A stretch of 64,000 bases of DNA from Spiroplasma gladiatoris (GTDB lineage Bacteria > Bacillota_I > Bacilli_A > Mycoplasmatales > Mycoplasmataceae): assembly GCF_004379335.1 (NCBI RefSeq), contig NZ_CP038013.1, forward strand, positions 1 to 64,000, read 5' to 3'. Of the stretch, positions 1-64,000 are shown in pieces. The position numbers and the translations under genes were made by a program. A model generated the notes under the pieces. It was not told where the DNA came from. It was given only the letters and a program-made list of their open reading frames with translations, and did no database searches. Every line of letters begins with the position of its first letter. The stretch's first letter is position 1.

Positions 1-1329
1 ATGAAAAACTCAGAGCTATGAAAAAACATAAAAGGGTGATTGATAACTTCAGAAAATGTTGAACCTAACATTTACGATGATTATATTAAAAAAGCAACTT
101 TAGAAACATTGTCTCAAGATCATTTAGCAATTGTTGTTTCAAGTGAAGTTGCAAAAAAACACCTAGAATATATGAAAAATAATATTAACAAACAAATGAA
201 TTATTTGTTAGAAAAAGAAATTGTACTTTCTATTTTAACAAATGAAGCTTTTAATAAAGAAAAATCAATACAAAAAATAGTTGATAAACAAAAAAAGAAT
301 AAAAATAATGAGTTTTCATTTGAAAACTTTATTCCTGGGATTAGCAATAAGAACGCTTTAGAAGCTACAAAAGCTGTTGTTAATAATCTTGGAAATAAAT
401 GAAATCCTTTATTTATTTTTGGAGACTCTGGGTTAGGAAAAACTCACCTATTAAAAGCCATAAATAATGAACTTTGTAAAAAACAAGAAGGTATAGAAAT
501 AAAATACTATACATCATCAGATTTTAGAAAAGAAATTATAGATTCTCTGCAGGGAGGTTTTCATGAAATAGAAGCTACAAAAAACAAATTTAATAATTTA
601 GACGTATTATTAATTGATGATATTCAATTTTTAGCAAAAAGTGATAAAACTAATGAAATTTTTTTTGATTTATTTAATTCATGCATTGAAAACAATAAAC
701 AGATCGTTATTACTTCAGACAAATATGCTGAAGCGTTAAACGGTTTTGATAAAAGACTAATTTCACGTTTCACTCAAGGATTAAATGTAAAAATAGAAAA
801 ACCTGATACGATTACTGCAATAAATATAATTGATCATAAAGCTAAAGTTGCTAATATAAATCTTTCGGATGAAGCTAAACGCTACATTGCATCTTACTAT
901 GGTTCTGATGTTAGAAAAATTGAAGGGGCAATTAACAAAATTGAGTTTGCTTTGATTCAAAATAAAATTGATTCTTCAAATTTAATAAACGATGATGAAG
1001 TTACAGTATTTCTATCTGACTATTCTTATGCTCCTGGTGGAGAAATAACTGTGCAAAAAATAAAAAACGTTGTTTCACAAAACTATGGAATAGCTCCAAA
1101 TTCAATTGACTCTAAAATAAGATTGCAAAAAGTTGTTTTAGCTAGACATTTAGCTATGTACCTAACAGGAGAATTGTTAAAAAGAAATTATACCGAAATT
1201 GGGGTTTCATTTGGAGGTAAAGATCACACCACTGTTATGCACGCATTCAAAAAAATAAATGAACTCATAAATACAGACAAGGTGTTTAAAAAATTGCTTA
1301 TAAAAATAAAAAAAGAAATAACTTCATAG
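1..1329 (+). CDS. dnaA: chromosomal replication initiator protein DnaA
   Basis: Initiates replication by binding DnaA boxes and melting the origin, then recruiting the helicase. The 442-residue product has the family layout: N-terminal domain, AAA+ domain with Walker A GDSGLGKT (about residues 141-148) and Walker B LLIDD (about 203-207), and a C-terminal DNA-binding domain with the signature GGKDHTTV (about 405). UGA codons at positions such as 18-20 and 400-402 must be read as Trp, since the frame and the homology run through them. The window begins exactly at the start codon, so the upstream promoter and any upstream DnaA boxes are not visible. Next gene is dnaN, as in most Firmicutes. Confidence 0.98.
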
Positions 1330-1466
1330 TTGTGAATAACTTTTTTGCGGTGTTAATATCGATATCTCTCACGACTTATAAAGTTTAGGTTGTAGTCAAT
1401 TATCCACTTATTAACACTATAATAATAATAAATAATTAATAATAATCTAATAGTAGGGGTGAATAT
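1330..1466. promoter_or_regulatory. oriC: dnaA-dnaN intergenic region, likely part of oriC
   Basis: This 137-bp AT-rich spacer holds two near-consensus DnaA boxes, each one mismatch from TTATCCACA: TGTGAATAA at 1331-1339 (reverse orientation) and TTATCCACT at 1400-1408 (forward). The stretch from about 1418 to 1455 is almost pure A and T and could act as an unwinding element. The dnaA-dnaN spacer is a usual place for an origin in Mollicutes. It must also hold the dnaN promoter. Origin function is inferred; the region upstream of dnaA is outside the window. Confidence 0.65.
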
Positions 1467-2591
1467 ATGTATTTTAAAATAAATAGAAATTATTTTATTG
1501 ATGAATTAAGTAAATGTAATAGAATTATTGATTATAAGAATCCTGTTCCTGCGTGTACCGGAATATTAATAGAAGTTGAAACTGATAAAATTTCAATCGT
1601 TTCAACAAATAGTTCAGTTTCTATTAAAACTTCAACTTATGCAAATCAACATGATTTAGAAATAAAAGAAGCTGGAATTTTTTTAATTAGAGGAAAAAAC
1701 TTTATTGAAATTTTAAAAAGAATGGAAGACGAGATTATTTCTTTAAATAAAGTTGAAACAAACATAATAACATTGTCAGGAAATAAATCGGAATTTTTAT
1801 TGAATGTTTTAGAACATACCGATTTTCCTACTATTCTTTTTAAAGAAGAAGGGGTGTTTTTTGAAGTTTATGGATCTGAATTAAAAAAAGGAATGAATCA
1901 AACTATAATTTCGGTTAATGAATGAAATCAAAAAATTGTTTTACAAGGACTGAATTTTTTAGCTGAGGCAAATAACTTTTACATAACTGGAACTGATGGG
2001 TTTAGAGTTTCTAGAAAATTGATTTCTTTAGAAAGTTCAGTAATTGAAAAAGTTACAGCAAACGTACCTTTTAAAAGTGTTTTTGAAATAATAAAAGTTA
2101 TTGACGATAAGCAAATGATTAAAATTATAGTCCATGATAATCTAATTTCTATAAGAAGCAAAGATACTATTATTCAATCTACTTTGTTAGAGGGGCAATT
2201 TCCTGATGTTAACGGAGTTTTTCCAACTGATTTTAACAGTACAATTTTTGTAGAAAACAAAACTTTTTATAAACTAATATCAAGAGCAGATATACCAAGT
2301 GAAGAAAACACTTCAACAGTTGTAAATTTTGTTTTAGATGGAGATGTAATTTCAATAAAATCAAACATACAACAAATTGGAAGTTTTGAGGAAGAATTTA
2401 AAGATTTTGAGTTAAGAGGTATAGATGATCAAAACATTTATTTTAATTCAAAATTTATTTTAGATTCTTTGAGAAGTTTTGAAACAAAAATTATTGAAAT
2501 AAGTTTTATAGATTCAAAAACACCGATTGTTATTGCTTCAAGTGAAGATACTTCTTTAAGTCAAATAATATTGCCGATGTTTTCTAACTAG
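1467..2591 (+). CDS. dnaN: DNA polymerase III beta subunit (sliding clamp)
   Basis: Ring-shaped clamp that tethers the replicative polymerase to DNA. The product is 374 residues, the usual family length, with three clamp-fold repeats. The end, LSQIILPMFSN, corresponds to the family's conserved C-terminal strand (usually ..PMR.). The start ATG at 1467 follows an AGGGGTG ribosome-binding site at about 1455-1461. The UGA at 1922-1924 is read as Trp. It lies 137 bp after dnaA and 53 bp before gyrB. Confidence 0.95.
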
Positions 2592-2612
2592 CATATTATC
2601 TATACCTTTAAA

Positions 2613-2621
2613 TGGTATAAT
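2613..2621 (+). promoter_or_regulatory. probable gyrB promoter with extended -10
   Basis: The 53-bp gap between dnaN and gyrB contains TGGTATAAT at 2613-2621, a TGn-extended -10 box. No good -35 box lies 17 bp upstream, which is typical for extended -10 promoters. A GGGAGA ribosome-binding site follows at about 2631-2636. Confidence 0.5.
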
Positions 2622-2629
2622 AGCAATAG

Positions 2630-4546
<1,917 letters not shown>

Positions 4547-4561
4547 AATTGAGGTGATTAA

Positions 4562-6999
4562 ATGATTGACAATAAAGAAACAATATTAGAAATAGATATT
4601 AAAGACGAAGTTGAAAAAGATTTTTTAGAATATTCAATGAGTGTTATTGTTAGTCGTGCTCTTCCAGATTTAAGAGATGGTTTAAAACCTGTGCAAAGAA
4701 GAATTTTATATTCTATGAATGATTTAAAAATTACTTCAGATACTCCACATAAAAAATCAGCTCGTATTGTTGGTGATGTTATTGGTAAATATCACCCACA
4801 TGGAGACAGTTCAGTTTATGAAGCAATGGTAAGAATGTCACAAGACTTTTCTTATCGTTATCCTTTAGTTGAAGGTCATGGAAATTTTGGATCGATTGAT
4901 GGTGATGGAGCAGCTGCTATGCGTTATACTGAAGCAAGATTATCAAAAATATCTTCAATGTTATTAAAAGATATTGATATGGAAACTGTTCCTTATATAG
5001 ATAATTATGATGCTTCTGAAAAAGAACCACAATATCTAACTGGTTATTTTCCAAATCTTTTAGTTAACGGAGCAACCGGAATTGCTGTAGGAATGGCTAC
5101 TAATATACCGCCTCATAATTTAAGAGAAGTTGTTGACGCGATTATTGCATATATAGAAAATACAGATATTACAATCGATGAAATTTTAACTTTCATTAAA
5201 GGTCCAGATTTTCCAACAGGAGCATTAATGACAAATGGTTCTAATATGATTGATGGATATAAAACTGGTAAAGGAAGTTTAATAGTAAGAGCAAAAATAG
5301 AAATTGAAGACACGTCTAAAAAACAAAGAATAGTAATAAGTGAAATACCTTATCAAACTAATAAAATAAGAATAGTTGAGAAAATAGCTGAACTATATAA
5401 AAATAAACAAATTACAGGAATAACAGATATTAGAGATGAATCAAATTATGAAGGCATAAGAATAGTTTTAGATTTATCTCAAAACACAAATGCTCAATTG
5501 ATTATTAAAAGACTTTATAAATATACAAGTCTACAAACAAGTTTTGCAATTAACATGCTTTCTCTAAATAACGGAATACCACAGATTTTAAACATCAAAG
5601 ATATAATAAAATTTTATGTAAAACACCAAATTGATATGATTTTAAAAAGATCAATTTTCGAAAAAAATAAAATTAAAAAAAGACTACACTTATTGTATGC
5701 TTTAAAAATTGCTTTAGATTCTGATAATATCGATAAAATTATTCAAATTATTAGAAGTTCAAAAACAAATGAAATAGCTTATAAAAAACTAAAAGAAAAC
5801 TTTGGTTTTGACGAAGTACAAGCAAAAGCGATTTTAGACATGAGACTACAAAGATTAGTTGGTTTAGAAAGAGAAAAAATTGAAACTGACATTAAAAACT
5901 TTGAGCTAAGATTAGCAGAACTTGAAAAAATAATTAATTCTAAAGAAGAACAAAATTTTATATTAAAACAACAGCTAACAGATATTGCAAACAAATATGG
6001 TGACGATAGGCGAACTGTAATAATAAATGAATCGCAAACTAAAATTGAAGAAGAAGAATTAATTCAAGATCAAAGAATGATTCTAACTATCACAGAGAGC
6101 GGTTATATTAGAAGACTTAGTTCAGAAGAATTCAAAACTCAAAAACGTGGAGGGAAAGGAATCATAATCAATTCTTATCCTGAAGATAATATTGTTATTT
6201 CACAAATGGGAAAGACAAAAGATGATGTACTATTTTTCTCAAACGAAGGAAAAGTTTACAAAGTAAAAGGATACAATATTACACAATTTACAAGAACATC
6301 AAGAGGTCTTCCTATAATAAATTTTATAGGTATTAACTCAACAGAAAGAATAACAGCAGTCCTTTCCTATAAAAACAAAAATAAAAAATTTAAGTATTTA
6401 GTTTTTGTTACTAAAAAAGGAACAATTAAAAAAGTACCTATAGAAGAATTTGATAAAATAAATAATTTTGGTAAAATAGCTATTATTTTAAATAAAGGGG
6501 ACGAACTAGTTTCAGTTGTTCCAAGTGCTGGTGTGAATGAAATTTTAATTGGATCAGAAAAAGGAAAAATACTTAAAATTGATGAGACAGATGTTAGAGC
6601 GATGTCAAGGTCTTCAATCGGTGTTAAAGGAATTTCTCTAGATAAAGATGACGCAGTTGTTAAAGCTGTAACAAATTATGGAAATGAAATTGTTGCTACA
6701 ATATCAGAATCAGGAATAATGAAAAAAACTTTAATTAGTGATTATAGTATTTATGGTAGAGGTTCAAAAGGAATTACTGGAATGAAATTGAATGATAAAA
6801 CAGGTAAGTTTAAATCATTTCACGCTATAAGAGAAACTGATGATTTAATAATGATTTCCTCAAAAGGGAAAATTATAAAAATCGAAGCAAAGGATATTAA
6901 TCTACAATCAAGAAACTCTATTGGTGTAATCGGATTTGGTTTAGAACCAGGCGAAACGATAACAGCAACAGCAATAGAATATAAAAAAGGAGATTACTA

Positions 7000-7000
<1 letters not shown>
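4562..7000 (+). CDS. gyrA: DNA gyrase subunit A
   Basis: Breakage-reunion subunit of gyrase. The 812-residue product has the catalytic tyrosine in AMRYTEARL at residue 122, the quinolone-binding region [14 protein letters not shown] (Ser at the position of E. coli Ser83, Glu at Asp87), and C-terminal beta-pinwheel repeats including the GyrA-box-like QKRGGKG (about residue 529). It contains no Trp at all. Start ATG 4562 follows a GAGGTG site. The stop TAA shares its last base with the ATG of serS, so the two genes are translationally coupled. Confidence 0.98.
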
Positions 7001-8265
<1,265 letters not shown>

Positions 8266-8267
8266 AA

Positions 8268-8283
8268 TGTTTCACGTGAAACA
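8268..8283. promoter_or_regulatory. parS: parS site 1 (ParB-binding centromere), also terminator-like
   Basis: The 16 bp TGTTTCACGTGAAACA are an exact match to the Bacillus parS consensus (TGTTNCACGTGAAACA) and form a perfect palindrome. With flanking A and T it becomes a 24-bp palindrome followed by a T run (8282-8290), so as RNA it could also serve as the serS terminator. parS sites bind ParB/Spo0J and cluster near origins; this one is about 7 kb from the presumed origin. Confidence 0.85.
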
Positions 8284-8300
8284 TTTTTTTATTATTTGAA

Positions 8301-8316
8301 TGTTTCACGTGAAACA
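8301..8316. promoter_or_regulatory. parS: parS site 2 (ParB-binding centromere)
   Basis: Second exact copy of the 16-bp palindrome TGTTTCACGTGAAACA, starting 33 bp after the first copy starts. It is followed by a run of A rather than T, so it does not look like a terminator on the + strand, which supports a protein-binding role for the pair. Confidence 0.85.
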
Positions 8317-8374
8317 AAAAAAAAAAAAAATAAACAAATTATTGAAAAAAATAAATATATGGTAATATTAGTAT

Positions 8375-8457
8375 GTCATTGTAAGGGTGACGTTCGAACT
8401 TGGTCAGGACCGGAAGGTAGCAGCCATAAGAATCTAGTGCCTTGTACAGTGACTTTT
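8375..8457 (+). ncRNA. ffs: signal recognition particle RNA (4.5S type)
   Basis: Small SRP RNA that pairs with Ffh for membrane targeting. The conserved domain IV apex is present (GGTCAGGACCGGAAGGTAGC at 8402-8421). The ends pair: GTCATTGTA (8375-8383) with TACAGTGAC (8445-8453), followed by a T run that terminates it. A promoter lies upstream, TTGAAA at 8342-8347 and TAATAT at 8363-8368. The position beside tadA and dnaX matches scr in Bacillus, but this form lacks the Alu domain. Exact ends are estimated. Confidence 0.93.
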
Positions 8458-8478
8458 TTATTTGGAGAAATTAGATAT

Positions 8479-8907
8479 ATGACAAATGAAATTTGAGAAA
8501 AATTAGAAGAAAAACTAAAAGAATGTGAAGTCTCAAAAGATGTACCTGTAGCAGCTTTATTATTTAAAGAAGACAAAATAGTTGCAAGTGCAAGAAATGT
8601 TAGAATGCAGAATAAAGATATTGCAGGACATGCAGAAATTAAAGTAATTAACAAATTATATAAAACTAATAACTCTAAAAATTTATCAGATTACAATATG
8701 GTAGTAACCTTAAAACCATGTTTAATGTGTATTGCTGCAATAGAACAGGTTAATATTTCTTGTGTTTATTATTTTTTAGATAACTGAAAGGTTCCTTATG
8801 ATAAATATAAAACTAAAATAAATTTCATTAAAATAAATTCAAATAAAAACGAGTTGTATGAAATAACACTAAAAGAATTTTTCAAAAAGCTTAGAAATAG
8901 TATGTAA
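8479..8907 (+). CDS. tadA: tRNA-specific adenosine deaminase
   Basis: Deaminates A34 to inosine in the anticodon of tRNA-Arg(ACG). The 142-residue cytidine-deaminase fold has the zinc and catalytic motif HAE at residues 51-53 and PCLMC with Cys81 and Cys84. Start ATG 8479 follows GGAGAAA at 8464-8470. UGA at 8494 and 8785 encode Trp. The gene lies just after the SRP RNA and 28 bp before dnaX, keeping the Bacillus neighbourhood. Confidence 0.92.
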
Positions 8908-8935
8908 AATTAAATTATTAGAGGAGTAATTTTTA

Positions 8936-10813
8936 ATGGAAAACAAAAAATCCTTATATAGAATTTATAGACCTAAAAATTTAGATCAAGTAGCAGGACA
9001 TGAAGAAATCAAAGAAATTCTTTCTATTCAAGTAGAAAGAAATAATTTTCCTCATGCACTTTTGTTTTCAGGACAAAGAGGTACAGGAAAAACTTCTATG
9101 GCAAAAATTTTTGCTAAAATGATTAATTGTGAAAATTTAAATAACAACAAATCTTGTGACGATTGTAAGAGTTGCCTAGAGTTTAACAGAAATGCAAACC
9201 CAGATATTTTAGAAATGGATGCAGCTTCAAACAATGGAGTAGATGAAATAAGAAACATTAATAATAATGTAAACACATTACCAACAATATCTAAGTTTAA
9301 AGTTTATATTATTGATGAAGTTCACATGTTAACAAACTCAGCTTTTAATGCTTTGTTAAAAACTCTTGAAGAACCACCTGCTCATGTTATTTTTATTTTG
9401 GCAACAACTGAGTATTTTAAAATACCAGCAACAATAATTTCAAGATGTCAAATATATAATTTTAAAAAAATTTCAAAAGAATCTGTAGAAAAGAAACTTA
9501 TTGAAATTTCTAAAGCTGAAGGAAAAGAAATTGATAAAGAAGCCTTACAAGAATTATTTTACATGTCTGAAGGTTCATTAAGAGATGCTCTTAATTTGTT
9601 AGAACAAACCTTAATAATAGCTAAAGAAACAATCACTATAAATGAACTTAAAAAAGTATTTTATATTTCAACTAAAGAAGAAAAATTAAATATCATAAAA
9701 AATATATTTTCTAAAAACTCAAAAAATATAATTGATTATTTTGAAAATGCAAACAACCAAGGACTAGATTTTCAATCAACTTGTATTGGTCTATTAAATA
9801 TTTTAAAAGAAATAATAACTTTTAAAATGACAAACTCATTAGAAGTTTTAAGCATTTTAGAAAAAAAAGATATAGATCAATTATCAGACATTGAGTTAAA
9901 AGATTTATTTTGTCTATCTGATAATATTACAAATGCTTATACAAAGTCTAAAAATTCTAATATTAACTACCAATATATATTAATCAACATATTAAAAACT
10001 GTAGCAGAATTAACTACACATATAAGTGTAGTTAATTTAAACAAAAAAGTCAATTCTTCTTTACCAAACAACACTTTATCAAAAAATGAAGTTAAAAAAG
10101 AAAATGATATTGTTACAAAACCTGCAAAAGTTTATGAAGAAACAAAAACAATATCTCAAGAATTACAAAATGAATTAATAATTGATCAAAAAAAAGAAGT
10201 TGAAGCAGAGAATGAAAAACTTGAAAAAGATAGAAAAAAAGTTTTTAAAGAAGAAGAGGGAGAAAGCAAATTATTAAATTATCAAATATCGACTTTATGT
10301 CTTGAAACAAATAATTTGATTTCTGAAGTTAAAGTTACAGACGATCAAATTTTTAATTTAATTGTTGGAGCAACAAAAGAAGGAAGAAAAATATTTGAAG
10401 AAAAGTTTGAGCTTTTAATTAAAGAAAGCCAAGATAACGAAGAAGATTTAAAAAATACAATCTATTTTTACAACGTTAAAGTTAGAGCTGCAAACGATGA
10501 AGCTGTTTTAATAGTTGTTGAAGACAGTTTAACTGCAAACTGAATTAATAATAAATTTCAAGATCACGAATTCAGAAAGCTAATTTTTCAAAAATTAGGA
10601 AATGAGTTTGCTATGATTTGTATTGACAAATATAGATGAAATCATATTAAAGAAGAATATATGTATAGAAAAAAAACAAACACACTAAAACAAAATTATG
10701 AAAAAATTAATGCAATTAATTACTATACAAATTTAAGTAAAGTAGAAAACGAAAGTATATATTTACAAAGAGCAAAAAAACTTTTAAAAATAAACATAAA
10801 AGTGGTGGACTAA
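8936..10813 (+). CDS. dnaX: DNA polymerase III subunits gamma and tau
   Basis: Clamp-loader ATPase of the replisome. The 625-residue product has Walker A GQRGTGKT at residues 46-53, the zinc-binding cysteines of the family (CENLNNNKSCDDCKSC), DEVHML and the SRC arginine-finger motif (about residue 172). After about residue 370 comes a charged, low-complexity linker and a tau-like C-terminal domain. UGA at 10541 is Trp; the true stop is TAA at 10811. recR begins one base after the stop. Confidence 0.96.
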
Positions 10814-10814
10814 T

Positions 10815-11390
10815 ATGGATGAATTAATAGAAATTTTAAAACAGTTTGATGGTGTTGGTAACAAAGCGGCAAAAAAAATTTTTTTTCAAATTATGACAAG
10901 TAAGAGTAAAAAAGATAAATTAATTGAAACTATAAACAAAATTTCTGAAAGTTATTCAATTTGCGAAAGGTGTAATTTTTATAAGTTTCAAAATAAATGT
11001 TCATTTTGCGATGACGAATTAAGAGATAAAAATTTTATCTGTGTTGTATCTTTTATAACTGATGCCCAAAAAATATTAGAAAGTAATTTCAAAGGTTTGA
11101 TACATGTTTTGAATGGGGAAATAAATTTAAATAAAAATATTCAACCCGAAAACCTAAAAATAAAAGAATTATTTGCTAGAATAAATAAGGAAGTAGAGAT
11201 ATTATTGGCTTTAAATTTAACTTTTGAGGGCGAAGTTACTGCAAATTATATTGCTAACCAATTAAAAAATAATATCAAAGGCATAACAAGAATTGCAAGG
11301 GGAATTCCTTTAGGTGGAGTTTTAGATTATATGGATTCTAAAACTTTAGAAGATGCTATAAATAATAGAAAAAATATTGAGAAAGGATAA
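10815..11390 (+). CDS. recR: recombination protein RecR
   Basis: Recombination mediator that acts with RecO and RecF in gap repair. The 191-residue product shows the helix-hairpin-helix (FDGVGNKAAKKIFF, residues 10-23), a four-cysteine zinc finger (CERCNFYKFQNKCSFC, about 53-68) and a Toprim domain. The N terminus is a few residues shorter than usual. It follows dnaX without the ebfC/yaaK gene that separates the two in Bacillus. The C terminus is followed by tmk. Confidence 0.95.
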   Translation: MDELIEILKQFDGVGNKAAKKIFFQIMTSKSKKDKLIETINKISESYSICERCNFYKFQNKCSFCDDELRDKNFICVVSFITDAQKILESNFKGLIHVLNGEINLNKNIQPENLKIKELFARINKEVEILLALNLTFEGEVTANYIANQLKNNIKGITRIARGIPLGGVLDYMDSKTLEDAINNRKNIEKG

Positions 11391-11397
11391 AAGAAGT

Positions 11398-12036
11398 ATG
11401 CTTTTTATAACACTAGAAGGAATTGATGGTTCTGGAAAAACAACTGTATCAAAAATGTTGAAAGACTCTTTAATGCAAAGTGGTCATAGAGTTTTATTAA
11501 CAAGAGAACCAGGAGGAGAACCTTTAGCAGAAACAATTAGAAAAATAATTTTAGACACAGAATCAAATCCGACACCTTGAACAGAAACTCTTTTATATAT
11601 TGCGGCGAGAAGACAACACTTAGATAAAGTTATTGTTCCAGCTTTAAAAGATGGGATTATAGTTATATGTGACAGATTTATGGACTCGACTAGTGCTTAT
11701 CAAGGATACGCAAGAAATATTGGAGTAACCGATGTAGAAGAAGTTCAAAATATAGTTTTAGGAACTACAAAACCAGACATAACAATTTTTTTTGATATTA
11801 CTCCAAAAGAAGCACAAGTTCGTTTGCTTAACAGAAAAAGAAATCCCGATAGATTAGAAAAAGAAGATCAAAAATTTCATGAGGCTGTTTATGCGGGTTA
11901 TCAAATGTTAATTTCTGAAAATACAGAAAGAATAAAGGTTATTGACTCAAGAAAACCAATTAACGAAGTTATGCAACAAGTTAAATTTATTGTAGATAAT
12001 GCTATTGGAGAGTTAATTTCAAACAATAATGAATAA
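11398..12036 (+). CDS. tmk: thymidylate kinase
   Basis: Phosphorylates dTMP to dTDP for DNA synthesis. The 212-residue product has the P-loop GIDGSGKT at residues 8-15, the DR motif (CDRFMDSTSAYQGYAR) and a LID with RKRNPDR. I chose ATG 11398 (MLFITLEGIDG) because GAAAGGA lies 10-16 bp upstream inside the end of recR; an in-frame start at 11377 would add seven basic residues. UGA at 11578 encodes Trp. holB begins inside the last codons. Confidence 0.94.
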
Positions 12037-12775
12037 AACAGATACATTGAATTACTTGAATAAAAATATAAAAAGCAAAACTTTACATCATGCAATTTTA
12101 TTTGCTTGTCCTAATCAAGAGATTTTAGAAGAAATTTCAAACGAGTTTTCTAGAATGATTGTTTGTAAAAACTCATCTTTAGAGTTCGATGATTGCGAAT
12201 GATGTATTAAAGCATCAAGAAACTTATCTTACAATATATTAAACTTAGGAAATGGAATTGAAAAAATTAAAAAAGAGGAAGTAAGTAAACTAATAAAAAC
12301 TTTTTCTTCTACTAATATTGAAAACACAATTTACAAAATTTACAAAATTAAAAATGCAGAAAACTTATCAGAAGTTTCTGCAAACTCTTTATTAAAATTT
12401 TTGGAAGAACCGCCAAAAAACACTTTGGCAATTTTATTAACTAATGATCTTAATCAAGTTCTTCAAACTATAAAATCAAGATGTTTATCTATTGTTATTA
12501 ACGGTGATCAAAACGAAAAATTTCATAAATCAGATATAGAAGATTTTATTTTAAATAAAGAGAAAGAAAATTTATTATTATATGCAAGAGAATTTAAAAA
12601 AATAGATAAATTAGATCAAATAAAAAATTTAGAATCTGTCTTTCACAGAATTATTTTAAACAGTTATCCAAAGTTAGCAGATATTTTTTTAGACTCTATT
12701 TTAGAATTAAAAAACTCTTCTTATACAAATTTAGTTATAGAAAATTTATTTATCAGTATATATGAGGCTATCTAA
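12029..12775 (+). CDS. holB: DNA polymerase III delta' subunit
   Basis: Structural clamp-loader subunit. The 248-residue product resembles DnaX (HHAILFACPNQE; NSLLKFLEEPPKNTLAILLTN; SRC) but lacks a Walker A motif, as expected for delta'. The cysteines CKNSSLEFDDCEWC retain part of the zinc-binding pattern. ATG 12029 overlaps the tmk stop by eight bases, and the stop shares a base with the next ATG, so tmk, holB and the methyltransferase gene are coupled. This order is kept from Bacillus with intervening genes lost. Confidence 0.9.
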
Positions 12776-13524
12776 TGAAAGTGATTAACAAAGTTTTAAA
12801 TTATAAAAATTTAAATATTATTCAAGATACTGAAATGTTTTCGTTTTGTTTAGATTCAATTCTGCTTGCAAATTTTTACAAACCTAAAACAAAAGAAAAA
12901 AAAATTTGTGACTTTGGTACAAATAATGCAATTATTCCATTAATAGTTTCAAAGTTCTCAAATGATCAAACAAAAATAACTGGAGTAGAGATTCAAAAGC
13001 GAGCTTCAGATATCGCAAAAGAAAATGTTTTGTTAAATTGCTTGGATAAAAAAATAGAAATAATAAACGAAGACATAAAAGATTTTTTAAAAAATAAAAA
13101 TAATTATTTTGACATTATTTATTGTAATCCTCCATTTTTTAAAACTAATAAAGATTCAAATTTGAATAAAAAAAGTGAAACTTTAATTCCTGCAAGACAT
13201 GAAACTTTAATAAATTTAGAAGAAATTATTTTTTCAGCAAAAGTAGCTCTAAAAAATGGAGGAAGGTTTGTGATGGTGCATTTAGCAGAAAGATTAGATG
13301 AAATTATTTATTTACTTTGAAAGAATAATTTTAAAATTAAAAATTTACAATTTATTTATTCAAAAAAAAACCAACAACCAAAAAAAATACTTTTAGACGC
13401 TATAAATGACGGTAATTGTGGAATAAATATTATGAAAAACTTTTATGTTCACAATGAAAATGGAACATACACAAATGAAATGAAAAAAGTATTTGGAGAC
13501 TTATCTGATGAAGATATGCAATAA
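12775..13524 (+). CDS. YabB/TrmN6-type tRNA (adenine-N6)-methyltransferase
   Basis: SAM-dependent methyltransferase likely to modify A37 of tRNA1(Val). The 249-residue Rossmann-fold protein has a SAM-binding stretch (KICDFGTNNAIIP, about residues 43-55) and the N6-adenine catalytic motif NPPF at residues 118-121. The usual GxGxG is replaced by a FGTNNA form, as is common in the YabB group. UGA at 13318 is Trp. It lies directly after holB, as yabB does near holB in Bacillus, and overlaps tilS by 17 bases. The exact substrate is inferred from the family. Confidence 0.85.
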
Positions 13525-14653
13525 AAAAAAATACATTGTTGGTTTATCTGGTGGACCAGACAGTTTATTTCTTTTGGACAACTTAATAAAAAAAGTAAAT
13601 AGAGCAAAAATTATTGCTTGTCATGTTAATTATAATTTTAGAGAAGATTCTGAAAAAGATAAAAATATTGCTATAGAGTTTTGTAAAAAAAATAATATTG
13701 CTATTATTGTAAAAGATATAAGAAAAGATTATTCAAATCTAGAAAAAAATTTTGAAGCTTGAGCAAGAGAACAAAGGTATGATTTTTTTGTAGAGCAACT
13801 AGAAAAATTTAATTTTGACAAAATTCTTATTGCGCACAACATGAATGACGATATAGAAACTTACTTAATGCAAAAACAAAAAAATAATTTAACTAAATAT
13901 TGGGGAATAAAAAAAGAAACTTATTATAAAGAAAAAAAAATTTTAAGACCTATAATAGAAGTTAAGAAGTCTGAGATTTTAAATTACTTAAAAGAAAATA
14001 GTATAAATTATGCTATTGATTCGACAAACTTTGATACAAAATATTTAAGAAATAATATCAGAAGCAAGTTGAGTGAAAATGATTTTGAGATCTTATTAAA
14101 AGAAAAAAAAGAACAAAATATATTATTAAAAAAACAGTACAAAAAAATTTATTCTATTCTAGAAACAGATCTTAGTATTAAACATTTCAACAAAGATTTT
14201 CATTTCAACGAGAGATTACTATTTAGTTTTTTTGAAAGTAAAGGTTTTGGTGATATCTTTTATTCAAGGAAAAAAAATACTTTAAAAGAGATTATCAAAC
14301 AATTAATGTCTTCAAAGTCTTTTATAAAAATACAAATTGAAAGTTTATTATTAATTAAGGACCGTCAATACATTAAATTTATTAACTTACAAGCTTACAA
14401 AATTATAGATAAGCCAATAGGTCTTTTAGATATAAATGAAATGAATTATTTATTTTTGAAAGAAGATATCAACGATTTTGATAAAAAATTATATATAACA
14501 AATAATTGAGAGTATCATAAAAATGATTTATTTTATCAAGATAAAAAACTTAATTTATTTTATAAAAAACAAAAAACAAGCTATTATTTTAGGTTTTATC
14601 AAGCTATTATATATGACAAAAAAAATAAGAAAATAAAAAATAGTTTAAATTAA
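13508..14653 (+). CDS. tilS: tRNA(Ile)-lysidine synthase
   Basis: Converts C34 to lysidine in tRNA-Ile(CAU) so that it reads AUA, a codon that is frequent here. The 381-residue product carries the PP-loop SGGPDS at residues 14-19 and the N-type ATP pyrophosphatase core (AHNMNDDIETYLM; DSTNFDTKYLRNNIR). ATG 13508 is preferred over the upstream in-frame TTG at 13493 because GGAG at 13495-13498 is then well placed. UGA at 13760 and 14507 encode Trp. ftsH follows 42 bp later; the hpt gene found between them in Bacillus is absent. Confidence 0.93.
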
Positions 14654-14695
14654 TGATAAAATCAAAATATTGTCCTAGAAAAGGTGAAACAAAAA

Positions 14696-16600
<1,905 letters not shown>

Positions 16601-16608
16601 TCTAACTT

Positions 16609-16667
16609 AAATCTGTGTTATACACAGATTTTTTTTATCTCTAAATTACTCTTATATAAGAGTTTTT
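16609..16667 (+). terminator. tandem terminators after ftsH
   Basis: First hairpin: AAATCTGTGT (16609-16618) with ACACAGATTT (16622-16631), then a T run to 16636. Second: the palindrome ACTCTTATATAAGAGT at 16648-16663 followed by TTTT. The pair isolates ftsH from hslO, whose own TATAAT lies at 16672-16677. Confidence 0.85.
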
Positions 16668-16703
16668 AATTTATAATTATTGTATGTAAAATGGAGGTAA
16701 CAA

Positions 16704-17564
16704 ATGGATATGCAAATTAGAGCTACAAGCTCAAAAAGAAATGTAAAAATGGCAATTGTTGACATTTCAGAATCATTAGAAAAAATAATAAAACTACAAA
16801 AATCAAACCCATTAGCTTCTGTGGCTTTAGGAAGAACAATAATAGCAAACTCTTTGTTAAGTTTAAGTATTAAAGATGGAACTAAAATGACAACAAATAT
16901 TAATGGAATGGGCTTAGTCGGATCAGTTATTGCAGAGTTTCAAAACAACACTATTAGAGGATATATTGAAAATCCAAACTTTGATGCTTCTAGGCTAAAT
17001 GAAAACGAAGCAAGTCCGTTAGCACAAGCTGTTGGAAAGTCTGGTTTTTTACAAGTTTCAAGAGATAATGGAGGAAGCGAACCTTACACTTCAAAAGTTG
17101 AAATGATCTCTGGAGAGATAAATATGGATTTTATGTATTACTTACAACATTCAGATCAAATAAATTCACTAATAACTTCTACTGTTGAAATAAATGACGA
17201 TGGAAGCATTAAAAAAGCTTGCGGAATAATTATTCAATTATTACCTGGATTTAAAGATGAAGATATTGATTTTATTGAAGAAAAAATTGGAACACTTGAT
17301 CATTTAAAAAAAACACTTCTAGAAACAACAAACTATGAAGCTTTACTAAAAGATATTTGTGAAGATGCAAAAGTTTTAAGTGTTAGTGAACTAAAATTTG
17401 AATGTACATGTAATTTGGAAAAAGTAATGAATTCAATAAAAATGTTAGGGCAAGACGAAATCCAAAAAGCTTACAATGAAGGAGAAGTCGTTGAAGTTAT
17501 TTGTGATTTTTGTAAAAAACAATACAATATTGAAGCAAATGAATTAAAAAACCTACTAAATTAA
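16704..17564 (+). CDS. hslO: Hsp33 redox-regulated chaperonin
   Basis: Holdase chaperone switched on by oxidation of four zinc-bound cysteines. The 286-residue product has the N-terminal core domain and the C-terminal redox switch, Cys234-x-Cys236 and Cys267-x2-Cys270, the canonical CxC...CxxC pattern. A -10 TATAAT (16672-16677) and GGAGGT site (about 16692-16697) precede ATG 16704, so it has its own promoter. It follows ftsH as in Bacillus. Confidence 0.95.
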   Translation: MDMQIRATSSKRNVKMAIVDISESLEKIIKLQKSNPLASVALGRTIIANSLLSLSIKDGTKMTTNINGMGLVGSVIAEFQNNTIRGYIENPNFDASRLNENEASPLAQAVGKSGFLQVSRDNGGSEPYTSKVEMISGEINMDFMYYLQHSDQINSLITSTVEINDDGSIKKACGIIIQLLPGFKDEDIDFIEEKIGTLDHLKKTLLETTNYEALLKDICEDAKVLSVSELKFECTCNLEKVMNSIKMLGQDEIQKAYNEGEVVEVICDFCKKQYNIEANELKNLLN

Positions 17565-17616
17565 AATATGATATAATATTTTAGACGTTATTTAATTTGA
17601 AATAAGGAAGTGTTTT

Positions 17617-18723
17617 ATGACAAGTACAAACTCAAATAATGGATCAGATAAAAATAATCCAGATAATATTAAATCAAAAGCAAAAGTTAATAATAAAAAA
17701 GCTAATGCAAAAAAAAGTAAAAAAGATAATGTAGAGTGATTGCCTGAATTAACTAAGGATGAAAGAGCTGCAGAAAAACAAGCTAGAGCAAAAGAAAAAA
17801 TGCTAGCTAAGGCTAAAAAGTATGCTGCAAAAAAAGACTTATCTAATAGAGTTCTTAAAGTTGTTGACTTTCCAGAAGTTAATGAAACTGGATTAAAAGG
17901 ATATAAAACAAGAATTAAATTACAAAAACAATTAACAAGTAAATATTCAAAAGATATATTAGTTAATAAAGATATAATTTCTACAACAGGTAACCAACCA
18001 GATACAAATAAGTATGCAATCGAATTGTACGGAGCTAAAAAGTGATATACAAATGGAGATATGGTTACACAAATTTTAAAAGGCGTAGATTTAAAAATTG
18101 AAAAAAGTAAATTTATAGTAATTTTAGGACCCTCTGGTTCAGGTAAAACTACATTACTTAACTCGATTTCTGGACTAGACAAAGTTACATCAGGAGATGT
18201 GTTCTCTGTTGGCTATAATCTAACTTTATTAAAAGACTCACATTTAACAAAATTTAGAAGGGAAAACGTAGGATTTATATTTCAACAATATAATTTATTA
18301 TCAAATTTAACAGCAAGAGAAAATGCTGAAGTTGGAGAAAACCTAAGTGTTCCAACAGAAAATTCAATGTCAATTGAAGAAATATTTGAAACAATTGGTA
18401 TGAAAGAACAAATGAACAAATACCCACACCAAATGTCTGGAGGACAACAACAAAGGGTTTCAATCGCTAGAGCATTAGCAAAAAATCCTGAAATTTTATT
18501 CGGAGACGAACCAACTGGAGCTTTAGATGAAGAAATGGGTAGAAAAGTTTTAGAAATATTATTAGAAGTTAAAAACAGATTTAAAACTACTGTTATTATT
18601 GTAACTCACAACCCAAACATTGCAGAAATTGGAGATACTGTAATACATGTTAGAAATGGGTTGATTGATCAATTAACAAACAATCCAAATCCAAAAAAAC
18701 CATCTGAAATTGACTGATCTTAA
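17617..18723 (+). CDS. ABC transporter ATP-binding protein with long basic N-terminal extension
   Basis: MacB/LolD-type ATPase. The 368-residue product has Walker A GPSGSGKT at residues 171-178, a Q-loop, the signature SGGQQQRVSIARAL and Walker B ILFGDEPTGALDE. The first 145 or so residues are unusual: a Ser/Asn/Lys-rich start, then a strongly basic, helical stretch. Trp codons are UGA (17737, 18043, 18715). A TATAAT lies at 17572-17577. No permease gene lies on either side, so the membrane partner must be elsewhere. The substrate cannot be told from the sequence. Confidence 0.85.
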
Positions 18724-18820
18724 TCATTACGTTTTAGTAATTTTAACAATAAAGCTTGTATGTTTATTTTTAAAACTTAAAAAATTGTTTATAATAAAAA
18801 AGAAAAGGTAGGAAAAAAGT

Positions 18821-19135
18821 ATGCCAGTTTTTACATTTAGAGGTATATCTGAAAATAAGGTACAAGAATATTTTAAAAAAATAGGAGAATTAGCTCAATT
18901 AATCAACGCAGACATTGAACAATTTGTTTTTTGAAATGAGGAAGCAAAGTTAATTGGGAACGGTTATGAAAAGGATGCTATCTATATTTCTATAGAATGA
19001 AAGGGTAGACCTTTAAAGCAAGAAGCTGTAACTATGCATATTCAAGAATTTTTTGGTTCAATTTCTAAACATATTTATGTTAAATTCACTGAGATTAATA
19101 GCTTCTTATACATTAACGGAGAAGTAATTAGCTAA
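18821..19135 (+). CDS. DUF1904 family protein
   Basis: A 104-residue protein beginning MPVFTFRGISENKVQEY, the pattern of the DUF1904 family, which is thought to share a tautomerase-like fold; its function is not established. The proline right after Met would be the catalytic residue in a tautomerase. UGA at 18932 and 18998 encode Trp. ATG 18821 follows GTAGGA, with TATAAT at 18790-18795 upstream. The stop overlaps the ATG of dus, so both are translated together. Confidence 0.7.
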
Positions 19136-20119
19136 TGAAAATTAAAAACATTAATTTAAAAGGTAAAGTTTTTTTAGGTCCAATGGCTGGAACAACAAAC
19201 GCAGCTTTTAGAATAATTTGTAAGGAAAAAGGAGCATCTCTTGTTTATGCAGAGATGGTTAGCACTGAAGGTCTTGTTCATAACAATCAAAAAACAAAGA
19301 CAATGATTGAAGTTTCAGAGCTAGAACACCCGATTACCTTACAAATTTTTGGTTTTGATACAAACTCTTTTGTAGAAGGGGCAAAAATAGTAGAAGAGCT
19401 TTCTGAGTGTGATATAATTGATATCAATATGGGTTGTCCCGCTCCAAAAGTAGCTTTAAGAAGTCAAGCGGGGGCTAATTTATTAAAATACCCAGAAAGA
19501 GTTGGAGAAGTTATAAAAGCAGTTGTTGAAAATACAAATAAACCTGTAACTGTAAAAATGAGAATTGGTTGAGATGAAAACAACAAAAATGTTGTAGAAC
19601 TTGCAAAGATTGCAGAAAAAAACGGAGCGTCAGCTATTGCGGTTCATGGTAGAACTAGAAACCAATTTTATACCGGAAAAGCAGACTGATCATGAATTAA
19701 AAGAGTTAAAGAAGCTGTTTCTATTCCTGTAATAGGGAATGGTGATGTAACTGATGGACCAACAGCTAAAAAGATGATCGAAGAAACTGGTTGTGATGGA
19801 ATAATGATAGCAAGAGCGGCACAAGGAAATCCTTGAATTTTTAGAGAAATACAACATTATTTAGATACTGGAGAAGAACTTGAAAAACCATCATATCAAG
19901 AGTGAAAAGAAACAGTTATTCGTCATACAAATCTTTTAATAGAGATGCGTGGAGAAGAATTTGCAATAAGAGAAATGCGGAAGCAGGTTTTGTGATATTT
20001 AGCAAGATTAAAAAAAGAACCAATAGTTATAGAAATGAAAAAATTAGCAACCCAAATAGAAAATATTGACGATTTAAATAATTTATTTAAAATGTATGAA
20101 TTAGAAATAGGAGAAAATT

Positions 20120-20130
<11 letters not shown>
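19135..20130 (+). CDS. dus: tRNA-dihydrouridine synthase
   Basis: FMN-dependent reduction of uridines in the tRNA D-arm. The 331-residue TIM-barrel product begins FLGPMAGTTNAAFR (FMN site) and has INMGCPAPKV with the catalytic Cys101, plus VHGRTRNQFY and the phosphate-binding IGNGDV. It is of the DusB type. Several UGA Trp codons (19570, 19687, 19693). The gene ends 11 bases inside lysS; dus-lysS adjacency is also seen in Bacillus. Confidence 0.93.
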
Positions 20131-21625
<1,495 letters not shown>

Positions 21626-21628
21626 TAT

Positions 21629-22633
21629 ATGAAGTTTGGAATTGCATTAGGCTATGTTTCAAAATTAAGTTTATTAAAAACTATTGAAGGCATGGGGCAA
21701 ATAAAAAGAAAGATTAAAGAGTCTGTAAAAAGAAAATTTAATCTTTTAGAAGTTAATTCAGCAATAGTAACAGATAAAAATTTATGATTAAACGATGACG
21801 CTCAACAAACTAAAAGACCAATTGATTTTGACATTTCCTATAATAATAGTTATGGAGAAGTGCTTCAATCAAACAACAAATGAAGAAGATACTTTTTAAG
21901 TGAAGTAGGACTAAAGGATAACAACACAGGAATTTTTACAGATTTTCAATCAATTGAAAGAGATAGTGAAATTAGCAATGTTTCTTCAATAACTTATCAC
22001 GAGTATGGAATGGAAATAATTAAAGTTAAATACTCTTTAGAAGATATTAATTATGTTATTACAAATATTTTTCAAATAATATCAAACGTCGACAGAGAAG
22101 TATCAAAAAATTTAACAGAATTAAACTCAAGTCATTTTGGTAACACTCTTATTTTTGTAACGCACAAAAAATTAAAAGAACTTTATCCTTTACTTACTTT
22201 TAACGAAAGAATTAATCGTTTTGGAAAAGACAATGGTTGTTTTGTGTTACAAGAGTTTGTAGAAAAACTATTTAACCAAAATAATGTAAATCAATTCTCA
22301 AGTGACATATTCGATTTTAAAACTTTTTCAAAAATATATTATTACAATAGTGACTGTGAAAAAGTTGTAAGTATTGGTTATGTTGGTTACTCTGTTGATC
22401 GTGAAACTTTAAAAAAACAAAATAATATTTTAAAAGAAAATGCAAAAACCCAAACACAGTATCACCATTTGTTAAAGTCTAATAAACTACCATTGACTAT
22501 AAGTTGTGGAATATATATTGATAGAATAACAATGGCGATACTAGAAAAACAACACATTGCAGAAGTGCAATCATCTATTTGAGATCAAGACTTTGTTAAT
22601 TATTGCAATATTAACAATATTAAAATATTATAA
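21629..22633 (+). CDS. asnA: aspartate-ammonia ligase (asparagine synthetase A)
   Basis: Makes asparagine from aspartate, ammonia and ATP. The 334-residue product is full length for AsnA, a relative of class II tRNA synthetases, with LLEVNSAIVT near the N terminus and a C-terminal GIYIDRITMAIL motif 3 analogue. It begins three bases after the lysS stop, likely co-transcribed with dus-lysS. UGA at 21785, 21881 and 22580 encode Trp. The family assignment rests on overall pattern. Confidence 0.88.
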
Positions 22634-22659
22634 TCAATCATTTTATGATTGATTTTTTT
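22632..22659 (+). terminator. terminator after asnA
   Basis: AATCAATCA (22632-22640), a 5-nt loop, TGATTGATT (22646-22654), then T to 22657. It overlaps the asnA stop codon and ends the dus-lysS-asnA unit. Confidence 0.85.
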
Positions 22660-22686
22660 ATTTATAATCAAAATAGGAGATATAAA

Positions 22687-23295
22687 ATGATTGATTTAAT
22701 AATAGTTGCTAATGGTAAAAGTTCTAGATTTGGGAAAAACAAATTATTAGAAAAAATAAATAGTCAAACTGTAATTGAAAAAACTATTGAATGTTTTTTA
22801 GAAAATAAAAATTTTAACAAGATAATAATAGTAACAAATAATGAAATTGAAAATATTTTAAAAAGTAAATTTTTTAATATTAAATTTTTAAAAGGAGGAA
22901 AAACAAGAAGTCTTTCTGTTAAAAAAGGATTACAACTTGTTGATTCAGAATTTGTAATGGTTCACGATGGAGCTAGACCTTTTGTAAATAATAAACTTAT
23001 TGAAAATTTAATTAGTAGTATTAAACAAAATGATGCAGTTGTACCTGTTCTTAAAATTACAAGTTGTTTAAAAAGAACCATAGGAGAATTAATCACTCAA
23101 AATAGAGATGAGTTTGTGGTAAGTCAAACTCCACAACTATTTAAAGCTAGTGCATTAAAAAAAGAGTATAAAAACGTTGATCAAGATTGATATGATGATT
23201 GCCAAGCAATTGAAAATAAAGGTTATAAAATTATAACAATTGATGGAGATAATGAAAATATAAAAATTACTTATAAAAGTGATATAAAAAGATAA
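22687..23295 (+). CDS. ispD: 2-C-methyl-D-erythritol 4-phosphate cytidylyltransferase
   Basis: Third step of the MEP isoprenoid pathway, joining MEP to CTP. The 202-residue nucleotidyltransferase has the N-terminal CTP-binding stretch IVANGKSSRFGKNKL, the VHDGARPF motif (about residues 97-104) and SQTPQLF. It is shorter than usual (about 230). ATG 22687 has GGAGAT at 22676-22681; an upstream in-frame start at 22645 would lie inside the asnA terminator. A related TarI-type cytidylyltransferase is a weaker alternative. Confidence 0.8.
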
Positions 23296-23324
23296 TATAA
23301 ATTAAGTTTTAAAAAGATTTAATA

Positions 23325-23404
23325 TATAATATATAGGCGAGTTAATTTATATTAACTCCTTGCCTAATAAGGCCAATAGACCATAAGGAGAAGCTAGTAA
23401 ATAT
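23325..23404 (+). promoter_or_regulatory. rpsF promoter and structured leader with two exclusive hairpins
   Basis: TATAAT lies at 23325-23330, so transcription should start near 23336. The leader can form hairpin 1, GAGTTAA (23339-23345) with TTAACTC (23352-23358), or hairpin 2, CTCCTT (23356-23361) with AAGGAG (23385-23390), enclosing GCC/GGC (23362-23364, 23371-23373). They share bases 23356-23358 and cannot form together. Hairpin 2 hides the AAGGAG ribosome-binding site. S6:S18-binding leaders are known upstream of rpsF in many bacteria; assignment to that class is inference. Confidence 0.6.
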
Positions 23405-23905
23405 ATGATTAGAAAATACGAAGTTATGTATATAATTGATCAAGACACAAGTGATGTTAAAGCAATTCAAACTAAATTGAATGACATACTTGTTGCTAAT
23501 GGCGGTAAAATTCTTGAATCTGAAGATTGAGGATTAAAAGATTTTGCCTATGAAATAAACAAAAAGAAAAAAGGTTTTTACACAGTTTTAATCGTAGAAA
23601 CAAATAGTGATAATATTGAAGAATTTAGACGTGTGTCAAGAATTGACAAAAGTGTTGTTCGTGAATTAATTATTAACACAGAAAATGAAAAAAAATACAT
23701 TCAGTCAACTAAATTATCAAAAACTGATATGGCTAAATATAAAGAAGAGAAAAAACCTTCAAGAGGGTTTGAAAGAAGACCAAACTACAGAAGACCAGAA
23801 GGTGATAATAATTCTCAACCACAAAGAGAATTTAAAGCTGAAGCTGCAAAAGAAAACACAGCACCAGTTGAAGAAAAAAAAGTAATTAAAAAAGAATCTG
23901 ATTAA
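23405..23905 (+). CDS. rpsF: 30S ribosomal protein S6
   Basis: S6 pairs with S18 on the small subunit platform. Residues 1-95 are the S6 fold (RKYEVMYIIDQD...DWGLKDFAYEINKKKKGFYTVL). The product is 166 residues, much longer than the usual 95-100: the last 65 or so are a charged, disordered tail rich in E, K and R (including RRPNYRRPEG). The AAGGAG site lies 14 bases before ATG 23405, longer than usual. rpsF, ssb and rpsR form the classical operon. Confidence 0.94.
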
Positions 23906-23927
23906 TCTGATTTAAAGGAGGAAGAAA

Positions 23928-24374
23928 ATGAACTCAGTAAACTTAATAGGAAGAATTACAAAAGATCCAGAATTAAGAACTTCAAGCGGAGGAAAAGTTT
24001 TTGTAGCGTTTACTTTAGCGGTCAACGAATATGGAGCAGGAACTCAATACACTCAATTTATTCCATGTTTTGCATGAGAAAAAACAGCTGAAAATATGAC
24101 TAAATTTGTTAAAAAAGGATCACAACTTGCTGTTGAAGGAAGCATTAGTGTTAGACAAGATAATAGCAACAATCAATATTCAACAGTAGTTACTGTTAGA
24201 GCAAATCGTGTTCAATTTCTAGGTTCAAGTCAAGGAAGTGGAGCTAACAATTCACAAAACTACAACCAACATCAACAACAAAACAACCTACCTCAAACAA
24301 ATAACTATGATTTTGATTTAATTGAAGATAATAATCCTTCAAATGATGATGATTCAATTTTATGAGAAGATTAA
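23928..24374 (+). CDS. ssb: single-stranded DNA-binding protein
   Basis: Coats single-stranded DNA in replication and repair. The 148-residue product starts MNSVNLIGRITKDPELR, the typical OB-fold opening, and contains FIPCFAWEKTAENM. A Q/N-rich linker (about 105-130) leads to an acidic tip. The tip reads NDDDSILWED, not the usual D-D-x-I/L-P-F, so the contact with partner proteins may differ. UGA at 24078 and 24363 are Trp. AAGGAGG precedes ATG 23928. Confidence 0.95.
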
Positions 24375-24388
24375 AAGGAGAATAAATT

Positions 24389-24613
24389 ATGAAACCAAAA
24401 TTTATAAGAAGAAAAAAAGTTAACTTTTTTGCTAAAAATAGTATTGATTACATAGATTATAAAGATGTAGATTTATTAAAAAAATTTATATCAACTAATG
24501 GACAAATATTACCAAGAAGAATTACAGGAACATCTCCTAAACACCAAAGAATGCTTGCTACTGCAATTAAAAGAGCAAGAATTATGGGATTGCTTCCATT
24601 TGTAAGTAATTAA
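24389..24613 (+). CDS. rpsR: 30S ribosomal protein S18
   Basis: Partner of S6 on the 30S subunit. The 74-residue protein has the conserved core [41 protein letters not shown]. It lacks the N-terminal zinc-binding cysteines of some S18 forms. AAGGAG lies at 24375-24380. Last gene of rpsF-ssb-rpsR, followed by a strong terminator. Confidence 0.97.
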
Positions 24614-24629
24614 TTTATGTTTTTTAATT

Positions 24630-24657
24630 AAGCACTCATTTATAGAGTGCTTTTTTT
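24630..24657 (+). terminator. terminator after rpsR
   Basis: AAGCACTC (24630-24637), loop of 7, GAGTGCTT (24645-24652), T run to 24657. A TATAAT-like box follows at about 24668-24673 for rplI. Confidence 0.9.
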
Positions 24658-24689
24658 AATAGTTTGTTATAATTATTTTGGTGATTTAT

Positions 24690-25136
24690 ATGAAAGTTAT
24701 TTTATTACAAGATGTAAAAAATTATGGTAAAAAAGATCAGGTTGTAGAAGTTTCTGATGGATATGCAAAAAACTATTTAATTCCAAAAAAATTAGCTATT
24801 TTAGCAACAAAAAATGATGTTAGTCATTTAGGAGTTAGATTAAAAAAAGAACAACAAATAATGGATGCTAAAAAAAATGTAGTTGAACAATTAAAAAATC
24901 AAATAGAATCTTTAATTTTAAACTTTAGTTTAAAAGTTAAAAGTGGAAAACCATTTGGTTCAGTCTCTTTATCTCAAATTTGTGACAGATTAAAAAAAGA
25001 GTTTAGCATTGATCTAGATAAAAGAAAGTTTGAAAAACACGATAACTTAGTTGAAATTGGATTACATTATTTAAAAATTAAACTAGATTTTAAAATTATT
25101 GCAACTTTAAAAGTTCAAGTAGAAGGAATAGAATAA
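24690..25136 (+). CDS. rplI: 50S ribosomal protein L9
   Basis: Binds 23S rRNA at the L1 stalk base. The 148-residue product begins MKVILLQDVKNYGKKDQVVEVSDGYAKNYLIP, the diagnostic N-terminal domain, followed by a long connecting helix and C-terminal domain. I chose ATG 24690 by homology; only a weak GGTGAT site precedes it. The stop shares a base with dnaB's ATG, so rplI and dnaB are coupled, as in many Firmicutes. Confidence 0.95.
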   Translation: MKVILLQDVKNYGKKDQVVEVSDGYAKNYLIPKKLAILATKNDVSHLGVRLKKEQQIMDAKKNVVEQLKNQIESLILNFSLKVKSGKPFGSVSLSQICDRLKKEFSIDLDKRKFEKHDNLVEIGLHYLKIKLDFKIIATLKVQVEGIE

Positions 25137-26488
25137 TGGTTCCAAACATTGACATAGCACAGCAATCGATTTTAATAGATTCAGAAAAAACAGTACTTTC
25201 TATTGCTATGCATTCTCCAAAAGTTAATTTTGAAATACTTAGTAGGTTAGAAGCAGATGACTTCTCTATTGAATCTCATAAAATTATTTTTAAGGCAATC
25301 AGTGCTATTAATCAAAATAATCAAACCCCATCAATTGCGATATTATGCCAATATTTAGAAGATAAAAATCAATTAGAAAAAGTTGGAGGTTTAGAATATT
25401 TAGCTGATATTTCAAGTTATTTTTATACTGATGAAGGTTATGAAGATTATGTTCATATTGTTTTTAAAAATTCTATAGGAAGACAATTAGACCGCTTTGT
25501 AATTGAAATAAAACAACTTAGAGATAGTAAACACCCAATCGAAGAAATCTTTATGATTGCTCAACAAAAAATTTTAAATATTAAAACAGAATTAAAAACA
25601 GAAGATGCTGAAGAAATTAAAAAAACAATTGTTGAAGTTGTAAAAAAAATTGAAGCACTTGAAAAAAATGGAGATATTATTAACGGTGTACCTTCTGGAT
25701 TTAATGATTTAGACACAATCACAAATGGTTGGCAAAAAGGTGATTTTATCATTCTAGCGGCAAGACCAAGTATGGGGAAAACTGCTTTTGCACTAAATCT
25801 CGCTATTAATGCAGCTGAAAGACAAAAAGGAGTTGTATTTTTCTCCTTAGAAATGCCAAAAGAACAATTGGTACAAAGAGTTTTATCTTCTGTATCTGCA
25901 GTTGATGCTTCACTATTAAGAACAGCACAAAACTTAACAACAGAAACTTGATCAAGAATAACTAATGGTAGCGAGCAAATTAAAAATATGAATATTGTAA
26001 TTGATGATTCACCAGGATTAAATGTTTTACAAATTCAATCAAAATTAAGAAAACTTAAAAGAGATTTTAATATTGAACTTTGTGTAATTGATTACTTACA
26101 ACTAATTTCTTCTATTCAATCAAGAATGGATAATAGACAAAATGAAGTAGCTGCAATTTCTAGACAACTGAAAAAAATTGCAAGAGAGTTAAATATACCA
26201 ATTATTTGTTTGTCACAATTATCTCGTAGCGTGGAAAAAAGAGAAGAAAAAACTCCATTAATGTCTGACTTACGAGATTCAGGAGCGATTGAACAAGATG
26301 CTGACATAATTATGTTTTTATATCGTAAGGCTTATTATGAAAAAAAAGAATATGATAATTTAGAGGTACAGGCTAATGATGAAACAGATGTGATTATTTC
26401 AAAACATAGAAATGGTGCAACGGGAGTTATAAAAGTAAACTTCTTAAGAAGTTATGGTAAATTTATAGATAGAACTAAAAACTCTTAA
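25136..26488 (+). CDS. dnaB: replicative DNA helicase
   Basis: Hexameric helicase of the fork. The 450-residue product has the N-terminal DnaB domain (residues about 10-115), a linker, and a RecA-type ATPase with Walker A ARPSMGKT (209-216), Walker B LCVIDYLQLI and SDLRDSGAIEQDAD. Trp is encoded by UGG at 25729 and UGA at 25949. This is called dnaC in Bacillus. Confidence 0.96.
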
Positions 26489-26537
26489 AAAAATCGCAAA
26501 ATTATTATAAAATTATCTAGCAAGATAGGAGAAAAGT

Positions 26538-27764
26538 ATGAAAAAATTATTATCACTTATGAGTATTATGACAATTGTTGGAAGTGTTTCTACTTCCGCT
26601 TTAGCTTGTACGCTTGAAACAAAAAAAGTTGTAGTAACAGTTGATGGGTTAGAAAATAAAGTTGAAAAACCAGAAGAGTTAGAAATAACTAGTTATGATA
26701 ACACTTTACAAGCTAACAAAGTAACTACAACCGCAAGTCTTTTGTTAGAAGGGATAACTTTTACAAAAGATAAATATCAAAATGCACAAACTCTAAATAA
26801 ACAAAAAGAATTTTTAGGTGTTCAAGGGCAAAGCTTATCTTTAAATAAATACTTAGATGATAATGCAGAAGCTATTAATAAAGATGAAACTTTAAAAAGT
26901 TTTAAAGAAGCATACGAATCTTCTCGTAATACAAACTTTACTTCAATAGATTTTGGAAGAAGTGAAGAAGCAAAAACTAAAAATAATAAAAATAGTAATT
27001 TTGATGTAAAAACAGATTCAAGAATTTTTGTTGTTAAAAAAAATAAAGAAGATAAAAAAGTTACTTCATCAGAAATAGTTGACAATTGAGATATTACAGA
27101 AGGTTTAGATAACAAAACTAAACTAAAAAATGATGCTAAAACCGTTATTGAAACTGGAAAATCACTAGACAGTTTTTTAGAAGTGTTGGCACAAAAAGAT
27201 GCAGAAACTAAAATTTTTGAAAGCTATGACTCAACAAATGATGATGACAAAGAAATAATAAATAGAGCTACAAAATTAAGTAAAGTTGCAGAAGATGAAA
27301 AAAACACAAGATCTATAAAATTGCTTGGTGAGTTTGATGTACCAACTAAATTTGATAAAAATGTTGTTAAACCAGTTGATGATAAAGTATTAGAGTCTGC
27401 TCCAACAGGAGATACCTTTAAATTATATGCTTCAGAAGATGGCAAAACAATTCAAGCTAATAAATCATTTGTTTATACAGAATCAAAAAACTTTGCAAAA
27501 ATAACTTTAGGATTTGAAGACCCCGGGATTAATGAAAACATTGTAAATTATAAAATTGAATATAATAATATTAATAAGATTGCAATACAATGAGGACTTA
27601 AAAATGTTGATCTTACAACAACAAATGACGGAGTTGAATATTCAATTGTTTGATACGAACCGTATAAATATAGTTTTAAAAATACTTTCGCAGATGAAAA
27701 AAAATACATGTACAACATTTTAGATGAAAATTTTGTTCCTGAAATTAAAATTACAAAAAAATAA
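26538..27764 (+). CDS. putative surface lipoprotein, unknown function
   Basis: The 408-residue product starts MKKLLSLMSIMTIVGS with a short hydrophobic signal and a lipobox ending ALAC (Cys24), so it should be lipidated and exposed on the membrane. The rest is hydrophilic, acidic and rich in K, N and D, without motifs I recognise. It does not show the LGxIxG modules of the lipoprotein family at 38-45 kb. UGA Trp codons at 27087, 27591 and 27648. GATAGGAG precedes ATG 26538, and it is probably transcribed alone. Confidence 0.75.
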
Positions 27765-27816
27765 TTACTACAATCCTTTATATTTAGATTCAGACTTGGT
27801 TCTAATAATCTTCATA

Positions 27817-27837
27817 TGAAGGATTTTTATATTATAA
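27817..27837 (+). terminator. probable terminator after the 26.5-kb lipoprotein gene
   Basis: AATCTTCAT pairs with ATGAAGGATT (one bulged G) around 27817-27834, followed by a T run. It is short-looped and AT-rich, so moderately supported. Confidence 0.55.
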
Positions 27838-27920
27838 TTATTATACTAAGTAGTAAAGTACCTCTTTAAAAAAAAGTAATTTTGTGAGATAATAATTTAT
27901 ATTAAAGGTGAGGGCTATTT

Positions 27921-30209
27921 GTGAATTATTACGTAAGACTTGATAATGGCTACTATCATATAGTTGATGGTAATATAAATAAAGTGGTTGCATCATTTGC
28001 GAGCGAAGTAGACGCTCACAAATTTCTTCAATCACTTTTTAGTGCTTTAGGAGAACCTTGTTTAACAGTTTATGATTCTTTAATTCAAGGTCCTGTTTTT
28101 GGTCAAAATGGTTTTGCTTTTTCTAATAGTTCTATTCAACAGCCTGATTTTCCGTTGTGTCAACAACCAATGCTAAGTTCTATTCCATCATTTGTTGGTT
28201 CTCAAAACTTTATGAATTACGATTATCAAAGTCAATATTTGCCAAACCCTCCTCAAGACATGATGTTTTCATACCATCAACCAATGGAAGGTTATCCACA
28301 AAATGAAAACTTTAATGTAAGTGGAATGCCAATAAACAATGATATTTACGGACAAAACTCTAAATTAGATCATTTAAATAGTTTCGGACAAAACCAACAA
28401 TTAAGGCAAGATAGTTTTGACAGCAGTCATTTACTAAAACAACAACTTAACAACGGTTATGCACAAAATAAAATGCAAGATTATAATAATAGAACTCAAA
28501 ATAATGCGAGTCAATTTTCTAATAATAGAGTTCAACCACAGCAAACCACACCCAACGTTCAACCAATAAACCAACCAAGTTCAAATCAAAATAATAATGA
28601 ACAGTTTAATGTAGCTCAACATGGTGGAAAACATGCAAATCAAAACGAACAACAAAGCGAAATTGCAAGTAATAGTAGTAAAGACAATCCAAACTTAAAC
28701 CAAAACAATAATTTATCTAATAACCAAGAAGAGCAAAGTGCGAATAAAAATAAAGAAAACCAAGAGTCATCAAAATCAAAGTATAAAGGTGATAAAACTT
28801 ACTATGTAGATGAAAAAGATAAAGTTTATCACGATAGAAAAATTGAATTTGATGATACAACTATGGCATTTGATGTTAATGCTTTAGAAGAAGAAGGTGC
28901 TATTGTACAAGTTGATGATTTAGAGATAAATAATAAAGACGATGATAGTTTAGGAGAAGCTGCTGCTTATTCTAAAAAACGAAAGATGGGAAAATCAAAA
29001 GAAAAAAAGGAAGAAGACGAAGCTCTAGATAATTTCGAAATAAATAGTGCTGCATTTGTAAATGATATAGATTTTGAACAAAATGATTTATCTGATTACA
29101 AATTAAAAAGCGAAGAAATTAACAAGTTAAAACGAGAACGAAATACTCAAGAAAATATTATTAGTGATTATGATTTAGATAATATGAGTTCAGTTTTAGG
29201 GAGCGGTCGTCAAAAGTATGATTCTTGAGACAAAAGTGTTTTAGAAGAAAATAAAAATTTTACCGAATCTTATGAATTTAATGATACCAATGAGAATGAT
29301 GATTACACTCTTACTGAAGACGAAATTAAAAAATTTGAAGAAAAAATTTTAGGACCATCTAACGATTATAAAACTGACTTTAATAATTACGACAATTTAA
29401 ATACGGAATCTCAAAACAATCAATATTGAGATGAAATAGCAAATTATGATAAAAGATCAGCTCAAAATTTAGATGATATACAAAAAAAATCTTATGGAAG
29501 TGAATCTATAAACGACTCAATACCTAAAGAAGTAACAATATCTAAAAAAGCAGATGACGTCATTGATCTTGGACCAATTGAAGAAGATGATGAAATTTTT
29601 TCTACACCAAGAAATGACGCTCAACAAAAAGACTATGAAGATTATAGTGCTTTAAGAAACGATAAAAAAGCACTTAAAAAAGCTAAAAAAACAAGCAAAA
29701 AAGATTTAGGTTTAACTAATGATTCGATAACTTATGTTGTTGATGGAGTAGAAGATAACTTAGACCTTCAAAAATCTTTTAAAAATTTAAAAAATATAGA
29801 AAAAATAAGTAAAAAAAATAAAAAAGCTGAATTAAAAAATCAAGAAAATATCATAAATACAAACATAAAAACAGAATTTATTGAACAGGAATTTATTAGT
29901 CAAACAAATGAACAAGTATTTTCTTCAAATAACTTTAAAGAAGATACAAATTCATCAACAATTACACAATTGTATGAAAATAATTTAATGCCAACTCATA
30001 GTCCTGTTTTATCTAAAAAAGCAGATGACATCATTGATCTTGGACCAATTGAAGAAGATGATGAAATTTTTTCTACACCAAGAAATGACGCTCAACAAGA
30101 AAAAGAAGAAAAAATTGAAATTACTAAAAAAGATAGAAAAGCTTTAAAAAAAGCTAAGAAAGTTGAAGAAACTTATAGAAAACGTTATACAAAAATGTTA
30201 AGAGATTAA
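27921..30209 (+). CDS. large Q/N-rich acidic protein with internal repeat, unknown function
   Basis: Not recognised. The 762-residue product starts at GTG 27921 after AAAGGTGAG. Residues 1-50 look like a small folded domain (YYVRLDNGYYHIVDG...DAHKFLQSL), faintly like DUF2188. Residues 70-275 are Q, N, M and P-rich and probably disordered. The rest is acidic with basic KKALKKAKK patches. A 29-residue unit (KKADD-V/I-IDLGPIEEDDEIFS core) occurs at 541-569 and 698-726. No signal peptide or membrane segment is seen. UGA Trp at 29226 and 29427. ung follows one base later. A cytoskeletal or scaffold role is speculation. Confidence 0.75.
29541..29627 (+). repeat. internal direct repeat, copy 1
   Basis: An 87-bp unit inside the Q/N-rich gene, identical to the copy at 30012-30098 except for one base (GTC versus ATC codon). 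The near identity points to a recent duplication or gene conversion. Confidence 0.9.
30012..30098 (+). repeat. internal direct repeat, copy 2
   Basis: Second copy of the 87-bp unit, 471 bp after the first and in the same frame. Both are followed, after different spacers, by a KALKKAKK-coding stretch. Confidence 0.9.
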
Positions 30210-30210
30210 T

Positions 30211-30876
30211 ATGTTGGATATATTGGCAAATATTAAAGAAGATTGAAAAAAATTATTTGAAAAAAATGGTATTGATAAAGATATCTATGAAGTTTTAGAT
30301 AAAATTAAAAACTTCAATAATGTCTATCCCCCTAAGGAAGAAATATTTAGGGTTTTTGAATTAATTGATTTTAAAGATGTAAAAGTTATAATTTTAGGTC
30401 AAGACCCTTATCATAGCGATTTAGTAGCAAATGGAATCGCATTTAGCGCAAGCAATAAGGTAAAAACGCCAAGAAGTTTAGCTAATATTTTTAAAGAACT
30501 AAATAACGATTTAGGTATTGATCATTTTAACAACAACGATTTAAGTGGGTGAGTCAAGCAAGGAGTTTTATTATTAAACACTTGTTTAACTGTACAAAAA
30601 TCCCTACCAGGATCACATACAAACATTGGGTGAGAACAAATAATTATTAAAATTATTAAAATATTGAGCAAAAACAATAATTTAATTTATTGTTTATGAG
30701 GAAATTTTGCAAAAAACTTATATAATATTCTTAATATAAATAGTGAGTTTGTCATAAAAAGTGCTCATCCATCACCGTTTAGTTATAAAAAAGGGTTTGA
30801 AAACTCAAAACCTTTTTCAATTATCAACAATTATTTAATTTCTTTAAAATTAGAAAAAATTGATTGAACTAAATAA
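30211..30876 (+). CDS. ung: uracil-DNA glycosylase
   Basis: Removes uracil from DNA in base excision repair. The 221-residue product has the catalytic water-activating motif GQDPYH at residues 63-68 (Asp65), NTCLTV, and the DNA-contacting HPSP with His186. UGA is used for Trp at several sites (30241, 30550, 30631, 30865). The ATG follows the previous stop by one base, suggesting a shared transcript. The next gene begins 10 bp later. Confidence 0.95.
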
Positions 30877-30886
30877 AGGAGAAAGT

Positions 30887-31804
30887 ATGCAAAAGTTAGC
30901 AGAATTAATGTTACAAGGTAACAACTTAGCTTATCTAGGTTCTGGAATAATAGGGTTTTTTATACTTGCATATATTGTTTATAACTGTTTGTCTTATTCA
31001 ATCCTTAGAGAAAGGTATCACGGGATTAGATTTACAACAAAAAACATTGCTTATATAACAATGCTAGTAGCAGTTAGTGCAAGTGTAACAATTGTTGTTT
31101 CCTTAGTTGCTCCTGTTACTGTTTTTCCACCAGTTAGAATAGCTATTGAAGGATTAATGGTAAAAATTGCAGGTTTCATTTTCGGACCAATTGTTGGAGT
31201 TATAGTGGGGTTAATTACTGAAATAATTGTTATGCTATTTGTACCTTCTTTCATTCACCCTGCATTTATAATTGTTGTTATTTGTTATGGATTTGTTTCT
31301 GGAATTGGGGCAAGTTTTTTAAGAATTGGTAAAGGTAATAATTGAATAATAGTAGCAATTTTAAATATATTTTTATTAGCATTTGCTGGTGTAATGTATT
31401 ACATCATTGACGTTGCAAATTTTCCTGATAATACAATTAATATGGCTGGAATACTTATGAGTAAAGAGGTATTTAAATGAGTATTTCTACTTTCAGTATT
31501 TTTATGTGTAATAATTGTTTGAATTGTTTATATCGTAGGAACAGTAACTGGTAAAAGTAAAAAACTCAATGTCTTTTTACCAATTATGTTATTTGCAACG
31601 GCATCCGAATACCTAGTCACAGCTTTAATCTCTGCTTGAGGAGATTATGGTTTTTTAGGATTAGAAACCGGAGACAATGATAACGGTTATATTTTAATGT
31701 TTATGTCAAGATTAGTTCAAGCTCCAATTAAAATTATTGGTAACTCAGCAATTTTATATTATACTTATAAAGCAGTATCACCATTAATTAAAAGTGATAG
31801 ATAG
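30887..31804 (+). CDS. ECF transporter S component, possibly folate (FolT-like)
   Basis: Substrate-binding membrane subunit of an energy-coupling factor vitamin transporter. The 305-residue product has about six to seven hydrophobic segments, with the S-component pattern of an FGPIVGVIVGLITEII stretch after about residue 100. It should work with EcfA/EcfA'/EcfT encoded elsewhere. ATG 30887 follows AAGGAG. Folate is my best guess from resemblance to the folate group; other vitamins are possible. Co-directional with ung upstream and cysS downstream. Confidence 0.7.
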
Positions 31805-31814
31805 GAATTTAATA

Positions 31815-33149
31815 ATGCTAAAAATTTATGACTCTCTTACGGGCGAGAAAAAAACTATTAATGACTCAAAGGTAAGAATCTATACATGTGGACCAACAGT
31901 TTATAATTATATCCATATTGGAAATGCAAGACCATTAATATTGGCAGACTTAGTTGTAAAATTTTTAACCTTTAAAGAAGTTAAGGTAAAATATCTTTTA
32001 AATATCACTGATATCGATGACAAAATAATTAATAAAGCTATAGAAGAAAATGTGTCTGAGTTTGACATAGCCAAAAAATATAGCGATGCATTTTTTAATG
32101 ATATAGAAAATTTAAACATAACACTCCCAACTAAAGTAATACCAATCTCTTCAAAATTGATTGAGATAATTGATTTTATAGAAATTTTAATAGATAAAAA
32201 GTATGCTTATGAAGTAAATGGAAATGTATATTTTGATATTTCTTCCTTAGAAAAAGAATATGGAGAATTATCAAAACAAAAGAAAGAAGAATTAAACACA
32301 GGAGCAAGAGTTGAACAAGATTTTAATAAAAAAAATTCTGGCGACTTTGTTCTTTGAAAAAAAACAGATAAAGGGAAGAAATGGCTATCAAAGTGAAGCT
32401 ATGGTAGACCAGGTTGACATACAGAGTGTGCCTTACTAATTGATAATTTCTTTACTAAACCTTTAGATATTCATATTGGAGGAATTGATTTAAAATTCCC
32501 TCATCATGAAAACGAAAGAATACAGTATATTGCAAAAAATAATAAAGAAATAGCAATTGCTTGGGCTTACAATGGACATTTGTCAATTAATAATGAAAAA
32601 ATGTCAAAATCATTAGGAAATACTATTTTAGTAAAAGATTTTATTGAGAAGTATGGAGCTAATGAGTTAAGATTTATTTATTTAAATAGCAATTATAAAC
32701 AGCCATTAAATATAACAGAGGAATTAATTAACCAATCAATTGAATGAAACAACAAAATCTTTAATTTATTGAAACTGGCTAATTGAAAAATTGCAACAAA
32801 AGAAGTTATTTTAAATAATCAAACACCAATTGATGATGATTTTGACTCTTATAAATATATAACTAAATTTAAAGAGTTTATGAATGATGATTTAAACACT
32901 CCAATGGTAATAACTTTATTAGAAGAAATGGCAAAAAACATTAATAAACAAATTAAAAACAAAGTTTTAGACAAAACCTTAGAAAAATTTAAGGCGATCT
33001 TAAATGTATTAGGTTTAAGTTATAAAATATTAGACATTGATAAAAAAACAAAAGAGAAGTTATTGGAATGATTAATGCTATTAGAAAATAAAAATTATGA
33101 AAAAGCAGATATCATTCGGAAAAAACTTCAAGAAGGAGGAATTATTTAG
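31815..33149 (+). CDS. cysS: cysteinyl-tRNA synthetase
   Basis: Charges tRNA-Cys. The 444-residue class I enzyme has VRIYTCGPTVYNYIHIGNARPL (zinc Cys and HIGN), the zinc-binding WHTECALL and HHENERIQ stretches, and KMSKSLGN. Trp uses UGG at 32382 and 32562 and otherwise UGA. I chose ATG 31815 over an upstream in-frame GTG (31794) inside the previous gene, since TAGGA lies at 31802-31806. cysS-rlmB-sigma-rpmG-secE-nusG matches the Bacillus order. Confidence 0.96.
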
Positions 33150-33150
33150 T

Positions 33151-33870
33151 ATGCCAAATATAGTTTTTGGAAAAAAAAACATTTTTAGCATTATTAAAAA
33201 CTCCCCTAGTTTAGTCGAAAAAATTTATGTAGTTAAAGGATTTTCGTTTGATAATGAAATCTATAATTTAATAAAAACAAATAACTTAAAATGAGAATCA
33301 ATAGAAATTAAAGAATTTCAAACGATTTTAAATCAAAATGTTAATCATCAAAACATAATTGCTTATGTAAAAGACTTTCAATATAGTCAATTGCAAGATT
33401 TAATAAGCAATGAAAAAAAACAAACTATTCTTGTCTTAGATAGAATTCAAGATCCAAATAACTTTGGTGCTATAATTAGAAGTTCTGTATTATTTGGAGC
33501 AAATGGAATTGTTATTTTAGACAGAAACCAAACAGAAGTAACACCAGCAGTTATAAAAACCTCTGCAGGAACAGCTTTTGAAATGCCAATTGCAAAAGTT
33601 ACAAATCTTGCTAACGCTTTAAATGTTTTAAAGCAAAAAGGATTTTGAGTTTATGCTTCGTATTTGTCAGATGATTCAGTTGATCTTTCAAATATAGTTT
33701 TTGAAGATAAAAAAGTTATTTTAATTGGAAGTGAAGGTGAAGGTTTGACAAACAAACTAGTGTCACATTCTGATTTTAAATTTAAAATTAAAACATCAAA
33801 CATAATTGATTCACTAAATGCATCTGTTGCAACAGGAATAATTCTATTTAAAGCAAACGTTGACCAATAA
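33151..33870 (+). CDS. rlmB: 23S rRNA (guanosine-2'-O-)-methyltransferase RlmB (TrmH family)
   Basis: SPOUT-fold 2'-O-methyltransferase expected to modify G2251 of 23S rRNA. The 239-residue product starts MPNIVFGKKNIF and has the three TrmH motifs: LDRIQDPNNFGAIIRS, IVILDRNQTEVTPAVIKTSAGTAF and IGSEGEGL...IKTSNIIDSLNASVATGI. AGAAGGAGG precedes ATG 33151. UGA at 33646 is Trp. Its end overlaps the next coding region. Confidence 0.93.
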
Positions 33871-34474
33871 TAGTTTAAAGCATGCCATCTATTTGATTTT
33901 AAAAGATAAATTTGAATTTTTAACTCATGAAGAACTACTAACAGTTACAGAAAGAACTGAAAACATCATGCTAAAAATTCATAGAAAATCAAAATTAAAT
34001 TTATTTGAACCAAGTGAAGAATTAACCCCTTTTTATGAAGCTGTTAATGAAATTGCAAGAGTTTATGATGAAAAAAAATGTGACAATTTTTTAGCTTTTT
34101 ACTATTTAAGATTAAGACAAAGAATTTTAGACTATATGAGATGAATTACAAGAAAAAATCGTGATCTATTTAAAATGGAAAGCATTGTTCAATACGAAAA
34201 CGGTCAAACCAATTATGATAAAATGGTTGATAAATATTCTTATGAATCTTTTGTAGAACAAAATTTAAACCATATAAGTCGAACTACCTTTTTAGCTTTT
34301 TGTAAAAGTAGTAAAAATTACAAAGACATTATTACAATTAATCTTGTTTTAAATGGTTATAATATTCGAAAAACTTGCTTGATGCTAGATATTACAAGAA
34401 GAGAATATGATAAAATAATTACAAATTTTAAAAAGTTTTTAATTAATTTACTAATTGAAGATAAAAATATATAA
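33860..34474 (+). CDS. sigma-70-family-like protein at the sigH position
   Basis: A 204-residue protein with a helical N-terminal half (ERTENIMLKIHRKSKLNLFEP...FLAFYYLRLRQRILDYMRWITRKNRD), which resembles sigma region 2, and a C-terminal half with a helix-turn-helix-like GYNIRKTCLMLDITRREYDKIITNFKKFL, resembling region 4. Placement between rlmB and rpmG-secE-nusG is exactly that of sigH in Bacillus. The start is uncertain: TTG 33860 lies inside rlmB without a clear ribosome-binding site. UGA at 34142 is Trp. Sequence similarity is weak, so synteny carries most of the weight. Confidence 0.65.
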
Positions 34475-34498
34475 TATTTTTTAGAAAGAGTGTTTTGT

Positions 34499-34660
34499 AT
34501 GGCAATTGCATCAAAGAAAAAGATTTTATTAGTTTGCGAAGATTGCTTGTCAAGAAACTATAGTTTGCAAAAAAGCACTATCTCACAAAGAGAGAGATTA
34601 ATTATTAAAAAGTTTTGTAGCAAATGTAATTTAAGAACAACACACAAGGAGTCAAGATAA
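34499..34660 (+). CDS. rpmG: 50S ribosomal protein L33
   Basis: A 53-residue protein with the zinc-ribbon cysteines VCEDC and FCSKC, the metal-binding form of L33. It is followed closely by secE and nusG, the standard cluster. AGAAAGAG lies about 8 bp before ATG 34499. Confidence 0.93.
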   Translation: MAIASKKKILLVCEDCLSRNYSLQKSTISQRERLIIKKFCSKCNLRTTHKESR

Positions 34661-34662
34661 AT

Positions 34663-35058
34663 ATGAAAGAAAAAGATTTGGATAAAAAAGCTCAAAAGCA
34701 AGCTTTAAAAGAGAAAATTAAAGCTGAAAAAGCAAAAGCAAAAGCGGCTAAAAAAGAACAATTTAAAGAAATTTATGCTGCCCTTGAAGGTGACAAAGGT
34801 CTTACAAAAGAGCAACGTGTTAAAAAAGCAAGAGCTGCAAAAGTAAAAGAGCATAAGCAAAAAATTAATGTTAAGTTAGCTTTAAAAGAAGCTCCAATAA
34901 AAATGCTTAAAGAGATCAACAAAATTAAATGAAGTGGAAGAGCAAATTTAGGACAAAAATTTTCATGAGTAATTATATTTATATTAATTTTTGCATTATT
35001 TTTCTACGGAATTGATACTGGATTAAAACATTTATTTATATTAATGAAAATCATTTAG
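34663..35058 (+). CDS. secE: preprotein translocase subunit SecE
   Basis: Stabilises SecY in the Sec translocon. The 131-residue product has a long basic, Lys/Ala-rich N-terminal part (residues 1-88), then the SecE pattern WSGRANLGQKFSWVIIFILIFALFFYGIDTGL with one membrane helix at about 103-122. Trp90 and Trp102 are UGA. The basic extension is longer than in Bacillus (59 residues in total). Identity is supported by position between rpmG and nusG. Confidence 0.9.
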
Positions 35059-35072
35059 GAGAAACAAAAAAA

Positions 35073-35705
35073 ATGGAAACTAAAGAAATAGCATCGCTTA
35101 CAGAAGAACTTGAGTCTTATAAAGGTCAATGGTTTGTAATAAATTGTAATAGTGGTCACGAAGACCGTGTAAGAGGAGATTTATTACAAAAAATAGAAAC
35201 TTCAGGACTTGAAGAAGTTATTTTTGATATAAGAATTTCAAAATCTCAATTTATGGGGAAAAACAATAAGTTAACTGATAAAAACAAATATCCTGGTTAT
35301 TTATTTATAAATATGTTAATGAATGATGAAACTTGATTTATTGTTCGTAACACTCCGGGAGTGAATGGTTTTATTGGTTCGTCTGGGAAGGGTGCTAAAC
35401 CATTTCCAATCACTGCAGAAGAAGTAGCAAGAGTTTTACAAAGTCAAAATGATAGTGGGTCAAAAAACACTGGTCAAAAAAACACCGGTCATACTCAACC
35501 TAAAAAAGAAAAAGTATTATTTACAGCTTCTTTTAAAAATAAAGATGTAGTTGTTGTTAAAGATGGACCTTTTGCAAATACTGAAGGACAGGTCTTAGAA
35601 ATGGATTTTGAAAAAGGAGTTGCTGTAGTGAACATTGAATTGTTTGGTAGAATTACACCAACTGAATTTGAATTTTCAAACCTTGATTTAGCTTATAAAT
35701 CATAG
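35073..35705 (+). CDS. nusG: transcription termination/antitermination protein NusG
   Basis: Binds RNA polymerase and links it to termination or the ribosome. The 210-residue product has the NGN domain (QWFVINCNSGHEDRVRGDLL; NKYPGYLFINMLMNDETWFIVRNTPGVNGFIG) and the C-terminal KOW motif (KDVVVVKDGPFANTEGQVLEMD). Between them lies a polar insert of about 30 residues with a repeated KNTG. UGA at 35334 is Trp. It ends at a strong terminator. Confidence 0.96.
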
Positions 35706-35706
35706 C

Positions 35707-35735
35707 AGCAACTTTATTTATAAAGTTGCTTTTTT
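35707..35735 (+). terminator. terminator after nusG
   Basis: AGCAACTTTA (35707-35716), 4-nt loop, TAAAGTTGCT (35721-35730), T run to 35735. Confidence 0.92.
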
Positions 35736-35759
35736 AAACAAAAATAGGGAGATTAATAT

Positions 35760-36269
35760 ATGAATACAATTAAAATTAAAATTATTTTAGAAGATTCTAG
35801 AGTTATGAATGCAGAATTATACCCAGACTTAGCACCATTAAGTGTAGAAAATTTTGTAAATTTAGTTAAAAAAAATTACTTTGACGGACTAATTTTTCAT
35901 AGAGTTATAAAAGGATTTATGATTCAAGGTGGAGGTTTGGATATAAATATGCAAGAAAAAAATGACTTAGATCCAATTAAAGGAGAGTTTTCAAGTAATG
36001 GGTGGAAAAATAACTTGCAATTAAAACATGGTAAAGGTGTTTTATCAATGGCAAGAACAAATGATCCTAACAGTGCAACAAGTCAATTTTTTATCGTGAC
36101 TGGGGAAGCTGGATTTTTAGATGGACAATATGCAACATTTGGAAAATTAATTGACAATAAAAGTCTTGAAGTCGCAAGTCAAATAGAAAACTTAGAAACA
36201 AAAAGTGTTGATTTCTACGATGATGTTCCTTCACAACCAATAATTATAAAAACCATTGAGTTGATCTAA
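35760..36269 (+). CDS. peptidyl-prolyl cis-trans isomerase, cyclophilin type
   Basis: Protein-folding catalyst acting on prolyl bonds. The 169-residue product has the cyclophilin core: SVENFVNLVKKNYFDGLIFHRVIKGFMIQGGG, the catalytic Arg in FHRVI, and SMARTNDPNSATSQFFIV. No signal peptide, so cytosolic. GGGAGA precedes ATG 35760. Trp is UGG at 36001. It lies alone between nusG and the rplK leader region. Confidence 0.93.
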   Translation: MNTIKIKIILEDSRVMNAELYPDLAPLSVENFVNLVKKNYFDGLIFHRVIKGFMIQGGGLDINMQEKNDLDPIKGEFSSNGWKNNLQLKHGKGVLSMARTNDPNSATSQFFIVTGEAGFLDGQYATFGKLIDNKSLEVASQIENLETKSVDFYDDVPSQPIIIKTIELI

Positions 36270-36374
36270 TGACTACTATATGGGTTATTTATATATTTTA
36301 TAAAAACTAAAAAATTTTTATAATTTAAAATATATTTTTTGGAAATTTTTTTAAAGTTACTATATAATAATAAA

Positions 36375-36566
36375 TGGGATTGGTCCCAAAATAAATTTAT
36401 GTAAAGGGAATTAAATTTTTAAACAAATATTGAAAATAAAAAGTGATAAAGAGTATATTTAAGGATGTCAACTAAAGGACTTGTGTATTATAAGATATAC
36501 GTTAATAGCATTTTATAAAATATATATCAACTAAATAACTGGTTTGTGATGTAATCAGTTTTTTTA
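36375..36566 (+). ncRNA. candidate non-coding RNA or attenuated leader upstream of rplK
   Basis: The 443-bp gap between the cyclophilin gene and rplK has no credible coding region. It holds a good promoter, TTGGAA (36339-36344), 18-bp spacer, TATAAT (36363-36368). Then comes a small GGGA/TCCC hairpin at the predicted 5' end (about 36376-36387) and an intrinsic terminator: AACTGGTT (36537-36544) with AATCAGTT (36553-36560) and a T run to 36565. The implied transcript is about 190 nt. Inside it TCAACTAAA occurs twice (36468, 36527). I could not match it to tmRNA, RNase P RNA or 6S RNA. The stretch from 36567 to 36712 probably holds the rplK promoter. Confidence 0.5.
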
Positions 36567-36712
36567 ATGATTACACAACATTTTTTGTTGTTATTTAATA
36601 TATTTGTTTTAAATTTATGATAATATTATTAATGGCAGATTTTAATTGTGGAAGTAAGAATATGAATATATTTAAACGTTAGGACCACAGCGAAAACAGG
36701 GAGGTGTTGTTC

Positions 36713-37150
36713 GTGGCAAAAAAAATCACACGTATAGCAAAACTTGAATTTATGGCAATGCAAGCAAAGCCTGGAGCTGAATTAGCTTCTTTAGGAATTA
36801 ACATGCCGCAATTCACACAACAATTTAATGAAGCCACAAAAGAAAGAGCTGGAGAAGTAGTTCCAGTTGTTATCACAGCTTATGATGATAAATCATTTGA
36901 CTTTGAATTAAAAACAACTCCTGCAGCATTTTTATTAAAAAAAGCAGCAGGAATTAACAAAGGAAGTAAAACTCCTGGAAAAGAAGTAATAGCAACAATT
37001 TCAGCAGATGAAGTTAGAAAAATAGCAGAATACAAAATGGTTGATTTAAATGCAACTAATATTGAAAGTGCTATGAGAATTATTGAAGGATCAGCAAGAA
37101 ACATGGGTATTAAAGTAACAGGTATGCCTGAAAAAGAAGGTAATAAATAA
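36713..37150 (+). CDS. rplK: 50S ribosomal protein L11
   Basis: Part of the GTPase-associated centre. The 145-residue product has [23 protein letters not shown] and [22 protein letters not shown] take GTG 36713 as start because GGGAGGTG (36699-36706) is then correctly spaced and the protein begins [13 protein letters not shown] as in relatives; an in-frame GTG at 36704 overlaps that site. The stop overlaps the rplA ATG by one base. Confidence 0.95.
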
Positions 37151-37836
37151 TGCCAAAATTAAGCAAAAAACTTAAAGTAGCAAATGCTAAAGTAGATAAA
37201 ACTAAATTATACCCAATCAATGATGCAATTAAACTTGCAAAAGAAACTTCAATTACAAAATTTGATTCTACAGTAGAAATAGCTTTTAATTTAAATGTTG
37301 ATCCAAGACATGCCGATCAACAAATTAGAGGTGCTATTGTATTGCCTGGAGGAACAGGAAAATCTCAAAAAGTTTTAGTTTTAACTAAAACAAAAGCAAA
37401 AGAAGCTCAAGAATCTGGAGCAGAGTTTGTGGGGGCAGAAGAACTAATACAAAAAATTCAAAAAGATAATTGATTTGATTTTGATGTAATAGTTGCAACA
37501 CCAGAAATGATGGCAGAACTTGGTAAAATTGGTAAAATCTTGGGACCAAAAGGACTTATGCCAAACCCTAAAACAGGAACTGTTACAGTTGATGTAAAAA
37601 AAGCAGTTGATGAAATTAAAAAAGGTAAAGTAGAATATAGAACTGACAAAGAAGGAAACATCCACTCAATACTTGGAAAAGTTTCATTCAAAGAAGAAGA
37701 ATTATTAAAAAACTATCAAGCTTTAATTGATGTAATAAAAAAAGCAAAACCAGCTGCAGTTAAAGGAACATATATTAAAAATATATCTGTTACCACAACT
37801 ATGGGTCCTGGTATTAAAGTACTAATTGAAAATTAA
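37150..37836 (+). CDS. rplA: 50S ribosomal protein L1
   Basis: L1-stalk protein involved in E-site tRNA release, and often a translational repressor of its operon. The 228-residue product has the family motifs [32 protein letters not shown] and [18 protein letters not shown] at 37471 is Trp. Unlike in Bacillus, rplJ does not follow: about 7.4 kb of accessory DNA intervenes. Confidence 0.96.
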
Positions 37837-37840
37837 TTTA

Positions 37841-37895
37841 AAACATTTACAAAGTTAGTTGAATATATAATTCAATTAATAAGTAAATGTTTTTT
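37841..37895 (+). terminator. terminator after rplA
   Basis: AAACATTTAC (37841-37850) pairs with GTAAATGTTT (37883-37892), with an inner hairpin AGTTGAAT/ATTCAATT in the arm, followed by T to 37895. Confidence 0.8.
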
Positions 37896-37924
37896 ATACC
37901 TTAGAGGAGCAATGGTTCAATGGG

Positions 37925-37953
37925 TTTACTAGTCACTAAAAATAGTGTATAAT
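37925..37953 (+). promoter_or_regulatory. lipoprotein operon promoter with inverted repeat in spacer
   Basis: TTTACT (37925-37930), a 17-bp spacer and TATAAT (37948-37953). The spacer holds CACTA-AAAA-TAGTG (37934-37947), an inverted repeat that could be a repressor site. Reading it as an operator is inference. Confidence 0.6.
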
Positions 37954-37980
37954 ACTAATAAATAACAAAAAGAGGTAATT

Positions 37981-38844
37981 GTGTTGAAAAAGTTATTATC
38001 CAGTTTTTTCATTTTGCTTTTAACAACTTTTTCTACAAGCTTTGTTATAGCTTGTCCAGTCCCTGCATTAAATTTAAACGATTTAGAATTTAAAGACCTT
38101 GGTGTTGTTAAAGGAGTAGGTAGTCTTCCAAATGAAGAATATTTAGTTGAAAAAATTAATGAAATGAATAATCTAAATATTAAGGCAAATGAAATTTATA
38201 TTGATAAAACTCAATTAACAATTTCATATGCAAAAATTATTGCTAAATGAAATTCCTTAAAATTTATTGGAGAAGCAAGTTTAAATTTTACTTATGTAGA
38301 GAAAACAGTATTATCAAAAGTTATAAAGAAAAAAACTTTGGGGGAAGTAGAAAACGTCTCTGAAGATTCTATTTTAAAGGCTGTTAATAAAGTAAACTCA
38401 ACAAATTTTACTATTGAAGATGTTTCTGTTATACCAAAAAAAAATAATACTGGTGCTACATTAATATCAAAAAAACAATCTAATTATGTTGGGGATGTTG
38501 ACGTATCTTATTATATAAAACCAGAGAAAGAGAAATGAGACTTATCAACAATAAGAGCAGAAGATAAAATTTTAAGAACTGAAAAAAACACTTATGTGGA
38601 AGATGTAAATATTGTAGCTATAGAAAAAATTAAAGAAATTTGGGGTATAACAATTGAAAAAAATAAGGATTATACTTATGATCCTGATAAAAACTTTAAA
38701 GCGCCATCTAAAATTGCTGATGGAAAATTTGAAATAACTTCAACTTCAAATAGTGAACTTTTAAAAGCAAACCGTTCGGTAACTTTTATTATTCCATATA
38801 AATATAAACAAGAAGGAGAAAATACTTTATGAAAAAAATATTAG
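37981..38844 (+). CDS. modular lipoprotein A, spiroplasma surface family
   Basis: The 287-residue product starts at GTG 37981 (MLKKLLSSFFILLL) with a lipobox ending VIAC (Cys24). The body alternates two modules also found in the next genes: an LGxVxG...AINKxN...xxDV type (about residues 35-95 and 119-175) and an IRAED...IEKIKEIWGI...ITSTSNSELLKANRSVTFII type (about 185-280). UGA codons at 38248, 38536 and 38830 are read as Trp; after the last one the frame runs four more codons to TAG at 38842, so it overlaps the next gene by 16 bases. Function unknown; presumably surface exposed. Confidence 0.8.
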
Positions 38845-39920
38845 CGTTTTTAAGTTTTTCATTATCTACTTCTACTTTGTCAACTATAGTAGTTTCATGC
38901 TCGAATACCGCTTATGATTTAAACGAAATTATAGAATCTGATCTTGGAGAAATTCAAGGACCAACAGAGTTACCAACTTTATCAGATATTATAAAAGCAA
39001 TAAATGCAAAAAATACAGAATTTCAACTAGAAGAAGACGATGTTTACATCAAAAAAAATAATCCACAAACTTTAACGAAAGCAACTTTATATTCTTCTTG
39101 AAAGTCAGTAAAGTTTATTGGTAGAGTAGTTGTTAATTATAATTATATAAATTCTAAAAAAGATTTATCTAAAATAGAAAATAATACTATTTTGAATTTA
39201 GATTTAAATATAAAAGAAGAAGTAGTTAAGCAAGTAACTAACAAAATTAAAGAACTTTTAGATGTTGATGTTTTTGAAGACACTGATATTGTTTTGGAAA
39301 ATTTAGTACTACCAAAAGAAGAAAAAGATGGTTCAGTAGAAGTTAAATCTATTGAAACAAGTGAAAAGTTATTTGCCAATAAATCCATAACATTTGTTTT
39401 AAAATTAAAAGAAACAAAAACAAATATAAATACAGTAATTAAAATTTCAAAACTTGGAGAAATAAAAGACGAAGAAGAACAAACAATTTTAGATGCAATT
39501 AATAAGGTTAATGAAACAAGTTTTACTAATCAACTTATAATTAAAAAATTGGGAGATGGTAAATCTGCAAATGTAACTGCACAAGAAAGTTCTAAATTTG
39601 AAGGAAGTGTTAAAGTTACTTATTCATTACCAGTTATAGTTGATAAAAAAGATTTAAATGAAGTTACTGGAGAGAAACTAAAAATAACACCAAGCGATGA
39701 TAATCAGCAAGAATCTTTTGAAGCAACTGCAATAAAAAGAATTAAAGAAGTTTTGAATATTGATGTTCAAAAAGGAGAAGACTTTAGTGTTGAAAAAAAT
39801 GACTTTGTTAAACCCACACCTGATAAAGAGGGAAGTTTAAAAATCACTTCAACTTCTTCAAGTAAAAAGTTAATCGCTAATAAATCTATAACTTTTATAG
39901 TAAAATATTTTTCAGTTTAA
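38829..39920 (+). CDS. modular lipoprotein B, spiroplasma surface family
   Basis: The 363-residue product has a signal peptide and lipobox VVSC (Cys24), then modules in the order LGEIQG (about residue 35), DLSKIENN (about 113), LGEIKD (about 213) and DLNEVTG (about 277), ending ITSTSSSKKLIANKSITFIVKYF. It starts inside the end of lipoprotein A with GAAGGAG upstream, so the two are translationally coupled. UGA at 39099 is Trp. Ends at a terminator. No enzymatic motif is visible; adhesion or an antigenic coat would be guesses. Confidence 0.8.
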
Positions 39921-39950
39921 AAAAGTTTATGTTTCACACAAACTTTTTTT
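39919..39950 (+). terminator. terminator after lipoprotein B
   Basis: AAAAAAGTTT (39919-39928) pairs with AAACTTTTTT (39940-39949) around an 11-nt loop, ending in T. It overlaps the stop codon. Confidence 0.75.
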
Positions 39951-40060
39951 ATTTTATATAATTTAAATTTGGAAATCTTGAAAAAAATATTTTTTACACA
40001 AAATAATTTTTTATTATAATTAACTTAGGTTTAATTATCAAAGAAGTAGGAGATAAAAAC

Positions 40061-41035
40061 GTGAAAAAATTACTTAGTTTATTAGGGGCTATGGGAATGA
40101 TTACAACTACTTCAAGTACAGTTGTCGCATGTCCAGATAATGGCAATGAAGTAAAAGATTTAAATAACATGACAACAAAAAACTTAGGAGATATTAAAGG
40201 AACAGAAAGTTTATCATCAATTTTTGAAATTGTTCAAGCAATAAATGTGGTAAACAAAGATTATGGTTTACAAGATAGTGATGTTGAATTTGATGGAACA
40301 CCAACAACTTTTAAAGCAACTTTAAAAGCAAAAACAGACTCAAAAAACTTTACAGGATCTGTTGAAGTAAGTTACAAACACATTCAAGAAAAATTAGATT
40401 TATCAACTATTAAAGTTGAAGAAAATGGTTTTAAAAGAGCTGCTCCAAATGAAAAAGGTAGTTTAAAAATTAGTTAATTAGATAACAGCTCACTACTTAT
40501 TAAAGGAAAGTCAGCAACATTTGAATTAAACTTTTTTGAAGATAGAAAAGACTTAAATTCAATAGCAGAAAGCGATAGAGTTATAAAAGTTAATTCAGTG
40601 GATTAAAGTGTAGCTGAAGAAGCAGCAATTGAATTAATCAAAGAAAAACTAAAACTTAGTCTTTTAGAAGCTAATGACATTTTATTTTCAGAATTTGCAT
40701 TCAAACATGATAAGGGTAGCAATAAAATTACAGGAAAACTAAATATAAAATCTAAGGAAAGTAACTTAAAAATAAAAGGCAATATTTATTTAGATATAGA
40801 GGATAGTAGGTTAGACCTCGGGAATGGTGAAATTTTTAAAAGAGATATAGGAGATGTTAAAGGTGTAGGGAAAAATGCAACATTAGATGAAGCAATAACA
40901 TGATTTAATGCAATAAATCCAAATTATTAAATCTCTAAAAATGACGTAATGTTTGTAGAAGATTCAGTAAGCAATCAAGGCGCTACTTTAAAATCAATAC
41001 CTAGCTCTAAATATTATTTTGGAAAACTAACTTAA
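40061..41035 (+). pseudogene. lipoprotein C, inactivated by three in-frame TAA codons
   Basis: GTG 40061 starts a full lipoprotein signal (MKKLLSLLGAMGMITTTSSTVVAC, Cys24) and LGDIKG module, preceded by TTTACA/TATAAT (39993-39998, 40015-40020) and a GTAGGAG site. The frame is broken by TAA at 40475, 40604 and 40928, yet reading through gives family-like sequence up to TAA 41033, with no frameshift. Aligned with lipoprotein B, the three stops fall at Ser (TCA), Leu (TTA) and Gln (CAA) positions, each one substitution from TAA. A secreted 138-residue fragment could still be made. Confidence 0.85.
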
Positions 41036-41106
41036 ATTGAAATTATACACAGTAACAATAATATTTAAATTTATGAAAAATTTTTCATATTTTTTTTATA
41101 AATCAC

Positions 41107-41137
41107 TTGCATTAACCTTAGGTCAATGTTTTAAAAT
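41107..41137 (+). promoter_or_regulatory. MerR-type promoter with 19-bp spacer and palindromic operator
   Basis: TTGCAT (41107-41112) and TAAAAT (41132-41137) are separated by 19 bp, the overlong spacing typical of MerR-activated promoters. Between the boxes and into the -35 lies the imperfect palindrome CATTAACC-TTA-GGTCAATG (41110-41128; 7 of 8 arm positions pair). The operon it drives includes a MerR regulator, so this should be its own operator. Confidence 0.75.
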
Positions 41138-41158
41138 AACATTGTAAGGAAAAAAGAT

Positions 41159-41968
41159 ATGAGTAAAAAATGATGATTTTCAGATTATGATGGAACAATT
41201 TTATTAGATTCTTCAGAAGGTATTTATAAACAAGACTTAGACTTTATTAATAAATGAATAAGAAACAATAATAACTTTGTAATTGCTTCTGGAAGAAATA
41301 GAGATGATTTAAAAAATATTTTAAAAACAAACAACTTAATTTATAACTATTTAATAACAAATAATGGAGCAATGGTACACGACAAAAATGATAAAGTAAT
41401 TTTACACAAAACAATTTCTTTAGAAGTTAGAAAAGATATTTTAAAACTTATTAATAAATGAAAAGATAAAGTAGGTATACAACTTTTATTTGGTAATGAA
41501 AGTTTAACTGTGTCATGTATAAAAAATAAAAGAAAGGATGTAGAACCTAATCAAATGGTAGAACTACATTGATTAAAAGTAAATAATTTATCTTTAAATT
41601 TTGAAAGTAAAGTTTTAAACGATAAAAACTTAGACACAATAAAATTTTATAGTTATTTAGAAGATCTTGACTGTATTGAAAAAGATTTTGCAATTATAAA
41701 AAATACACGTTATATGCAAACTTATTATTTTGTATTAGAACTAACAAATAAAGAAGCCTCTAAATTAGATGGAATAAAAGAAATACAAAAAATATTTAAT
41801 ATAAAAGAAAATGACATTTATGTTTCAGGTGATGGAGAAAATGATATTGAAATGCTTGAAGCTTTTCAAAACTCTTTTGTTGTATCTTCAGGAAACAAAA
41901 AAGCTTTAAAAGCAGGTAAACATGTTATTGACTCGATAAGTGATATTAAAAAATATGTAGAGGAATAA
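41159..41968 (+). CDS. HAD-superfamily phosphatase, Cof type
   Basis: Probable sugar- or nucleotide-phosphate phosphatase. The 269-residue product has the nucleophile motif DYDGT (Asp9, Asp11), ASGR (motif II) and GDGENDIEML (about residue 224, motif IV), with a C2B cap between. Five UGA codons (for example 41171, 41174) encode Trp. First gene of the MerR-controlled cluster, two bases before merR. Paralogous to the gene at 43466. The substrate is unknown; a detoxification or damaged-metabolite role is suggested only by context. Confidence 0.88.
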
Positions 41969-41969
41969 A

Positions 41970-42347
41970 ATGATGGAAACAAAAAAATTTTATGTAAGTG
42001 AAATTGCAAAACAATTTCACTTAACCCAAAACACTATAAGATTTTATGAAAAAAAAGGTTTATTACCTTGTATGAAAAGAGATTCAAACAATTATCGTTA
42101 TATTTTAGAAGAAGATATTAAATGATTTAATACAGTTATTTGTTTAAAAAAAACAGGTATGTCTATAAGTGATATTAAAAAGTATATTTCACTAGCACAA
42201 AAGGGAAACACAAGTGCTAACGAACGTTTAGAAATGATTACAAAACAAAAAACACAAGTTGTTAATCAAATAGAGTTTTTAAAAAAACAACTAGAGTTTC
42301 TAAATTATAAAACAGATTTTTACAAAAAAATTTTAGAAAATAAATAA
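41970..42347 (+). CDS. MerR family transcriptional regulator (AdhR-like)
   Basis: A 125-residue regulator with N-terminal winged helix-turn-helix (YVSEIAKQFHLTQNTIRFYEKKGLLPCMKRDSNNYR), the MerR hallmark, and a long dimerisation helix. A single Cys after GLLP matches the position used in aldehyde-sensing AdhR/NmlR regulators. Two tandem ATGs (41970, 41973) are possible starts after AGAGGA. It is flanked by a phosphatase and a zinc alcohol dehydrogenase, the usual AdhR context. It likely acts at 41107-41137. Confidence 0.87.
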
Positions 42348-42361
42348 AGGAGATTAATTAT

Positions 42362-43390
42362 ATGAAAGCAGTTTTTGGAAGCAACTATCCTAATAAAGTT
42401 GTAGAAATAAAAGATGTAGAAAAACCAAAAAACTTAAAAGAAGATGAAGTACTAGTAAAAACTTTATTTTGTAGTTTGTGCCATAGTGATTTGAGCATGG
42501 CAATTGGAGAATGAGGAGAAAAATCAAAAACAAGTGTTGGTCATGAATCTATTGGAGAAGTTGTTGAGATTGGTAAAAATGTAAAAGATTTGCAAGTTGG
42601 AGATTATGTTGTAGGACCAGCTGGTATTCGTGGTGCATGTGAAGAGTGTAAATATTGTTTAAGAGGTGAAGAAGTATTTTGTAGTGAAGGTATTTTTATT
42701 GATAAACGTGGCTATGGAACAATGCAAGAATATACTATTGAAAAAGCAAACTTTAGTATAAAAGTTCCCAAAAATATAGATCTTGCTTCAGCGTGTATTA
42801 TTACATGTGCTGGACTAACAGTTTATAAAGGTTTTAAATTAGCTAATACTATTAAAAATGACATTGTTGCAATTTATGGAATTGGAGGTTTAGGAAATAT
42901 TGCAATTGAGTATGCTAAAAATGTTTTTGGTTTAAAAGTAATTGCAATTGGTTCGAATGAAGACAGTTTAAAAATAGCGAAAGAAAAAGGAGCAGACCTA
43001 ATTATAAATTGAAAAAAACAAAATGTAGAGTCTGAAATTAATAAATTCACAAATAACCAAGGTGTAGATTTAGCAATGGTAACTAGTTCTACTATTGAAC
43101 AATTTAGTTTAGCTTTAAAAAGCTTAGCTCCTTTAGGAAAACTTTGTTCAATAGGTTTACCTAATAAAGATTTAAATATAAATATTTTAGATTTAACATT
43201 CGGACAAAAAACAATATATGGATCATTGATTGGAACTAGACAAGATTTAAAAGAAGCTTTACAAGCTTTATACGATAATAAAGTTCATCCTGATTTTGAA
43301 ATTAAATCAATTGATAAGGCAGAGAAGTACTTTGAATTAATGAATGAAAATAAACTTTTTAAACGAATTGTGTTTGATTTCTCAAAATAA
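42362..43390 (+). CDS. zinc-dependent alcohol dehydrogenase (AdhA type)
   Basis: Reduces aldehydes or oxidises alcohols with NAD(P). The 342-residue product has the catalytic zinc site Cys40, His61, Glu62, the structural zinc Cys93-x2-Cys96-x2-Cys99-x7-Cys107, and the Rossmann motif GIGGLGN. Length is normal. AAGGAG precedes ATG 42362. Third gene of the MerR-controlled cluster; it ends at a terminator. Substrate unknown, but such MerR-adhA pairs respond to reactive aldehydes in Bacillus. Confidence 0.92.
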
Positions 43391-43410
43391 TCTTTAAAGA
43401 TTATTTTTTT
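43386..43410 (+). terminator. terminator after adh
   Basis: The palindrome AATAATCTTT/AAAGATTATT (43386-43405), followed by T to 43410, overlaps the stop codon. Confidence 0.8.
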
Positions 43411-43465
43411 AATGCTTTAACAAACTTTGTTTTATAATATTTAAGAATAGAAAAAAGGTAAAAAA

Positions 43466-44263
43466 ATGAAGTGATGATTTTCAGATTATGATGGAACAAT
43501 TAATCTAAACCATAATGATTCAATTGATCCAAAAGATTTAAATTTTATAAATCGTTGAATAAAACAAGGAAATACTTTTGCTATTGCAACAGGAAGAATG
43601 GTTGGAGAAATACAAGATATTTTAAAAAAAGCAAAAGTACCTTACAACTATATAATTTGTAACAATGGAGCAATGGTTTATGAAAAAGAAAAAGGAATAA
43701 TTGCCAAAACCCCAATACCTTTTGAATATCGTAAAAATATAAGTGAGATATTTAAAGAATTAAGAAATAATTTTATTTTAGGCTATTGTCTTTTAGATCA
43801 AAGAATGTCCTACTCAAAAATATACACAAAAGAAGTTGAGGAAAATCCTTTTTTAATAAAGTATGCGCCTAAAAAAAATAATTTTGAACAAGGACAAAAA
43901 GATATTTTAGAAAACCCTGATTTAAATTTGTTATATATTTATATAAATCAATCTGAAGCAAGAGATGTAAAAAAAATGTTACAAGAAAAGTTTAAAGGTT
44001 TGAAAGTTGTAAGAACTCACGCAAATGTAATTGAAGTAATGCATAAAGAAGTTTCTAAAGCGCATGGAATATTGGAAATTCAAAAATTAAAACATTTTGA
44101 ATTAGACGATGTTATTACAAGTGGTGATGGCGAAAATGATATTGAGATGTTAGCTTTAACAAAAAACTCTTTTGTTATGAAAAATTATCAACCTGGTGTT
44201 GAAGAATACGGAAAGCACATAATTTCTAATGTTTGAGAAATTGAGGAGTATCTTAAAAAATAA
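43466..44263 (+). CDS. HAD-superfamily phosphatase, Cof type (second copy)
   Basis: A 265-residue paralogue of the 41159 gene: KWWFSDYDGTI (Asp7, Asp9), ATGR, IICNNGAMVY and GDGENDIEMLALTKNSFVM. It lies after the adh terminator with its own TATAAT (43433-43438). AAAAGGT precedes ATG 43466. UGA codons at the third, fourth and later positions encode Trp. The two copies probably arose by duplication around merR-adh. Confidence 0.88.
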
Positions 44264-44429
44264 TATTATAAGTTTTTATAAAAAAATTTAAATTAATGTA
44301 TATGAAATAACTCGTATTAAGATTACAATAACTAAAATTTTAAAACTGATTATATTATATTTCCGTTAGCTTTTTTGTAAAACTTTATTTCTTGAAAAAT
44401 AAAGCTCATGATTTATCGAGTTGTCAAAT

Positions 44430-45106
44430 ACTGACCTGGAATTATTAAAGGTTTTAATGGTACACCAACGTTAGAAGAAATTGTTAATTCTGTAAATATA
44501 AGTAAGGAAAAATATAATCTTAATTATTCTGATGTTTATTATAAATATGATAACTAACCAAACAATAATCACGCTGTTATTTATTCTAGTTGAAGAACAT
44601 TTATTTTTTTGGTATCGCTAATATTAACTATAAAAATATAATATTAGAAAAATTTATATGAATTAGAAGATGAAAATGTATAAATTTATTTAAACAGAAA
44701 CGTTGATAAAAATGTCATCAAACAAGCAATTCTAACAATTAACATTTTTTTTAATATAGAAATAAAAAATGATTTGGATATAAAAATTAATAATATAATT
44801 ATACAAAAAGATGAGAAATCGGAAAGTGTAGATATAGCACATTAAAATCTAGCCAAATTTTTATAGTTAATAAAATATGAAAAAAGACTTAACATCATTA
44901 TCTAGTGAAGATTTAATTTTACAACCCAAAAAAGAATCAAAAGGAGTAATTACTATAATATTACTTCCTAATAGTTTATATATAAAAGTTGATAAAAAGG
45001 CTATAATTTTATTATCTCTTGATTGATTATTTTACTTGTTACATAATTGCTTGTTATTCATAAATATGTTTATTAGATTTTTAAAAAGTATAAGACACAT
45101 ACTTTA
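44430..45106 (+). pseudogene. heavily decayed lipoprotein of the same modular family
   Basis: No long reading frame remains, but pieces in changing frames match the family in order: GIIKGFNGTPTLEEIVNS and NYSDVYYKYDN (44440-44554, then TAA 44555), HAVIYSSWRTF, VIKQAILTINIFFNIEIKND (near 44710-44770), NNIIIQKDEKSESVDIA, and a final DLTSLSSEDLILQPKKESKG with SLYIKVDKKAI (44885-45005). The last part ends in a hydrophobic segment. The N-terminal signal is lost. Between 44264 and 44430 I see nothing identifiable. Confidence 0.75.
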
Positions 45107-45113
45107 AATATGG

Positions 45114-45268
45114 TATTATATTAATGCTATTCGTACCAAAGAAAGTAACAGGGTTAAACCCTTAATTTGTTACCGAGGAATGAAATTATATTACATACTA
45201 TTTTTTAAAATAGATATTTAGTGTATTTTTAATTAACCTCGTAAATAACTTTTCGAGGTTTTATTTTG
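45114..45268 (+). promoter_or_regulatory. ribosomal protein L10 leader with attenuator
   Basis: After a -10 TATTAT (45114-45119), the leader has the L10-binding features: ACCAAAGAAA, a stem GTAACA (45145-45150) with TGTTAC (45168-45173) enclosing GGG/CCC, then CGAGG (45174-45178). An intrinsic terminator follows, AACCTCG (45235-45241) with CGAGGTT (45254-45260) and a T-rich tail. The first CGAGG can also pair with CCTCG of the terminator, an antiterminator. L10(L12)4 binding leaders of this form control rplJL in Firmicutes. Confidence 0.85.
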
Positions 45269-45303
45269 ATTTAATTTTGAATAGTGAAAAGGAGGTCGTA
45301 CTA

Positions 45304-45804
45304 GTGTCAGTTTCAAGACCAGCACATGCTAAAAAAGATGAAATTGTAAAAGATATTACTAACAGAATTAAAAACTGCAAAGGAATGGTAATAGCTGAAT
45401 ACAAAAACTTATCAGTTGCTCAAATGACGCAATTAAGAAACAAGGCTCGTGAACAAGGAATCTTTATAAAAGTTTATAAAGATAGCTTAGTTTCAAGAGC
45501 AATTGAACAATTAAAAATAACAGGTTTAGAACCATATTTAACACAACAAAACGTGTACATATTTTCAGATGAAGAAGCTTTATATCCTGCAAAATTAGTT
45601 GATAATTTTGCAAAATTAAATAAAGATTTAAAGTTAAAAGCTGGAATTTATGAAGGTAACGTTATGGATACAGCAGCAATTAACGAAATTGCTTCTCTAC
45701 CATCAAAAGAAGAACTATACTCAATGTTTGCTTCTTCACTTATTTACCCACTACGTCAATTTATGTTGACAGTAAAAGAAATCGCAAAAACAAGATCAGA
45801 ATAA
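45304..45804 (+). CDS. rplJ: 50S ribosomal protein L10
   Basis: Anchors the L7/L12 stalk and represses its own operon through the leader. The 166-residue product has KNCKGMVIAEYKNLSVAQMTQLRNKAREQG. GTG 45304 is chosen because AAAAGGAGG (45287-45295) is then well spaced; an upstream in-frame TTG (45277) precedes that site. rplL follows. Confidence 0.95.
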   Translation: MSVSRPAHAKKDEIVKDITNRIKNCKGMVIAEYKNLSVAQMTQLRNKAREQGIFIKVYKDSLVSRAIEQLKITGLEPYLTQQNVYIFSDEEALYPAKLVDNFAKLNKDLKLKAGIYEGNVMDTAAINEIASLPSKEELYSMFASSLIYPLRQFMLTVKEIAKTRSE

Positions 45805-45859
45805 TTTAAATTAAAGTGTACTAATAGCAAATTTAATTATTTGAAAAGGAGAAACTATC

Positions 45860-46225
45860 ATGGCAATTACAAAAGATGATATTATTAAAGCTTTAGAAGA
45901 AATGAAGTTAACTGAGTTAAACGATTTAGTTAAAGCAATCGAAGACCACTTTGGAGTTGTTGCAGCAGCAGCAGTTGCAGCACCAGCTGCTGGAGCAGCA
46001 GATGCAGCACCAACAGAAGTTAATGTTTTATTAACAAATCCTGGAGGAAACAAAGTTGCAGTTATTAAAATTGTAAAAGAATTAACAGGATTAGGATTGA
46101 TGGATGCTAAAAAATTAGTTGATGGAACATTACCAGCAACTATTAAAGAAAACGTAAAAGTTGAAGATGCAGAAGCAATCAAAAAACAATTAATGGATGC
46201 TGGAGCATCAGTGGATCTAAAATAA
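45860..46225 (+). CDS. rplL: 50S ribosomal protein L7/L12
   Basis: Stalk protein that recruits translation factors. The 121-residue product has the N-terminal dimerisation domain, an Ala-rich hinge ([18 protein letters not shown], about 33-50) and the C-terminal [33 protein letters not shown] precedes ATG 45860. Confidence 0.97.
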
Positions 46226-46251
46226 TTTTAACAATTCCAAAAAGATTGATT

Positions 46252-46300
46252 ACTCTTTCTATAAAAATTATGTTATATAATTTTGTAGAAAGAGTTTTTT
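46252..46300 (+). terminator. terminator after rplL
   Basis: ACTCTTTCTA (46252-46261) pairs with TAGAAAGAGT (46286-46295) and the AT-rich arms also pair (AAAATTAT with ATAATTTT). T run to 46301. rpoB is therefore not read through from rplJL by default. Confidence 0.88.
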
Positions 46301-46319
46301 TGAATTTAAAGAGGTATTT

Positions 46320-46904
46320 ATGGCAAAATCAAACAAAATAGATTTTTTAAAAGATTATATAACAAACGAAGGTATAGAAGTAGGTGACTATACTTACTTT
46401 TATTCTCTTAATGGAGTCCAAGGACTAAAGGAATTTCAAAATAAAAATGTTTTATATCACTTCCCTAAAATAACAAAAACAAAATTAATAATTGGTAAAT
46501 TTTGTGCGATTGCAGAAGATGTAAAGTTTATAATGAGTGGAGCAGAGCATAGAATTAACTCGTATTCAACTTATCCATTCGAAATGTTTTTAGAGTTTAG
46601 TAACAAATCAAAAATAAATTTAAAAAAGAATTATAAAAGCAATACCATTGTAGAAAATGATGTATGAATTGGTTATGGTGCTACTATTTTACCAGGAGTA
46701 AAAATTGGTAATGGGGCTATAATTGGTGCAAAAAGTGTTGTTACTAAAAATGTTGAACCTTACACAGTTGTTGCTGGAAATCCAGCAAAAGTTATAAGAA
46801 AAAGATTTGATAATAAAAAAATCTTCTACTTATTAGATTTAAAATGATGAGATAAACCAATAGATAAAATAATTAAACTTTTAGAAACTCTTACTAATGA
46901 ATAA
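46320..46904 (+). CDS. Vat-family xenobiotic O-acetyltransferase
   Basis: Left-handed beta-helix acetyltransferase of the streptogramin A/CatB group. The 194-residue product has [31 protein letters not shown], with the catalytic His77 in the family's G-A-x-H-R context, and hexapeptide repeats ([32 protein letters not shown]). Length is a little under typical Vat (about 210). UGA at 46665 and 46845-46850 encode Trp. It lies alone between rplL and an IS relic, with AAAGAGG before ATG 46320. Drug resistance is possible but not shown. Confidence 0.82.
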
Positions 46905-47099
46905 AATAATTTTAAGCATATTTTTATAGGTGTAATTAATTTTTACCCTTATATTTTTAAGTTACTAAAATAAATTTTATTTATCTAGAATAAAGTAAGG
47001 TTTTTTTTACTTTTTAAAAATACTCAAAATTATTAATAACAATTTAAATTAAATTTATTTTGAATTTAAATATACTTTGTCAAGTATAAAAAATGTTTT

Positions 47100-48028
47100 T
47101 TATAAGAATACTTCAAAATTATTTGAAGTATTTTTTTTATGTGGAATAAAACCGATATAAGCATATGCCGGAGGTCCATTATGTTTAATCATTATTCTTG
47201 TATAGTTATAAAACTCTACATAATTATCTATTACCTTTTTTAGATTGATAAAACTATTTTGTTTTAATTTAGTTTTTCATTCTTCTTTTAATGAAGAGAA
47301 AAAAGTTTCACACATTGCATTATAAATAGAGTTACCAGGTCTAGATATTGATATTATCATGTTATTTTTTTTTAGCATATCGTCTCGCAAATACAGATGT
47401 GTACTGAATTCCATTATTAGAATGAATAATTAGTTTTTTAGATATATCTTTTCTATGTAGCGAAGCTTTTTCCAGTGATTTTTTATAAATATCTATATCG
47501 TTTTTTAAAGATACTTCATGACCGACTATAAACCCAGTATTTGATCTTTTATAACACTTAAATATGCAAACTTTTTGTTAAACAGTATATAAGTGACATT
47601 TGTAACTCATAACTCATTTTTTGAGTATAAAGATCAGTTTCTATTAATATGATTAGGACCGTGTATTATTTTTTTGACTTCTTTAAGTTTTCTATTCATT
47701 TTTTTAACTCTTATAACTGAATATAATTTAAATATTTTCATAATTCTAGATATCTTAGTTTGGCTTACCATATTGCCTTTATTATTTAAAATTATTTTTA
47801 TTATTAGTTCACTATAAATTCCATTGTGCTTCATAAAAATATCTTTTATTTTATAAGCTAAATTCATATCTAATTTTAATTATTGTATTTTGACTTATTT
47901 TTTTGTATCAACGATAATAACTAGCTCTAGTTATATTTAATAATTTACATAAAGAAAAAATTGCATATGTATTTTTATATTTATCTATTGTTTTGTAATA
48001 ATTAATTATTCTTTTTTTGAATCCTCTG
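47100..48028 (-). pseudogene. IS3-family transposase OrfB remnant
   Basis: Read on the - strand the fragments RIINYYKTIDKYKNTYAIFS, LCKLLNITRASYYRWYKK, MNLAYKIKDIFMKHNGIY, ELWVTNVTYILFNKKFAYL, GNSIYNAMCETFFSSLKEEW and VEFYNYTRIMIKHNGPPAY appear in order, the typical IS150-like OrfB with parts of the DDE core. At least one insertion (near 47870) and several stop codons interrupt it, so it cannot be active. Confidence 0.82.
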
Positions 48029-48355
48029 CTAGTTCATTGAACTTTTAAAAACCTCATTCTCCATTTCCAATCATTTTAATTTTTTGTTAAGTTTAGCGAT
48101 TTTTTTGTCTTTTGGATCTTTTGAATTAGTTCTAATTTTTCCGTGATGTTTGTTGTGTTTTCCTGTTTTTGAAATGAGTGATTCATCACCATAAACTTCT
48201 CAATCTAAACACATTCTTCTAACTGTTGAATATGATATGTTGTAAGTTTTTGGTAAATCTCTAAAAGATAAATTTTGCTTAAAGTATTTATTTATTAATT
48301 CTTTTTTAGTATCAAAATCTAGAATATTTGATTTGTTTCCTTTTAAATTTGCCAT
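48029..48355 (-). CDS. IS3-family transposase OrfA (C terminus altered)
   Basis: A 108-residue DNA-binding transposase part with helix-turn-helix (QNLSFRDLPKTYNISYSTVRRMC) and a leucine-zipper start (LKWLEMENEVF). UGA at two codons is Trp. A one-base loss near 48040 changes the ending: another frame would read KFNELAEDSKKE, the usual OrfA end, followed by an A-rich slippery site (about 48006-48020). The part is therefore probably non-functional. AAGGAGAA precedes the ATG (about 48363-48370). Confidence 0.75.
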
Positions 48356-48606
48356 ATAAAAAATTCTCCTTGTATAATTTTATGTTTTTTTTAACATAAT
48401 GTATACTTAGAGAATTATATTTAGATAATCTCATTTATTTGTTTTTATTTTATTAATTTTTAGAAAAAGCAAAACAACATATAATATAAGTAATAAGTTA
48501 GGAAAATTATATGATTCTTTTTATTAATATTACAAATATTTTTAGAAACCAGTAATTCTTCTTAAAAGCTCTATAAATCTATTAAAAAAGAGTTTATCTT
48601 TGATAA

Positions 48607-48975
48607 AGAAACAAAACAATAAATAAAAAAATCAAATATTACTTAGCAATAGAATGTATCAATATTTTTATTGCTTTGACTTTTATGTTATAGGCTTTTA
48701 TATTTTATAAGTACAATTTTGATGAAGTTATTTATTTTCTTATGATAGGAATTGCAGGTATTTTTGTAATAGCCATCTATATTGCTGACAACACATTTGC
48801 ATTATTAACTTATAAATTATTTTATAGTTGTATAGAAATAAATAAAAAATCATATTTAACAATTTTGTATGTAATTGCCTTAACTTTTTTTCCTATAATA
48901 GGATTTTTTGCAATGTTATTTATATTAAAAATACAACAAAAATTATTAAGAAGTACTGTATATGATTATTTATAA
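48607..48975 (+). pseudogene. fragment of a membrane protein gene, broken
   Basis: From 48607 the frame reads NKTINKKIKYYLAIECINIF and continues past a TAG at 48691 into a 77-residue stretch with two hydrophobic segments (GIAGIFVIAIYIADNTFALL and LTILYVIALTFFPIIGFFAM), ending VYDYL at 48975. Upstream pieces (48480-48606) contain more stops in all frames and no start with a ribosome-binding site. The stop codon lies within the target duplication of the IS1202-type element. Not recognised; probably a dead gene. Confidence 0.55.
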
Positions 48976-48992
48976 AAAAAACGTAATTTCTA
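48964..48992. repeat. 29-bp target-site duplication, left copy
   Basis: Identical over 29 bp to 50471-50499, directly flanking both ends of the element. It starts GATTATTTATA and ends GTAATTTCTA. Confidence 0.93.
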
Positions 48993-50470
48993 TGTCAATA
49001 ACTAATTAATTTTTCCTAAAACTTTATTTTTTGAGTTTTTATAAAAGATTCAATTAGTATACTTTCAAGGACTGCTTGTTTTTATTGGCTTATAAATTTT
49101 ATTTATCTCAGCCGGGTTTTTATCTTCATACACCTCTTTATAAGTAGAATTTTGTAATACTTCTAATAAAGGCATTCATTCGCTATATGAGTTTGAATAT
49201 AGTTTTCCGTCAAATGTCTCAACAACCATTATTTTTGTTTTATTTTTATAAAAAACTGGTTCTCCATTTGAATGTGGAATATAGTACTTATTTTGGTATT
49301 TTATAGTTGAACCCTTATTTACGGTTCTTTCAAATCTTCTAGATAAATAAAAATCTATATTTTTAGTTTCTTCAAAAAATCTAAAAGAATTAGTGATATT
49401 CTCTATTTGAAGGGAAAACTGTGAATTATATTTATCTATATATTCATCTAAAAACAAATTAGCTTGGTTTATAGTTGATATATTATTTTCTTTAAGTTCC
49501 TTTGGTAGGCGATCTTGAAGTGTATTTCACAACCTTTCAATACGGCCTTTAGTTTGTGGAACGCTAGATGTTGTTAATTTTATTCCTAAGTTGTGACACA
49601 AAAATCCGTATTGTGTTAAGGAGTCAGAATGTAGATCTGACTCCTTTTCTTTTGGACTTCAAAATACCGTTCTTTTGTCTGTCAATATTTCTTTAGGAAT
49701 CCCATAGTTAAGAAAAACTTTCTTTGTGATATTGTAATAACCCATAAGAGTTTCTTCAGTGTCAAAATATAAAGCCAATATTTTGCCAGTAGCATCATCA
49801 ATAAAACCATGTAGATATCATTTTTCTTCTTTAATTCAGTAATGTACAGAAGCATCTGTTTGCAACCTTTCTCCAAACTCAGTTTTTCTATGTTGCATTG
49901 GATGACTATTTTCAATACTTAATAAAGTATTTAAATATTCTTTTTTTTCTATATTTTTTATATTTTGATTTTTTAAACTGTAAGCTATTTTTTGTTTAAT
50001 TATTTTTTTAGTTACTTTATGTATTCTTGGAGAATACATGTTATTTTCCTTTAAAAACTAAGTAAATATGTATACGAAACTTTTATATTATAATTTTCTA
50101 GCAACTTTTCTTGAAAGTGTTTGTAATTGTAGTCACAAAATTCATCTTTATATAATTTAATTATTTTTTGACTAATATCACTGCTTATTCTTCTGCAAGA
50201 CAATCTGCCAGTGTTCTTATGAATAAAAGCTATGTAACCATTTTTTTTATATTTATTAATTAATATATTTACATTTCTAATTGTTTGACATAACTTTATA
50301 GAAGCTGACTCTTTTGTTATTTTTTGATCTATAACGTCTTTGATAATTTCCATTCTCTTTTTTTCATTCATATTTAAATATCTCCTCATTTTAAACCTCC
50401 CAATAAAATAATTATAGTTTGGGAAATTTTAATTTGTTATATATAAGGAAAATATCATATGTTATTGACA
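48993..50470 (-). mobile_element. IS1202-group (ISNCY) insertion sequence
   Basis: A 1478-bp element with terminal inverted repeats beginning TGTCAATAAC at 48993 and at 50470 (reverse), extending imperfectly to a shared TTTTCC. It is flanked by a 29-bp direct repeat. Such long duplications (about 24-29 bp) are known for IS1202. It carries one transposase gene on the - strand, frameshifted once. It sits between the dead membrane protein gene and the rpoB promoter. Confidence 0.9.
49002..50389 (-). pseudogene. IS1202-group transposase, one frameshift
   Basis: Read from 50389 (or ATG 50371, better spaced from AGGAGA): MNEKKRMEIIKDVIDQKITKESA, a helix-turn-helix part, to SYTYLLSF and TAA at 50051. 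The next frame continues MYSPRIHKVTKKII through LQTDASVHYWIKEEKWYLHG (first catalytic Asp), FIDDATGKILALYFDTEE, GIPKEILTDKRTVFW and TKGRIERLWNTLQDRLPKEL (catalytic Glu), to TAG at 49002. Restoring one T in the T5 run near 50057 rejoins the frames, so only a single base separates this from an intact gene. Confidence 0.85.
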
Positions 50471-50499
50471 GATTATTTATAAAAAAAACGTAATTTCTA
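50471..50499. repeat. 29-bp target-site duplication, right copy
   Basis: Right copy of the duplication. It forms the 5' arm of the terminator at 50487-50518, which implies the element inserted into that terminator. Confidence 0.93.
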
Positions 50500-50518
50500 T
50501 TGAAATCTACGTTCTTTT
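50487..50518 (+). terminator. terminator rebuilt at the IS1202 insertion site
   Basis: AACGTA + ATTTC (50487-50497), TATT loop, GAAAT (50502-50506), a bulged C, TACGTT (50508-50513), then CTTTT. The 5' arm lies in the duplication, so only the right copy is a complete hairpin; the left copy at 48980-48992 has lost its partner arm. Confidence 0.7.
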
Positions 50519-50528
50519 AATATAAAAT
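50500..50528 (+). promoter_or_regulatory. probable rpoB promoter
   Basis: TTGAAA (50500-50505), 17-bp spacer, TAAAAT (50523-50528). The -35 box starts at the base right after the target duplication, so the insertion left the promoter whole. Confidence 0.65.
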
Positions 50529-50565
50529 TTGTAAGCGTATGTTTTACTTTAATGGAGGCCACTAA

Positions 50566-54396
<3,831 letters not shown>

Positions 54397-54410
54397 GGGG
54401 GATTTTTAAT

Positions 54411-58172
<3,762 letters not shown>

Positions 58173-58206
58173 AAATAGTGTGGTATTGATCCACACTATT
58201 TTTTTT
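58173..58206 (+). terminator. terminator after rpoC
   Basis: AAATAGTGTGG (58173-58183), 7-nt loop, CCACACTATTT (58191-58201), T run to 58206. Confidence 0.92.
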
Positions 58207-58316
58207 GAAAATAAAAAAATTTTTATATCAATATTTATTAAAATTTTATTTGTAAGAATTTGATATTTTAATTTTCTTATCAAAAGTTTTAAAAACGAAA
58301 CTTGAATGAGGTTATT

Positions 58317-59107
58317 ATGAATAAAAAATTAACAATATTAGCATTATCAATTTCATTATATGTGTTTTGATAGTTTGTATTTTTAGCGCAATCTTTATTG
58401 GTATTTTACTAAATATACCAGTTAGTTTTGAAACCGAACAAGGCTTATATGATTTTCTTAATCTTATAAATTGTGCAATTAGTATCATTATTATGCTTTT
58501 TGCTATTGTTTATGGATCAATTTATTTTAAAAAATCAAAAAAGAAATTTTTATCAACTTTTGTAAACTTAACTTGAATTTGAGCTATTTATGGAAACTTA
58601 GTAAGTTATCTATTTTTACAAGCTTTTAGTTTCAATTACTTAATAATGTTTATAATTTTAATTTACGTTGCTATTATTTTTATTATTACAAATAGAGTTA
58701 CTATTAGTACTTATAAAAAAATTTATCATTGAGTAATTATTGGACTAATTTTAGTAGGACTATTAACAATATTAACATCAATAATGAAAAATATTGGCGA
58801 TACTAGTATTAACAGTTTTTCATTAATAATGAATTTAATCTTACCAATATTTATTGGTATGTTAATAATTGGTTTTAAAATTTGCTATTTAGTTAAAAGA
58901 AAAGATTGACAATTAATTACAGCTTGAGTTACAGCTCTTTTAATTGCAACAATTAGTTTAATAACTTTTGTTATGGTTTCTTTATTAAGTTTTGCAATGA
59001 TTTTCTTAATAGTTGATATTTCTAAAAAAATAAAAACTACATCTACGGTTAAAAAAAGTTACAGCTTATCTAGCTTGCAAAAAGATACTCAAAATGTTTC
59101 AAATTAA
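58317..59107 (+). pseudogene. membrane protein gene with an early one-base frameshift
   Basis: ATG 58317 follows GAGG with good spacing and opens MNKKLTILALSISLYVF, but meets TAG at 58371. One base over, the frame opens at 58367 (IVCIFSAIFIGILL) and continues to TAA 59105, giving about 246 residues with six or seven hydrophobic segments and a short polar tail (TTSTVKKSYSLSSLQKD). Adding a T to the T4 run at 58365-58368 would join both. No ribosome-binding site serves the internal TTG. Product family unknown; a sequencing error or slippage control is possible. Confidence 0.65.
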
Positions 59108-59125
59108 TTGAAACATTTTTTTGGT
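59091..59125 (+). terminator. terminator after the membrane protein gene
   Basis: AAAATGTTTCAA (59091-59102) pairs with TTGAAACATTTT (59108-59119), then a T run. The 5' arm lies within the coding end. Confidence 0.85.
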
Positions 59126-59197
59126 TAAAAATTATTTTACTTTTGTAGTTTTTTAATCTTAGTTTAAATGGTATATTCTTATCGAGAGGGATAAAAA

Positions 59198-59629
59198 ATG
59201 AAAATATATATAGGAAATGATCATACAGCAGTTGATATGAAAAATATAATTGTTAATCATTTGTTAGAACAAGGATATGAAGTTGTAAATCTAGGAACAA
59301 ATAATATTGACTCAATTGACTATCCAGATTATGGAACAGCTGTTGCAAAACACGTTGTGAAAGAAAAAGATGCAAAAGGAATCGTGATTTGTGGAAGTGG
59401 AATAGGTATTTCTATTGCTGCAAATAAAATTCAAGGCGCAAGAGCTGCTTTATGTTATGAACTTGAGGCTGTACAACTTTCAAGACAACATAATGATGCA
59501 AATATTCTTGCTTTGGGAGCAAGATTTATTGCAAACCACAAAGCCCTAACTTTAGTAGATGAATTTCTAAAAACAGAGTTTGAGGGCGGAAGACATCAAT
59601 TAAGAGTTAACAAATTAAATGAAATTTAA
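59198..59629 (+). CDS. rpiB: ribose-5-phosphate isomerase B
   Basis: Interconverts ribose-5-P and ribulose-5-P, feeding PRPP and nucleotide synthesis. The 143-residue product begins MKIYIGNDHTAVDMK and has the catalytic Cys65 in VICGSGIGISIAANK, plus SRQHNDANILALGARF. Full length. It precedes upp by 17 bp with AAAGGAG between, so the two form a nucleotide salvage pair. Confidence 0.95.
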   Translation: MKIYIGNDHTAVDMKNIIVNHLLEQGYEVVNLGTNNIDSIDYPDYGTAVAKHVVKEKDAKGIVICGSGIGISIAANKIQGARAALCYELEAVQLSRQHNDANILALGARFIANHKALTLVDEFLKTEFEGGRHQLRVNKLNEI

Positions 59630-59646
59630 AGGAGAATTATATTTTT

Positions 59647-60270
59647 ATGTCATTTACAGTTATTAAACACCCCCTAATTTTAGATAAATTAACAAGAATG
59701 AGAAGAAAAGAAACCTCATCAAAAGATTTTAGAGAAAACCTAAATGAAATTGGACAACTAATGGTATATGAAATTTTTAGAGATGTGCCACTAAGCGAAA
59801 TAGAAATTGAAACACCAGTTCAAAAAACTCTGGGATATACAATTACCAAACCTGTTGTTTTGATTCCAATTATAAGAGCTGGTTTAGGAATGACAGAAGG
59901 AATTCAAACATTGGTTCCTACTTCAAGAATTGCTCACGTAGGATTATATCGTAACGAAGAAACATTAGAACCAGTTCAATATTATGCAAAACCAACTCAA
60001 GATATAGATAAAAGCTTTGTAATTGTTGTAGATCCAATGCTTGCAACTGGTGGAAGTGCTTCAAAAGCAATTTCAATTGCAAAAGAGTGAGGAGCAAAAA
60101 ATATTAAATTTGTCTGTTTAGTTTCAGTTCAAGAAGGAGTAGATAGGTTATTAAAGGATCATCCTGATGTTGATATTTATACTGCATCATTAGATCCAAT
60201 ATTGAACGAAGACGGTTATATTGTTCCTGGCTTAGGAGATGCTGGAGACAGAATTTTTGGCACAAAATAA
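59647..60270 (+). CDS. upp: uracil phosphoribosyltransferase
   Basis: Salvages uracil with PRPP to UMP. The 207-residue product has [21 protein letters not shown] and the PRPP-binding [14 protein letters not shown], ending [21 protein letters not shown] precedes ATG 59647. UGA at 60088 is Trp. Upstream of the ATP synthase operon, as in other Firmicutes and Mollicutes. Confidence 0.97.
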
Positions 60271-60283
60271 ATTTTAATAATTT

Positions 60284-60310
60284 AAAAAAGCACAAATGTG
60301 CTTTTTTGTT
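60284..60310 (+). terminator. terminator after upp
   Basis: AAAAAAGCACA (60284-60294), loop of 2, TGTGCTTTTTT (60297-60307). The atp operon promoter should lie between here and 60447. Confidence 0.9.
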
Positions 60311-60447
60311 TTTAAAATATAGCAACTCTGTTTAAATTAATAAAAATATGAAAAAAACTTTTTTCTTTATAATTTCTCGGATTTTTTATAAAATATTTCA
60401 TTTTTAGGAGTATTATATTTTAGATGGAACCTTTATAAGTGAAAAAT

Positions 60448-60813
60448 ATGTTTAAAGATTTACTCAAGAAAAATAAAAAACGAATATTAATAGTGCTACT
60501 ACCAGTGTATGTTGTAATTACAATTGCACTAGTAGTTTTGTCTATATATAGAGTAATTTCATATTCGTGAATTAATGGTTTTATTTTAACTTTAATTATC
60601 GGGCTAATTACATATTGTTTTTTAGTTTATTCAACAAAAAAACTATTAGAAACTCAAAATCCTTTTTTATTCTCATTTTTTTCAATATTAAGGATTGGCT
60701 TGTATATGGTTCCATTCATTATTAGCGTCTATTTAACAGAATATATAAGTTATTTTGGTGTAATTATTGGTTTTTTAATATCATTACTTTTTCCAATGAT
60801 ATTAAAAAATTAA
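60448..60813 (+). CDS. atpI: AtpI-like small membrane protein
   Basis: A 121-residue, very hydrophobic protein with four predicted membrane segments and basic N-terminal KKNKKR, at the head of the F-ATPase operon; identity as AtpI rests on position and topology. AtpI assists c-ring assembly in other bacteria. The start is unclear: in-frame GTG at 60439 or ATG at 60448. The best ribosome-binding site, AGGAG at 60406-60410, instead precedes a tiny open frame (ATG 60424, four codons then TAA). Confidence 0.7.
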
Positions 60814-60856
60814 TCATAATAGATCTAAAAATGTAAATTAACAAAGGGGGTAGACC

Positions 60857-61711
60857 ATGGGTCAATTTTTAGAAAGCTGAAAGGACATAACCCCACAATT
60901 ACTATCTATTCTTCTAACTACAATAATTATTTGTACATTATGTATTGTATATAATGTAAAAATTAGAAATTTAAAAGATGGTGAAGAACTATGCGGATTT
61001 TTAGTATTAACTGAAACATTCGTTGGTATGATGGAAAATATGGTTGTAACAACAATGGGGAAAAAATTTAAACATTTAACTCCATATGCAATGTACATTT
61101 TTTTGTACATACTTGTTTCATCTATAATTGCCCTTTTAGGATTTGAACCGTTATCTAGTTCTTATACAGTTACTTTATCTATGGCAATAGTGTCATTTTT
61201 TGGAATTTATTATTATGGGTTAAAATATCAAAAATTATTATTTTTTATGAAATTTGCATATAACCCAATCGAGTTACTTACTCAATTTGTTCCAATCTTA
61301 TCATTGTCATTTAGGCTGTTTGGAAATATTTTAGCAGGTGCAACTATTTTAGGGTTGCTTTACGGAGCATTAATTAATGCACAAGGAGCAATATTTGGTT
61401 TCAAAAGCGTTTCTAGCCAAATATGAAGTGAAGACTTCTTAGCTCAGTACAGATATTGATGATCTGGATTCAACTTCTTATCTGTAATTATGTTACCGTG
61501 ATTACATTTATACTTTGATTTATTTGATGGAGTAATCCAATCAATCGTATTTACAATGCTAACTTTATCATATTGAGCAAATGCAAAAGATGGTGAACAT
61601 GAACCAGCTTCTGAACCTGTTGAAAGAGATAATGTTAAAAAAATTAAAATGAAAAAAGTAAAAGTAGATTTAAAAACAAAACCAATAGTTAGCGCAGAAG
61701 TTGCGCAATAA
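60857..61711 (+). CDS. atpB: F-type ATP synthase subunit a
   Basis: Membrane stator channel for protons. The 284-residue product has five to six membrane helices and the essential arginine in LSLSFRLFGNILAGATIL (about residue 155). The C terminus carries a charged tail of about 40 residues. AAAGGGGG precedes ATG 60857. Multiple UGA Trp codons from 61424 to 61577. Confidence 0.95.
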
Positions 61712-61726
61712 AGGAGAAATATAAAA

Positions 61727-62038
61727 ATGTTTACAGAAATGTTAGTTAACTTTGTTACAAATTTTGGAGGAGCATTTGCTTCAACTATACCAGCAATTTT
61801 ATTTGCAGACGAAAATAAAGGATTATATGCAGTTGGTGCAGGAATTACTGGTATAGGTATGGTTGGTGCTTCAATTGGTCAAGGAATTGTTGGTCAAGGT
61901 GCTTGTCTTGCAATCGGACGTAATCCAGAAATGGCTGGAAAAATTACATCAACTTTAATTATTACTGCTGGGTTCGCAGAATCTGGTGCTATTTATGCTC
62001 TTGTTATTGCAATCTTAATCTTATTCGTTTTAGGATAA
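61727..62038 (+). CDS. atpE: F-type ATP synthase subunit c
   Basis: Proteolipid of the rotor ring. The 103-residue product has two membrane helices: AVGAGITGIGMVGASIGQGIVGQGACLAIGRNPEM, with the polar loop, and a second helix carrying the ion-binding Glu85 (GFAESGAIYALV). It has a longer N-terminal lead than the usual 70-80 residues, as is common in Mollicutes. AAAGGAGA precedes ATG 61727. Confidence 0.96.
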   Translation: MFTEMLVNFVTNFGGAFASTIPAILFADENKGLYAVGAGITGIGMVGASIGQGIVGQGACLAIGRNPEMAGKITSTLIITAGFAESGAIYALVIAILILFVLG

Positions 62039-62065
62039 GATTTTTTAGAATAGAGATATAAAGCA

Positions 62066-62608
62066 ATGACAGAAATTTATTCAAGTTTGGTTTTAAATGC
62101 AACAGCTGGTATTCCAGAAGTAACTCAAGCATTATTTCCAAACTTACCTAACTTTATTGCTCATATTTTATCAACAATTGTAATTGTTTTATTTTTAGCA
62201 AAACTTGTTTACAAACCATTTAGAAAAATGGTTGCAGAAAGAAGAAGAAAAATAAACGAATTACTAGATGATGCTTCATCAAAACAAGCATTAGCAAACC
62301 GTGATAAGAAAGATGCAGCAAAATTGTTAATAAAAGCAAGAGAAGAATCAAAAAGTATCATCACAAGTGCAAAACAAGAAGCAGATGTTTTAAAATTTGA
62401 AATAATTGATAATGCCAAACAAGAAGCCCAAAATATTCAAGAACATGCAAAACAAGCTATGGAATTTGAAAGAAATGAAGCTCAAGAAAGTATTAGAAAA
62501 GAAATCATTGACTTAGCATTCTTAGCATCACAAAAAATTATGGCAAAAGAAGTTAATAAAGAAGTAGATAAAAAACTTATTGAAGAATTCTTAGATAAAT
62601 TAGATTAG
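62066..62608 (+). CDS. atpF: F-type ATP synthase subunit b
   Basis: Peripheral stalk. The 180-residue product has one membrane helix near the N terminus (IAHILSTIVIVLFLAKLVY, about 31-49) followed by a long charged coiled coil. Only a weak AGAGAT site precedes ATG 62066. Fourth gene of the operon. Confidence 0.93.
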   Translation: MTEIYSSLVLNATAGIPEVTQALFPNLPNFIAHILSTIVIVLFLAKLVYKPFRKMVAERRRKINELLDDASSKQALANRDKKDAAKLLIKAREESKSIITSAKQEADVLKFEIIDNAKQEAQNIQEHAKQAMEFERNEAQESIRKEIIDLAFLASQKIMAKEVNKEVDKKLIEEFLDKLD

Positions 62609-62609
62609 T

Positions 62610-63158
62610 ATGTTTGTTCAAGAAAGTTTAATTAGAAATTGATCACATGCTATTTGCACAATAGCTATTGAAACAAAAAAGGTAGAAGAATTCTTAAATA
62701 CAGCAAAAGATTTAAATCAAATTTTTAAAAACAATACAGAACTTGTTGAGTTTTTATCAAATAAAAGTTTTAATGTTGAAACAAGAATAAAAGTGATTGA
62801 TAATATTTTTGCAAAAAAAATAGATCAAAACATTGTGAATGCTTTAAAACTATTAGTAGTAAGAGATCTTGCAAGAGGTGTAAGACATATTGTTAAACAA
62901 ATGATAAAAGATCTTTTATTAGAAACTAATACTGTTCAAGGTGTAGTTTATTCAATCGATGCATTGGACCCATCAATTATTAAAAAAATTGAAACCAAAT
63001 TATCAACAAAAATTGAAAAAAAAGTTATCTTAGATAACATAATAGACAAAGAATTAATCGCTGGTATCAGAGTTGAATTAGCAGGGAAAAAATATGACTC
63101 TTCTATTCAAGGAAAAGCTCTTGATATGAGACGTAAGGTTATGAAAAATAGAAAATAG
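62610..63158 (+). CDS. atpH: F-type ATP synthase subunit delta
   Basis: Links the stalk to the top of F1. The 182-residue product is an all-helical N-terminal domain (RNWSHAICTIAIETKKVEEFL) and a conserved end (IIDKELIAGIRVELAGKKYDSSIQGKALDMRR). It starts one base after the atpF stop. UGA at 62640 encodes Trp. Confidence 0.92.
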
Positions 63159-63167
63159 GGTGATGTT

Positions 63168-64000
63168 ATGCCATTAAAAATTAATGAAATATCAGAAGTG
63201 ATAAAAAAACAAATCCAAGAATATGGTAAAGATCTTGTCATTCAAGAGGTTGGTACAGTTGCTAGTATTGGTGATGGTGTTGCCTTGTTATTTGGTTTAG
63301 ATAAAGCAATGATGGGAGAACTTCTAATCTTTAACGACAATATTTATGGAATGGCTTTAAACCTTGAAGATGGAGCAGTTGGTGCTGTTATAATGGGTGA
63401 CGACTCAGAAATCAAACAAGGTGATAAAGTAAAAAGAACTCAAAGAGTTGTTGAAACTCCAGTTGGAGATGAATTATTAGGAAGAGTTTTAAATGGAATT
63501 GGAAATCCAATTGATGGGAACGGTCCTTTAAAAAACAAAAAATTTGCACCAGTTGAAAAAATTGCATCTGGAGTTATGTCTAGAAAATCAGTTGATCAAC
63601 CAATGGAAACAGGAATCTTATCAATTGATTCAATCATTCCAATCGGAAAAGGCCAAAGAGAATTGATTATTGGAGATAGACAAACTGGAAAAACAGCTAT
63701 TGCAATAGATACAATTATTAATCAAAAAGGAAAAAATGTTAAATGTGTATATGTGGCAATTGGTCAAAAAGAATCAACAGTAGCACAAGTTGTTGAAAAA
63801 TTAAAACAAGCAGCAGCAATGGAATACACAACAGTTATTTCAGCATCTGCTAGTGAATCTGCACCAATGCAATATATTGCTCCATATACTGGAGTTTCAA
63901 TTGCAGAAGAATGAATGGCAAATGGTGATGATGTTTTAGTTATTTATGATGACTTATCAAAACATGCAATTGCATATCGTACATTAGCATTGTTATTACG
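63168..64000 (+). CDS. atpA: F-type ATP synthase subunit alpha (5' part, runs off the window)
   Basis: Non-catalytic nucleotide-binding F1 subunit. The visible 277 residues include the beta-barrel ([25 protein letters not shown]) and P-loop GDRQTGKT at 169-176, then [13 protein letters not shown] and [22 protein letters not shown]. The gene is cut by the window end at base 64000. GGTGATG-type site precedes ATG 63168. UGA at 63912 is Trp. Confidence 0.97.

Follow-up and report, generated by a model that had tools for sequence, protein, structure and literature searches.

Introduction

The closest described systems are small aldehyde-responsive regulons under MerR-family proteins. AdhR of Bacillus subtilis responds to methylglyoxal and formaldehyde (PMC4776306, PMC3499171), and mutation of its Cys52, or of Cys54 in the Haemophilus influenzae NmlR (HiNmlR), abolishes the formaldehyde response (PMC4776306). 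As a rule, the operators of this family are dyads placed in a 19-20 bp spacer and centred 7-8 bp from the -35 box (PMC5045206), and the MerR dimers bend and untwist such overlong spacers (PMC9909328). A study of the near-minimal JCVI-Syn3A cell lists methylglyoxal control among its unsolved gaps and describes the HAD phosphatases of this cell as quasi-essential with unclear roles (PMC9426524). Here, we analysed a 64,000-nucleotide stretch of the Spiroplasma gladiatoris genome (hereafter, the window), which carries an operon encoding a HAD phosphatase (HADa), a MerR regulator and a zinc-dependent alcohol dehydrogenase (ADH). In all probability, this operon forms a small regulon for aldehyde defence, of a type already known but with the phosphatase as an unusual additional member.

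Results

The HADa-MerR-ADH operon lies between rplA and rplJ

The host genome (G000; 1.16 Mb, one contig) reads TGA as Trp, and the HADa, MerR and ADH genes are open only under code 4. Read with this code, the three genes that the original prediction had placed under one promoter all proved to be real. They lie, together with a paralogous phosphatase gene (HADb), between rplK-rplA (36704-37836) and rplJ-rplL (45277-46225), in the order lipoprotein genes and debris, HADa, MerR, ADH and HADb. The features of the region were as follows:

41072-41097, + strand: hairpin and T-run, the probable end of the upstream lipoprotein-debris unit (7-bp stem, -3.9 kcal/mol, z -1.5, weak)
41107-41112, + strand: -35 box TTGCAT, read from the sequence; same alignment position in relatives
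41110-41128, + strand: predicted MerR operator CATTAACCTTAGGTCAATG, a dyad with 8/9 pairs and its centre at 41119
41132-41137, + strand: -10 box TAAAAT; its 19-nt distance to the -35 box is invariant in relatives
41146-41150, + strand: putative ribosome-binding site AAGGA for HADa, from the sequence
41159-41968, + strand: HADa, HAD-IIB phosphatase, 269 aa (PF08282, 130.9 bits)
41970-42347, + strand: MerR regulator, NmlR/AdhR-like, 125 aa, with Cys58 at the sensor position (PF13411, NCBIfam, HiNmlR alignment)
42362-43390, + strand: zinc-dependent medium-chain ADH, AdhP/AdhA-like, 342 aa (PF08240, PF00107)
43384-43407, + strand: intrinsic-terminator-like hairpin and T-run at the ADH stop, the operon end (-6.3 kcal/mol, z -3.9)
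43466-44263, + strand: HADb, paralogous Cof-type phosphatase outside operator control (TIGR00099, tree, neighbourhood)

The spacer between the -35 and -10 boxes (41113-41131) is 19 nt long. The dyad starts in the last part of the -35 box and continues into this spacer, and its centre falls 7 nt past the box, which is the arrangement described for MerR-family operators. The HADa start codon is located 21 nt downstream of the -10 box. The unit had also been regarded as inserted in the ribosomal superoperon. This description fits its location only: between rplA and rplJ, non-ribosomal genes are found family-wide (HADb and often a MerR gene with an aldo/keto reductase gene), and the unit is bounded by a promoter and a terminator of its own.

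Concerning the surroundings, spiralin-domain lipoproteins adjoin the operon region, which is flanked by debris resembling lipoprotein genes with in-frame stops (40061-41040 and 44264-45117). A ribosomal protein L10 leader (45118-45273; RF00557, 55.1 bits) precedes rplJ. Farther on, a hexapeptide acetyltransferase gene (46320-46904) resembles Vat streptogramin acetyltransferases (best model 217.6 bits, cut-off 300); it adjoins rplL in many genus members and, therefore, it is probably native rather than acquired resistance. Transposase-like reading frames occupy the minus strand at 47100-50389, between rplL and rpoB. An alignment scan of named genomes yielded one relative, Spiroplasma sp. JKS002669, which is thus the closest named one by ADH (56% identity). 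Scanning with a single protein gave no match.

The regulator carries the sensor cysteine of NmlR and AdhR

The regulator has a MerR-type winged helix-turn-helix (PF13411, 62.4 bits with a cut-off of 21.6; PF00376 also above cut-off). Its best NCBIfam model was NmlR (NF041849), at 82.4 bits against an equivalog cut-off of 175, and we therefore call it NmlR-like and not an NmlR equivalog. Its best solved relatives were the H. influenzae NmlR structures 5e01, 5d8c and 5d90. The lone cysteine after GLLP that had been singled out at first is in fact one of two, C34 and C58, and it is not conserved: the position of C34 varies freely, and while flavodoxin-linked paralogues also have C there, the majority of other relatives carry Y, H, N, K or F. 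C58, on the other hand, aligns with the sensor cysteine of the NmlR/AdhR group (C54 of HiNmlR, 5e01; C52 of AdhR), and it is kept in all relatives compared, apart from the SDR-linked paralogues, which have L or I.

These NmlR-like, SDR-linked paralogues lacking the sensor cysteine were found in G013, G129, G073, G037, G103, G109 and G141, and in several of their loci the SDR gene is preceded by operators of the same geometry. This family, therefore, does not always sense through that cysteine, and the subgroup may sense something else.

The ADH contains the catalytic and structural zinc ligands (C40, H61 and C149; C93, C96, C99 and C107), which are invariant. Its best NCBIfam model was AdhP, and it is thus termed AdhP-like only, since the score of 294.6 bits lies below the equivalog cut-off of 344. 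The best solved match was the bacterial Alcohol dehydrogenase 1 (4eex) and not a glutathione-dependent class III enzyme, whose model gave 80.8 bits with a cut-off of 544.

Predicted operators precede carbonyl reductase genes in related genomes

Across the order, 36 of 298 genomes had a relative of the window MerR. Six genus members (G037, G091, G070, G020, G057 and G109) have, in the rplA-rplJ interval, HADb, MerR and an aldo/keto reductase, the latter recognised over only part of its length in G109. The operator of these loci lies between HADb and MerR, which places HADb outside the regulated unit. At other loci, the MerR gene adjoins an aldo/keto reductase, SDR, flavodoxin or ADH gene. G183 has HADa, MerR and ADH in the same order as the window, preceded by lipoprotein genes and followed at some distance by HADb and rplJ, and G079 presents the order ADH, MerR and HADb. 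The ADH of G079 (5517-6542 of its locus, L036) is broken by an in-frame TAA, reflecting either a recent pseudogene or a sequencing error; the operator is intact.

Two operator types were distinguished. The AACC/GGTT type gave 15 matches in 7 of the 20 genus genomes and none with the reversed pattern. All 15 lie just upstream of a gene, at 17-44 nt from the start codon, a distance that is not readable in G079, where the ADH frame is interrupted. These operators precede aldo/keto reductase genes in G000, G171, G121 (twice, in two subfamilies), G100, G183 and G088; ADH orthologues in G171, G121, G079 and G088, which, like the ADH of the operon itself, are at the sequence level predicted targets, as ADH genes are for NmlR and AdhR; HADa in G000 and G183; and DUF3737 genes in G121 and G183. 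A second copy in the host genome, TTGCCTTAGTCTTAGGTCAATGTTTTAAAAT, is located on the minus strand at 632171-632201, 29 nt before the gene of a 329-aa aldo/keto reductase, which is thereby a predicted trans target of the MerR. The AAAGTNACTTT type marks other lineages, with 22 matches in 13 genomes and 0 in the control, and most of the sites examined stand in front of MerR-aldo/keto reductase units, SDR, flavodoxin and aldo/keto reductase genes and a HAD phosphatase gene. In G168, a same-type operator (1354645-1354675) is found 36 nt upstream of the gene of a 488-aa protein that, by eye, looks like a transketolase or DXS-type enzyme.

Regulators with RFYxKKG in the helix-turn-helix region pair with AACC/GGTT half-sites and those with RYYDS pair with AAGT/ACTT, which might constitute a protein-DNA recognition switch. 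This region corresponds to window positions 42039-42071 (MerR residues about 24-34).

The same operon and operator, both real, would also fit a MerR that senses an oxidant, nitrosative stress, a quinone or a metal, with the reductases serving redox balance or fermentation. Near 179330-179823, the host genome has a second NmlR-like MerR gene of the same type, which adjoins a flavodoxin gene and has 19-nt-spaced operators on both sides. Flavodoxin and SDR partners would be in keeping with quinone or redox stress, and AdhP-type ADHs have fermentative roles too. However, the predicted regulon consists mostly of carbonyl reductases (two aldo/keto reductase subfamilies and ADH), Cys58 occupies the electrophile-sensing position, and the 125 residues hold no cysteines besides 34 and 58, so there is no C-terminal paired-cysteine metal site. 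We therefore regard a different cue as unlikely and favour a carbonyl-sensing MerR.

Operators upstream of the HADa and HADb phosphatase genes

HADa contains the four HAD motifs (D9YDGT, ASGR, K202 and GDGEND) and scored 65.5 bits with the HAD-IIB model TIGR01484 (cut-off 41.8). With the Cof-type model TIGR00099 (cut-off 137 bits), HADa remained below the threshold (121.6) and HADb exceeded it (147.4). A protein tree separated HADa-type from HADb-type proteins with strong support. In many genomes, HADb is found between rplA and rplJ with no MerR gene there, and it is therefore an old resident of this interval. Membership of HADb in the operon was considered and ruled out by the terminator that precedes it and by the lack of an upstream operator in any genome checked.

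With HAD genes so common between rplA and rplJ, HADa could be a passenger that merely adjoins MerR-ADH, its co-transcription having no function. HADb is a family-wide neighbour in that interval, and the HADa-clade genes of G013, G020, G057, G070, G091 and G103 have no recognisable operator. The remaining HADa-clade genes argue against it. In addition to G000 and G183, in which MerR is present, full operators precede the HADa of G144, to which no MerR is immediately adjacent, and the HADa-clade gene of G037, at 587 kb and far from the MerR at 37 kb; a weaker operator (6/9 pairs) precedes that of G109. An operator of this kind was not seen before HADb. A passenger role is thus rather improbable, and HADa appears to be a real operon member. 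As operators are present before HADa-clade genes in several lineages and absent before others, the phosphatase would be a recurrent but optional member of such regulons. It had been called unusual at the outset, which remains true with respect to published NmlR regulons, but its recurrence in the genus indicates that it is no accident of one genome. The G183 HADa was examined as a possible pseudogene and this was discarded, as this 267-aa gene simply ends at what had looked like an internal TAA.

The operator geometry is unique in the window

A scan of the window with a fixed geometry (TTG, dyad centre, 8/9 pairs, 19 nt and TANNNT) returned a single match, the site at 41107-41137, which bears out the 19-bp-spaced promoter with a centred palindrome that had been proposed. 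In simulated sequence of the same dinucleotide make-up, the full geometry was expected 0.03 times per 64 kb. Two other scans of the window did not pick up the site, the general sigma-70 scan because it allows only 16-18 nt spacers and a dyad scan because it demanded 4/6 matches to TTGACA. Generic sigma-70-like matches in this AT-rich window were no commoner than in shuffles, as would be expected if the boxes were noise around a chance palindrome and the genes were transcribed from elsewhere, but that explanation is ruled out for practical purposes by the 0.03 expected matches, the 15 operators against 0 in the reversed control and the recurrence of this sequence upstream of orthologues in other genomes.

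Discussion

The comparative operator evidence supports well the original proposal of a self-regulated aldehyde-stress operon of the NmlR/AdhR type with an operator-filled, overlong spacer. HADa-MerR-ADH is, in our reading, likely to be a self-regulated NmlR/AdhR-like carbonyl-stress operon, in which modification of Cys58 would switch on both the operon and the aldo/keto reductase gene in trans. Several points weigh against this reading: the regulator stays far from the NmlR cut-off (82 against 175 bits), the ADH resembles AdhP and differs from the class III, thiol-dependent enzyme that classic NmlR operons encode, HADa is not an obligate member, several clade genes being without an operator, and the SDR-linked paralogues lack the cysteine.

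The sequences show the geometry of the promoter, the conservation of the operator and of Cys58, the structure of the operon and the content of the predicted regulon; DNA binding, the inducer, activation by untwisting and the enzyme substrates are inferred. The MerR dimer would sit on the dyad inside the 19-bp spacer, which RNA polymerase could not use unaided. Modification of Cys58 by an electrophilic carbonyl, be it formaldehyde, methylglyoxal or some other aldehyde, or by an adduct of it, would convert the bound repressor into an activator that untwists the spacer, turning on its own operon and, in trans, the aldo/keto reductase gene at about 632 kb. ADH and the aldo/keto reductase would then reduce the carbonyl to an alcohol, and HADa would dephosphorylate a sugar- or triose-phosphate, either the carbonyl source or a damaged product. 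More tentatively, a Mollicutes-specific NmlR-like regulon might join carbonyl reductases with a dedicated HADa clade, placing the removal of reactive carbonyls and the phosphorylated metabolite that is their source or is damaged by them under one regulator, in organisms whose methylglyoxal control has no other explanation.

Few transcription factors are retained in Mollicutes. With its defined operator and its predicted regulon of few genes, this regulator offers a directly testable carbonyl-stress circuit in these organisms, and the operon would link a HAD phosphatase clade to carbonyl stress. The parts of the operon are of known kinds and their combination was not found in the literature searched, which included few subscription papers: there was no description of an AdhP-like ADH, aldo/keto reductase, HAD phosphatase and DUF3737 under an NmlR-like protein in Mollicutes and no paper on a MerR family transcriptional regulator of Spiroplasma. 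MerR was likewise absent from the main text of a Mollicutes promoter-mapping study.

Among the known systems is the AdhR regulon (adhA-yraA and yraC) of B. subtilis, a low-GC Gram-positive relative. There, a MerR regulator with one key cysteine (Cys52) controls a zinc ADH and responds to carbonyl electrophiles (PMC4776306, PMC11577753), as is predicted for the Spiroplasma operon. The targets differ: a thiol-dependent formaldehyde dehydrogenase, a DJ-1/PfpI-type protein and a carboxymuconolactone decarboxylase for AdhR, and an AdhP-like ADH, an aldo/keto reductase and a HAD phosphatase, with DUF3737 in relatives, for Spiroplasma. The NmlR-AdhC-EstD system of Haemophilus and Neisseria provides the closest solved regulator, the same cysteine position and an adjacent, controlled ADH gene. 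In contrast to its glutathione-dependent class III AdhC and esterase EstD, the Spiroplasma operon has no esterase and its ADH is not of class III. The Cof-type HAD hydrolases of JCVI-Syn3A and Mesoplasma florum are alike at the family level (HAD-IIB), with a proposed role in metabolite-damage control (PMC9426524), but that work draws no transcriptional link to carbonyl defence. Finally, the HADb-MerR-aldo/keto reductase cluster of related genomes shares the rplA-rplJ interval, the regulator family and the operator geometry, and it differs in the operator position between HADb and MerR, in its AAAGTNACTTT halves and in the aldo/keto reductase that replaces the ADH.
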